In this document: piece after piece, positions 1 to 64,000 of the stretch
Layout: every line of letters begins with the position of its first letter
How positions within the stretch are numbered: the stretch's first letter is position 1
From: Termitomyces sp. T153
Lineage: Eukaryota > Basidiomycota > Agaricomycetes > Agaricales > Lyophyllaceae
DNA length: 64,000 nucleotides
Direction of reading: 5' to 3'
Assembly: GCA_018296165.2 (NCBI GenBank)
Contig: JACKQL020000022.1
Span: 434,001-498,000 of the forward strand
The notes under the pieces: model-generated
Told to the model about the DNA's origin: nothing
The model's input: the letters and a program-made list of their open reading frames with translations, nothing else
Database searches by the model: none
Program-made: the position numbers and the translations under genes

Positions 1-422
1 GGGTGTAATATATAAGCTGGTCAGCAGGATAGATAAATCTGACTGAACAATAGCAGTGTTCTCCTGGTCTATATATTGAACTGACTGTGAGAACTCCAGC
101 ATTGCTACTCATGCTTGGCTTGCTGCACTTGCCCCTTGCCCAACTCTTAGCTGCCTTTGTGCCCCTTTGACCCTTGCTTGTTGCTTGTGTCTGCCTGCTC
201 TTGCCAGGTTTACCTGTGGAGTATTCATTCCCTTACAGATCCTTAACTTTTGTTATTACATTTGAGTGTATCAGAAGATAAGAAGATTACCTTCAGCAGT
301 AGGTAAAAATGAACATGCACAAAGATACATATATTCCTATCTACACCACAGTTTGGGCATGAAAACTCTAGACATTCTCAGCTGTTGGTTCCAGTGCAAT
401 AGGTTGGTCTAGTTCTAAAGTA
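1..422. other. Unassigned CpG-poor flank
   Basis: I see no gene here. The stretch is poor in CpG and looks like decayed repeat. It ends at a TA dinucleotide (421-422) that is the left target site of the Tc1-like element. Confidence 0.4.
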
Positions 423-650
423 GCTCAAAAAAACTGTCCCAATGTCTGACCATTTCATAAAGACTAGCTTACATAGTGACAATCACCAAACAAGAAATTC
501 CCAAATGAATACATATAACACCCTTATATAGTAGCTTGAAAGTGACACTCAGATCATGTGACTCCAATTGAAATTGGGTGTGTGATAAATCAGATAAAAT
601 AGTCAGTTGTTGGGACAGTTTTGTGACCCTCTATTATTTTAGCTAAAAGC
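423..650 (+). repeat. Left inverted repeat of the Tc1-like element
   Basis: The arm starts GCTCAAAAAAACTGTCCCAA and is matched in reverse complement by 2610-2805, with many transitions. It also contains an internal inverted match (CTGTCCCAA near 434, TTGGGACAG near 610), as in Tc1 elements with long IR/DR-type ends. Confidence 0.65.
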
Positions 651-816
651 TTTGTAAAATCAGCTAAATTAATAGTCAAAATACTGTGGTAGAGTTATGT
701 CACATTGTTTACATCTGTGAAAAATGTTGAAATGAAGTTCAACAATCTTTCTTCCACTCCACTATCATATAAAGCCCACATTTTCTGCTCAGCACTCTAC
801 AGTCATTTCTCATCTC

Positions 817-2470
817 ATGGAGGGGTACAGTGTGCATCAAATCGAGTCTAAAACTGGTCTGAAAAGGTCTACCATCAAGAAGGAGGCAGATTTAGACAAG
901 GAAAACAGCAAAGGTGGTCACCCCTCCAAGTTCTCCCCTTATTTATTTGGAAAATCACTACTGGAAAGCTTGATAATGCTATCCAGGCATTTTATTATTG
1001 GCATCCTTGTCACGACCCGTTCCCCAAAACCCCGCACATCGTTCATCAAACCCCCGAACCCCCAAAAGGACCCCCAACGCTCCGCCGAACTTCCGCCCAT
1101 GCCCCGCGCCTACTTCGGCTAACTCCGACGCCCCCCCCGGCTAACTCCAACGGCCCCCTGGCCAACTTCGGTGCCTGCCCCGCAGCCACTGACACTTACC
1201 CTGGGCTTCCCAAACCCCGAGAACCACCCCCGCTGTTCCCGATCTTCGCCCCCCATCATTAACTCAACACCCTGCTTCCTCCGACCTATTCCGGAGTATC
1301 ACGATGACCTCGGGGCAACCCGCGTTCTCAAATGATCCCATCAACATATCAGCGCGGCACGATCTTCGATCACAACCGACACCCGCCCACTCCGTCAAGC
1401 CCCGCCAAGCCCCGCCGCCACAGCCGACGTACCCCGAAGTCCTCCGGTAGTCAGTATATAAGTCATCGAGTAGCTCTTCATACTCTAGTCTTGATATTGC
1501 TTAACATTACCTATGGTCTGATTGTTTCCTTTTCGTGTTTTGTGTTTCGTGTCCCATTCTTCTTATCTCAGTCTCCCGGTCTTATCTCAGTCTCCCGGTC
1601 TTGTCTTGTTTCCATTTCGTTATCATTCTCGTTATCGTTTCGTATCCCCACTCGAATCTACTCCTGTTCCATATTGTCTCGTCCGACGCTGTCTCGGTGA
1701 CTCCGTCAGATCATTGTGCCCAAGTCTTCATCAACCTTAATGACCTCACGAACTCCGCGATTACGATTACAAACCCCGACACTCCTTTGCCAGGTCCAAA
1801 CCCCACTCTTCGCTCGGTCCCGGACTCCATCAGCTCCAAATGATCTCCCATCAAACCCCGGCTCCGTCCCCATGGATCACACAGCCACCTACTCCCTTGC
1901 TTCTGCAAATCTCCCATACGGCCTTCTGCCTGAACCCCGCCAAGACCGTCTCATTTCCCCAAGATCCGACTTCTCCGGACCTTCCCGGATCCGTCTGGAT
2001 CACATCTCCCCAGCTACCCGCGCAAGCCACCAGGGCCCGGAATGTCTTCGAGTGTTCGGTTACCAATGCAGGGGAATCACACCCGCCTAGTAAGGACTCG
2101 CCCAGTGCAGCTGAGCCCCCAAGGTCAGCGGAACCTGACAATCCTTTCCTCTCAGCAAAAAAACTCCCAAAAAGACAATTTTTGTTCTGTTGGAAAGCAG
2201 AGACAATCTTTGCTCAAGCAGGCCCATCAACAAAAGCACCTTAAGTTTGCTCAGTATTCTCAAAACTGGACAGTGGAGGATTGGAAGAGAGTTCTGTGGT
2301 CAGATGAAACAAAGATCAACAGGATTGGGTCAGATGGAAGGGTGTATACTTGGTAGGAAAATGGAGCACTACTTTCTGACAGGACTATTACACCAACAGT
2401 CAAGCATGGACATATGAGGGTGCATGAGTTGGAATGAACCCTGTTGGACACCTGTGAGTGCACTTGAAGA
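817..2470 (+). pseudogene. Tc1-like transposase pseudogene, two pieces around a solo LTR
   Basis: The first piece (817-1002) encodes a helix-turn-helix start with KTGLKRSTIKKE followed by ENSKGGHPSKFSP, a typical Tc1 DNA-binding segment. The second piece (from 2146) encodes NWTVEDWKRVLWSDETKI, the conserved Tc1 stretch around the second catalytic acidic residue, then GSDGRVYTW, and dies out after about 2470. Stop codons interrupt the frame and the C-terminal catalytic residue is not recognisable. The solo LTR at 1008-2140 separates the pieces. Family assignment is strong; function is lost. Confidence 0.75.
1008..2140 (+). mobile_element. Solo LTR, gypsy-A family, in the Tc1-like element
   Basis: This 1133 bp segment begins TGTCACGACCCG and ends CGGAACCTGACA, like the LTRs of the full-length gypsy at 35397-46041. 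It is bounded by the 5 bp target duplication ATCCT (1003-1007 and 2141-2145). A TATA box (1455) is followed 32 bp later by AGTCTTGATATT (1487-1498), the presumed transcript start shared by the family. No internal region is present, so it is the product of LTR-LTR recombination. Confidence 0.85.
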
Positions 2471-2609
2471 AACTAAATAAATATCCAACACCATACAAGG
2501 GAGTACATGAATTGTGAAAGACAGTGGTGAAGAAATGGAATAATATCCCTGCAGAAACATGTCAGGAGCCATAGAGAGCATGCCAAGAAGGATTCAGGGA
2601 GTTATCCAA

Positions 2610-2805
2610 GGCAAAGGAGGGCTACTGATAGAGGGTCAAAGAACTGCTGTTTGATTTATTGCACAGCCAATTCTGATCCAAATCACATGATCTAGGTGTC
2701 ATTCTCAAGCTAGTATGTAGAGGCTTTACATATATCAAATTTGGATTTTATCATTTGGCAGTTGGTCTTTACAAAATGACCAAACATTGGGATGGTTTTT
2801 GAAGT
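2610..2805 (+). repeat. Right inverted repeat of the Tc1-like element
   Basis: Reverse complement of the left arm at 423-650, imperfect, ending just before the TA at 2806-2807. Confidence 0.65.
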
Positions 2806-2807
2806 TA

Positions 2808-4649
2808 CTGTATCTCATACAAGGAGATCACTGGATCTTGCAGGTATGTAGTTCAAAATGGTCCTTGAACCAGGAAGATTGTCAAGGTTGGAAAAGCAAT
2901 CTTTCTATGGATCTGAGACTGACTGTGCATGATTAAATAGCAGAAAATGAAAGCTTACAGAAACAATAGTAATCACATTTGACAGGATTTTGGTGTACAT
3001 GTTAGACTCAGTTTCAAAGGTATTACTAGAAGCTGAAAGACCTAAATAGTGTTGGTAAATGAGGGGCCATTTCCATAATATGTTATATAGTTTACTTCAC
3101 TCACCAGTCACAAATTGTATACAGCTCCTGCCTCTACAAGAATTAGCAGTACTGCCAAACTGTATAGTGCCATCAATGTCAACTTTGAAATTTTGTTGCA
3201 GAAATCTCAGATATCCACTGTAAGTGTCCAGCATCCAATTCAAGTCATGATCAGTGGGCCATTATAGTGAGGCAAGTAAAAAAAATGTACCATAAAATCC
3301 AAGCAATGAAGCATGTGGCAAGGATGTATCTGGCCAGTGACAGCACTTGCAATCAAGGAGCTATTATTGACAAAGATGAGATTGAGTATTGGGGGATCCC
3401 AAATTGTATTCACAATTGCATAACCAATTAAGATCACTGATAAAAAATTATTGATGCAACACCATCCAAATGAGAATAGTTGAATATGGACACATACTGA
3501 CTGATCAATACATAATGTTATTGGAATATATGCTGTGCTCACCATATGATGAAAGTGTCATTGATGACTGGCTGTGAACATGTCCAGAACTATGTTCAAT
3601 ATAGCTGAGGGATCACTTTGACTAGGAAAGGCATCTATAATATATGCAACAACTCCTGGGAAAGTGGCTGTGTGCCTATTATATGCAACAACTTTTGGAT
3701 TGTGCTGACTAAAATTTGTCAGCTGCTGACCAACAACCTTCCTTTTTGGGTAGCTTGACTGTTTTTCACACTTTGAATGGGAAAAAAAATGGCATAACAG
3801 ACAGCTTTTGTTGATAGCATGAATCTATTGTTTTTTTGAGCCATTAAGATTGAATTTCAGGCATTTTCAGCCTTTTTCAGGCATTACTTATGTGAAATGT
3901 ACTGTCTTTTAATGTACCTCTTCAAGCAATGCTCCTGGCTGTTCTTTGAGGAAGAAGCATGTCCTATGCATGTATTTCTTATCAAAAAAGTTCAGAACAA
4001 TGAATTTATGAGAGATGTTTCTTTGACTCTTAAAAGCTTCTACTTATTCTTTAGAAAGGAGAATGGTTGCCCTGTGTATATCCCTAGGCAACTATAGTTG
4101 CTGATTCTGACTTTTGATTGCTGATAGCCTCTAACTTGGAATGTGTATTCTGTGATGTTAGGTGGTACCAACATTGAATTGTAAAGTCAAATCCTTAACC
4201 AAATGAAGTGAGGCTATACTTGGACTGTGCTGATAGCTGTATGCTGGCTTTCTGATTTCAAGGTGTATGGTTCAGACTTGAAAGTATGAATTCTTATAGT
4301 TTTACAGTAATCAGTTCCTATGTCTTAGAGCCAACTTACTCCTGATCATCTCCAACTTTTCCTGCTCTCAATAGATATTTGACTACATTATGACAGCCTC
4401 TGAAAAAGAATGGTGGATTTAATTCAATATGCTACTATTGGTGAAGAGAGCATTGAAGATTACTTTGAGATGGAAAAAGCTTCAGAAGGCAGTATTAATA
4501 TAGAATGATGACAGGAATATCAACACATTGATTTAAAAAAGAAAGACCAAAGTCAGCATAGTGAAAAGAAATGAGTGGAAAAGCTCCATTAATATGACAA
4601 TCTTGATTGCTTTATTGAGGAACTCTTATCAATAACATGAAAGACAAAC
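2808..4649. other. Unassigned repeat-like DNA
   Basis: No protein family is recognised. Short open frames exist on both strands (for example 101 codons at 3240-3545, minus) but match nothing I know and have no intron structure. The CpG-poor composition suggests old transposon debris. Confidence 0.4.
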
Positions 4650-4970
4650 TGAGGTTGGGTCTGGGACTCAGCATTGAGTTGACAAAATACAAAGACCTAA
4701 CCAAATGTAGTGAGGTTAGGTCTGGGACTAAGCATTGAGTTGATGAAATACAAAGACCTAACTGAATGTAGTGAGGTTGGGTCTGGGACTAAGCATTGAG
4801 TTGATGAAATACAAAGACCTAACTGAACGTAGTGAGGTTGGGTCTGGGACTAAGCATTGAGTTGACAAAATACAAAGACCTAACCAAACATAGTGAGGTT
4901 GGGTCTGGGACTAGGCATTGAGTTTGAAATACAAGGACCTAACTGAACAAAGTGAGGTTGGGTCTGGGAT
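4650..4970 (+). repeat. Tandem array 1, about five copies of a 61 bp unit
   Basis: Units carry GAGGTTGGGTCTGGGACT, then AGCATTGAGTTGA, then AATACAAAGACCTAAC. Each unit can fold: GACCTAACC pairs with GGTTAGGTC across a short loop (perfect near 4695-4718). Copies are diverged by transitions. The array runs into the hairpin module at 4979-5014. Confidence 0.85.
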
Positions 4971-4978
4971 GGAGCAAG

Positions 4979-5014
4979 AGCTACAGGCCCATGCCAAAGG
5001 CATGGACCATAGCT
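4979..5014 (+). repeat. Hairpin module ending tandem array 1
   Basis: The 36 nt sequence starts AGCTACAGGCCCATGCC, has an AAA loop, and ends GGCATGGACCATAGCT, an imperfect stem with AGCT at both ends. A matching module follows array 2 at 6876-6911, so array plus module appears to be one repeat element. Confidence 0.7.
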
Positions 5015-5798
5015 TCTATATACTATGTGATGACCCCTGGGAAAGTGGCTGTGCCTCAATCTTCCAACAACCTGGGAAGATTCCTTATGTAATGCTTACG
5101 TAAAATTACATAAGTTGGCTGGCTTCAAATTTTTGGCCTTTTCCTTTGGTGTGGTGGCAAAGATCAATCATTGCACCAAAATCACTCTTTCTTTTGACCT
5201 TTCTTTCCAATCTGAAGCATCAACCATTCTCTCTGCTCTAATACTGTGAGAATAAGCTTTGTTTGGCCTGATAGACTCTACTGACCCTCTTTTGGAGGTT
5301 TTTACACTTAACTGGCCATGTATGCTCTACTTTTTGTCATCTCCAATCACTGATCATAGCTGATAACCAGATTTCCACTATTGCATCCTTCTTCAGGCTT
5401 TTTCTGAGCATTGAGTAGCTTTCTCTTCTTTTGGGTGGGCTTTCTTTTCTTTGCTTAATTGTCCAATGGCTGATTTTGGTGGTTGTTTCTATATTAAAGC
5501 TGAATTGGGCTAGGTCTATTCTGTTTCTGAGTGTAACTTTTATGGACTAATCATGGCTGAGACCAGACTTCACTACATTCTTCATTAGGCTCCCTTTCTG
5601 AGTGTTCAGTAGCTTTGCAGGTATGCTTTTTCTATATTTGTCTGAGAACCAATTCAAGTATTATCCATTTTCTTTTCTAAACAATTATTGGCTTTCTGCT
5701 TTTAAGGTAGATCTCTTTCAAACACCAAATTGCTAACCTCTGTGAATTTCAGCACCTAATGTATATGAGTTGACAGTGTAGTATAGATATTCTCAATA
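5015..5798. other. Unassigned spacer between the two arrays
   Basis: Apart from short homopolymer-rich stretches I see nothing here. No frame resembles a known protein. Confidence 0.4.
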
Positions 5799-6866
5799 GT
5801 TCTGGGACTTAGCATTGAGTTTGAAATACAAGGACCTAACCAAATAAAGTGAGGTTGGATCTGGGACTTAGCATTGAGTTGGAAATACAAAGACCTAACC
5901 AAACAAAGTGAGGTTGGGTCTGGGACTTAGCATTGAGTTTGAGATACAAGGACCTAAGTGAACAAAGTGAGGTTGGGTCTGGGACTTAGCATTGAGTTTG
6001 AAATACAAGGACCTAACCAAATAAAGTGAGGTTGGGTCTGGGACTTAGCATTGAGTTTGAAATACAAAGACCTAACTAAACGAAGTGAGGTTGGGTCTGA
6101 GACTTAGCATTTAATTTGAAATACAAAGACCTAACTAAACGAAGTGAGGTTGGGTCTGAGACTTAGCATTTAGTTTGAAATACAAAGACCTAACTGAACA
6201 AAGTGAGGTTGGGTCTGGGAATTAGCATTGAGTTTGAAATACAAGGACTTAACTGAACAAAGTGAGGTTGGGTCTGGAACTTAGCATTGAGTTTGAAATA
6301 CAAGGACTTGACCAATGAAGTGAGGTTGGGTCTGGGACTTAGCATTAAGTTTGAAATACAAAGACCTAACTGAACAAAGTGAGGTTGGGTCTGGGACTTA
6401 GCATTGAGTTGGAAATACAAGGACCTAACCAAACAAAGTGAGGTTGGGTCTGGGAATTAGCATTGAGTTGGAAATACAAGGACCTAACCGAACAAAGTGA
6501 GGTTGGGTCTGGGAATTAGCATTGAGTTTGAAATACAAGGACCTAACCAAACAAAGTGAGGTTGGGTCTGGGACTTAGCATTGAGTTTGAAATACAAGGA
6601 CTTGACCAACAAAGTGAGGTTGGGTCTGGGACTTAGCATTAAGTTTGAAATACAAGGACTTGACCAACAAAGTGAGGTTGGGTCTGGGACTTAGCATTAA
6701 GTTTGAAATACAAGGACCTAACCGAACAAAGTGAAGTTGGGTCTGGGAATTAGCATTAAGTTTGAAATACAAGGACCTAACCAAACAAAGGGAGGTTAGG
6801 TCTGGGAATTAGCATTAAGTTTGAAATACAAGGACCTAACCAAACAAAGTGAGGTTGGGTCTGGGA
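5799..6866 (+). repeat. Tandem array 2, about eighteen copies of a 59 bp unit
   Basis: The unit is GTGAGGTTGGGTCTGGGACTT followed by AGCATTGAGTTTGAAATACA and AGGACCTAACCAAACAAA, with a strict 59 bp spacing (for example 5849, 5908, 5967). It is related to the 61 bp unit of array 1 and has the same self-complementary GACCTAAC/GGTTGGGTC arms. Open frames across it are an effect of the repeat (59 is not a multiple of three) and are not genes. Confidence 0.9.
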
Positions 6867-6875
6867 TGAAGCAAG

Positions 6876-6911
6876 AGCTACAGGCCCGTGCCGAAGGCAC
6901 GGGGCATAGCT
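6876..6911 (+). repeat. Hairpin module ending tandem array 2
   Basis: A 36 nt sequence with GCCCGTGCC, loop GAA, GGCACGGGG inside AGCTA/TAGCT ends. It is less decayed than the copy at 4979-5014 because its CpGs are kept. Confidence 0.7.
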
Positions 6912-7878
6912 CATACAAGTATCAAAGGGGCCCACTGATCTACTTGACTCAGCATATCTGGCTTTGGTGCATGAATGCGCTGGCAAAAAGAATCTTTCTT
7001 AAGACATATGCACCCTCCAGAACCGATTCTGCATTAAAGAGAGATAGTGTGGGAAAGCCCAGTAAAATTATGCTTAGTGTCACAATAAACTCTTTGTTTT
7101 TGGGGTACTACAGAGCATCATGAGTGTGTGTAAGATCAACTTTCAGAGATTGACGTGAACCAAAACAGGGACCAGGATTCCTGTTGAATGGAGGTTGCCG
7201 GATGAGATATATACCAAATCAGTTGAGAGCGAGACGCACCACTTACACAGAAGGCAGACAGTAAACTCTGGTAGGAAGAACCGAAGAAGGAATTGACCCC
7301 AATGAGAGTTATTATACCGCATTCCAGAATTCGTGTTGCGATGGCCGAGATTGAAGCGATGAATGCCAATGCTAGGAGTTACAGGTGACTTAGTATACAC
7401 TGTGTTGGGAGGCTGATAACATTTTCAGATGCGCATTTGTGATGCCATCGAGACTAGGCGCATCGGCTTAGAAAACTTGGTCATATATGGCCTTGAAATA
7501 TACCTTGTCAAGCTCTGTCAAGAGTTCCCATACATGTCTCAGGCTGTATGACAGGATCCAGAGCTACTCGCCTTTCTACAATCATCAATCACTTGACAGA
7601 TTGCGATGTTTTTGCTGGCGAGGTGGTGGTATGACCATAACGATAGTACACTGGCTGATGGGGCCACGAGATTATTGTGAATCTACGTCAGGTTTGTAGT
7701 GTACAGGTCTTGTTGAGAATGCCCTTAAACCGGGTAACGCATGTGCCCGCGTTATTCCCCGCATGGGCAAGAAGATTACCCGGTGAACGACATGGATGTG
7801 GGTGTTATCATGATTGATTGACACGGGTCACGCGGAAAAATACGATCAGTCTTGTTTTGTTCCCATACCACGACGACG
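6912..7878. other. Gene-island border and upstream region of the PSD2-like gene
   Basis: Composition shifts here from CpG-poor repeats to CpG-containing DNA. No convincing gene is seen; short overlapping minus-strand frames at 7136-7400 match nothing. At about 7730-7785 ACCGGGTAA and TTACCCGGT form an inverted pair about 35 bp apart, roughly 100 bp before the start codon. Confidence 0.4.
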
Positions 7879-10800
7879 ATGGCGCCTCGGCTGCAGCTTA
7901 AACGCGCTCTCCGCAGCGCCGCACGCTTTCCCTCCCGCATCGCCCGCCACTCTCCGTCCGAGCTCCCCCTCGTCCTCCTCCGTGTTCAGGTCCTCTCATG
8001 CACCGCCCTCGCTGCCCGCGACCGAAACGGCTTTTCTGACCCTTTTGTCGTTGCGTCGCTTCTCGGCGAAAGACACCAGACTCCTGTCGCCAAACGCACC
8101 GTCTCTCCGACCTATGTTCCTCGCGAAGCTACGTGGGACTTTCCAATCTACCTTAGTGCTGCGCCGGGGCTCGGCGCCGTGGAGATTGTGGTCTGGGACA
8201 AGGATACACTCGGGAAAGATTACTTAGGAGAGGCTGCGATTCCGCTAGGAGAGTGGTTTGCTGAGGGCAGAGGGTTTGGATGGGATGATCTGTCGAACAA
8301 GGTGCGTCAGTCTTACATATACCTCCGCTGCTTATCTGGGAACGGTCTAGCCCTTTACGGTCAATCTCGAGTCGACTCGAGTAGGTGCAGTCGTTAGTGG
8401 GGCAGTATCTGTCAAACTTGGCTTTGTCAAGCCTACCCAGTCTCTTGCCGAGATCGAATTCGACGAGATTTATGCTGAGCTGCTGAAACGCTCACGACTC
8501 TCGCTTGTCTCTGCTCCACCGGTATGTCTTATTTTTTTTTCTCAGTCTCAACTAAAATTTATCTTCTCAGACTGAAGGCGTCGGCACAATCTCGAGCAGC
8601 TCTGTGCTCGAAGACGACGGCGGCCTCTCCTCGGACGAAGCAGAGTCCGACGACGAATCAGACGACGACTACATCGACGCGCTCGAGGAAATCCCAATGC
8701 AAACAACACCCGTGCGTGTCCCCGCCAACACCCCTCCCCAACTCACAGTCCAGCCCTCCTCACCTCCATCCCCAACCTCCATCCCCACCCCACTCACATA
8801 CGCGTACCCGCCCACCCCGACCTCGACTCCAGTAATGACAAAGCCACCCTCTCCTTCATTCGCCAGGAAATTCTCCATCCCCATCCGCCGCCTGTCCGGC
8901 CTGACGTCCTCTCCGTCCGCCAACTCCTCGCCCTCGTCTTCGCCCAGCCCCGTCGATCCTACGCTGGCTGAAGACGGCGTGCCCACCCAGGAACTTACGA
9001 GTACGAAGAAGGGAAAGTTCTTTGGTTCTCGGAAGAATTTGGCGGTGGGCGGTACGCCGCCTACGCCTGGAGCAGAGGTGATTGATCCGTTTGGTGGTGA
9101 TGGCGAGGGGAAGACGAGGAAGAGGATGGGAAGGAAGAGGGTGGGGAAGAGTGGGAAGGGGAAGGCGTATTCGTATGATGCGGGGGATAATGATATTATA
9201 GGGATTGTCATGCTTGAGGTGCTCAAGGCGGAGGATTTGCCGAGGTTGAAGAATAGTATGTTTTTGTTTCAATTGCCAGGTCGTGTTTATGTTGATGATT
9301 TTTCGACGTAGTGACACGCACGTCGTTCGACATGGACCCGTTTGTTGTGATTTCGTTTGGCAAGAAAGTATTTCGCACGCGTGTTGTTAGGCATTCGTTG
9401 AACCCGACGTGGGATGAGAAGCTTTTGTTCCATGTTAGGAGATACGAAACGAAATGGAACGTGCAGTTGAGGGTACACGATTGGGACAAGATGAGCAGTA
9501 ACGATTTTGTCGGCGAGGCTGGGTTCGAGGTAGGCGTCATAATTTTTCTCTCACTCCCTTCGTGTGACTAACTATTCGCCCTTAGGTCCAAGATCTCATC
9601 GACAAGGCACCACAGAAGAACCCCCAGACAGATCTGTACGACTCCGAATCAGGCGAGCACGACATGGTCGAATTCAAGCTTCCTCTCGATGGAGAGTCCG
9701 GGAACGAACGGGAGGGGAGACATCATCCCGTCATATACGTTCGGTGTGTTTATTAATACCATGAATCCTCTTATCACCCCACTAAAGCAAACTTACTCTC
9801 ACCCCCATCCCACCTCATCGCTCCCCAGCGCAAAATACCAGCCCTACGACCTGCTCCGCCACCGCTTCTGGCGCAAGTACCTCGCACAATACGATACGGA
9901 CGATACAAACGCGATATCCCACGTTGAGCTCACCTCACTCCTCGATTCGCTCGGGTCTACGCTCACGCACGATACCGTCGATGCGTTCTGGTATGAGCGG
10001 GGGAAGAAGCCGCATGTTGATGAGCTTAGTGTTGAAGAGGCGATCAAGAGTCTTGAGGGCGTTCTTGGGCGGCCTGAGGGGGAGCGTAGGAGAGTTGGAG
10101 AGGGGGGGCTGGGAGTGGGAGTGGAGGGGGGGATGAGCTCGGGGTCGAGCCAGACGCCTGTAGTGCCGGTTTCGAGCAAGAGTGCGGCTGTGGACGTGGG
10201 CGTGGGAGCAGGTGTGGGCGTGGGTGTGGATGTTGGGGCGGAGGGTGATGGAGCGCTTGGACTGGATTTTAGTAAGATGGATTTTGGTGGGGAGGTGGAG
10301 CGCGTGGGTACGCCTGGTAGTTATTCGTCGTCTGCGTATTCGAGTGACGATGCGGGTGAGGGTGGGGTGCCAGTTGTGCTGTCTCCGAGCTCGAGCCCGG
10401 GTTCGGGGAACGGAGGTGCGCAGGAACAGGGGCTGGGGCTGATGCCGCCCAAGGCACAGGTTGGAGTCGTAGCGGGTGCTGTGTCTGCGTCTGGGTTTGC
10501 TCAGCAGACGAAGAAACGCAGCCGATTCCGCCGTCGTAAGGTTCCCGCCCCCACCGCGCCCACGCCATCGTCGTCTGATCCCGCATCGGTATCGAGTGAA
10601 GAAGACGTCGTGGAACGGGTGATCAATGTTAAGAGCTGCCCGTTGTGTCATCGGCCGCGGTTGAGCGATAAGGCGGAGGTCGATATCGTTACTCATATGG
10701 CGGTGTGTGCGAGCACGGATTGGGCGAGGATTGGGAGGATCGTGGTGGGTGAGTATGTCACGGCGAGTCAGGCGCAGAGGAAGTGGTATACGAAGATTAT

Positions 10801-12231
10801 CAATAAAGTTGGAGGAGGTGATTATCGGTTGGGCGCGGTGAGTGTTTTTTTGTGTTTTTTGGTACATGTGGAGGCTGATGAATGAATGGTTGGTTGGTCA
10901 CCCCTTCCACCCCACTAGAATTCGGCGAATATCATTGTGCAGAACAGGATGACGGGACAGTTGGAGGAGGAGAAGATGCAGGTGTACGTGAGGCTTGGGA
11001 TTCGGCTGTTGTACAAGGTGTGTTTTATTGTCGTGTTTCATTCGCTCTTTCTGATTTTTTCCGTTTCTATCTAGGGCGCGACGAGCCGTATGGAAGGCGG
11101 GCGAGGTGGGCGAATTGTGGTTATCATTTTTTGAAATGTTGTACTGATTGTTTTCTATTTCTCTTTTGAAAGCACGAAAGTTGCTCAAGTCCCTCTCATT
11201 CAAGCAAGGTGTCAAGTATGATTCGTTCCAATCGGCGGCTGAAATTCCTGCTTTTATCGAGTTTCATGGGTTGAATGTTGAGGAGATCCTTGATCCATTG
11301 GATTCGTTTAGTGCGTGGCGCTCGTTATCTTGTCTTTTTTTCTACTTGCTCACTCATAATTCTGATCTTCACAGAGACATTCAATGAGTTCTTCTACCGG
11401 TATGTGTCTACTGCTCATCTTGGTTATTTACTTTATTTATCAGCTCCTCACCAGCAAACTCAAACCTTCCGCTCGGCCCATTGAGTCACCCGACGACCCC
11501 TACCGCCTCGTCAGCGCTGCCGACTGCCGACTCATGACGTTCGCCACCATCGACGACGCCACGCGTCTCTGGATCAAGGGCCGCGAGTTTAGTGTTCCGA
11601 AGCTCCTCGGAGATGCGTACCGCGATGAGGCGGAACGATATAAAGATGGAGCCCTGGTGATATTCAGGTTGGCCCCACAGGATTACCACCGTTTCCATTC
11701 GCCGGTGGAGGGCACGATTGGGCCGATGAGTGTGATTTCGGGGGAGTATTATACTGTTAATGTGAGTTTTTTGGTACCGAGCGGGGTGGGATGCTAACTG
11801 TGTTATGTGTACGATGTGCAGCCGCAAGCTATTAGGAGTTCACTCGATGTATATGGCGAGAACGTTCGCAAGATCGTGCCCATTGATAGTCCGCAGTTTG
11901 GACGCGTGATGGCGGTGTGTATTGGTGCGATGATGGTTGGGAGTATCAAGACGACTGTGCAGGAGGGAGAGCATGTTCGTCGTGGGCAGGAGTTTGGGTA
12001 TTTTGCGTTTGGTGTGTTTTTGTGTGGTACTTGATTGTGGTGTTTTTGTTTCTGATGCGGAGATTTTCTTTTCTGGTGATAGGCGGATCGACGATCGTTA
12101 TGCTTTTCGAGAGGGACAGGGTGGTGTGGGATGAGGATTTGTTGATTAATGGGCGTGCGTCGTTGGAGACGCTTGTGCGTTTTGGGACGGGTATTGGGAT
12201 GGGTCGTCGTCCCGCTACTGCTGCGGTGTAG
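7879..12231 (+). CDS. PSD2: Phosphatidylserine decarboxylase proenzyme with C2 domains (PSD2-like), 13 exons, 1200 aa
   Basis: Decarboxylates phosphatidylserine to phosphatidylethanolamine; PSD2-type enzymes act on endosomal/Golgi membranes. Exons: 7879-8301, 8351-8521, 8571-9255, 9312-9529, 9586-9743, 9829-10837, 10919-11017, 11075-11105, 11173-11310, 11375-11399, 11455-11761, 11822-12011, 12083-12231. All junctions are GT-AG and in frame. A first C2 domain spans about residues 30-135, then an acidic and Ser/Pro-rich linker. A second C2 domain (about 410-515) has [13 protein letters not shown] and LNPTWDE. An EF-hand-like loop ([13 protein letters not shown]) lies near 573 and a CPLC...H...C cluster near 821. 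The catalytic domain runs from about 890 to the end, with [19 protein letters not shown] and FGYFAFGGST. Self-cleavage is expected between Gly1153 and Ser1154, giving the pyruvoyl group. Length is close to yeast Psd2 (1138 aa). No defect is seen. Confidence 0.93.
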
Positions 12232-13348
12232 TGAATGATTTAGACGGACGGATGGATGGACATTTACACGCACGGGGACAGATAATTTCAATTTCATAGG
12301 ACGTTCGTTACCTTACCGAGACTTGCTTTCATGTCCTGACCACATCTTTGACACATACACGCGTACACTCGTATACATACTCCTTCATTTTGGCGTCGTT
12401 ACTGATCACGACTGATACTACCTTTTTTTATGTATACAGGTCCTTCAAATACTGCTGTGCGAATATTATTTTGGCACGGTTGGGCCATGGATAGATTCTT
12501 TATCATCAAATATGTGTACTGAATGATTCGAAATTTGAAGGAAGAGACTCACGATAGCAATGGAAGTATGAGGCAAACCATTGATCCTGACAGACCTGAC
12601 AGACTCTCGCGGACAAAAACGTCATCAGCGACGCGATGGAAGAAGGACAAGCCTTCACCACATGGGACGTAAAGATCCGGCTGTTGGTTTCGAACTTGAC
12701 AAGAATTATGAATGATCGCAAGTACCCTTAGTGCTATCTCCCTCCCCCTTCCCCCACTATGGATGCCTCGTGACTTCCGGAGATCGGCGTGGTTGAAGCT
12801 AGACCAGCTCTTTTCAAGATTCACGAGGGGAGCACATTTCTGACCATACCTCCCGTCACTTAAGGTTTCAGTTTTCTTGATCCATCGAATTTGCATGAGC
12901 CGAAGAATGACCTGATGTGCGTATATCCTTTAATGCTAACCAAAGGATATGATGTCGATTTAAGCTCAATTTATGTATAAGTCAGGACTTGGACCTAGGA
13001 ATGATCACTTGCTTTTAACAAAACATTAGACGGTGTCGCCTTGAATATTTGGGTCAGACAGGCATCGAGAATGAATTGTATATCCTGGTCAAATCCTGGT
13101 ATATATACAGCCCTGATCAGTAAGTCTTTACGAATTGTGCACCCGGCGAAGATCTTCACCGGTGTGGAAAAACAGTTGGGCCAACATCTTCGGCGCTTGT
13201 CTCCCCCACATAGTAAGGATGTCAGTCATAATGGTTCAGAAGACTTGTATCTAAACTAATTATGGCCTTCTTACCCCACCAAAGGTGCTGTGGCTAGATA
13301 AGCTTCTCACCACTTTACAAATGTGTTTACGTCCTTCGAAGGCTCATG
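12232..13348. other. Intergenic region, no supported gene
   Basis: Holds the 3' flank of the PSD2-like gene and the upstream region of the secreted-protein gene. A 115-codon minus-strand frame (12549-12896) matches no family I know and shows no splice pattern, so I do not call it a gene. Confidence 0.4.
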
Positions 13349-13356
13349 TATAAAAG
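13349..13356 (+). promoter_or_regulatory. TATA box of the secreted-protein gene
   Basis: TATAAAAG lies 42 nt before the start codon at 13398, which would place transcription start just ahead of the ATG. Confidence 0.6.
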
Positions 13357-13397
13357 CGGTTCGTGGATCCAGTGTCTGCATCGAAAGCCTCTTCCCC

Positions 13398-14253
13398 ATG
13401 ATTTTTTCTGCACTCAACGCCTTCTTTCTCTTTTCCTGTGTCGCATCTGCGTTATCGGCAAATACGCCCGTTTATGTCAATGTACGCGTCGAGGGAGACA
13501 CTTCGACTCTCTATGATGGAAATGTGCTTACGAAGGGGCATGTCGTTCATCCGATTTCTGGAGACAATCACCATTGCGACGGTACTAATAACCGTGCACA
13601 TCCTATTCCCGTTCCAGTAGCCACAGCCGCACTTGACGATGCTGCTATGACCGGGAACTTCACGTGGAACGGGTGAGTTAGTTCTTATATCGAATCTGTC
13701 CTGATCATGGCCTAGTCCAACCCAATCCTTTGCTAGAACGTGGACTCCCAGTCTTGACGACTATTTCATGACTCAAATTGCGAGTGTGCCTGCGTCACCC
13801 ACTAGTCTACAGAACTGGTTTTTATACCTGAACTATCACCCTGCCCAGGTCGGGGGGTGCCAGCTGAAGGTCAATGAGGGTGATAAAGTTTTATGGGCAT
13901 TTGGCCCTTCCGCCCCAATAGCTTTACACTTGGACGGCCCGAAGGAAGTCGTTGTAAAATCTTGGAACATGTTTCACGTAACAGATGGATTAAACGGCCA
14001 CCCAATCGCTGGTGCATCCGTGGAGGGGAATAGAACCGATGGAAATGGTGATGTGTGGCTGAAATTCTCAGACATTGGGATGAAGAGTATCAAGGCAGAA
14101 AACTATGGGAGCATTCGCTCAAATGCACTCCAGGTGAATGTCATATCAGGTGAGGCACATTCCAGTATAACAGCTGAAATTTTTCTCCCTTCTGACAATT
14201 CGTATTTAGAATTGTCGATGAGTGACCCGGAGGATCAAACTGCCTTGCAGTAA
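13398..14253 (+). CDS. Small secreted protein, DUF4430-like, 3 exons, 250 aa
   Basis: Exons are 13398-13672, 13716-14149 and 14210-14253. The last intron (60 nt, GTGAGG donor, CTGAC branch, TTTAG acceptor) keeps the frame if retained, so both spliced and unspliced readings are open. The protein starts with a hydrophobic segment (MIFSALNAFFLFSCVASALS), a likely signal peptide cleaved after about residue 20. A first beta-rich module contains HHCDGTNN and ALDDAA. A segment with NWFLYLN, GGCQLKVNEGDKVLWAF resembles the DUF4430/transcobalamin-like C-terminal fold, followed by a second Ig-like part (GASVEG, TDGNGDVWLKF). No catalytic residues are evident. I infer an extracellular or cell-wall protein of unknown role. 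Confidence 0.7.
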
Positions 14254-14479
14254 TTGGCCAAGAAGTCTTAGCCTGAAGTTAGTATGCATTGTTGATCCAC
14301 AGTAGTTTACCGCAAGATCATGATGTCTATTCTTGGACGTTATACATATGTATGAACAAGATCTTCGAGAATGTAGAGTCCCATAAGAGAAGTGTGTTTG
14401 CAAGATGAAGGGTTGACGGAAAAATCTTGATTTATTTCCTGATGATACATAGAGTGTATCATAGAGTGTTTCCATGACT
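14254..14479. other. 3' flank of the secreted-protein gene
   Basis: Nothing recognisable; presumably the transcript end and spacer before the copia-1 sequence. Confidence 0.4.
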
Positions 14480-15189
14480 GCCTATGACCGCTGGTCACCC
14501 CTCTGGTGACCTCCAGTTCCCTGGTGGGCATGTAACCAGGTCAATACCTTGTGAACGACAGTACTCGGTTTTTTCGGGCAATTTGGTCAGATTTTGTGAG
14601 CTTGATGAAATTTTACCTTTATTTACTCGAGAAGTAGTATGTCCCTTGTCACCACCATCTTCGACATTCTTCTCAAGTTTTGTGCTTACACTGCAGGTCT
14701 CTCACTTTTGTATCTAGTAGGCTGATATTCCAATTAGCTCTAGTCGCTTCAAGTGTTGTAGGAAGACTCTACAGCTGTGGCAGCGGTGTCTCTCGACGCT
14801 CGTGGTCTCGGACACATTTCCTTTCTCGACACACTGAGTTACGTCTGAGTTATGACGAACTCTGGATCGCTACTGTACAGTCTCTGTTTCAGCCACACTT
14901 TCGATTGCTCATACAAAATACCTTCCCGATTTGGAAACCCTCAGTTCTATTTCTACAAACTGAGGGTGCGTAATTTAAGTCGTCGTTGACCTTACTTTGT
15001 ACTCACCCGACCTGTAGATATTGTAGTTACATCTAGTTCTACAGGTCAAACAGAGTTCTATTTCTATGAACTGAGGATATTGTATTTACATCTAGGTCTA
15101 CAGGTTATGGGCCCTGGTTTTGTGTTTTTGAGCGCACACCTGACACCAAGCATCACAACGAACATTTACACATTCATTTTACACTATAA

Positions 15190-16694
15190 ATGCCAACAAC
15201 AAATTTAGGAAGAAACAACCCTCCTATTTCCCCAGATGACTGCCAGTCCGACGGAACGAACTACATCTTGCTTAGAGACCGAGTTACTATAGCAGCTCAA
15301 CTTAAAGGCACGGATGTATACCTTGACGGATCAATCCTGGCGCCACACGTGGAGACAAAGCCAGCATCAGCAACTACCTTGCCCACGACGGAGTGGTGGG
15401 ACCAAAACCCCTCGCCACAGGAGTGGCGTGCCAGAAACGCATGGGCGTTAGCGTTGATTGTGTACAACATAAGAAATACAGTTGGTCTGGGTATGCGGAT
15501 GTCAGGGGCCGCTGCAGAAGCCTGGCTGACCCTGAAGGAAAGCTATGGAGTGGTATCTAACCTGGGGGCAGCTTCTGTGGAAGATGCACTCAGGACAACA
15601 AAGATGGAGCAGACTTCCTTGAGCACATTGCAGATCTTTGACTGAAGTGGCGGACCACCATCAAAAAGGGGGCAGATGTGGGAGACCAACAGTTCTGAGC
15701 AATCATAATTTCATCACTTCCCACATCATGGAACTTCCTCATTGTGTCACTTCATGGCAAACCATCAAAAAGGGGGCAGATGTAGGAGACCAACAGTTCT
15801 GAGTGATCATAATTTTGTCACTTCCCACATCATGGAACTTCATGGTTGTGTCACTTCATAGCACAACAACCTTAGTTCAACTGGTGGCAGGCCTTACTGT
15901 ACACCGGGAACATGTGAAGGAACAAAGTTCAGCAGATGCAGGAACAACTACAATTGCACTACTTACAAAAATGCCCCAGACTCAATGGAAGCTGACCTGC
16001 ATTAAACCCTAATTGGACTGGACACACTATCAAAAACTGCTACTGGAAAGGGGGAGGATAAGAAGGTCAGTACCCTCCCATCTTTGGATGCAGACAAACT
16101 CTAGGTACCCTGCCACAACCTCAGTCCAACAACTCTACACAAGTAAACCATGCAGCAAACCTGGCAAACACAAGCTTGTCCCTGGGGGTTACCTATGCCT
16201 TAATGGCCAATCTCCTATTTTCTCCAGCCACAGTGTTCAGCAAGAAGGTGGAGCATACTTCTCCAAAGTTGTGATCTTGGCAAGTGCATTTGCTGTCTAA
16301 CACCAAAAAGGAGAAGTGCTCACCTATGCTGATTCTGGAGCTACCAATCACTGTTTCACTGTTTCATCCAGAGAAAGGATTTTGAGGATTACCAGACATA
16401 CACACCCCCTCACCAGGGGATGTTGGCAAACTGGGGGGGGGTAGGGTATTTAAAATCCTAGGGAGGGGAACAGTCAGGAAAACTGTGGAGGTGAAAGGAA
16501 AAATTGAACACCTGGTGTTTAAGTCTGCTCTTCACACCAACCTGTCAGCAAATCTGATTTCTATCAGGAAATTTAACAATTTGGGGTTTTCTGTCCTGTT
16601 CAAAGAAGGTCAGGCCATTTTCTCTGACCCATCTGGCTACTTGTTCATGATTGGGACTAAAAGAGATAGGATGTTCCCAACATGCATGACTTGA
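15190..16694 (+). pseudogene. copia-1 Gag/protease/pre-integrase pseudogene
   Basis: An intact start (15190-15645, 151 codons) encodes a UBN2/Gag-like N-terminus with LKGTDVYLDGSI, AWLTLKESYG and DALRTTKMEQ. A frameshift follows. LPTSWNFMVVSLHS (near 15820) continues Gag. ADSGATNHCF near 16330 is the aspartic protease motif. LHTNLSANLISIRKFNNLGF (16530-16590) is the GAG-pre-integrase segment. Several stops and a tandem duplication break it. The integrase core and reverse transcriptase are missing. Confidence 0.75.
15657..15862 (+). repeat. Two tandem copies of a 104 bp unit inside copia-1 gag
   Basis: Both copies start ACCATCAAAAAGGGGGCAGA (15657 and 15761) and contain AGACCAACAGTTCTGAG and CATCATGGAACTTC. 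The duplication lies within the Gag frame and adds to its disruption. Confidence 0.85.
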
Positions 16695-16993
16695 AATCAT
16701 AGAGTTTTGCACAGTGCACAGAAGTAAGACCCCATTTGCTTGATACCAGCCAGCAGTGCTCTTAAAAATATTGATTTACAAACTGAAGGAAGAAACCAGT
16801 CTTATACAACATACCTTTCAGGATAATTTGCAGAATAGCAAAAGAAATGAGGATACAGTATTTGACAGACACCATCACTACACATCAAGACAATACCATG
16901 CTTGTAGATATGTTTGAATTCATCTGTGAGGAGAACTTTCCAAGCTGAATGCATCAACTCTCTTTTCAGGTGTGTCAAGAGAGACTTGGGTGC

Positions 16994-18005
16994 TGTCACG
17001 ACCCGCTCCCTAGACCCCGGCATTGCTTCCAGTCCTCCCCAATGCTCTGCCAAACTCCCCCAACCCTTGTCCACCCTCCGCGCCCACTCCGGGTAACTCC
17101 GACACTTCCTTGGCAAACCCCGACGGCCCCCTGATCAATTCCGACGCCTTCTCCACAGCCGTTGATGCATCCCCTGAATTCCCCTGAACTCCCGAGACTT
17201 CCCCCACCACTCCTGACCATGTCACACAACCCCGACCCCCCACCCTAATTCCCCCGACCTGCTGGGGAGCACCCGACGACCCCGGAGCAACCTGCTTTCC
17301 AGCTGATCCCATCAGAATGTCACTGCGGCCCACTCCACAATCGCACCCAACACCTGTTGACTCCACACAGCTCCATCAAGCCCCTCCACCATATCCTCTG
17401 TCCTCCGGAGCCCCCCAGTAGTCAGTATATAAGTTGTAGAGTAACCCCTGGTACTTGAGTCTTGATATTGCATTTACTGGTTTCCTATGTCTTGTCTTTT
17501 GTCTTATCTCTATCTCTATTTTTAGTTTCAAATCAATCTCTTTCCTCTGTCTTGTCTCAACTGTGTATATTTCCTTTGTTTCCCTAAGTTCCTTTCTTCT
17601 CCAATGTCAGCATGAACTCCATGCATGTGCTATGACCCAAACATTCTTATGACAACTCTGGACCTCACTCCTTGCTTGGCCCCAGAACCCATCAAGCCGT
17701 GGTGATCCCCCTTAAAACTCCAACTCCACCCCCATCAACTGTGAAGTCTCCACTTACCCCGCAGTCTACTTGTGTGCCCATGAACTTGTTCCTAATGCCC
17801 GCTCAGGTTCAACATCTAATATACTGGGTCTTAGACTCCTCCAGACCATTCCAGACTTGCTTGGACTGCCTCCCCTAGCTCCCCTTCACAAGTCCCTTCA
17901 CTCTGCACCAACCCCAGGATGCTAGGTTATAAGTGCAGGGCATCGTGTCCACCTAGTAAGGATTTGCCAGTGTAGCTGAGCCCCCATTGTCAGTGGAACC
18001 TGACA
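16994..18005 (+). mobile_element. Solo LTR, gypsy-A family, in the Plavaka pseudogene
   Basis: 1012 bp, TGTCACGACCCG to GGAACCTGACA, with perfect 5 bp target duplication GGTGC (16989-16993 and 18006-18010). TATA at 17426 and AGTCTTGATATT at 17458-17469 keep the family's 32 bp spacing. Confidence 0.88.
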
Positions 18006-19414
18006 GGTGCAGTAGTATTAAACAGCTCCTTGTAATGATCTTGAATTAAGTCAGGAAGCTAAGGAGCCAAAAACAATGTGGCATGGTCAAATATCAAAAA
18101 TCATAATATACCAATGGAAAGTATGTGAGATGATTGGCTGAAAAGCTGTTCACAGTACCACAAATATATTTGGAAAGCCCACCAAACCACATATATAGTG
18201 GTGAAAGAGATGCAGTGCCAAAATTTGCAAGACATGTGGAATGAGAATATAGCATGAGAGGAACAACAACTGTTTCTAAACCATCTTTGTCTAGAGCAAT
18301 ATCCTTCTCCATCTTCAAAAAGTCATCTGATGTGTATACTTCACCACTTCACCATAGACATGCTGCTCTGTCTCATCTTCTGAAGGTTGTCAAAACTGAT
18401 GAAATCCATGCCAATGAATTTTTTTGCAGTAACACTTTGAGCCACTGATTTGAAGACTTCAACAATATCACAATGAAAGAAGTCAATTTGAAGATCAGGT
18501 GCCTCCTGCTTGGATCAATATTTGCATTGAGTCAAAGGAAGAGGAATATAGACTGAGGCTTTTTTCTAAATATCACTTGCTTGCTGCCCATGGAGGAAGA
18601 CCAGATTGAATGCTGCTGTCTGCTGGCAAATCATCCAACTACTTATTTTCACAAGCTGCACTAAAGCCTTCAAAATCCTTGGGATTGAAGTCTGGTGCTA
18701 GAACCACAGTATATACAAGCTGATCCAGTGCTGCCAGAGTAAGAGATTTGGCAGCATAATACCAAGTCATGAGACAAAAAATAGAGGCATTTAGAAAGGG
18801 ATAAAAGAATGAGGTTTTGGCCTTGGGCTGTTCCAAAACTTCTTGGGCAGTAGGGCCAAAGCCAGCCAGAAGATTGCATGGATCCATATCTGTATCCTCA
18901 TGTACAAATGTAGGAGGATCAGCAACATTCTGAATGGTGAAATCTTGATCAGGATCTTGTGGTGGAATATGATAGTGTTGAAATAACCCTACTTCATCAC
19001 TTTCAGTTGTAAATGGCTCTGGTAAGGGCTCAGAATCAATATGTTGATGCTTGGTTTCATGATTCTCAGCCTGACACTGACAATGCTCAGAAAACTGCCA
19101 TAGAAGGCATGCAGGACATGGTTGAGAAGGTAGAAAATCAATGAGATGAGCTGGGGGTCATTGATTGCATACTCCACATACAGGAATAGGCTGAACATTC
19201 CAATCTGGTGAAGCAGGTCTGGCAGGAGGAGAGTCCATCATACATAGGTTCTGAGTCATCAGGCAGAGGATCTTGGGATGAGTAAGTCAGACTGAGGATC
19301 AAGAAACTTTTATAAAAAAACAATAAAATATCACTTCAACTCATATTACTCACACTTGATTTTTGATTCTTTGATTGATCTTGATCAGTGATAACTGTTT
19401 GCTTTTGTTAAGTA

Positions 19415-19692
19415 TATTAAGGAGGGATCACAAGTACTCAATGGTGCACACAGAGCATGTGACAAATTGAGGCAAGGGAGAGGGATCAGGGGTCAGTGGA
19501 AAAACTATACAGGAAAATGGATATAGATGGAAGTGGAACAATGGGACAACCTCAGTCATTGACTACACTGACTGAGGTATGTCCCATGGTCATTAGAAGT
19601 TGCAGGACACTAATATTACTTAGTATTGTATCTAACAGGTATATACAAGCAATAGAGTCATTGACTACACTGACTGAGTATTATATCTAACA
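19415..19692 (+). repeat. copia-2 5' LTR
   Basis: 278 bp, starting TATTAAGGAG (ancestral TGTTGAGG inferred from the other copy) and ending ATCTAACA. It matches 26905-27182 with many transitions. Confidence 0.8.
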
Positions 19693-21592
19693 GGTTATTG
19701 GCCCCATGCCACTCAGTAAATTGTGTGACTCACAAGAATTTTTTCTGTACACCCAACCCTACCAGAATTGACCAAAAGACCCAAAAATACAGAATGTCTC
19801 ACACTCCTGCCCTATTACTGCTTCTGTCAGATGAAAAATCTAATGGTTCAAACTGGGTTTTGTTCAAGACAACAATCACTAAGGCTGCCTGTGGGTACAG
19901 CCTGCTGGGCTACCTCACCAGCAAAATCATGAACCCAGACTCTGGTGACAACAAGATGATGACCCCCCCCCCCCATGCAGACCACCAGGTAGGGTTCTCT
20001 GAATCCTACCTTGGATAAATGGGCCCAGCATGACATGTATGCAAGTAGTATGGTGATGCTCAATATTGTCAATCCTATTGGTGCTGGTGTTAAAGTGTAT
20101 GGGTCAGTGGCAGATGCATGGAGGTCTCTGAGGGTGCTGCATGATGCCAAAACTGACCTGGGCCTGCTCCATGCAGAAGAGGAGTTGTTGTTGATCAGAT
20201 ATGCCAATAGCACAAACATTGAAGCTCATTTCAAAGCTATGCAGACTGCCTGGGCAAGGGAAAATGACCAGGGTGCTGGAATCAATGACAGACAGTTCCA
20301 CACTTACCTGATCAAGTCTATGCCAGTGTTGTGGGTTGCAGTGACTGGGTCCCTGTTGCATGAGGGGATGTCTGCTGAGGTCATTGTTTGGCTTACAACC
20401 CATGCCCTGCTCCTCCACAGTGCATCCACTGTTGCCCCACTCAGTCAGCCCAGGCCCTGGTTACTCAGATTGAAGGTCAAGGAAAGCCCACTGTCACTTG
20501 CTCAAACCCAAATTGTGGACAAGTTGGGCATACCACAGACAAGTGTTTTTAAAAGGGAGGAGGGCTTGAGGCAATATTTGGACCAGTGGAGGGGCCAGGG
20601 TGGTGCTCCTGCAGCTGTCCAGCCAGTAATACCAGGTGTGAACAACAGTGCCACACTCACAACACCTGACCCCCAGGCAAACTCTGTGGTGGCATTGGCT
20701 AGCAGTACTCAGTGCCTAGCTTTTGCAACATTGACACATGCTGCCAATTCCACTTGTCAAGTGACTTACATGGACTTAACTGCCAGTAGGCATTTTTTAA
20801 CTTACCATGAGGATTTTGAGATGTACCACAAGCCAGAGGCAGCTGCTAGGACTGGTGTCATGGCTAAGAGCACTTTTTGGATCCTTGGATGTAGCAAAGT
20901 TTGCATGGATCAAGTATGGGAGTGAGGTCATTGAACTGATTTATGAGGATGCCTTACATATACTGGATCTGGATCACAACCTCATATCAATTGACTCTCT
21001 TGTTTGGAAGAGGGTCAGGTTGAGCATTGATGATGCTGGCTCCATGCACCATATGGCTGATGGCAAACCCTTCATGCACTGTCCCATGTCTGGCACTATA
21101 TTCATGGTTGATTTATCCCCCACCTCCCTTGTCTTAGTAGTGCAGTTGTTGCACCACCCAACTACTCTTGAGACTTGGCACCATTGTCTGGAGCACATTG
21201 GTGAGAGCACAATTTGCAACATGGTTTGCTATGTAGTTGTGGATGGCCTCCATATGACAAAAATGTCCTCCACTGGAAGATGCAAGGATTGCATCATGGG
21301 CAAGCAGACAGATGCCACTTTGACACTGAAGTCCTGCCTGAGCTGCAGCCAACAAGTGCATTGTGTTTGACCTTTGGGGTCCTGCTAGAGTGCAGACAAC
21401 AAACAGAAAGACCTTTATGATGGTGGCAACTGATCATGCTGGTGCTGATTGTGATGCATGGTATCTCTTGCATAAAACTAAGGAGGCTGCCATGGAATGT
21501 CTGAAGGCATTTGATGCTTGTGGGGAGACCCAGTATTATTTGAGGGTGAAGTGTGTCAGGACTGATGGAGGCAAGGAGTTTGTGAATGAACT

Positions 21593-22780
21593 TGTCAGGT
21601 TCCACTGACCACAGGGGCTCAGCTGCACTGGACAAGTCCTTACTAGGCAGATGCAATGTCCTACACTGATAACCTGGGGTTCAGAGAAGGTCCAGGACTT
21701 CAGATACTTGTGAGGATAAATAAGGGGGAGCAATCTGAGCAAGTCCAGGGTGGTCTGGGGAAGTATAAGACAAGATATGGAGAAGGTTTAGACTTGAAGG
21801 GGTGTCAGGCACAAGTCTGGAAGCAAGTATTAGAAGTGTGGGGAAAATGGAGGCTATGCAAGTGATGGGAGCAGGGCCAGAGTTTGATGGGAAATCAATG
21901 GATGTTGATGGGTTTTGGGGCTGAGCAAATAGCAAGGTCCAGAGTTGGTTTAAGAGTGTTTGGGATTTGTAATTGTAAGTGCAGAGTTTGTAATGGTGTT
22001 AAGGTTGAAAGGACCTGAACACAATAAAGGAAACTGAGTCAAACAAGACAAGATGGAGTCAAGGTGAGATTGAGACAAGAACAAAAATAGATTCAAGCAG
22101 AGATATGAAGCAATAATGAGATGATAATGGAGATGAAGACAAGACAAGACTGGGAGACAGAAATAAGACCAGGAGACTGAGGGAAGGGAAAGCATAACAC
22201 AGAACACAAAACACAAGAGAGAGACAATCAGAACATAGGTAATGTTAAGCAATATCAAGACTAGAGTACAGGATGCTACTCTACAACTTATATACTGACT
22301 ACTGGGACAGCTCCAGGAATAGCAGGTCTGGTGGCAGGGCTTGTTGGGGTCATGTAGAGCTAGCAGGTGTCATGTAGAGCTAGCAGGTGTCAGTTGTGAT
22401 CAAGGGGTGGGCTGTGGTGATATACTGATGGGATCATGATGGGATCAGTTGGGGGCACAGGCTGTCCTGGGGTCTTTGTGATACTCTGGAGCTGGTTGGG
22501 TAAACCAGGGTGACAAATTAGTGACATACACTAGTGTCAGAAACAGTGGGGGAGGGTCCCAAGGGCTCAGGAAAGGCAGGGGAAGCATTGAAGGCTGCAG
22601 AGAAGGTGTTGGAGTTAGCCAGGGTGCCATTGGAGTTTGCCAGAGAAGCCTTGGAGTTACTTGGAGTGGGTGCCATGGGTAAACAAAGGTTGGGGGAGTC
22701 AATGGGGGAGTTGGCAGGAAACTCCAGGGAAGTGAGGTGGCTGGAGATGAGGTCCAGAGTTCTGGGAATGGGTCATGACA
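21593..22780 (-). mobile_element. Solo LTR, gypsy-A family, minus orientation, in copia-2 integrase
   Basis: 1188 bp in reverse orientation (on the plus strand TGTCAGGTTCC to GGGTCATGACA) with perfect target duplication GAACT (21588-21592 and 22781-22785). The reverse complement of AGTCTTGATATT is at 22251-22262, next to the inverted TATA box. Confidence 0.88.
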
Positions 22781-23167
22781 GAACTCTGGGAAGCATATTG
22801 CTTGAGGCATGGTATATGCCATAAAACCACTGCCCCCCACTCATTGTCTGCTAATGGTGTTGCAATATGCAGGAATTGCACTATTTTAGACCTTGTCCAG
22901 AGTATGTTGAGTGATTTTCAGCTGCTTGTGCATTACTGGGAGGAGGCTACATTGACAATGGTCCACATCCTAGATCTTGTTGCCAGCTCATGGCATCCTG
23001 GCAGAACCCCCTTTGAGATCTGCACCAGTGCTAAGCCTGATGTGTCCTATCTTTGGCCTTTTGGCTGCACTGCCTATGCAAAGGTTACTAAGGAGGATGG
23101 AGGCAGCAAGCTTGATGCATGGTCTGTCAAGTATGTGCTGATGGGATATTTTGGGAGGGGCAACTAT

Positions 23168-24174
23168 TGTCATGATCCATCCCCAGACCTCTGGACCTCC
23201 TTCTGAGCATCCCCAACTCTCTAGAGTACTTTCCATTGCTCCCTTGACCCATCCTGATCTTTGCCAATCTCCAGCACCTACCTCAGCAAACTCCAACACT
23301 TCTTTGGAAAACTCTGACACCTCATGACCTCCACCAAGCTTCCAGGTACCTCTGATGCTACTCCTGACTCCAGCATATGTCATGGACCCACACTAATGTG
23401 TCACAACAGCCTGCCCATCAGATCAGGACACCCTGACATGCACTGCACATCATGCATCCACATTAATATATGACTGCAGTCCACCAACAGATCAGAACCA
23501 ACACTTGTTGAACCCACACATCCCCAATGAACCACATCATCAAACCTGCAATCTCCAGAGGAGGTTCTGTAGCCAATATTTAAGTCATAGAGTAATATCA
23601 GTTACAGTAGTCTTGATGTTACTTATATTTGTACCCCATGTCTGTCTTGTCTTTCTAGTCTCTGTTTTGTATTGATTCAATCTTATCTCTTTCTCATTTC
23701 AATCTTGTCTCAACTCCATCTCATCTTGCTTATTTCAGTTTCCCCTCTTGTATGCCTGACTATCTCAACTCTATTTCTGTTCCGATATCTGTTCCTATCT
23801 CTGTAACTTTGTATCATTTCTCTCAGCCCTGGACCCTGTCCCACACTTGGCCCAAGCATCCATTACTTCATATCTAAACCCCCATCAAAGCCTAGCCCTG
23901 CTCCCCTTGCTTGTGTGGCCCAAACAACTCCACCTTCTGATAGCCACATCCAGAACTTGGTGCCTAACACCCCTATGCTTGTCCCTTGCCAACACTATCT
24001 TCAACCTTTTCTGAAGTTCTCTAGACTTACACAGATCACTCCCCAGACTTCTCTTTGCAAGTATCTCATGTCCATAACTTGCTAGAACACCAGATTGTAT
24101 GTGTAGGACATTGTGTCCACCTAGTAAGGACTTGCTCAGTGTATCGGAGCCTCTGTAGTTAGTGGAACCTGACA
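23168..24174 (+). mobile_element. Solo LTR, gypsy-A family, in copia-2
   Basis: 1007 bp, TGTCATGATCC to GGAACCTGACA. The integrase reading stops at its left edge and copia sequence resumes to the right. Flanks (ACTAT, GCACT) do not match, so the target duplication has been lost or a small deletion occurred. The start motif is AGTCTTGATGTT (23609-23620, one change). Confidence 0.78.
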
Positions 24175-25121
24175 GCACTGTTGGAATGCTTGACAGGACA
24201 GACCTTTTGGTCACACAATGTCATTTTCTAGGAGGGAGATGCACATTGCACACTCCCTGGGCCATAGCAGGTTGGGCATTGACTTGTTTGATGTATTTGA
24301 CATTCCTGCCAATGCTGAGAACCATGATGGATCAGTTCCACAGCAGCCAAGCACTGGTGATGTGTTGCTGCCTGAGGCCAAGTTATTAGGCAAGACTGTT
24401 GGTGATTCCAATTGTAAGCTGGAGCCTAGAGATTGTCCTGCCTTGCTATGAAGAACATTGTTCCCATGTCAGCACCATTTGTCAAAGACCCATTTGACTT
24501 CTCTGATCTTACTGATCTGGATGATGCTGATACAGCTAGCATGCCCAGAGCTCTTGCCACTCTGAGGGGCACAAGTGAGGATTCCTGGGTCCCAAAGTCA
24601 TATTCTGAGGCAATGAAACATCCAGACTTGTGGAAGGAAGTGATGTACCAGAAAATGGAATGCATGAAGGAGCATAAGGTGTGGTGGTTAGTATCCTGCC
24701 CCATGGGAGTAAGAACTATGAAGAACTGACAGGACTTTGCCTTGAAACATGGTGTAAGTAGGAAGGTCATTGGGCTGAAGCTAGACTTGTGATGAAGTGC
24801 TTCTTCTAGATCCCTGGTGTGGACTACTTTGCTACATATGCCTCCATTGTGAAGTATGAGTCATTGCACATTGACCTCACTGTTGGAGCTGTTTTTGATT
24901 ATGAGCTCTGGCAGGTTGATTACATGAGCACTTACCTGAAAGTGCCAACCCAGGTGCCAATTTTAATGGAACAACCAGAGGGGTGTGAAGCCAAGTGAGG
25001 TGTATCAGGTAGATTTCAGTGAGGGCAGATGGGTCCAGGGGAGTGGCAAGACTGGGGGTGCTGATGGGGAGGTGTATGGAGGAGACAGTGAGAAGGAACT
25101 GGTATTGCTAGTGGACAAGGC

Positions 25122-25792
25122 TGTCATGACCCATTCCATTCTCCCCTTCCCTTCAGCATTTTCTAACCTCAGATTCTACACAGTCCCTCTGGATCTCAGC
25201 CACACCCCCAGATCTCAGCCACAGTCCTGTTTCAGCCACATCCAGGTTTTAGCCACCTCTAGGACTGCTTTTCTTGTTTCAAGATCATTCCCACAGGCAC
25301 AGATCACTTTGACAGGTTCCAGATCACTTCCACCTGTCCCAGATCACTTCCACCTGTCCCAGATCACTTCCATCTGTCCAAGATCACTTCCAGGATTGCT
25401 TCCCTTGTTCCAGATCACTTCCTCATGACTTAGATCACTTCCTGCTATGACTTAGATCACTTCCACCTGACTTAAATCACTTCCACTTGACTCAGATCAC
25501 TTCCACTTGTGTTAGATCACTCCCACCTGATTTAGATCACTTCCATCTTCCCCTTTTGGCAGTGTCCTACAGCTATATAAGGTCCCTTAGTCTGTAGCTA
25601 CATCCCAGTCTTGACATTACCTGATATCTTATTTGTGTTCTGTTGTTATCTGATCTTCTCTCCATTCATTACTTGCTCTCATTTCTTAGTTTCTTAGTTT
25701 CTTTCCCTTTTTACATACTTGCTGTTGGCATCACCTCCCCAGGGTGGTTTCGGCTCCTGTAAGAGTCCCCCTCCAGGACTGTGGTCCTAACA
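25122..25792 (+). mobile_element. Solo LTR of a related second family, in copia-2 reverse transcriptase
   Basis: 671 bp, TGTCATGACCC to GGTCCTAACA, with perfect target duplication AAGGC (25117-25121 and 25793-25797). It carries TATATAAGG near 25595 and AGTCTTGACATT shortly after, like the gypsy-A LTRs, but the rest differs. The U3 part holds a run of about a dozen short AGATCACTTCC repeats. Confidence 0.85.
25285..25545 (+). repeat. AGATCACTTCC minisatellite in the U3 of the LTR at 25122
   Basis: The motif AGATCACTTCCA recurs about twelve times at 17-30 bp intervals with CTGTCC or TGACTT spacers, upstream of the LTR's TATA box. Confidence 0.8.
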
Positions 25793-26904
25793 AAGGCACT
25801 CTATGGAACTATGGATGTGGCAAAAAATTGGTGGCATATCCTTGACAATGACATGAAGAGGCTAGGTTACAAAAGATCTGAGCAGATCAGTCAGTGAGGG
25901 TGTGGGACAGGAATGGAGAGAAGACTGTGGCTGGCACATACATGGATGACATATTGGGAATGTTGTTGTCTAAGAAGGAGGCTAAAAGGGTGCACAGAGA
26001 GTTGGGTGAAAAGTTTGAAATCAAGGACCTAGGGGATTTGAACTCTGTGTTAGGAATTCAGGTAGTGTATGACAGATCTTGCAAGCTCATCATGTTAACC
26101 AGGAGGAATACCTCAAATGGATACTAGAGAAGTATGGCATGATAGACTGCAAGCAGAAGTACATGCTGCTACCACCAGGTATAGTACTCAGCAGAGACCA
26201 GTCACCAGTCACACAGGAGGATTGATCTTACATGATAGACAAACTATATTGGGAAGTGCTGGGATCACTAATGTATGTGTAAATTGGAATGTGCCTGGAC
26301 ATTGTGTATGTGATCACCTCACTCAGTCATTTCATGGCAAACCCAGGCAAAGTTCACTGGTTGGCACTGCTCTCTATGATGAGATACTTCAAAGCCACTC
26401 TTCACTACAAGCTGAGATATAGTGGTCCTGGCTACATTAACTATGTTCCAACTGGTTTTTACAATGCCAATTTTGTGGTAGATGTTGATACAAGGAATTC
26501 CATTTTGGGTGGAGTGTATATCCAGACAGGAGGACCAACATGCTGGGGAGCAAAGTATCAAGATACAGTCTCAACATCTACCACAGAGGTGGAGTACATT
26601 GCACTAGGGAGAGCAGGGAAGCAGATTCAGTGGATGTAACCAGCTCTTACCAAAATTGGATTGCCAGTTGCATACCCTGCAAGCCTCAAGAGCAACAATA
26701 ACAGCTCAATAGCAATAGCAGAGAACAAGTGCAACCACAATTGTGTAAAACACATTGATGTTTGACACCACTACATCTGGCATGCAGTCAAGGAAGGAAG
26801 AATAGAAATCCAATATATACCAAGCTCTGATAACCTAGCAGACATATTCACCAAGCCTCTGCCATGCCTACAGCATTACAAAATATGTGTTGCAATGAGG
26901 GGAG

Positions 26905-27182
26905 TATTGAGGAAGAATCATGAGGACTTGATGGTGCACACAGAGCACATGACAAATTGAGGCAAGGAAGAGGGATTGGAGGTCAGTGTAAAAACTATAT
27001 AGGAGAATGGATATAGATGGAAGTAGAACAACAGGACAGCTCCAGTTGTTGACTACACCAACTGAGGTATGTCCTATGGTCATTAGAAGTTACAGGACAC
27101 TAATATCACCTAGTATTATATCTAACAGGTATATACAAGGAATAGAGTTGTTGACTACACCAATTGAGTATTATATCTAACA
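26905..27182 (+). repeat. copia-2 3' LTR
   Basis: 278 bp, TATTGAGGAAG to ATCTAACA, preceded by a purine-rich tract ATGAGGGGAG. Confidence 0.8.
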
Positions 27183-27258
27183 GAGTACATTGAATTTGGT
27201 GGTTTGTAGCAGCACAAGTGGCCCTAAAGGACTGCTTACAGTATATGCAGTTGAACAT

Positions 27259-28875
27259 GATGCTAGGAGTAGTTATGCTCTGATGGAAGTGGCATGTAAG
27301 AAAGAAGGGTGGAAAAGGCAAATCAACAAGTTTTGTACTACTTATATACATGAATGTCATAGAAGAAGAGCATGAAGAACTGAATGTGAATAAGCAAGAG
27401 TCTAAACATGATTCTTTCCATATATATCAAACTCTAATCCTGTTTGTTCCCATATGGAACCTTACTATAAACAAAAATCCAGACCATGTCTGAGTCCATG
27501 TGAGAAATTTGATTAGATTAGCATGAGATAAAATAAGATACATGAAAGTAATTTTGTGGAGGCACATGACTAATGACTTACAAATTACAATTCCAAACTG
27601 TGATTTCACATTACTCAGGCTGTGACTTGATGACATATCCTTCTCCATCAACTACAACAATGCCTTCTGAATGCTTCCCAGCAAAGGAAAATTGCTCCCA
27701 GCCAAGAGTCAATCACAGCACACTATACTTCCACAAAAAAACTCAGAGTGGGACAAGTTTGAAGCTGCCCTGAAGGTTGGCATAAATCCTCAGGCTCAAC
27801 AAGGGAAAGAACTGTAAGTGGATTTGGAGTGCACTCTACTGTGTAGTTCCACTAATTATATGAATAGAAAGGGCCCCCTGGCTCCATTTTATTGTGCCAG
27901 GAAGATACTTTCATGCATGGCAAATCCTTTTGTTGAGTTCAACAGTGTTTTGATCAAGGGCCTAGTAGAAGCAGGCCTTCTCACCATATCTGAGACAGAC
28001 AAATACAAACATGATGTTGAGGACCACAACTTGAAGAACAACATGTGTGGAGAAGAGCAATTAGATGATGAGATGGATGTCCAAATGAAAAAGTGAGATT
28101 TATCTTAATATATGCTGCCAACAAATTAAATTTGTATCTAGACAATGAAAAGAAAGAGTCCAGCTCAAAGCATTTGACATCATTATTATGACAGTTGACC
28201 TGCCTATTTTCCAGTACCTCAAGAAGTTGTGTTGTAACATTGGGGCCACAAAAGTAAATTGAGAAATTTTGTGATTTTGGTGTGCATACATTATATTACT
28301 ATCCCAATTTAAACTAATGTAACTCAGTTTGTAAGAGGAGTGTCAAGTGCTTGCATTGCTGACACATGTAAAGTCAAGGATTTGATTGTGTTGCTCATCT
28401 AGAACACCTCTCTCAAATTCCTCATTTCAAGTATAAAGATGTTGCTGTCTCATGACAAATCAGCCCCAAGGGTTTAATAACCTTGACATGGGCTTGCTCC
28501 TTTGTCCTGCCAAGCTCACATATAAATACAATGATGTCATTGTAAGTCTGTGCTTTCTGACAATTGCTTACTGATGATTTTGTTGCCAGGTTCTGTCTAC
28601 TTTTATGTGATGGCAAGGTCAAAGTGATGGTGCATGATTTCCCATTATTCCTCTATGATGAATCACAATGCCTAAATACAAATTCCATTGGATTTTCAGA
28701 CTCAACTGAAGAAAATGCTGAAGAAGAGTTGGGTAGGGATGAATATGACAAGATCATAAAAGAGTTGTGTTGGGGCCCCCTTCTAATCAGTGTATGTGTC
28801 TTCTTGTATTGTGATATCCACACTGATTGATCATTCCTTAGGTATTTCCAGATGACTCTATTCTTCCTAGACACC
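27259..28875. other. Unassigned decayed repeat DNA
   Basis: Short plus-strand frames at 27818-28096 and 28564-28830 do not match a family I can name with confidence. The segment presumably includes the outer end of the Plavaka element, but I see no clear terminal inverted repeat. Confidence 0.4.
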
Positions 28876-29654
28876 AGCAGGCACCCCTGCATAGGATTTC
28901 AACCTTGGGCACACCCTTCAGAAAACAACTCAGTCAATAGTTGTGTGGGACACTGGCAGGCACCCCAACATGAGATTTGAATCTTGGGCATGCCCTTTGG
29001 AAAACAAGTCAGTCAACAAGTTTGTGGACAGGATGAAGAGAGTGCAGGAGGAGGCAAAGGCAGCATTGGTGAAGGCAAAGGGTGACATGTCATGGTACTA
29101 TGACTGCTGGCAGACACCAGCCCTCATATACAAGCCTAGAGACTGTGTGTACTTGGATAGCTCAGACATTAAAACAACAAGGCCATCCCACAAGCTGTCA
29201 CATTGCCACTTTAGCCCTCTCATGGTAGAAGAGAAGGTAGGGCCTCTAGCATACTGACTTAAGCTCCTGATAGGCCTATGCCAACTGCACCCCATCTTCA
29301 ATGTTGTCAAGTTCCCAGCTCCAGAAGATCCAATCCCTGGCTGCCACCCTAAGGCACCCCCACCACTAGTCCTGGTTAATAATGAGGAATGAGGTGGAGG
29401 AAATTTAGGATAGTGGAATATTCTGGTGGAAGTTGCAGTTCAAGGTGAAATGGAAGGGATATGGCATTGAGAACATCTCTTGGGAGCTACAGGCCAATGT
29501 GCATGCACCAGCACAGATTCAAGACTTCTATTGCAAGCACCCCAGTGCACTGAGGGAAATTTGAAGCATCTACCCCATCTCAGTAGCTGAACAAGCAATC
29601 CTTAACCTTTTCTACCCAATGCATCCAGATGCCACATGCTAGAGGGGGGGTGAT
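28876..29654 (+). pseudogene. Gypsy integrase C-terminus with chromodomain, remnant
   Basis: Encodes SVNKFVDRMKRVQEEAKAAL, SDIKTTRPSHKLSH and GPLAY, the C-terminal part of a Ty3/gypsy integrase, then a decayed chromodomain (LQFKVKWKGYG, ISWEL) to about 29600. A partial duplication of about 75 bp repeats the GGCAGGCACCCC stretch near 28880 and 28955. A purine tract AGAGGGGGGGTGA (about 29642-29654) precedes the LTR that follows. The rest of pol is absent. Confidence 0.75.
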
Positions 29655-30147
29655 GTCAGGGAACCTCACATGTCTGGAGTATCATCTTGTTTCCTTTATT
29701 CCCAGCCAGTCTCTTACTTTCAGACTCCCATCCTTTTGTCACAGGTACTTTCAATCCAGGACTATCTGACAGTACTACTCTCATAGCATCACATGATTCA
29801 TGGCTCAAGATCCAGACTATTTATGATGGATTTCTGTTTTCAGGTCACATGACTTAGATAATGGCTTTGACAATGACATCAGGCTCTGTGCATGCACAAA
29901 ATCCAACATCATATTTCCCATGGTCTTTCCCACAGTTCATTTCTGTAAATTTGCAGTCCTGACAATCAGAATCCTCAGACTTGTTGTCTTTGGATTTCCC
30001 TCTGCTAAGTATGTAGTTAGTTTCTGTTGTATCACTACTGTTAATAAACCATTGGATTTCCCTCTGCCAGTTGTGTGATTGAGCCACAGCCTCCAGAGGT
30101 TGCCCTTACAATCCTCCTCTGGGTCAATTTCCACATCTGCTGATACA
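29655..30147 (+). repeat. Probable gypsy 3' LTR, right limit tentative
   Basis: Starts TGTCAGGGAACC directly after the purine tract, as a 3' LTR should. AATAAA occurs at about 30042. I place the end at TGATACA near 30147 only because of a CA ending; there is no second copy to confirm it. Confidence 0.45.
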
Positions 30148-30429
30148 ATGTTGCCACACCATCAGGAACATAATAAAATACCAGAAGTCAAACATTTATC
30201 AAGGCTGAAAACTGTAAGCCTCCTGGTAAAACAAGTTCCAGCAACCAAAATACACCAGAAGAAATACAGAACAGGATAGGACAAGGACTATACTAGACTA
30301 TACACTCAATAATAGTTCAATCACTGTAATGGAAGGGGAAGCATGGGACTGGCAAAAGCACCTGAGTGGCATCAATTCTGGATCTAGATCAGATCTAAGA
30401 ATAACCAGATTGGAATGTTGACTGAAAGG

Positions 30430-30660
30430 AGAATATGAATGGAATGAAATAATGGGATGAATGGCATGGAAGGAAAGAATATGAATGGAAGGGAGGAATA
30501 AGAATGAATGGAAGGGAAGAATATGAATGGAATGGAGGAATAGGAATGAATGGAAGGGAAGAATATGAATAGAATGGAAAAATAGGAATGAATGAATGGG
30601 AGGGAAGATGAATGGAAGACTATGAATGGAAGGAAAACTATGAATGGGAGAAATACAAAG
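30430..30660 (+). repeat. Purine-rich GAATGGAAGG minisatellite
   Basis: Diverged copies of about 40 bp (GAATGGAAGGGAAGAATATG then AATGGAATGGAGGAATAG). A long minus-strand frame here is an artefact of the repeat. Confidence 0.75.
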
Positions 30661-31104
30661 GAGGGAGAGATAAATGGGGAAGACAGAAGCTAAGAATGGA
30701 AAAGAGGAATGATGAAACAAGAAACTAGCCTGTGGCACTGAATCAGGCATCCAGAAGGGGGAATCAGAATAACAGTCATGAATGATGGGCTGGAAAGTAT
30801 GGAACCAAAAGTCATGTGCAGGGGGTAGTCTGTGCACTGTAGAAAGAGGTATAAATAGCCCAAGTAGAGTAGCAAATAGACAGGCAATTGATAGGCAAAG
30901 GCTTGGTGGTTTCCAGGGAGTGAATCACTTAGGCTGGAGTTTGTTGAAACACCTCTACATTCAGAATAGTAATATTTTGGAAGTAAACAATCTCAACCTC
31001 AAACATTTCTCAAGACATCAGTGTGGAATTAGAGTGGGCTTGCTAAGTCTTCAAGAAAGCTCCAGAACTATCAGTATTACTCTAACCAAGTACTACACTG
31101 CTTG
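30661..31104. other. LTR-like sequence beside gypsy-B
   Basis: Has GTATAAATAG near 30848 and ends with AAGTACTACA at about 31100, right where the minus-strand gypsy coding remnant begins. It may be an LTR, but its partner is not in the window. Confidence 0.35.
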
Positions 31105-33960
31105 TACATAGTCATAGATGTGATGCATGTTTCAAGGAGCATTGCTCTCAAAGCAACAGGATAAACAGTCTGCTGCCTTATTAAGCTCTCCTTTGACATG
31201 CATGATGTCAAAATTGATTCTTGACATATAGTCCATCCACTGTCATTGATGAGGGGACAGATTCTGTTGAATTTTGAAAAACTCAAGGGCTTTATGATAT
31301 GTAACTACATAGATATTATATCCTAGAAGCTTATCCTCCAATTTAAGGAGTGCTTCCAGAATAGCCCATTCTGTGACCAGTCCAACCAATCAGTGGATAT
31401 TGTTGTAGGTTCTAGGAGTATGCCACTCCTAGATCCAATTCAACTTGTTCATGTCAGGGTGTATTCCCTACAAATCAATGACATAGCCAAGGCACTCTAT
31501 GCACTTGGCATATAGCTCACACTTTTTTCATTTAAGATAGAGCTTGTTCTTACATAGTCTTTTGAAGACTGCTCTGAGGTGTTCTTTGTGCTCTTCAATG
31601 AAATATGAAAAGATGAATATCATCTAGGTATACATGCATCCATTTTCCAATGATGTCCCAGAAAATGAATGTCATTAGTTGTTAGAATGTTGCTGGGACA
31701 TTACAATTGCCAATCTGCATGATATTGCTGTAGTATGTACCAGTAATGGTCATAAATGCTGTTTTTGGTATGTGAGTAGTACATATCCTGACCTGCTCAG
31801 ATGCATCTGTAAGGTCAATTTTTGACCTTATGGGTGCATGAGCTACATCTTCTCAAATAACCTCCTGATTCACTGCTGGCAGCCAATCATGGTTCCAAGA
31901 GAAAAACTGGGAAAGAAACCTGTTTTACTATTTCTGGACAGTGTATTTCCAATGGAAAAAGGCTCTCAACAATTGAAGGACCCTTTTTCCTAAGGTAATC
32001 TGTCAAAGAAATGGTATGACAAGTTTCTTTTTCCATGTTTCCACTGGAAACAGGTTCCAGTGCCAGCAGTGATTGGGTAAGGTTATAATGTCCTTAACCA
32101 TGTTATCATTGTGTTGATGAACATCTAATGCCATCTACAAGGAACCATCTTTTTTAGGGATGCACAATAACAGTGCAGCCTGATCAGCCACACATGGTCA
32201 TTTTCTCCCACAATTGCTGCTGAAGTAACTTCATGCACCTCAGCATGAAATACAAATAGCATTTGGTTTCATTTATGAGATTTATCTCATGGTTGATCTC
32301 ATTCCATGGAGGAAGTTCCTCCTTTGTACCATACCACTGCTGCCAAAGATGCAGAATATTATTGTCTGTAAGCTTGGAAGGCCAAGCCTTCTCCTTTTCT
32401 GATCTAGGCCAAGGACATTGCTTGTTCTTGGCTAGCTCCAAAGGTAGTACTAGTCTTGTATACTTATCCCACAAGGCCATTAATCAAATTTCTGATTCAT
32501 CCAGAATGTTTAACCATGTAGGACAACCTTCCACACTACACCTCCTTTCATCCCATGAGTAATCAAACTTGCTAGGCTTGAATATGTCATCCTCCATAGC
32601 CATTTGATATATCTTGGCAGAAGGGGTTGCTCATCTTACACCTTCTTGCCATATCAGGTCAGCAATGACCTGATTCCATTGTGGTGGAATATGTGGATCA
32701 TATGCCCACTTGAGGATTGGCTTTGGGATTGGTCTGTTCCAAATCCTTTGTTCCTTTGGTTGAGAGGGATCAGTCCAATCCTTTTTTTCTGGCTGCTGCA
32801 CTACCTCCACTTTAGAAGGTAAGTTTACAGCCAGTTTTGGTGCATTGGCTGCACCCTCCACTTGAAGAGTACTTTGATACTCTTCCTCCAGAACCAGCAG
32901 GGATGGGTGATCACTAGATAGGCTTTGAGCCACCTGGACCCTGTCTTCATCCTCTGCCTCCTTTACAGCAGGCTGTCTTAGTCCACAAGATAGTCAAGGC
33001 CACTCATCATAATGCTTCTCCACTGTACAAAAGTGTTGTATGCGGCCATCCACATCCTCCAGCTCTACTTTCTGAGCTGGAGTAGCTATTCCATTAATGA
33101 CCACATATTCTTTCCTGTGGTGAGATGCTTTCTTGCCACATGCACTGCTCCTGTAGGTCAGGGAGGACCTTGGCCCCCACTGACCTATGGGGTCAGTGGC
33201 TCTGAGGCCACATATGCTGATGGCCTCATAATTAGTCCAGATAGCTGTAGGCAGGCATTGTGTCCTGCCAACTCTGTTTGTTTGGGTAGGGCAGCCCCAA
33301 ACTTTGAAGACTGCACTACCACCAGTGATAGAGTATGCCCAGTCCAACTTTTCATGCTGTGCTCTAAGTAGTGTGCTGCAGTCTTGATACTATTTTCATA
33401 GTCCTTAGCCTCTGAAATGAATTCCTCCATGATATTCACTTCATAAACAAGTCTGCCATCACATATCAATATGACAAGCATGTTAAAGGGTATCCCCCCC
33501 AAAAACTGCTCATAAATCTTGAATTTGTCTGTAAATTTGGCCATGTTTTGAGCATGGTCCAGCAAGGCATCATAGAAGCCTTGCACTGCCTCTTCAGTTG
33601 CATATACTGTGTTGCAGAACATGTCACAAGCATCCTGCATTGTCAAGGGTTGTCAATGCTCTCAGTCTATGTTGCACCATGGACTTTTTGACAGTAATGA
33701 CCAAACTGGCCTCTGTCAATGCCATGTCAATTGCTACCAGCATCCCAATTGTAGCCCATCTCTGATGGTATACAGCAGCCTGTCTCACCCATGTATTCTT
33801 GTGGTGTTTCACCAGGCTGTTATAGTCCTTAGTATGACACCACTATCTCTCCTCATACCATGGTGTGACATGGCAAGATCCAACATCTCATGTGGAGCAC
33901 TCTGCAGTGCTCCATTGAACTCTGATTCAGACCTAGGCCTGGACACCTGACCTTCCATGG
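31105..33960 (-). pseudogene. gypsy-B Gag-Pol pseudogene
   Basis: On the minus strand, Gag comes first (33185-33646, FYDALLDHAQNMAKF and EEFISEAKDYENSIKTAAHYLE). A protease-to-reverse transcriptase linker follows (32631-32930, 32184-32480). Reverse transcriptase has SKIDLTDA, NVPATF and a recognisable YLDD (near 31630). RNase H/tether pieces include ALEFFKIQ, WMDYMSRINFDIMHVKGE and NKAADCLS (31150-31300). Frameshifts and stops are frequent. A 201 bp MITE interrupts the reverse transcriptase at 31871-32071. No LTR pair could be assigned. Confidence 0.75.
31871..32071. mobile_element. MITE copy 2, CACTGCTGGCA ends, 3 bp target duplication
   Basis: 201 bp bounded by CACTGCTGGCA and TGCCAGCAGTG with ATT on both sides (31868-31870 and 32072-32074). 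Removing the element plus one ATT restores the gypsy-B reverse transcriptase reading around LPNQEVI. CACT ends with 3 bp duplications are typical of the CACTA superfamily. Confidence 0.8.
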
Positions 33961-34329
33961 TCATAATTGTGCCCATTGAGGAAGGTGAACATTAAATTTT
34001 CAATGTTCTGATCATAATTAGTGGCAGTGACTTCTCTCCAGAAGTTTGGCTTCTACTTTGCAAATGAGCCCATGCTTGTTTGACTTCAAAAAATGTAATG
34101 TTTCCATTATGGCTTGTTGAGCTTACAGTTCACACCTCATAAGTCAAAACCAGTCATGATTCTGTCTACAAAGTATGAAGTAAGGTGCTGCCTTACATAA
34201 GTATAGTAAAGGGATTTGATAGGTACCATCAGGGTGATGCTACAGTAATAATCAAATAATAGTATACTAAATCATAACATAAAGTAATATGAACATCTAG
34301 TAACATTACACCTATTTTCTGTGATAGCA
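33961..34329. other. Unassigned spacer
   Basis: AT-rich, CpG-poor; nothing recognised. Confidence 0.4.
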
Positions 34330-34737
34330 AGAGCTTGCCAACTTGGACTCCATCAATTCTCAATCAAACATGTTGATATTTTGTTGTCACTTTATACATG
34401 AACACTTGACTTTGCAGTCACTGCTAGTGCTGGAATCTGTTTCCAAAAGAAAAAGGGTCAAAGATATGTGTTATGCCATTTTTTGGCCACTTTTCATTAA
34501 GGAAATAAATGGCATAACACATTTCTTTGATCATTTTTCTTTGGGAAACAGATTCCGGCACCAGCAGTGAGTCTTTCAAAATGTCTTGGATTTCTACATC
34601 AGATATGATGGCAGACATCCTGACAAAACCTCTAGGCAAGGAATTACATTATAAATTTGTATCTTTACTTGGTATTGTTTTTTGTTCATGATACTGTATT
34701 CACCCATCCCATGTCCACTCTGTCACTGATGGGGTTT
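34330..34737 (+). pseudogene. copia-4: RNase H tail of a copia element
   Basis: Encodes CHFIHEHLT, then after the MITE WISTSDMMADILTKPLGKEL and HYKFVSLLGI, closely like the tail of the copia-3 element at 50724-51554. The purine tract TGATGGGGTT (about 34728) precedes a presumed LTR start TGTTCTACAG at 34738, as in copia-3. Confidence 0.75.
34419..34569. mobile_element. MITE copy 1, foldback element in copia-4
   Basis: 151 bp that is nearly one long palindrome: CACTGCTAGTGCTGGAATC at the left and GATTCCGGCACCAGCAGTG at the right, arms of about 65-70 bp. AGT flanks it (34416-34418 and 34570-34572). Removing it with one AGT joins the copia-4 frame. It shares ends and inner GGAAACAGGTTCC-like blocks with the copy at 31871. 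Confidence 0.85.
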
Positions 34738-34898
34738 TGTTCTACAGATATTGTCAGTGATTGACATGGCCATGTGTTCATGGAACTCAGTTATGCATCA
34801 ATGTGGGTCCCTCCACAGAGGCAAGCTTGAATGGGGGTATTGGTGCAACTGAGTTAAATTTGCATGTTAAAACATGATTGAGATTTTCTAAAAATTGC

Positions 34899-34950
34899 TG
34901 TTAGATTGTTCTGAAAATCCAGATCAACTAACTCATCCAAACTGGGAACA
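34899..34950 (+). repeat. 52 bp inverted repeat, left arm
   Basis: Begins TGTTAGATTGTT and is the reverse complement of 46048-46099 (44 of 52 positions by my count). The two arms enclose gypsy-A, which inserted between them. Confidence 0.65.
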
Positions 34951-35396
34951 TGTGTAATTTGTACCATTGCATTTGTATATTATCCAGCATACCTCGCTTA
35001 AGCTCTGTTCTACTTTTCATGTCATATCTACAACACAAGGAAGTCTATCTATGAAGGCCTCTGTTCAGCTCTATTCTTCTGTAAAATTGGCAATTCATCA
35101 GTCACATGGAACCATGACATGGATGTGGAATACAAGTCTCAAGGCCCTAGGATCATAATTTCCTTAATTTCCAGTCTAGCTCTAATTCTTCTCCTGGCAT
35201 AGCTCTAATACTTCAGCACTCTTCCTGGCCTATCTCTAATTTTTCAAGCACTCTTCCTGACCTTTGTGAAGGCTTAGGACACCTGATGAGTTGACCCTCA
35301 GATGGATGACACTACAAACACAATTGAACATTAGATCTGTAGGCACATAATAGAGTGCCATATTGTCCAGACTCTGTGGTCAAGGACAGGCATGGA

Positions 35397-36344
35397 TGTC
35401 ATGACCCGCTCCCTAGACCCTGACACCGCCCCCAGCCCCCCCAATGCTCCGCCAAACTCCCCAACCCTTGCCTACCCTCCACGCCCACTTCAGGCAACTC
35501 CAACACTTCCTTGGCAAACCCCGATGGCTCCTTGATCAACTCTGATGCCTTTTCCACAGCAGTTGATGCATCCCCTCAATTCCCCTGGACTCCCAAGGCC
35601 TTCCCTGACCCCGGAGCAATCCACTTTCCAACTGATCCCATCAGAATGTCACTGCAGCCTGCTCCAAGATTGCACCTGACAACCGTCAACTCTGCGCAGT
35701 TCTGTCAAGCCCACTGCTATATCCTCTGCCCTCCAGAGCTGCCCAGTAGTAGGTATATAAGTCGTAGAGTAACCCCTAGTACTTTAGTCTTGATATTGCA
35801 TTTGCCAGTTTCCTATGTCTTGTCTTTTGTCTCATCCCTGTCTCTATTCCTAGTTTTGCATCTATCTCTGTTCACTGTCTTGTCTTGCCTCATCTCTGCC
35901 TTGTCTCGACTGTGTATAGTTCCTTTGTCTTCCTAAGTTCCTTTCATCTCCAACAACAGTATGAACTCCGTGCACATGCTACAACCCAAACATTCCTACG
36001 ACAACCCTGGACCTCACTTCCGCTTGGCCCAGGAACCCCTCACATCTTGGTGATCTCCTGTCAAACTCCAGCTCCGCCCCCATCAACCGCAAAGCCTCCG
36101 TTTGCCCCGCATTCTATTTGTGTGCCCACAAACTTGTCCTGGCGCCCATCTGGATTTGACGACTAGTATACTTGGTCTTAGACACCCCTGAGCCACTCTG
36201 GACTTGCTCGGACCGCCCCCTAGCTCCCCCTCACAAGTCCCTCCGCACCAATACTGGATGCTTGGTTATAAGTGCAGGACATCGCATCTACCTAGTAAGG
36301 ACTCACCAGTGTAGCTGAGCCCCCGTCATCAGCGGAACCTGACA
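35397..36344 (+). repeat. gypsy-A 5' LTR
   Basis: 948 bp, TGTCATGACCCG to CGGAACCTGACA. TATATAA is at 35754 and the presumed transcript start AGTCTTGATATT at 35786-35797, 32 bp downstream. Confidence 0.93.
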
Positions 36345-36345
36345 T

Positions 36346-36357
36346 AATATCAAGACT
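36346..36357 (+). promoter_or_regulatory. gypsy-A primer-binding site, self-priming type
   Basis: AATATCAAGACT lies one base after the 5' LTR and is the exact reverse complement of AGTCTTGATATT at the expected 5' end of the transcript (35786-35797). No TGG-type tRNA site is present. This is the layout of Tf1/Tf2-like elements that prime from their own 5' RNA end. Confidence 0.75.
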
Positions 36358-36376
36358 CCCCCTTACCCCATTCTTG

Positions 36377-38791
36377 ATGTCTGTGTATAACCCTGCATAC
36401 AACCCCGCCAGCTACCTGACCAACATCTATGGTCGACTGGTACTGGAAAGCCCCTATGCCCTGTTCTACCCAGGCCCCCCCACGGATCAGTACATTCCTT
36501 GTCACTGGACCCCTGACCCCAAGCAGGCATTCTACGCCCCCTCCATCAGCCAGGGAATACCTCCAGGCTGGCACAGCCCTCCTGCGTTCTCCACTGATGG
36601 CAACAATCCCCATATGTACACCAGAGGATATTCCGCAGCACCCCCTAACCCCACCTACCTTCCCCCCACCCACTATTACACATACCCAGTCCCCGCTGCA
36701 GCCCCAACCCCTCCAGGGCCTATGGATAATTATTCCCCCCCTCATATGCCATTCCCCACTCAAGCTCCTCCTTCTCCCAGGCAGCAAAGGGTCAAAGCCT
36801 ATGCCCAACAACGTGACGAAGTCCTCCGCTTCCTCCACCTCTCTCCCATGGAGTTTGCAAGACGCACCTGCACCCTCCTCACCAACCTAGGTTACCCCGA
36901 CACCTCTGCAACTCCGGAAGTCTGGGCGGATCAACTCCTCGACTTCCACAAGCACTATCTGCAAGGGAACCTCCCAGAGACTATGCAAGGCACCCTGGGC
37001 ATTGACAATAACTTCCGGAATGAGCTCCACACATTGGTCGAAGAAATCTACACCAGCCCAAACCCCCGCCCCTTTGAAGACCCTCTAGATCCTGCCCGCT
37101 CTTTCCATGTGCAATGTGAGGAGCCCATTGGAACACATAGCAAAGCCCCGCTTTCCATGCCCCATCAGCAGGAAGAACTCAACGCAGCCTCCAGCATCTT
37201 GAGTAACCTCAATCCCATGGGGGGATTGTTCGACCAACCAGCCGCCCATACCTTGGCCCTCTCTGCTTGCCCCCGGGCCAACTCCGTCCCCAGCACCTTC
37301 CAAACCTGGGACCAGCCTGCCATCCCCAAACCCCACTCCTAACGGCTGCCCTCATGCATCGACAACAACAACCGGACTCTCTCCTACATTGATGAGCCTG
37401 GTAACCCCACTGACAAGCACGCCCCATGCAATGGACCTCCACAAGACTGACCCCCCCACTTTGACCTCCACGCCCCTTGTGTCAATGCCCCTCCACCCCA
37501 TCCCAACACCCCGGTCCCCCTGCAACAGCCCACGGGTCCTGGAGTGCCCCAACCACTCTTCCTTACCAACTATTCTCATCCCCCACCCACTCCAATGCCT
37601 AACCCCCCTGCTGATGCCAATTATTTTGGACCCCCCACCCCTGGAGGACCCCCTTAGTAGGCCCTGGGGCCTGCCCCGGGCAATGCGGGTCAACCCCCCA
37701 GTGGAGGGCCACCCAACGGCGGACCCCCTGGGGAATGGGGCCCGGCAATGGACAACTTCCCCCCCCAGCGTGGAAACAAGAACAACTACTATTACTACTA
37801 CAATGCCGGACCCCCGCTCTGAGCTGAAAATCCACAGGACAATACCCACAATGCACTGGCCCAGGAGGGTAAGCTCGACATTCAGAGACCCAAACCCTTC
37901 ACTGGCCACGACCCCCGGAAGTGGCGAATCTTTCTAACCCAGTGTCTGACTATGTTCCAAGCTAAGCCAATTACCTTTGAACTTGAGAGCTCACGAGTGG
38001 CCTTTGCCGCGTCATATTTACAGGGTATTGACTTCAATCATTACACCGCGCTACTCCAGTTTGACCCCAACAACCCCATGCTCTCCAATTGGCTTGCTTT
38101 CACCCAGGAATTCTTGAGTAAGTTTGGCATCTTTGACACTATAGCAGAGGCAGAGGAAAATCTCTTCAACCTCCAAATGCGCAACAGCAAATGCTTCACA
38201 ACCTTTATTGTATGGTTTGAACAGGAAGCCTATGAGACTGGCTGGAACTACAATGCTCTCCAATTCGCCCTCTGTTGTGCCCTGCCTCAATGAATCAAGG
38301 ACATCCTTTGCCTCACACCCAAGCAAACCACCTACAACGGGTACAAGGCGCTTGTTACCCAGGTCGACCAATGTTACTGGGAAGATTGCAGCAAAAACGT
38401 GGTGCTCCAGACCCCCTGGAATGCCTCTGGTAACACCAACTGGCAGGCCGGAGCAACCAATGGTGTTTGATCCTCAATCCCTGCTAACTCCGCCAACCCT
38501 GCACCCCGTTTTTCCTCAGGCCAAGGATTTACCAGCACCAACCCACCCCTAGGGCAACATCCGCCAGCCCAGCTCAACGCCGCCAATCTCCATGAAACTC
38601 CAGAACCCCTGGACACCAACCCCAATGACCACAACAACATTCCGGACCCCACCAACAACCAAGAAGCCTTATGCGCAAACAGGATTTGGGATAGCCCGTG
38701 GATCAACGTGCCAGAGGAAATGCAGGAGAAATGACAGAAGGAGGGCACATGCATCCTATGTAGTGAGCAGGGACACTTTATTTACAGTTGT
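36377..38791 (+). pseudogene. gypsy-A Gag pseudogene
   Basis: Starts at ATG 36377 with a Pro/Tyr-rich N-terminus, open to 37342. The capsid-like region lies at about 37864-38293 (RPKPFTGHDPRKWRIFL, FATAEAEENLF-type segment, TFIVWFEQEAYETGWN). Stops include TGA at 38291. A CCHC zinc knuckle CILCSEQGHFIYSC is at 38750-38791. The frame is broken several times, so no full Gag can be made. Confidence 0.8.
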
Positions 38792-38848
38792 CCTAAACAA
38801 CAGGTGATGGGATGCGCTGTGTGGATGATTGACAGAGAAGACTGTAAC

Positions 38849-38950
38849 TACCAGTTTACGGAAAACAAGTTGGCAGTTTAGGTCTTGAAGATGCACTAGT
38901 ACCAGTTTACAGAAAATGAGTCAGCAGTTTAGGTCTTGAAGACGCACTAG
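38849..38950 (+). repeat. Tandem duplication of 51 bp
   Basis: Two copies starting TACCAGTTTAC (38849 and 38900), each ending GCACTAG, between the Gag knuckle and the protease. The unit is 17 codons long. Confidence 0.85.
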
Positions 38951-39084
38951 ACCGCGGACCAGACCCCAACGTCTTCTCTGCCCCAGCCACACTCCTCCAT
39001 GCAACAATACTCACCCCAGACAGCCCCCCAGTACACCTCCCCTCCCACTCATCCAACAACCTCCTCCTCCACACCACTCTTCCC

Positions 39085-39850
39085 TTCACTGCCAACCCTG
39101 TCCCCACACTAGTTGACAGCAGCACCACTGACAACTTCATTGATGAATTCCTGGCAGCGCTCGCTCCCCACTTCCTCCAATGCCTCCCCACCCTGATCCC
39201 CCTCAAACTTTTTGATGGAGACCCCACCCCAGTGGGAGACATCACACACTGCCTGGAAATGACCATGACCTTAGCCAATGGACGACAGCAAGAACTCCAA
39301 CTACTTATCACAAAATTACACCCCTCCACCCCCATCATCTTAGGATTCTCATGGCTCTGTTCCACCAACCCCCACGTCAACTGGCCCAGCCTCACCCTCC
39401 GCCTCAACCGGGACAACCCCACCAACTCTGGGCTGGTACCTTTCAATGTCTCACCCTCCTCTGAGAACTCCAAGACCACAATTGACCACCCCCGGACTCC
39501 TCCACAGGTCCGCTCTAAATCCACATGGTTGTTCATCATCAATGTCTGACTCAATGACTCTTCCAAGGTATTCCCTGCCCTTGTCAACAGCGGCGCCTCC
39601 GGCACCGTTGTCAGTAATCAGCTCGGCCTCTGGCACAACAACCTTGACAAACCCCTTGAGCTCCAACTCTTCAATGGAAGCCCCACCATGACAAGGATCA
39701 CTCAATAGCACGACAACACCCTCACCCTCCACAACAACCTGCAGTTTCAGGCCTGACTCCTCATCACCCAATTACCTCCACCAACTCCAATTGTGCTTGG
39801 ACTCTCGTGGCTGCAAGATGTTAACCCCGACATTGACTGAAAGGACCTCA
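39085..39850 (+). pseudogene. gypsy-A tandem retropepsin-like domains
   Basis: Two protease-like units lie in a row. The first has TLVDSSTTDNFID (near 39112) and IILGFSWLCSTNPHVNW. The second has ALVNSGASGTVVSNQLGL (near 39580) and IVLGLSWLQDVNPDIDW. Each has the flap-to-end pattern of a gypsy aspartic protease. Catalytic motifs are damaged: DSG has become DSS in the first and NSG in the second, each explained by one G-to-A change in a CpG. Confidence 0.7.
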
Positions 39851-40266
39851 CCATGCAATTCCCCAGCTCCGAGGCAAGCTTAGCGGCCGCCATCCCCCTC
39901 CACCTCCAGTCTATCCTGGACTCTGACGTCTCCCATCCTAGTGCCAGCACCTCCAGAGCGACCCAGAGTCCCTTGACCTCCGATGACAATCCTGACAAAG
40001 AAGGAGATGCCACTCCGCCTCGGTCACCCTCAATCACATTATGATGGCTGCCTTCCAACATACCCCGGAATTGATACAAAGGCCCGTGGTACCCCAACCA
40101 GTGATGCTCGAGGTCCCTGACCAACTCCACCACCACTCCGGACTCATCTGCTACCACTCTGACATCCAACTCCGTCGACCCTGAGAGCCTCAACATTGAA
40201 ATTGTCAGCGCCGTTCCCTTTGCATGCCTTCTACAAGACAGCACCCCCACCTTCCAGTTACAAATC

Positions 40267-41409
40267 ATGCCAGCCCTACCCGAGGAGCACCTCCGCACAG
40301 GGACCACCACGCTGGAGAACAAGACGGAGGAACAGATCCTATCTGAAGTAGTTCCCCCAGAGTATCATGAGTTTGCTGATGTGTTCTCTGAAGGGAGTGC
40401 CAAAGAACTTCCCCCACACCACTCCTATGACCACAAGATTGACCTCAAAGAAGGTACCTCACCCCTGTTTGGCAAGATCTACAACATGTCTAAAGTCGAG
40501 CTCCGAGCCTTGAAGGAATACCTCGACGACATGCTCAGCAAGGGCTTCATATGCCCATCAATCTCTGCTGCTGGCACTCCGGTTCTGTTCGCCAAGAAGA
40601 AGGATGGGTCCCTCCAACTCTGTGTGGATTATTGGGGACTCAACAAAGTCACCAAAAAGAACTGGTATTCCCTCCCCTTGATTGGAGACCTTGTTGATCG
40701 TCTCTGCAGTGCCAAGATTTACACAAAGATAGACTTCTGCTCTGGCTACAACAATGTCCGGATCACTCTGGGACATGAATGGAAGACCACCTTTTGCACC
40801 CACTATGGCCTCTTTGAGTACCTCGTAATGCCCTTCAGAATGACTAACTCCCCCGCCACTTTTCAGTACTTCATGAATGACATCTTCCATGACATGAATG
40901 ATGTTTTTGTTATTGTATACCTGGACAACATCCTGATCTACTCAAATTCACCAACAGAGCACCTGGAGCACGTCTACCACATTCTAGAACAACTCTGAGA
41001 GTACCATCTTCACACCAAACTCAAGAAATGCTCCCTGCCAATTGTGCTTGAGTGTGACGCCTCCGACTACGCTATCGCCAGGATACTCTCCCAGTTGGAC
41101 TCAGGGGGCAAAGATCTGCATCCCATCGCCTTCTACACCCAATCAATGATCCCAGTGGAACTCAACTATGACATCTATGACAAAGAACTCCTCACAATCA
41201 TTGAAGCCTTCCGTCAGTGGCGGGCCTACCTCGAGGGGTCCCTGCACCGCATTCAAGTATACTCCAACCACAACAACCTGCAATACTTCATGACCACAAA
41301 ACAGCTCAGCCGCTGCCAAGCCCAATGGTCCAAAACCCTCTCGGAGTACAACTTCACCATCCACTACCGCCCTGGGCAACTCGGCATGAAGCCTGACACC
41401 CTCACTTGA
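40267..41409 (+). pseudogene. gypsy-A reverse transcriptase / RNase H pseudogene
   Basis: Reverse transcriptase blocks are clear: FAKKKDGSLQLCVDYWGLN, KIDFCSGYNNVRI, and the catalytic box reads VYLDNILIYS, with Asn for the second Asp. After HTKLKKCS the frame jumps straight to LPIVLECDASDYAIARILSQ, so the thumb/connection region (roughly 90-100 residues) is missing, in frame. RNase H follows to HYRPGQLGMKPDTLT. TGA stops at 40996 and 41407 sit where CGA is expected. Confidence 0.85.
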
Positions 41410-41418
41410 AGATCCGAC

Positions 41419-42960
41419 ATGTACCCAAAGAAGTCATTTGAAGCCAAATGGAATGCATCCAACCATCAAGTGGTAATCCCCCCCAAACATCTACATGCCG
41501 TACTGATTTTAAATGAAGAAGGAATCCTCCAACAAATCAGAAATTCACCCCCAGACTCCTTCTTCACCCAGCACAACCCCTGCAACAACCCCAATGAGTT
41601 GAGCACCGGGAACCTCTTTTCGCTGTCTCCAGACCACTGCCTCCTGCTCTGGAGTGGACGAATTTATGCTCCGGACCACAAGTCCATCCGCCTTGACATA
41701 CTCTGGCAGCACCACAACCATTTTCTCTGGGGGCACCCAGAAATTCATAAGACCCTTCAACTCATCTCCCAGACTTACTTTTGGCCAGGAATGAAGAAGG
41801 ACGTCACGTGATATGTAAGGGCCTGCAAACCTTGCCTCCAGGCCAAGGTACCCCATCACTGCCCCCATGGATTATTGAAACCCCTCCCCATCGGCCACCG
41901 CCCCCGGTCCTCCCTATCAATGGATCATATTGTTGAGCTCCCTGATTCTGAAGGTTTTAACGCGATCCTCATCATTGTTTGCTGCCTCACCAAGCAAGCC
42001 CTCTTCATCCCCTGCCACACCACCAACAATGCTCCGGAGTTTGCCAAACTGTTTCTCAAACATGTATTCTCCAAGCATGGACTCCCAGACAACATCATCT
42101 CTGACCACAGACCCCTGTTTGTATCCCACTTTTGGCAATTGCTATGCAGGGTGCTTGAGATCAAAACCAACCTCTCCACTGCCTATCACCCAGAGACTGA
42201 CGGACAAACAGAACGAGTGAACCAGACACTGGAGCAGTATCTCTGCCTATACGTTAACTATTTACAGGACGACTGGTGCGCAGAACTCCTCCTCACCAAA
42301 TTCACCTACAACAACATGCCCCACTCTGCCACCAGAGTCTCCCCCTTCTATGCCAATAAAGGCTACAACCTGCGACTCACCCTGTCCCTGAAAGACATCC
42401 CCTCCCACGCCGCCCACGAAGTTGCCGAGGACCTCCGATCCCTTCACCAATTTCTCCAGGATGAGATCAACACTGCCAATCAAGCCTACTCCAAACATGC
42501 TGATGCCCGACATGACCCCACCCCCGACTAGCCTCCCGGCACCTTGGTTTGGCTCAATCGACCACAACCTCAAGACCCGGAGGCCCTCCATCAAATTAGA
42601 CCACAAGCACCTCAGTCCTTTCAAAGTCCTCCAGAAGGTCTCCATGCACGCCTATAAACTTGACCTACCTCCAGGCTTGAAAGGCCTCCACCCTGTGTTC
42701 CATGTCCGACTCCTTGAACAACATGCCCTGGACCCCTTCCCCAGCCAGTGCCCCAGCCGACCACCCCCTGTTGAGGTCAAGGACAAGTACCACTACAAGG
42801 TCAACCAAATCCTTGACTCCTGCTTGGTCCGCAGACAACCCCAGTCCTTACGGACCTGAGGACGACACATGGGAGCCCTGAAAAAACCTCAACGGAGCCC
42901 CCAACAAACTCCAGGACTTCCATTGACAACACCCCACCAAGCCCTGGGACCTCCGGGACT
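41419..42960 (+). pseudogene. gypsy-A integrase with chromodomain, pseudogene
   Basis: The HHCC zinc finger is at about 41700-41860 (HHNHFLWGHPEIHKT, CKPCLQAK). The core has SMDHIVELPDSEGF, NIISDHRPLFVSHFW and ETDGQTERVNQTLEQY, giving the D, D and E positions. The C-terminal GPY/F-like part ([30 protein letters not shown]) leads to a frameshifted chromodomain ([11 protein letters not shown], then GPEDDTWEP) ending near 42950. TGA stops at 41809 and 42529. Confidence 0.85.
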
Positions 42961-43192
42961 AACAAGTGCAGACGGCATCAGTGGGTGTAACCCCCGCCTC
43001 TAGATGTATCAGGGATTCAACTCCCACAAATACCCCCCTACATGTTTTCACTTACTTTGCCCCTCACTCATTCTGAAAATTTCTCATGCTCAGCAGAAGT
43101 GCAGGGAGTCCAATGTTAACAAGGCTACAAATACAAAATATAGGAATAGGGGAGCACAGGGCAACGAGACACCAGAATCCAGAAAGCCCCTA

Positions 43193-44761
43193 CTTCCCCT
43201 CCCCCCCCCCCAAATCCACCTCCACTATCCCTCCCACCAGATCCACCTCCAGCTGCACTACTACCATTGCCAGAACTTTGGGATGCCCCGGGAGCAGCTC
43301 CACTATGTCCATCACCACCTCCCACCACGCTCCAGAGTCTGCCGTTGCCCTCTGCCAATGTCCTGCCAGCAGACGCCCCATCTGCATGACTCCCTGCCCC
43401 AACTCTGGCGGGAGATCCCTGGGCATCCTCACCAACCCGTTGTGGATGGACCCCAGTGCCACTGACGCTCTGTTGAGGAGGATGCAATGCTCCCTGGCCC
43501 AGTCTGTGGAATTGAATGTCAGCTCATAGTAAATGGGAGATGAAGGGAGCACTTACAGAGCACTCCCTGCTGCTCTGAGGCTGCCTTGTTGGCAAGCCAC
43601 TCTTCCTGCTGCCGCGCCCTCTCTGCCGTCACTTGGGTCACCTCTGCACTGGACCCCCACTGAGTCCCCCGCGTCCCCAACCCCTCCGATCATTGCCCTG
43701 CCACCTCTGCCCACACCTCCAATGGCCTCATGCACGCTTGCAGCTCTTGAAGCTGCAACAGTCACTCCATGGCGGTCCCCACGACAATCTCTTTATCCCT
43801 ATGCGCCAAGTCCCATTCCTTCCGAGCCTCATCCAGTTCCCTCCGAAGCCCGTCCCTCTCCTCCCCCACCCTATGGACTTCCTCCCTATGTGTGGCCAAC
43901 AACCTCTCCAACTCCTCTGCCCAACGCCGCAGGAAAGCCTTGGCAATCACCCACGACCCTCCTGCAGACTGCTCAACCAAGGCCCCAGAAGTCGGGGAAT
44001 ACACAGTAGGACCGGGAGGGCCCACCATTGCCAGCTCCCCCCATGCCTGCTTGCTAGGCCCCACCTCTAGCAAGGGGGACACCCTCCATTTACCCTTGTT
44101 GTGTGTTGCAGGGGCCCCCTCCCTCTGCCCACCCTGCAGGGGCCCAATCTTCATTGGGGGCCACCCTGCGCCAACTCCCCCCTCCACCCCGGAACCCCTC
44201 CCTGAGACCCTACCCCTCCGACCCTCCTCCAACTGTGCTGCAACCCACTCGTGGTCCCACCCCTGCTCTGCCACAATGCAAGTGGCACACCAATTCAGAG
44301 TGACAGAGCACTTCTCGTGCCATGAGCGACATGGGAGACACACTGACATGTCCCGCCACACTCCTGGCATGGGCTCCTCAAACTTGCACTGTTCACCCCG
44401 CTGGGTACAGGACGCGCACTAGAAATGTGGGTTAGCTCAATAGGGAAGGAACATGCCAATGATGCACCAGGGCCACTGCCTGACACCACTCTAACGTCAG
44501 GGGACCTCTTGCTTGCTCTGCGGCCTCTGCAAAGTACTCTGGCATCATGTCCACCTGCGCAACTCTCAACCCCATAGGGATGGGGCAGACCACCCCAGGG
44601 ACCATACCAGACCTGGAACAAGAAGCAAGGACCATTTCCCCTGCCGACTGCACTGGAGCCTCCCCTGACATAGGCCCCAAGGGGCCTGCCACCACCGCCG
44701 ACAACTCTGACAGGACTTATTCAAGCACTCCAGCCACAATGAGCAAGAGACGGTACTTACG
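43193..44761 (-). pseudogene. gypsy-A antisense gene: cysteine-cluster plus coiled-coil protein, decayed
   Basis: A spliced gene runs opposite to gag-pol between pol and the 3' LTR. Exons I can place (minus strand): up to 44761, 44706-44468, 44418-43557, 43503-43193. The introns are 49-54 nt with GT-AG ends, one GTAAGT donor with CTGTCAG acceptor. The third exon opens with CASCTQRGEQC and CLPCRSWHEKC, two C-x2-C-x6-C clusters resembling fungal zinc-cluster pairs, then CATC. A Gly/Pro-rich stretch follows, then a strong coiled coil (EELERLLATHREEVHRVGEE). The last exon has DWAREHCILLNRASVALG. Two in-frame TGA codons replace expected CGA. The first exon start is unclear. Possible nucleic-acid binding is an inference only. 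Confidence 0.7.
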
Positions 44762-45080
44762 ACTGCAGTACATTGCCTGCACCCACCTAAGGTCTCACCG
44801 ACCCTCAGAGTCCTCCAAGGAAGAAGTCAAGGTATGTGCTGATGGGGAGGGGGACGCTGCTGGAGAATACGCAGAAGACAACATTGGAAAAGTTTGGGAA
44901 CCCCAGAGTATGTCTGATCCTTTTCAATGACTAGGAAAGAACCCCCTGAGCAGCAGCCATGCTTTGACTTTGTTCCACATGCCACCGCCACTACTGCGGT
45001 CTGATCAATATTGCTTGATTTTGATTCCCATGCCCCACCAGTCCCTGAACTGTACCCCATGTCTTGAGGGTCTCGATGCT

Positions 45081-45093
45081 GAAGGGGGGGTGA
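45081..45093 (+). promoter_or_regulatory. gypsy-A polypurine tract
   Basis: GAAGGGGGGGTGA immediately precedes the 3' LTR, as needed for plus-strand priming. Confidence 0.8.
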
Positions 45094-46041
45094 TGTCACA
45101 ACCCAGTCCCTAGACCCCGACACCACCCCCAGCCCCCCCAATGCTCCACCAAACTCCCCAACCCTTGCCCACCCTCTGTGCCCACTTCAGGCAACTCCAA
45201 CACTTCCTCAGCAAACCCCAACGGCTCCTTGATCAACTCCAATGCCTTCTCCACAGCAGTTGATGCATCCCCTCAATTCCCCTGGACTCCCAAGGCCTTC
45301 CCTGACCCCGGAGCAATCCACTTTCCAACTGATCCCATCAGAATGTCACTGCGGCCTGCTCCAAGATCACACCCAACAACTGTCAACTCTGCGCAGTTCC
45401 GTCAAGCCCACTGCTATATCCTCTGCCCTCTGGAGCCACCCAGTAGTAGGTATATAAGTCGTAGAGTAACCCCTAGTACTTTAGTCTTGATATTGCATTT
45501 ACCAGTTTCCTATGTCTTGTCTTTTGTCTCATCCCTGTCTCTATTCCTAGTTTTGAATCTATCTCTGTTCACTGTCTCGTCTCGCCTCGTCTCTGCCTTG
45601 TCTCGACTGTGTATAGTTCCTTTGTCTTCCTAAGTTCCTTTCATCTCCAACAACAGTACAAACTCCGCGCACGTGCTACAACCCAAACATTCCTAAGACA
45701 ACCCCGGACCTCGCTTCCACTCGGCCCAGGAACCCCTCACATCTTGGTGATCTCCCATCAAACTCTGGCTCCGCCCCCATCAACCACGAAGCCTCTGCTT
45801 GCCCCGCATTCTATTTGCGTGCCCACGAACTTGTCCCAGCGCCCGTCTTTGTTCGACGACTAGTATACTTGGTCTTAGACACCCCCGAGCCACTCTGGAC
45901 TTGCTCGGACCGCCCCCTAGCTCCCCCTCGCAAGTCCCTCCGCACCAATACCGGATGCTTGGTTATAAGCGCAGGACATCGCGTCCACCTAGTAAGGACT
46001 CGCCAGTGTAGCTGAGCCCCCGTCGTCAGCGGAACCTGACA
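45094..46041 (+). repeat. gypsy-A 3' LTR
   Basis: 948 bp, TGTCACAACCC to CGGAACCTGACA, same length as the 5' LTR but with many C/T and G/A differences. TATATAA at 45451, AGTCTTGATATT at 45483-45494. Confidence 0.93.
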
Positions 46042-46047
46042 ATGGAG

Positions 46048-46099
46048 TGTTTCCAATTTGGATGAGTTACTTGTTTTGGATTTTTAAAACAATCTGACA
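46048..46099 (-). repeat. 52 bp inverted repeat, right arm
   Basis: Reverse complement of 34899-34950, ending CAATCTGACA. Without gypsy-A the arms would be about 0.5 kb apart. Confidence 0.65.
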
Positions 46100-46740
46100 C
46101 TTATTTGGGGGTACCCAGTCTGCACATATTATCAAGCAGCTTCTTTGATCAGTAATTGCCAATGAGTGATCTGGAACAAGTCTCCACAATCTTTTGGCTG
46201 TTTTATGTGCTGACACACCTCGATGTACATTATTTCTAGACCCAGCTTGCATAACATTGAATTAAGACTGGATTATCTACTATGAAACTTTGTTTCAATT
46301 TGTCTTGAGTTTGATCTGCTGATATGTGGGCAAAATTGCTAGTAAGTCTCATTGAGTGCTTACACACCATCCAAAGACAATAGTAATTACAAGGTTTAGA
46401 CAATATATTAACCTGCATTTCCTTAGTAGCATTAATGAAGTTGTTCATATTTCTAAGGACTTCAGGATTGAGCTGAAAATAATGAATGAATGGTATTAGG
46501 GAAGGATGGACTTAAAACAGCATTGATAGACAGCAAAAATAAATGTATGTGCTTGATACAGTTAGAATCTGTCTTTTTGCAGGGCTTTCACAGCTATTGG
46601 ACTTCAAGATCTCGGCCTGACAGTTGCCATTGATGAGCGATCAAAAGAAGCTGCTTAATAATGTGTGCAGAACTACCCCTTATTTTGAGAAAATTTCGAT
46701 CATATGTTTTGACATGCAAATTTAAGCTCAGTTACACCGT
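46100..46740. other. Unassigned decayed repeat
   Basis: Minus-strand frames (46067-46252, 46236-46448) are not recognised. CpG-poor, probably another retroelement tail. Confidence 0.35.
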
Positions 46741-46828
46741 GTAGACACCCACATAGTAAGACGCGCTCACTTCCACTCGGGTAGAGGTCTAGACCCATCG
46801 CCTTGACGAACTTCTGCCGGACTGAGAG

Positions 46829-47007
46829 CCTAGACGACAGAAAGGAAAAAACCTCAGATGCTGTCGTGGTGAGAGAAAGCAACTCTAGTTGATCGTACCT
46901 AGACGACAGAAAGAATGACTACGTATAGGTTATCAGACACGGCAGCTAAGTGTCAGGAAACGTGTACTCATAACCTCAGATGCTGTCGTGGTGAGAGAAA
47001 GCAACAA
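46829..47007 (+). repeat. Paired direct repeats, LTR-like
   Basis: CTAGACGACAGAAAG occurs twice (about 46830 and 46899) and CCTCAGATGCTGTCGTGGTG twice (46852 and 46976, 124 bp apart). The copia-3 LTR at 50400-50600 has the same A-B-A-B layout with related B units, so this is probably a remnant of a related LTR. Confidence 0.55.
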
Positions 47008-47413
47008 CGGAGAGGGACCATCATATTCCTTTCATCACATGTGTTTCGGCTACGCCACCTTGAATATGTTTTTCACTATTTGTCATACCTCAGTTCGTTT
47101 TACATTAACGTGCGCAGAATTGAAATATGGCATACATTTACGTTACACTTTATACTATCTCTTACTTTACTTGCCTAGTCACATTAGCTTATTCTAGGTA
47201 ATATTCAATTTAGTTCGTTTCACATTGACGTGCGCGGAATCGGTTTATTCTACTCCAAACTACGCTACCTCTTTGAAAAAAAGATTGTCGGCTATCGGAT
47301 TATCTCCGCTCGTTTGTCATCTGTAAATGCATTCAACGGCATCGCTCGAGGAATTTGTCACCGAACCCTGAATACGCTATTGATTGCACGGATAAGACCC
47401 GATTATACTGAGT
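47008..47413. other. Intergenic region upstream of the dioxygenase gene
   Basis: Contains a diverged direct repeat, AGTTCGTTTTACATTAACGT (near 47094) and AGTTCGTTTCACATTGACGT (near 47212). No gene seen. Confidence 0.45.
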
Positions 47414-47420
47414 TATAAAA
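47414..47420 (+). promoter_or_regulatory. TATA box of the indoleamine 2,3-dioxygenase gene
   Basis: TATAAAA 30 bp before the start codon at 47450, implying a very short leader. Confidence 0.6.
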
Positions 47421-47449
47421 TCCAAACGGTTCCATGGTGATGATGAAAC

Positions 47450-48825
47450 ATGGAACTCGCTCTTTCAATTAGTACAAATGCCCTCAAAGCGCCATTGACC
47501 ATTGAACAACTTGCGGTCTTCAATGTCCATCCGGATTCTGGTTTCATGCCACCCAAGGCACCTGTGGCACGTTTACCGTCTTCTTGGGAACCGTGGGAGA
47601 AAATTTTAGATGCTGCGGTCGCAGCGAGGCTTCAGCTAGGAGACAAGCTCGGTATCACTGAGGAGGAGAAGGCTACTTCAGAGTCATGGCGAGTGAATGT
47701 TCGTCGGGTACGGCACATTCTAGTCCGGACTTGACCCTGAGCAGAAGTAATGACGCTTTTGAATTGTAGATGCCTCTATTGTCGAGCACGAAGCTTCAGT
47801 CGTCGCGCATACTGCTTCGTCGAGCACACCTTGTACTGGCCTACATCATGCACTTCTATATCCAGTCCCTACCTCCAGATGCCCCTGTGATCATCCCTCG
47901 ACCACTCGCACTTCCTGTGCTTCGTATCTCGGCGAGCCTCGACATACCACCGCTCCTCACCTTCTCCGACACGGTGTTGTATAACTGGACGCACAGACAT
48001 CCGTCAACGAGTGTCCCCGCAATCGACAACCTTCGCATAAGAACGCTGTTCTCGGGTCTCATCGATGAGGAGGAATTTTACCTCTCTTCCGCACGTATCG
48101 AGCTTCGAGGCGTAAAAGCCCTTGAACTGATGCGTTCGACGATGGACGAAGTATTCATTAGAGACAAGACAGCAGTGTGTCGCATCACAGGATACTTGCA
48201 GGCCATGACCAGAATCATCAACGAGCTCAAAGTGCTACTGATGGACGTGCGCAGGATGTGTCGTCCAGAGCAGTATTACAACGAGGTACGACCGTGGTTC
48301 CGTGGCGAGGATTCAGATACAAATGGACGGAAATGGGTTTTTGAAGGCATAGAGGAAGATCCGTCCCTGAAGACACCAACGGAACTTTCGGGTCCAAGTG
48401 CAGGCCAGAGCTCACTGATCCATGTTCTAGATGTGTTTCTGGGCATCGATCACCAGTCGTCGCCTTCAGGAAAGCAATCTTTCATGACCCGCATGCAAAG
48501 GTACATGCCTCGAAACCACCGGCTTTTCCTGGATTACCTTATTTCGAACCCACAACCACTACGCATATTTGTGATGTCATCTGGAGACGATCGCCTCTGC
48601 GCAACATACAATTCAGCTGTGCTCGCGCTGAAGGAATTCCGAGATGCGCATATGATAATTGCGACTCTGTATATAGTGAATCCAGCGAGAAGAACAGCCA
48701 TGCTGGCCAAGACAAGGAATCAGAAGGACGGACAACCATTGTTAGGAACCGGAGGCACAAATCTAGTCAAGTTTCTCAAAGACACTAGAGCTCGTACATC
48801 TGCAGCGATGATAACTTATACGTAG
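47450..48825 (+). CDS. BNA2: Indoleamine 2,3-dioxygenase, 2 exons, 437 aa
   Basis: Cytosolic haem enzyme that oxidises L-tryptophan to N-formylkynurenine, the first step of the kynurenine route to NAD. Exons are 47450-47707 and 47770-48825; the 62 nt intron has GTACGG and TTGTAG ends and the junction is in frame. Family blocks are all present: HLVLAYIMHFYIQSLPP, VRPWFRGEDSD followed by WVFEGIEE, GPSAGQSSLIHVLDVFLGIDH, FMTRMQRYMPRNHRLFLDYL, and FRDAHMIIATLYI with the haem-ligand His at about residue 380. GTGGTNLVKFLKDTR closes the catalytic domain. Length is normal for fungal enzymes and no lesions are seen. ATGs at 47434-47445 open a 13-codon overlapping frame, which matters only if transcription starts upstream of them. 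Confidence 0.93.
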
Positions 48826-49049
48826 AGATATATATATGCCGATCCCGACAGCGTCGTGTAAAGTAAAATTTTGTTCGTGAAGCAGACAATTTTGCAAAGT
48901 CATCTAGCCGAAACTGAGTCGGAGGGATGTGTTGAGTGAACGAACGATAGAACGACCCTGAAGTATGAATTAACTGAAAATAGTTAACTCAATGACTAGA
49001 AAAAAGGACAGGGCGAAATTTGATAGCAAATCTTTCGAAGAGGTGCCCT
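48826..49049. other. Spacer between two convergent genes
   Basis: Presumed 3' ends of the dioxygenase gene and of the minus-strand gene; nothing else seen. Confidence 0.4.
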
Positions 49050-49871
49050 TCACAGACCCCTGAGTCTCTTTGTTCTCCTCGGTGTGCCCACTTTGTCGGG
49101 AATTTCTTCTGTGTCAGACATTGGTACAGAGTTTCGAAGTCGTTTAGACGTCCTCCTGGCGCTTGAAATGTTCTCGCTATCACGTAGTTCAGGTTCACGT
49201 CTCCGTCCAGACTGACGAAGATTTTTGCGGGTTTCCTTTGCGACCGAGAATGACGAGGTACGTTCCACTAGGGTAGAAGGTACATCTGGCGGAAGAACGG
49301 GTTTCTCAATGCCTTCCGTAATCTTTAGCACAGCCGCGGAAAACTCTGGGAGCAAGTCGAAACAATCCATGAAGTGCTTCGTAGATCTCTGCGGAGTGGA
49401 ACCTGCAGGGAAATATATCTTGATACAGTACAGGGTGTCCAAATCGCGCCCTTCGGAGGATGATGGACTTCACGATGGCGGTAAAACCGCACTGTTTCAT
49501 CAGATGGCCAAACTCTTTCTCGAACAAGGGAACATAGGAATCCAGACGACGCGAATGAGGAGGAGGAAAGATGGTCAGAGGGATGGATGGATTTGTAACC
49601 CACACTGGTGTCAAGCTTGGATCGTCTGCATTTTTGGCAAGATCAGAGAAACTGTATATTAGTAAGACAGTTAACTTGTCAGTTGAACTGTGTTGAATCA
49701 CAACAGAACTCGCCGCCGCACAGTATCCTTCATAACTGCCACTCGGGCGTACTCGAGCCATTCCTCTGCTTCTTTGTCCAGGCTTCTCTCAGGCTTGCTC
49801 CTGATTTGTTCTATACAAGCTTCAAAAAGTGCAGCTACCTGTGTCAAATCCGAGAGAGATGCTGATACCAT
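49050..49871 (-). CDS. Unidentified spliced gene, basic C-terminus
   Basis: I do not recognise this protein. A plausible start is at 49871, with an acidic helical N-terminus (VAALFEACIEQIRSKPE, EWLEYARVAVMKDTVRRR). An intron ending CTAATATACAG follows, then SDLAKNADDPSLTPVWVTNPS and RRLDSYVPLFEK. A further intron (GTTTGG donor, CGTGAAG acceptor) would bring in frame DLDTLYCIKIYFPAG and KHFMDCFDLLPEF. The C-terminus is rich in Arg/Lys (TRKNLRQSGRRRE, RRTKRLRGL), suggesting nuclear location. Normal CpG content and frames that join across introns argue for a real gene. The exact splice sites are uncertain. Confidence 0.5.
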
Positions 49872-50015
49872 GTCAAGTGAGCTGTAGCTCTGAGAGAAAA
49901 TTCATTTTTAGACTCACAGCTGCAGTCGTACTGAGAAAAATTTGTGATTAGTAATGTGGCAATAAGATTTGATCATGATATAATGGACTTACAAGATACA
50001 CCAACCAATTTCAAC

Positions 50016-50681
50016 TGGTTAGCAACTGTAACGGTAGACTACCTATTGAGGCAGCGCACGGTCACACTAGTTAGCCTCGCGGTATGGAACTGGTTTAAGT
50101 CCTATTTATTGCCAGGACTGCCCTTCTACAACTATTCCTATCTTCTTTATATAGCTAGGGGTCATCGGGGGGACTCGGAATATAACTGAATAGGGCGACG
50201 AAAGTATAGTAAGTTTTCAGGTAGAGAGTTCTGGCTATCACCAAGCCCGGAAAGTGACGTAGATGTCACGCAAGCGCTACATACGCCCTGCAAGTCGGAT
50301 AGCGAGAAGCATACGGCTTTTATAAGTATTAGAGTAGAGTAGAAAACAAAACAAACTTTGGGATCGAATGATACTCGTTAAGCAGTGCCGGCCTGGCACT
50401 GTGAACCGATCTAGTGACGGAAAAAGAAGACAATCCCTCAGAGCCGTCCACAAGATGGAGGAAACAACTGATATTGACGCGTACCTAGTGACGGAAAAAG
50501 AAGACAACTAAGTAGTACGCGTCAGTAAGTAAGTATAGTAGTGAAAAGAAAACACTTACTCCCTCAGAGCCGTCCACAAGATGGAGGAAACAACTGAGGG
50601 AGTAGTGTGACAGAGACACGAAGTGTAACACTAATAACACGTGATCGAGTAGGAGCTGACTATTGACCTATAGGGCTAACA
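50016..50681 (-). repeat. copia-3 3' LTR (minus orientation), limits inferred
   Basis: About 666 bp from TGGTTAGCAACTG to GGGCTAACA on the plus strand. It follows the copia-3 coding end and the purine tract TGATGGGGTTG on the minus strand, and holds an inverted TATA box (TATATAGC near 50150). Inside, CTAGTGACGGAAAAAGAAGA and CCCTCAGAGCCGTCCACAAG each occur twice. The 5' LTR lies outside the window. Confidence 0.6.
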
Positions 50682-50723
50682 CAACCCCATCAGCGACGAA
50701 GAGAGTACGTGTGAATAAGGAAA

Positions 50724-51882
50724 TCATAAACGAGAAACGAGTCCAAGTGCAGGTACGAACTTGTAGTGTAAAGCTTTCGGTAGAGCCTTTGTTAAGATAT
50801 CAGCGATCATGTCCGACGTTGAAATCCAAGAAGTCGAGAAGGAACCAGTCTTTAATTGATCACGTATGAAGTGATAGCGTATGTCTATATGTTTTGATCT
50901 TGACGTCGTAGAGTCCGAATTCGCAATGTCAAGAGCACTCTTGTTGTCACAGAAAATTTGTAGAGGTCGAGGAACAGGAAGGTCAAGAGAAGTAAGTAGA
51001 AACCTGATGGAAATTGCTTCACGAATTGCATGAGATAATGCCATATATTCGGCCTCTGTTGACGATAACGCAACCGTTTTCTGTTTCGTCGAAGACCAAG
51101 ATACTAGGCTCGAGTAGAGGAAGAAGGCATATCCTGAGACACTTCGTCGAGTATCTGTATCCGAGGCCCAATCTGCATCAACAACCCCAAAATCTGCTGG
51201 CAGTATCAATCTCGTAGGTGGATCTGGTGACGGATGTGTGAAATTGTATTCCAATGCATAATCTCGCGTCCCGGATATGTATCGTAATACACGTTTTGCC
51301 ACAAGTAAGTGAGCTCGAGTCGGGTTAGAATTATATTGCCCCAGTGACATCGCTGTGAATGCTAGATCCGGTCGCGTACAAAGACTGAGATATAAGATCG
51401 ATCCAACTAGACGTTGATAGTGAACAGTGATTTCTTCATCAGGCACATCGGGTATCGAGTTAGGAGGAGGATCAGGCAGATCATGAATATTGCCATGAAG
51501 CGGAAGCGAGAGAGGTGATGCATCAAGCAGTTTATACATGGTGAGTAAGTCCAAAATGAACCCTTTCTGTGATAACCATAGTTTCCTGTTTTCCCGATCT
51601 CGATCAACCCAAATGCCCAGATAAAGACTTATTGGACCTGTATCTTTGACTTCGAAGTGTTTGTTGAGTTCAGCTATGATCCAATTGTACAGTGGAATTT
51701 AGTTCGTGGCATTAAGACCGTCGTCGACATGGATGCAAATCACGATTGGAAGCTCGCTATGATTTTCCAGCATGGGTATCGATGAGTGAGGAGGAGATGT
51801 GAAACGACCGAAGAATACTCCGTGATCCACGTTGCATCTAGTTAAACCTAAAGCCTCTAGTTTTTCACGCAAAACTGCATAC
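50724..51882 (-). pseudogene. copia-3 Pol, C-terminal part (reverse transcriptase end, RNase H)
   Basis: Minus strand. The reverse transcriptase palm ends with CIHVDDGLNATN, then a TAA stop near 51699. After that RLVGSILYLSLCTRPDLAF, VDADWASDTDTRRSVSGYAF, SSTEAEYMALSHAIREA and CDNKSALDIANS define the copia RNase H. It ends with STSDMIADILTKALPKALHY. It is the continuation of 61835-64000; gypsy-C separates the two parts. Confidence 0.9.
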
Positions 51883-52773
51883 TGATACGCCTGTCTCGAG
51901 TACGAGACAGGTTGAATATACTTAAAAGAAAGATAAGGAAATACCATTCAAAACAAGCTGAAAACCGTAAGCTTGGGTAAATGTCGAAAACTGTAGACAT
52001 AAAAACCTTACCTAGTATAAAAAGAATAGCACCAAAGAACCCAAGAAAGCACGCATTGAACGACGCCAACAGGACCTATGACGTCGAGAACAGCTGGTCA
52101 CGCATGTGATCAACGATCAATGGCTGTGCTCGGCAAAAACCGGCTAGAACAGCTAACCGATGCCGAGGACAGCCATAGACGTCTGAATGCATGGCAAAAA
52201 CCCTGCCTCCCCTCGACACCGCACGCCAGACCGTCCAGAGACCAGACCTAGCCACCATACAAACTACGCGGAGCCTGCTAAGAGAGGAGTGGAAAAAGAA
52301 AAAGAATGAGAAAAAGAGGTCGGACAAACGGATAACCGAATAACGCCGACCCAGCACGTCATCGCAAACGGCCAGCCAATAACGGAGAAAGGCCAAGAAA
52401 AACCACGCGGTACACCTATGGGCGCGTATGAAAAGGAGCCGGGTCCGTGCGCGTACAACGACCTATAAAAAGGAGAGCAGGATTGGGGGAGAGGGCAAGC
52501 AACGACGTACCACGGCTCGGCTAGCCCCAGGGAGCAGCTAACTTAGGCTTACGAGTATTTAGTTGGTTCGGGTTTTTATTTATATATATATATTTGAGCC
52601 CATTCAAAAGTTCGAGACCGTCTCAACTAGCGAATAAATCAATTTAATTATTATCTACGACCATAAATGTCTAAGTGAGCTTTCGTGTAACCTAAGCCTC
52701 CAAACTCTGTGAGAGTAAAGTTTGATCCGTTGATCCGATCAATTGACGACATCAAAACTTACATTTCGCATCA
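51883..52773 (+). repeat. gypsy-C 5' LTR
   Basis: 891 bp, TGATACGCCTG to TTTCGCATCA. TATAAAA at 52464-52470. Most differences from the 3' copy are C/T or G/A at CpG sites, with the 5' copy usually keeping the CpG. Confidence 0.95.
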
Positions 52774-52775
52774 TC

Positions 52776-52791
52776 TGGAGCCCACCGCGAG
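52776..52791 (+). promoter_or_regulatory. gypsy-C primer-binding site
   Basis: TGGAGCCCACCGCGAG, two bases after the LTR, is the complement of a tRNA 3' end finishing in CCA. I could not assign the tRNA. Confidence 0.6.
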
Positions 52792-52911
52792 GGGCTTTTG
52801 TTGCACAAAAACTTACTTTTGGATTTCCTTGAGGAAGTCCAACCCTTGTGAAACATTAGTTTTGCACCACCTGGGTCTTGGCCCAAAACACCTGAAGTTA
52901 TTGCAACCAAG

Positions 52912-54384
52912 GTGAAAAACTCTGTTACATTAAGGAAAAGAGAAACTAGGACCAATAGCAGTGGTTCAAAATCCTTTTTGCCTGACCCTGAAACCTTACT
53001 CAGAAAGAGAAAACTTCGGACTGAGAAAGTAATTTCAAGCTCACCAAAAGAACTGTACCCTACTACTCAACCAGTTTCTACTGCCTCAATTATGGAGCAA
53101 AATATCAGATATAAACTACCACTGCCTGACAGCAGGGATGCACCTAAGTTTAAGCACACTGAGCCCTCTGAGGTTCGTCGCTTTTTGCAAAGGATGATCT
53201 CTCTGTTTGAGCATGCTGGGATCCATGGAGATAAAGAAAGGAAAAAGAGAATCTTGGAGTATGTGGATGCTCAGACTGAACAGGAATGGCTGGGCTTTGA
53301 TTCCTTTGGAGATGACTATACTTGGTCTGCTTTTGAGAAAGAGATCAAGGAGTCTTATCCAGAAGCAGTGGATGACACAGGTAGTGTTGCCAACCTGGAC
53401 AGAATCTGCAGAGAACATGCCAGACTTAGTAGGAATGACACTACAGAAATCCATTCTCTAATAAGGAAATTTAGAGCTGAGGCTAAGAAGCTGGCTAATG
53501 TCACTGGGAATGGGTCCCTAGTAGACAAATTCCTGGGATGCTTTACACCAGCTTTTGGAGATGTGATTGAGGAGAGGTTGATCAGTAGATATGGCCACTA
53601 CAAAGACCCTGCTAGGAATAGGCACAAGGACAACAAATATGACCTATCAGAAGTGCTAACAGTAGTGGGGACCTTGATAGATGGTGCTACTGTAAGGAGC
53701 CCTAGAGAGGAAAGAGTAGAGAAAATGGAAACTAGTAGGGGAAACATTAAGGAGGAGGAAGTGGAGGAGAAAATGGCTCATCTCCAAGATACTGTGGTTA
53801 CCATTGGGAAACAAATAGGGAGCATCCAGAGTACCATGCAAGCTTTGCAAGCTGGTCAGTTGGACATGCGCAATACCTTCTTAAATACCAAAGGGAACCA
53901 AGGTATAAGGACAGAAGGGCCTCCTACATTTCCAACTTCTGGAAGAAGTGGTGTTACTTGCTTCTATTGTTGGCAAACTGGGCATAGAATTTCAGAGTGT
54001 GAAGTCATCAAGGGAGATGTACAAAAAGGATGGATCATCCTACTGGAAGGGAGAGCCAGGCTACCTAATGGTGCTCCTTTACCTAGGGATCCTGCTGGTA
54101 TATCTCCTCATGCTAGACTAGCACAAGTACATGATAAGCAGGTGAACATGTACTTTGGATGGCCAGAAGATGACCCTCCAGAGACAGTCACTTACTCTAC
54201 CTATGTGAACTCTGCTAGAGATACAAGGGATGACATGCTAGAGCGCCTTCAATATAAGGAGTCAGATTGCTTGGGAGACTTGGAGAAAGGTTTCAATAAA
54301 ATGGCTGAGATGCTCAGTGTGTTGATCAACACCAGAAACACAGCCAGCCCTGAGGGACAGAAATCTTCCTCTAAGGATTTTTAA
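52912..54384 (+). CDS. gypsy-C Gag polyprotein
   Basis: The frame is open from 52852; the first ATG is at 53092, giving 430 residues, so either that ATG is used or an upstream exon or start exists. A retrotransposon Gag/capsid region spans roughly 53150-53600 (VRRFLQRMISLFEHAGIHGD, EQEWLGFDSFGDDYTWSAFE, LVDKFLGCFTPAFGDVIEERL). A CCHC knuckle CFYCWQTGHRISEC is at 53959-54000. The frame ends in TTT TAA; the downstream protease frame is one back and open across this stop. Confidence 0.85.
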   Translation: MKNSVTLRKRETRTNSSGSKSFLPDPETLLRKRKLRTEKVISSSPKELYPTTQPVSTASIMEQNIRYKLPLPDSRDAPKFKHTEPSEVRRFLQRMISLFEHAGIHGDKERKKRILEYVDAQTEQEWLGFDSFGDDYTWSAFEKEIKESYPEAVDDTGSVANLDRICREHARLSRNDTTEIHSLIRKFRAEAKKLANVTGNGSLVDKFLGCFTPAFGDVIEERLISRYGHYKDPARNRHKDNKYDLSEVLTVVGTLIDGATVRSPREERVEKMETSRGNIKEEEVEEKMAHLQDTVVTIGKQIGSIQSTMQALQAGQLDMRNTFLNTKGNQGIRTEGPPTFPTSGRSGVTCFYCWQTGHRISECEVIKGDVQKGWIILLEGRARLPNGAPLPRDPAGISPHARLAQVHDKQVNMYFGWPEDDPPETVTYSTYVNSARDTRDDMLERLQYKESDCLGDLEKGFNKMAEMLSVLINTRNTASPEGQKSSSKDF

Positions 54385-54392
54385 ATAGCTCA

Positions 54393-55421
54393 ATGAAGGC
54401 AATCAGGAAAGAGGCATCTCAACCAGGAGTATCCTCATTGCCAGAGAGAACCCCTGAAAACCCCTGGAAAGAAAAGCTAACTCTGGTGATTCCACCTAGA
54501 GTTGCACCAAAACTGGACCTACCTTTTGAGAAGGTTCCAGCCCTCAATGAGGGACCAGACTTGCCAGTGCAGGACACTGTTAAAAGTTCCTTAACAGGAA
54601 CAAAGAGGAAGGAGTGGGATAGGACCATTGATAAACTCTGGGAGGCTACTGTACCTTTCAGTACTGGAGAACTGTTAGATGTGGCTCCTGGATTAAGAGA
54701 GGCAATGATACAAAAATTGACTCTCAAATCAGGGACTCAGTCTAGGGATCCTAATATCTCAAGAGTAGCAGTTCAACAGCAGACTGTAAGGGAAAAGAAA
54801 CCACCTGACAAAGTAGATGTCAATGACCTACCAATGGCAACCTATTTCATTGCAGATGGAACACAGGATGATTTGCCTACTGGTGCAGTAGTGCATCAGG
54901 ATTGTGTAGCCACTTACTTGGAAAATATCCCTCCAGGAGAAAAGCCAGTAGTGGTGTATGTGGCAAGAGATTTGCAAGTGTTGAGATCCTTGAACCCCAT
55001 TGTCAATCAGAGGGGACAAGTAGAGACAATTCTAGATAGTGGTTCTCAGATAGTCTGTATGGCACTAGATGAGGCACTTTGTTTAGGATTGACTTGGGAT
55101 CCAGACATATGCTTAAGGATGGAGAGTGCCAACAGTCAAGTGAATACATCAGTTGGTTTAGCCAAAAATGTGCCATTTACTTTTGCTGAAGGCTTCACCA
55201 TTTATCTACAAGTGCATATCTTTGTCAAGCCAGCTTATACTGTCTTGTTGGGTCGTCCATTTGACACACTGACAGAGAGCAACATACAAAACCTTCAAGA
55301 TGGCAGTGCCATCATAACTATCAGAGATCCTAATACTGGTCGCCGGACAGCCCTGCCCACTCTTCAAAGAGGGAAGGTGCCAAAGGCAGGTGTTGGAGGA
55401 GATAGTGATCCAGAATTTTAA
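54393..55421 (+). CDS. gypsy-C aspartic protease ORF
   Basis: 342 codons from ATG 54393, eight nt after the Gag stop. The first half is linker-like. The C-terminal part is a retropepsin: ETILDSGSQIVCMAL with the catalytic DSG at 55035-55043, and YTVLLGRPFD near 55250 as the closing segment. It matures the Gag and Pol products. The stop context (TTT TAA AT) is the same as at the end of Gag, and the Pol frame is again one base back and open from 55409. Confidence 0.85.
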   Translation: MKAIRKEASQPGVSSLPERTPENPWKEKLTLVIPPRVAPKLDLPFEKVPALNEGPDLPVQDTVKSSLTGTKRKEWDRTIDKLWEATVPFSTGELLDVAPGLREAMIQKLTLKSGTQSRDPNISRVAVQQQTVREKKPPDKVDVNDLPMATYFIADGTQDDLPTGAVVHQDCVATYLENIPPGEKPVVVYVARDLQVLRSLNPIVNQRGQVETILDSGSQIVCMALDEALCLGLTWDPDICLRMESANSQVNTSVGLAKNVPFTFAEGFTIYLQVHIFVKPAYTVLLGRPFDTLTESNIQNLQDGSAIITIRDPNTGRRTALPTLQRGKVPKAGVGGDSDPEF

Positions 55422-55462
55422 ATCTCAATGATCTGGTCAGTGACCAGGGAGAGGTGGCAGTA

Positions 55463-58400
55463 ATGTTAGGGGAGAAGGAGAATGGTGAAGTAATAGTGAC
55501 TGGATACACTATAAATCATAGTGGATTCAAGACCCTGGAGTTGAGAGATGTGTATCTGCAGGCCTTTGCTGCAGAGGGAGATATGAGAGGCAGAGATGAG
55601 AAGACATTAGCAGCCTATCTAAATAAGCAGCTGTGTCAGATACCAGAGGAGTTAGAGGAGGTCTTAGTACAGCAGGAAAGCCTAGAGCTAGAAGCAGGGG
55701 TAGGGGAAACTGCACAAGTATTCTCTAAGAAATACAAACCTGTTGCTAGAAAGGTGAGACCTGTACTAGGAACCTCTCCTGAGGAGTTTAGAATTGAAAG
55801 GTGTATCACTGGAGATCCACTAGCAGACATACCACAGTTGGACCCAAACCCACCTGAGTTCAAACCCACAGGGAGGTACACTGCTGAGTGCAAGGAAATC
55901 ATTGACCAAGTACATGGTGATGGTTTCTTATGGCCAGAGGAGATGAAGGCAGTACATCATCTAATGATGCTACAGGATGAGGCTTTTGCATGGGATGATT
56001 CTCAAAGAGGTAGGCTCAAGGAGGAATTCTTCCCTCCTGTAGTAATGCCAGTAATTCCTCACACCCCCTGGGTATTGAAGAACATTCCCATTGCTCCTGG
56101 ACTTAGAGATAAAATCTGCCAGATGATAAAGCAGAAAATTGAGGCAGGAGTATATGAGCCATCCAACTCTTCATACAGATCCCAGTGGTTCACAGTATTG
56201 AAGAAGGATGGTGAGAGTTTGAGGATAGTTCACAGCTTGGAACCTTTAAACAAGGTGACCATAGCACATTCTGGGTTGCCACCAGCAACTGAAGAGTTAG
56301 CTAGTCACTTTGCTGGCAGAGCTTGTGGAGGAATCTTTGACTTGTATGTGGGATATGATGAGAGAGTGTTGGATGTGAAGTCTAGGGACTATACCACCTT
56401 CCAGACACCCTTTGGTGCTCTAAGGTTGGTAACTCTGCCAATGGGCTGGACAAATTCAGTACCAATCTTTCATGATGACATTACCTTCATCTTGAAAGAT
56501 GAGATACCTCATGTAACTTGGCCATATATTGATGATGTGCCAATCAGAGGTCCACCTCATAGGTATGAGTTGCCAGATGGAGGCTATGAAGTTATCCCAG
56601 AAAACCCAGGCATTAGGAGGTTTGTATGGGAACATCTGCAAAATGTAAACAGAGTGTTACAAAGAATCAAATATGCTGGAGGAACTTTCTCTGGGAAAAA
56701 GTCAGTAGTCTGTGCAGATGAGATTGTAGTGGTTGGACACAGGTGTTCCTATGAGGGACAGAAACCTGAGACCAAGCGGTTGGCCATTGTTATGGGGTGG
56801 GGTGATTGCCAGGACAAGTCAGATGTCAGAGCTTTCCTAGGTACTTGTGGTACCTTTAGGATGTTCATTAAAGACTATGCTAAAGTGGCTGCACCTATCA
56901 ACAAATTGACTCAAAACCACACACCATTTGTTTGGGGTGAGGAACAGCAGTCAGCAATGGCTCAGTTGAAAAAGTTGCTAGCTGAAAGTGCACCTCTAAA
57001 ACCACTTGACTATGAGTCAGGAGGGGCAGTGGTCCTATCAGTTGACACTTCTTGGATGGCAGTGGGCTTTGGAATATTCCAGGAAGCTCCAGGCAATCCT
57101 AAACAACACACTTGTGCTAAGCTGGGATCCATCACCATGGATGAGAGGGAGGCAAGATTCTCACAACCTAAAAGAGAACTCTATGGTTTGATGAGAGCCT
57201 TGCAAGCTAATAAGTATTGGCAAGTTGGTTGTAGGAAGCTTGTAGTGGAGACAGATGCCAAGTATTCAAAGGGAATGCTAAGCAATCCTGGAGTAGGACC
57301 TAATGCCACCATCATGAGATGGATTGAGGATGTACTACTCTATCATTTTACTTTGAGGCATGTGCCAGGAGAAACCTTTAGTGTTGATGGTCTGTCTAGG
57401 AGGCTCAAGTGGCCAGGAGATGAGGAGTACCCACCTGTTAATCCAGAGTTGGTGGACAACCCAAAGACTATGCACTTTGAATATCCAGATAAAACCAACA
57501 ATGAACTAGGATGGGAGGATTGGGAGCCCTTAGCACTTGAAGAGTTTGCAGATCAAATTAACACTAGAGGTGGCTATCTACATACAGTAGCCATTGAAGT
57601 ATCAGATTTTGAACAAGAACTTGATAGAGCAAGGTCTCAAGAGATGGAACTTAGGAAGGCAGTTCTAAGTCAGCAGCAGACATCTAGAGTAGATCCTGTT
57701 GCAGTACTATCTCTCTCTCAGCCTCTGTTACCCACAGAAGGTACTGAGGAAGAAAAGGAAGCAGACTTACAAGCCTACTTAGAACATAGGAAGGGTAGTG
57801 AGAGTGAACAGTGGGATGACTTGCTACCAATTGTACAAAGCTGGCTACAAGACCCAAGCAAAGAACCTGAAAGTTTGAAGGGTTGGGACCCAGACAAGTT
57901 CAAAAGGTTTGCAAGACAGTTCTTCTTTGACCAAAAGGGGAGACTGTACAAGCGCAATCATGAGGCTAGGCATAAGCTAGTGGTCAATATTGATAAGCGA
58001 ATATTCATGCTTAAATCAGCCCATGATGCCTTAGGGCATAGAGGGACTTATGCAACCAAAATGTTAATACAAGAACAATTTTGGTGGCCAGGGATTGATG
58101 GAGATGTACAGTGGTATGTTGGGACTTGTCACAACTGTCAGATACGTCAGAAGACAGTTGTAAACAGAGCTCCCACAGTAACCTATACACCCTCTATCTT
58201 CCAAACAATTCACATTGATACCATGCACATGACTCCAGCTTCAAATGGCTGCAAGTATATTGTCCATGGTAGGTGTGCATTGTCTTCATGGATGGAAGGG
58301 AGGCCTCTGCGCAAAGAAAACCATAAAACAATTGGTCAATGGTTGTTTGAGGATGTGATTTGTCGCTGGGGTTGCATTGCAGGGATCATCACTGATAATG

Positions 58401-59254
58401 CTGGACAATTCAAAAAGGTCACAGCCTGGATAGAGAGTAAATATGGAATCAGAGGCATTGCCATCTCTCCATACAACTCTCAAGCTAATGGCAAAATTGA
58501 AAGACCACATTGGGATGTCAGGCAGGCTTTATTCAAAGCTTGTGAAGATCACACTAAATGGTTTTGGTTCTTCTTCCATGTAATGTGGAGTGATCGCATT
58601 ACTATTCGGCAGAGATTTGGGTGTTCACCATACTTCATGGTCACTGGAGCTCATCCAACTCTACCTTTGGACTTAGTAGAGGCTACCTGGTTAATAGAAT
58701 TACCAGAAGGACCATTATCTACAGAAGAGCTGATTGGGTATTGTGCTAGGGCTTTAGCCAAGCACCACCAGCATGTAGAAGAGATGAGGGAGAGAGTTGG
58801 GAAGGACAAACTCCAATGGGCCTTGAAGTTTGCAGAAGAGCATAAACACTCTATCAAAGACTTCAATTTCAAGCCTTTGGACTTAGTCTTGGTCAAGAAT
58901 ATGATTACAGAAAGTTCACACAGTGCTAAAATGCTGCCCCGTTTTCATGGTCCAATGGTAGTAATTGCTAAGACCAAGGGTGGTAATTACATTGTGGCAG
59001 AACTGGATGGGTCAGTTTGGCAGACCAGAGTTGCAGCTTTTAGAGTAGTCCCTTATAAAGCTCAAAGACAATTGGAGCTATCCCAGAGCCTAGAGCAATG
59101 GGTAGATATCACTCCAGAAAAGTTAAAAGAGTTAAGGGAGGAACTACAAAGGCCTACCATAAATGCTGTGTCAGATTTGTCATTCGGATCTATAAAGCTT
59201 CATGAGCCTCTAGATGATGACATGATAAAGTCGGACAATAGCCCCGAAAGTTGA
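55463..59254 (+). CDS. gypsy-C Pol: reverse transcriptase, RNase H, integrase
   Basis: An uninterrupted frame of about 1263 residues from its first ATG; it is open from 55409. Reverse transcriptase starts near 56070 (PWVLKNIPIAPG), with GGIFDLYVGYDE and the catalytic WPYIDDVPIRG at about 56520. RNase H follows near 57040 (VLSVDTSWMAVGFG, KRELYGLMRAL, VVETDAKYS). The integrase zinc finger is HDALGHRGTYATK and CHNCQIRQ (58020-58150). The core has HIDTMHM, GIITDNAGQFKK and NGKIERPH for D, D and E. A GPY/F-like module ends the protein (RFHGPMVVIAKTKGGNYIV). No chromodomain is seen. All catalytic residues are present. Confidence 0.93.
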   Translation: MLGEKENGEVIVTGYTINHSGFKTLELRDVYLQAFAAEGDMRGRDEKTLAAYLNKQLCQIPEELEEVLVQQESLELEAGVGETAQVFSKKYKPVARKVRPVLGTSPEEFRIERCITGDPLADIPQLDPNPPEFKPTGRYTAECKEIIDQVHGDGFLWPEEMKAVHHLMMLQDEAFAWDDSQRGRLKEEFFPPVVMPVIPHTPWVLKNIPIAPGLRDKICQMIKQKIEAGVYEPSNSSYRSQWFTVLKKDGESLRIVHSLEPLNKVTIAHSGLPPATEELASHFAGRACGGIFDLYVGYDERVLDVKSRDYTTFQTPFGALRLVTLPMGWTNSVPIFHDDITFILKDEIPHVTWPYIDDVPIRGPPHRYELPDGGYEVIPENPGIRRFVWEHLQNVNRVLQRIKYAGGTFSGKKSVVCADEIVVVGHRCSYEGQKPETKRLAIVMGWGDCQDKSDVRAFLGTCGTFRMFIKDYAKVAAPINKLTQNHTPFVWGEEQQSAMAQLKKLLAESAPLKPLDYESGGAVVLSVDTSWMAVGFGIFQEAPGNPKQHTCAKLGSITMDEREARFSQPKRELYGLMRALQANKYWQVGCRKLVVETDAKYSKGMLSNPGVGPNATIMRWIEDVLLYHFTLRHVPGETFSVDGLSRRLKWPGDEEYPPVNPELVDNPKTMHFEYPDKTNNELGWEDWEPLALEEFADQINTRGGYLHTVAIEVSDFEQELDRARSQEMELRKAVLSQQQTSRVDPVAVLSLSQPLLPTEGTEEEKEADLQAYLEHRKGSESEQWDDLLPIVQSWLQDPSKEPESLKGWDPDKFKRFARQFFFDQKGRLYKRNHEARHKLVVNIDKRIFMLKSAHDALGHRGTYATKMLIQEQFWWPGIDGDVQWYVGTCHNCQIRQKTVVNRAPTVTYTPSIFQTIHIDTMHMTPASNGCKYIVHGRCALSSWMEGRPLRKENHKTIGQWLFEDVICRWGCIAGIITDNAGQFKKVTAWIESKYGIRGIAISPYNSQANGKIERPHWDVRQALFKACEDHTKWFWFFFHVMWSDRITIRQRFGCSPYFMVTGAHPTLPLDLVEATWLIELPEGPLSTEELIGYCARALAKHHQHVEEMRERVGKDKLQWALKFAEEHKHSIKDFNFKPLDLVLVKNMITESSHSAKMLPRFHGPMVVIAKTKGGNYIVAELDGSVWQTRVAAFRVVPYKAQRQLELSQSLEQWVDITPEKLKELREELQRPTINAVSDLSFGSIKLHEPLDDDMIKSDNSPES

Positions 59255-59435
59255 CGAAAAGTTTAAATTTTGCTTAAAATCAAAAATAAGTTAAAAAGAC
59301 TTAAGATCACATGTTTTCGGGGTTAAGGGCATTATATTTGGGGGTTGCGAATTAAGGAAATAAAAGGGGAAATTTTGTTATGAGTGGGGTGGTCAAAAAT
59401 AACTACGTTAATTTAAGCAAAGGCAGCGCCAATGC
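59255..59435. other. AT-rich spacer between convergent pol and antisense gene
   Basis: Low-complexity AT-rich stretch (AAAATCAAAAATAAG, TTAAAAAGAC) lying between the ends of two converging frames, so a likely site of 3' ends for both. Confidence 0.4.
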
Positions 59436-60748
59436 TTACAACGTGGTGGCCTCTTGTACGAGTACGGGGGGACAGGGATTTTTCGGGGAGGAAGGGGTGA
59501 TTTCAATATCAGAATCGGAATCAACGATCTGGGTCTCTAAAGTAAATAAAAGCAAGTTGGGAAAGTTAAAAAGGGAGAAATACCTCAGGCAAAACTTGCA
59601 GATCGCTGAGCAGATCTCCGGTGCGTTCGACGTTGGAGGGGCCGAGAGTTTTGTCGAGACGAGCAAGGCGAACTGAGATAAGCTTATAAACTTGAAGGGC
59701 GATGTCGAGAGAATAAAGTTGTTGCTGGGCAGCGAGCTGAACGGCCTCACAATGTTTTTGAAGGTCGGCACGAGGGAGAAGAGCGTCGTCATCGGCAAGC
59801 TGGACAGTTTCGAGGGCGGCGTCGACCTGGCCGAGAAGCGAAAGCACGGCCTCGCTTCCAGGTTTGAGGTTGGCTGGGGGGAAAGGTCAGGAACAACAAA
59901 AAGAAAAGATGGGGATAAGGGACGGACAGAAGGCAGGAAGAACCTTAAGTTTTTTGGGTTTAGGCTTGCCATCAGGCTCCGTCTGTGATAAAAGAAGGGA
60001 TAAGATGTCGAAACGATGAGCGAGCAAGTCGAGTTTGTAAGCTAGACTTACGTTAGCTCGCCATTTGCCAGAACAAATAAGGGACGGACCTCACATGTCG
60101 ACGTCCTGATCCTGAGTTCGCCGCTTCAGCTGAAGGGGTAAGACAGCAGCCAAACAAAAGAAGAAGGGATTAAGGCATACCTCCTCTGCTTCCCGCTGGC
60201 GTTGGACCTCTGCTTCCCGCTGACGTTGGACCTCGCAACGATTTTTTTCGATTTGAAGGATAGTGTCGGTGAACGTGAGAAAGGACTGGACGTCGGTGGA
60301 GTTGTTTGCAACATTGCGATTGATCACAGGGAGGGTGGCGGTCAGGGAGTCAAAAAGACCCTTTTGCTTGGCAATACGCAGGAAGTCGGCCTGGTCGGCG
60401 AAGCGCTGAAGTAAGGGGAAGAAGGATGAAGAAGGTAAAAGAAAAGACGAAAAGGGAACTCACCAGCTGCATGGTGCCGAGATATCGGGCGCGGTCAGCC
60501 CGAGTACCAGGGATGCCAGCTGCGACCCTGCAGAAGCCAATAATGGCCTGGGCAAACAGGGGAAGCTGGAGGATGGCTAGGATAACTTGTTGCGCGTCAC
60601 GCTTAACAGAGCGCTGAAGAAGGGCAAAATTGTCGGGCGAGTCTTGGCCAGAACTTGGACGAGCGGTTGGAGGTGCGCGAGGAAGTTTGGCGGCAGGACC
60701 CGCAGGGTTTTTGCGAGGCGCGGTAGGAATAAGATGGTTGGGTGCCAT
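59436..60748 (-). CDS. gypsy-C antisense gene, six exons, about 350 aa, helical protein of unknown function
   Basis: Read on the minus strand the exons are 60748-60464, 60405-60181, 60129-60095, 60046-59928, 59873-59584 and 59534-59436. Introns are 58, 51, 48, 54 and 49 nt, all GT-AG, and the joined frame has no stop over 1053 nt. The start is ATG 60748 with a Pro/Ala-rich N-terminus. A helical region follows (NFALLQRSVKRDAQQVILAIL, DFLRIAKQKGLFDSL), then a charged repeat QRQREAEVQRQREAEE, LAYKLDLLAHRFDILSLLL, a basic KPKPKKLK, and a long helix with ALETVQLADDDALL and HCEAVQLAAQQQLYSL. The acidic end IVDSDSDIEI resembles a SUMO-interacting motif. Composition is CpG- and GC-richer than gag-pol. 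I recognise no enzyme family. The third and fifth introns' exact acceptors are my choice to keep frame. Confidence 0.72.
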
Positions 60749-60930
60749 TGCTGCAGGAGGGATGGGTCGTGGTGAGCGCGTCCTTATAGGACAGCGGATG
60801 CGATCGAAGAAAAAGAAAAATTTGAACGAAAAATTGAATTCTTTGTCGAAATTTTCTGGGGGTGATCACGTGCGTGAACAAGTTTTCCGACAAAAACACA
60901 GGAGACCTGACTGGGGGCAGTCAGTAAAAT
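60749..60930 (-). promoter_or_regulatory. Presumed promoter region of the antisense gene
   Basis: The only DNA between the antisense start and the 3' LTR. No clear TATA box is seen on the minus strand; the LTR beyond it could also supply promoter activity. Inference from position. Confidence 0.3.
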
Positions 60931-60943
60931 GGTGTGGGGGAGG
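60931..60943 (+). promoter_or_regulatory. gypsy-C polypurine tract
   Basis: GGTGTGGGGGAGG directly before the 3' LTR. Confidence 0.75.
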
Positions 60944-61834
60944 TGATACGCCTGTCTCGAGTACGAGACAGGTTGAATATACTTAAAAGAAAGATAAGGA
61001 AATACCATTCAAAACAAGCTGAAAACCGTAAGCTTGGGTAAATGTCGAAAACTGTAGACATAAAAACCTTACCTAGTATAAAAAGAATAGCACCAAAGAA
61101 CCCAAGAAAGCACGCATTGAATGACGCCAACAGGACCTATGACGTCGAGAACAGCTGGTCACGCATGTGATCAACGATCAATGGCTGTGCTTGGCAAAAA
61201 CTGGCTAGAACAGCTAACCAATGCCGAGGACAGCCATAGACGTCTGAATGCATGGCAAAAACCCTGCCTCCCCTCGACACCGCACGCCAGACCGTCCAGA
61301 GACCAGACCTAGCCACCATACAAACTACGCGGAGCCTGGTAAGAGAGGAGTGGAAAAAGAAAAAGAATGAGAAAAAGAGGTCGGACAAACGGATAACCGA
61401 ATAACGCCGACCCAGCACGTCATCGCAAACGGCCAGCCAATAACGGAGAAAGGCCAAGAAAAACCACGCGGTACACCTATGGGCACGTATGAAAAGGAGC
61501 CAGGTCCGTGCGCGTACAACGACCTATAAAAAGGAGAGCAGGATTGGGGGAGAGGGCAAGCAACGACGTACCACGGCTCGGCTAGCCCCAGGGAGCGGCT
61601 AACTTAGGCTTACGAGTATTTAGTTGGTTCGGGTTTTTATTTATATATATATATTTGAGCCCATTCAAAAGTTCGAGACCATCTCAACTAGCAAATAAAT
61701 CAATTTAATTATTATCTACGACTATAAATGTCTAAGTGAGCTTTCGTGTAACCTAAGCCTCCAAACTCTGTGAGAGTAAAGTTTGATCCGTTGATCCGAT
61801 CAATTGACGACATCAAAACTTACATTTCGCATCA
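60944..61834 (+). repeat. gypsy-C 3' LTR
   Basis: 891 bp, same ends as the 5' LTR and aligning without gaps. Confidence 0.95.
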
Positions 61835-64000
61835 ATACCATTCATGAGAAGCCTGTTTGAGTCCGTATAGGGCACGTAAAGCACGATTGACTTTCTTTGG
61901 GTTGGGGTCGGGGAAACCAGGTATCTGTTTCAAGTATATCTCATGCGTTAGCGGTGCGTTGAGAAAGGCAGTCTTGACATCAAAACAAAAGAGTTCGAGG
62001 TTATGAAGTGCTGCGTATGCCAGTGTGATTCGGATACTCGTCATCTTGGCGACTGGAGCGTACGTGGAACCATAGTCCTCTGGACGTTGGCTAAAGCCTT
62101 GTGCAACTAACTGAGCTTTCTCTTTCCCTGCGATTGTTGTACCGTCTGGATTATATTTGTGAGCATATACCCATCTTACTCCAATTGCTTTTCGACCCAG
62201 TGGAAGATCTGTAGGTGTGAAAAAATTTGAGCACAAAGACTCTCAACTTCTCGTTCCATTGCTGCTTGCCATATGTGGGCATCGCTATGATGTGTTGCTT
62301 CATAATAGTTTTCTGGTGGTTTGGTAAGATCGTATTGTCGAGGCGTTCGAAAACGAAGAGGATCAGGTCCATAAGTAATATAGGCTTTGAAATCTGAGAG
62401 AACAGGTACTTCCAGTGAAGTTAGATCATCAACTGAATCAGAGAAATTGGCAGTTGCCATCAATGCATTTATATCGAGTATTGCTGATAGTCCTTGATGA
62501 GGATTGAGTCGAGATTGTCAATTAGCTCGAAGACGTGTGAGTTTTTCGTTTCGTTGTGCTATTTCTTCTATGAAGGCTTGTCCTGCAGGTGTATGTTTTA
62601 TCGTTCATTTTGGTCGAGAGTGATTTGATTCTGATGGTTGTAGAGGTTCGATATATTGATCAGATTGCGCTATTGTAGGTGATACAGTTTGAGGACAAAG
62701 AGAGAGAGATGGTTCGATTTCGGTTTCTTGTGCCTCTGATGTACGATCCGGAGATTGGGATTTTGTTTGAGATGATGAAGCTTTAAGATGACCACGAGTA
62801 TTTTCATTGAATATAACATCCCTTGAAAAGAAATATCGACCGTTCATGTCACGAACACGCCAGCCTATTCGATTTTCATCATAACCTATGAAAATTGCTT
62901 CAAATCTACGTATATCCCCTTTTCGGCGAGTTTCTTTAGGATGAAGGACAAAGCACTGGCAACCCCATACGCGAAGGTGTGATAAGTCGGGCTTGGAACC
63001 TTCCATGACTTCAAAGGGTGTTACAAGTGTCGGTAGAGTCGATGTTGGTAATCGGTTTCGAAGATACTGTGCAGTAAGGATAGCATCACCTAGAAAAGAC
63101 ATGGGTAGGCCAGATTCTGCCATCAGTGTTTGAGCTGTATCTTCAATTGTCCTAATATATCTTTCAGCCTTTCCATTCTGCTGGTGGGCATAAGGTGCTG
63201 TTGGTTGTATGATGATGCCTTGTTCATTGAGGAAATCTCGTAGATTACCCTGGATGAATTCCTTCGCACCATCGCAACGTACTGCTCGAACTTTATTTCC
63301 TGATTTCAGTTCCCATTGAGCAGCTGTTGACTTGAAATGATCACAGGCCTGATCACACGTGGTAAGTAATGCAGTACTCCCGAGATTAGAGAAATCGTCT
63401 AGAATGGAGTGGAAATGATGGGAATGTCCATTCGCAAATTGTACAGGAAATGGACCACAAGAGTCCATGTGTAACAATTCACATATGTCATTTGCGTGAC
63501 AACCAAAATTGTCATAAGGGCAAGCTGGTTGTTTACCAAGGATGCAAGGAATGCAATGATCATCTTCTATTCAGCCAACGTATTCAACCCCAGATGCGTA
63601 GTTCTTAGTCAAAGCAGCTCGAGTTGTATCTTGACTAGGATGACCAAAATGACGATGCCAGAGGGTAGCTGTAGCGGGAATTCTTGGAAACAATGTTTGT
63701 GGCGTTTCTAAGGCAGGAAAGGCCACGGAACTATCATGAATAGGTAATACAAAATCACAATATAGAAACGAGAGCTTATTGTGGATCGTTGCCTGCATAG
63801 CTTTGCCTTGGAGTTCATGAAAAGATGATGGGAAGAAAATTGATGCGGATTCATGTTCGAAAAGAAGAGTCAGATTGTTTTCGACCATGGTTCCAACCGA
63901 TAATAGATTGATTGGGATATCTGGAGCATAAAGACAGTCTGGTAGCTTGAGTATGACGTTCTTTCCATTTACATGAGCTCGAAAACGGACTTCACCCCAA
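61835..64000 (-). pseudogene. copia-3 Pol, N-terminal part (pre-integrase, integrase, start of reverse transcriptase), partial at window end
   Basis: Minus strand, running in from beyond 64000. GAG-pre-integrase has LWHRHFGHPSQDTTRAAL (near 63640) and CIPCILGKQPA. The integrase core has LLHMDSCGPFPVQF, VRAVRCDGAKEF and APYAHQQNGKAERYIRTIED (63140-63480). Reverse transcriptase starts with AIGVRWVYAHKYNPDGT and FDVKTAFLNAPLTHEIY and reaches QASHEWY at the gypsy-C insertion site. Lesions: TGA stops at about 63571 and 62605 where Arg CGA fits, and a frameshift near 62225. It was therefore already dead, or died independently, next to the still-intact gypsy-C. Confidence 0.9.

What the first reader, a model, noticed from the sequence alone, without database searches (positions are those of the whole stretch)
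59436..60748. A six-exon gene carried on the antisense strand of a young, nearly intact gypsy element
Between pol and the 3' LTR of gypsy-C the minus strand can be read as six exons with five 48-58 nt GT-AG introns and an unbroken frame of about 350 codons. An intron-bearing gene can only survive retrotransposition if it lies antisense to the genomic RNA, because its introns are not recognised there. That is the orientation seen. The protein is unlike any retroelement product I know: helical, with a QRQREAE repeat, a KPKPKKLK basic patch and an acidic IVDSDSDIEI tail. It could be a captured host gene or an accessory factor of the element, for example acting on silencing, SUMO-linked chromatin or nuclear import.
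Basis: partly seen in the sequence, partly recalled or inferred. Interest (0 to 1): 0.88.

Follow-up and report, generated by a model that had tools for sequence, protein, structure and literature searches.

The report
Spliced antisense gene in mushroom retrotransposon
A family of jumping elements in a termite-farmed mushroom carries, on its backward strand, a real five-intron protein gene kept by natural selection, and this gene has been exchanged together with the element's control region, so it looks like the element's own regulator.

Summary
The gene is real. Its six-exon, five-intron antisense structure between pol and the 3' LTR recurs in sister copies: introns drift, exon lengths and frame hold. 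Two CpG-rich subfamilies differ by 95 synonymous and 24 amino-acid changes (dN/dS 0.065; codon positions 18/9/92). The window copy itself is broken by a TGA in exon 3, so 'unbroken' is wrong here.

Three database searches gave 69, 88 and 27 hits, all Termitomyces except four from Tephrocybe rancida and four unnamed ENA entries. All 60 gene loci with a listed integrase within 5 kb are tail-to-tail with it. A sister family (integrase 73% identical) has the same five introns at 33% protein identity.

New: gag-pol is about 98% identical between elements whose gene and U3 are only 42-67% alike. Gene distance tracks U3 (rho 0.87) better than pol (0.52). I read it as an element-encoded, probably nuclear regulator of its own LTR. 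Antisense genes are known in plant gypsy elements, Boty and HTLV: a new variant. No RNA evidence.

The parts
51883..52773 (+). 5' LTR (891 bp)
   Evidence: blastn against the 3' LTR, 98.8%, 11 mismatches
60944..61834 (+). 3' LTR; U3 taken here as about 60944-61500, R-U5 as about 61503-61834 (boundary inferred from similarity blocks)
51879..51882 (.). target-site duplication ATAC, left
   Evidence: sequence
61835..61838 (.). target-site duplication ATAC, right
   Evidence: sequence
52852..54384 (+). gag-like ORF (stop to stop) with a weak zinc-knuckle match
   Evidence: Pfam zf-CCHC E 0.022, below cut-off
54375..55421 (+). protease-like ORF (stop to stop)
   Evidence: Pfam aspartyl protease E 0.005, below cut-off
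55409..59254 (+). pol ORF, 1281 codons (RNase H, integrase zinc domain)
60931..60943 (+). polypurine tract-like GGTGTGGGGGAGG before the 3' LTR
   Evidence: sequence
60781..60788 (-). TATA-like box of the antisense gene, 40 nt before ATG; TATAA present in 15 of 19 aligned copies
60464..60748 (-). antisense gene, exon 1 (ATG at 60748)
60406..60463 (-). intron 1 (58 nt)
60181..60405 (-). exon 2
60130..60180 (-). intron 2 (51 nt)
60090..60129 (-). exon 3; in this copy it holds an in-frame TGA at 60093-60091
60042..60089 (-). intron 3 (48 nt, GTCCGT...branch-like GCTAAC...CTAG)
59928..60041 (-). exon 4 (Lys-rich NLS-like patch)
59874..59927 (-). intron 4 (54 nt)
59584..59873 (-). exon 5
59535..59583 (-). 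intron 5 (49 nt; acceptor uncertain by up to three codons)
59436..59534 (-). exon 6, acidic tail, stop TAA 59438-59436

Best explanation
A resident accessory gene of a Ty3/gypsy lineage of Lyophyllaceae fungi. Shown by comparison: a six-exon protein gene on the strand opposite to gag-pol, under purifying selection, tail-to-tail with pol, older than the split of two element families, and inherited as a module with the LTR/U3 while gag-pol is shared between lineages by recombination. Inferred: it is transcribed from its own TATA promoter between the polypurine tract and its ATG. Its introns persist because the genomic RNA carries them as unrecognised antisense sequence. The protein (N-terminal globular domain, long helix, Lys-rich NLS-like patch, helical hairpin, acidic tail) enters the nucleus and, acting in trans, tunes transcription or copy number through the U3 of its own lineage, much as HBZ/APH proteins act on HTLV LTRs.
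For: Gene: conserved splice sites and frame with drifting introns; dN/dS 0.065, codon positions 18/9/92, p 2e-23, and stops in all five other frames of the exon alignment; 69, 88 and 27 database homologues. Element-borne: 60 of 60 gene loci with a listed integrase within 5 kb are tail-to-tail, and 59 of 90 listed pol>=80% elements carry it. Age: sister family with the same introns, 33% identity. Module: gag-pol about 98% against gene 48-67% and U3 42-50%; pol dS 0.06-0.11 against gene dS 0.49 and 1.66; gene-U3 rho 0.87 over 153 pairs, gene-pol rho 0.52 over 136 pairs. Trans action: two examined deletion derivatives without the gene share one junction but lie in different flanks, so they moved after losing it; a third place has the same two end matches. 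TATA box in 15 of 19 copies. Same order of predicted structural elements in both families.
Against: No transcript or protein evidence. No credible Pfam, PHROGs or PDB relative, and no convincing fold match, so the regulatory role is inference. Gene and U3 are neighbours, so linkage alone could give part of their correlation, though pol is equally near. U3-RU5 (0.90), pol-RU5 (0.76), gene-RU5 (0.74) and pol-U3 (0.60) also correlate. Some young elements lack the gene, and 31 of 90 listed pol>=80% loci have no hit, some at contig ends. No TATA box was seen in the 150 bases upstream in the sister family. Within one recent burst dN/dS is 0.5-1.03 on few changes.
Confidence: 0.45

Rival explanations
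1. Structural or replication accessory factor (for example nuclear entry of the integration complex, particle or chromatin targeting) rather than a regulator of the LTR; it varies with U3 only because both lie in the 3' segment.
For: Conserved Lys-rich patch and long helix; it sits where env-like and accessory genes sit; deletion derivatives show it can act in trans or be dispensable.
Against: gag-pol, its expected partner, is shared almost unchanged between lineages whose gene is only 48-67% alike in DNA, so gene and gag-pol do not look co-adapted.
Confidence: 0.27
2. Anti-silencing factor counteracting host DNA methylation or RNAi, diverging in an arms race.
For: The host erodes old copies at CpG (o/e 0.00-0.15 in 15 of the 19 copies aligned; values); the protein differs widely between lineages.
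Against: Between close subfamilies the gene is strongly constrained (0.065), not positively selected; divergence by descent plus module exchange explains the difference.
Confidence: 0.13
3. The antisense RNA itself is the effector (dsRNA/siRNA control of the element) and the protein matters little.
For: Convergent transcription with pol would give dsRNA; proposed for plant elements (PMC7264820, passages).
Against: Strong third-position bias and dN/dS 0.065 need selection on protein.
Confidence: 0.1
4. Recently captured host gene hitch-hiking in the element.
For: Host-like introns and splice sites.
Against: Present with the same introns in two element families, with homologous proteins in Tephrocybe; all 74 loci checked have element sequence (60 with a listed integrase; 14 of the other 30 fetched, all with pol or LTR pieces).
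Confidence: 0.04
5. Chance open frames and splice-like sites.
For: The window copy has a TGA.
Against: The comparative tests.
Confidence: 0.01

Closest known systems
Antisense aORF-3R of plant Ty3/gypsy elements (maize Grande gene23, rice RIRE2, Silene Retand ORF4/TRP28, PvRetro13); PMC7264820 and PMC11963269, passages read
   Different: Here five introns, a basidiomycete host, no TRP28 (Transposase 28) or other credible Pfam domain, measured purifying selection and module exchange with U3. The word 'intron' occurs 0 times in either main text.
brtn of Boty/BcGypsy1 in Botrytis cinerea (Zhao 2011, Virology 417:248: title seen in reference lists only; PMC8365987: passages)
   Same: Additional antisense gene in a fungal gypsy element.
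   Different: Ascomycete element; its sequence, introns and position were not seen here, so homology is untested.
HBZ / APH antisense proteins of HTLV-1 to -4 (PMC10186651, passages)
   Same: Antisense, spliced transcript; protein found in the nucleus (APH-3 also in cytoplasm) that acts on the virus's own LTR or replication.
   Different: HTLV promoters lie in the 3' LTR; no bZIP found here; five introns; orphan sequence; function here only inferred.
Immunity regions of temperate phages (recalled, no call)
   Same: Regulator and its target region exchanged together between otherwise near-identical genomes.
   Different: Analogy of pattern only; binding to U3 not shown.

Membership tests
Ty3/gypsy LTR retrotransposon | two LTRs, short target duplication, polypurine tract | tested here: met
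Ty3/gypsy LTR retrotransposon | pol order RT-RNase H-integrase | tested here: met
   Pfam RNase H then integrase zinc domain; an RT-like YIDD motif is visible before them in the translation, but no RT Pfam model was listed
[quoted passage not shown]
   59 of 90 listed pol>=80% elements, 60 of 60 tail-to-tail
Retand-type TRP28 antisense protein | Transposase 28 domain PF04195 | tested here: not met
   no such Pfam match among 10 and 22 family members scanned
HBZ-type antisense protein | bZIP domain | tested here: not met
   no bZIP Pfam match; APH-2, -3 and -4 also lack it (PMC10186651)
HBZ-type antisense protein | antisense promoter in the 3' LTR | tested here: inconclusive
   a TATA box lies between the polypurine tract and ATG in 15 of 19 copies; no transcript data
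HBZ-type antisense protein | spliced transcript | tested here: inconclusive
   conserved introns by comparison, no RNA
Boty brtn | sequence homology | not tested
   no brtn sequence at hand
captured host gene | a host orthologue outside elements | tested here: inconclusive
   none among 74 loci checked; 16 of 90 gene loci not examined, and only 150 of 244 gene matches were listed

The most novel reading that the evidence does not exclude
The gene and U3 form an 'immunity-region' module: each lineage's antisense protein recognises only its own U3 and sets its copy number. Lineages that swap this module onto a common gag-pol escape each other's control, and gene-less derivatives are mobilised but still regulated in trans.
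Probability: 0.22. Interest if true: 0.82.

Novelty: new variant of a known kind. Interest (0 to 1): 0.62.

Why it matters
Antisense accessory genes of LTR elements are known mainly as genes without a function. Here is one with a clean five-intron structure (so spliced reads would prove strand and expression at once), measured selection, a homologue series from 99% to about 30% identity, natural gene-less derivatives, and a candidate target (U3) that varies with it. That makes the question 'what does an antisense retroelement gene do?' directly testable. It also suggests that many 'hypothetical proteins' in Termitomyces annotation are transposon genes.

Tried and rejected
A first comparative model that fused exons 3 and 4 (read-through of intron 3) was used for the first protein query and the first genome protein query. 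It was dropped because L031 and L039 cannot be read that way and the intron-3 sites are conserved; public gene models differ on the same point.

Literature: among the rows listed by the searches I saw no paper on such a gene in Termitomyces or any basidiomycete. The library holds only open-licence papers, the lists were capped, and only titles and starts of abstracts were seen except for the passages cited. PMC5408684 (bdelloid elements) was searched by term only; the passages mention no antisense intron-bearing gene.

one 'other arrangement' among the 34 pol<80% rows was counted and not followed up. In that group only 2 of 34 had a hit, but the query misses the sister family's gene, which one look by eye found.

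Full report
Check of the observation. The window lies in a 72-Mb genome. The 69 protein relatives of the first search are all from Termitomyces, so the host is taken to be a Termitomyces (inference). The element spans LTRs 51883-52773 and 60944-61834 (891 bp, 11 mismatches) with target duplication ATAC, and is inserted in a copia element. pol is open. Exon 3 of this copy holds TGA (60093-60091), so the frame is broken here; copies with open frames exist.

Comparative gene model. A DNA search gave 51 matches in the genome. From the 28 loci then at hand I aligned 19 copies of the window's kind: L006 and L025 were dropped as identical to L005 and L024, and L011, L012, L015, L020, L022, L027 and L028 were left out as interrupted or partial. 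Seven of a second kind were aligned later. Exon lengths in most copies of the first kind are 285, 225 or 201, 40, 114 or 120, 289-290 and 99-102 nt. Introns range 57-69, 47-61, 48-49, 50-54 and 48-53 nt in the first kind (L014, cut before intron 5, aside), and are 49, 56, 51, 58 and 51 nt in L029. Donors and acceptors stay GT-AG in most copies. Of these 26 copies 10 are open throughout (L003, L004, L005, L007, L029, L030, L031, L037, L038, L039), and 7 of the 10 keep all five GT-AG pairs; L003 and L004 have a changed intron-4 donor, and L039 has a GC donor in intron 5 and an intron 1 of only 25 nt. L029-L034 and L037-L039 were picked from the hit lists, partly because their frames looked long, so the second set is not a random sample; L033 and L034 were fetched but not spliced.

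Selection. L030 against L039: 346 codons, 95 synonymous and 24 non-synonymous differences, dS 0.486, dN 0.032, ratio 0.065, introns 24% different. Differences by codon position are 18/9/92 (p 2e-23); the other five frames of the same exon alignment hold 3 to 18 stops. Other pairs: L030-L031 0.157, L039-L031 0.154, L004-L001 0.181, L004-L003 0.285, L004-L005 0.182, L004-L007 0.211, L004-L030 0.226 and L004-L031 0.148 (the last two with saturated dS), L005-L007 0.378 (two CpG-decayed copies). Within a recent burst (L029, L030, L037, L038) four pairs give 0.51-1.03 on 10 to 26 changes, as expected after insertion. These are simple Nei-Gojobori counts and CpG decay inflates some of them.

Distribution. 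Of 124 integrase matches, 90 are at least 80% identical; 59 of these have a gene match on the opposite strand within 4 kb downstream, none in another arrangement; in the other 34 the numbers are 2 and 1. Of 90 gene loci merged from 150 listed exon hits, 60 have a listed integrase within 5 kb and all 60 are tail-to-tail. Of the other 30, I had fetched 14: 11 hold pol pieces and 3 only LTR pieces; 16 were not examined. These are lower bounds: 150 of 244 gene matches were listed, and 121 of 666 integrase candidates were scored. A sister family with integrase at 73% has a homologous gene with all five introns in the same places (L040), 33% identical to L030. Database searches found 69, 88 and 27 proteins; named ones are Termitomyces except four from Tephrocybe rancida, also Lyophyllaceae; four ENA entries are unnamed. 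Each search scored only about 8,000 candidates, so absence elsewhere is not shown.

Mosaic. Along the element, window and C13 agree at 94-99% in most 200-base bins from 52801 to 59200, then fall to 48-65% over the gene and 43-50% over U3; R-U5 is mostly 64-75%. Against C59 the gene is 49-67% and U3 42-48%, with pol at 94-99%. pol dS is 0.112 (window-C13), 0.061 (window-C59) and 0.089 (C13-C59), against gene dS 0.486 for L030 (99% like C13) against C59, and 1.66 for L004-L030. Equal synonymous clocks cannot give this, so gag-pol and the LTR-gene segment have been recombined (inference). Among 18 copies, transversion distances of the gene follow U3 (rho 0.87, 153 pairs) more than the equally near 3' end of pol (0.52, 136 pairs); U3-RU5 0.90, pol-RU5 0.76, gene-RU5 0.74, pol-U3 0.60. 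Pairs are not independent, so no p-value is given.

Dispensability in cis. C133 and C8 carry elements lacking window 60678-59495, with the same junction and a GAGGAAG repeat at the ends; they are 98.9% identical to each other but flanked by different host DNA. C25 shows the same two end matches but was not fetched. So elements without the gene have moved, presumably with it supplied in trans. C94 has about 250-300 nt between pol and the polypurine tract and no gene match.

Protein. AlphaFold2 for P0021 (45 sequences) has mean pLDDT 72, with residues about 41-170 mostly above 90: a short hairpin, helices, then a helix of about 60 residues; a helical hairpin at 228-298 is moderate and the tails are disordered. 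P0081 of the sister family, 31% identical to P0021, gives the same order of elements. A Lys-rich patch lies in exon 4; two of its lysines are invariant in A1 and nearly so in A3, but one is replaced in Tephrocybe P0125 and P0129. Calling it an NLS is recall. No credible domain or fold match was found.

How it works. Shown: real gene, selected, element-borne, modular with the LTR. Inferred: own promoter (TATA box 40 nt before ATG in the window, TATAA in 15 of 19 copies; none seen in the sister family), splicing, nuclear location, action in trans on U3. The nearest working parallels are HTLV antisense proteins (PMC10186651, passages) and, by position, plant aORF-3R genes (PMC7264820, PMC11963269, passages). 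A fungal antisense gene, brtn, is in print (title seen in reference lists; PMC8365987 passages).

Verdict. The gene itself: about 0.97 sure. Regulator of its own LTR: 0.45. New variant of a known kind.

Noticed in passing
window 54375-54384 and 55409-55421: gag-, protease- and pol-like ORFs lie in three frames, each -1 to the one before, overlapping by 10-13 nt; both junctions share TTTTAAAT and a nearby TCAATGA, also seen in C13. Frameshift or re-initiation not resolved.
   Followed up: partly
window 50724-51947 and 61832-63999: The gypsy element is inserted in the pol of a minus-strand copia element, with target duplication ATAC.
   Followed up: partly
window, 8-kb bins: CpG observed/expected varies from 0.01 to 0.94 along the window, and old element copies fall to near 0: methylation-like decay of transposons.
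   Followed up: partly
L035, L036 (C133, C8), probably C25: An internal-deletion derivative without the antisense gene has inserted at different places with the same junction.
   Followed up: partly
L005/L006 and L024/L025: Gene regions in two pairs of different contigs are identical, which suggests haplotype duplicates or recent segmental copies in the assembly.
   Followed up: no
window 60042-60089: Intron 3 is 48 nt and can be read through in frame in L003, L004, L005 and L007; public gene models differ on keeping it. Intron retention could give a second isoform in that subfamily only.
   Followed up: partly
P0123 (Termitomyces J132): A database gene model fuses exons of this family with an integrase piece, probably a rearranged copy or mis-annotation.
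   Followed up: no
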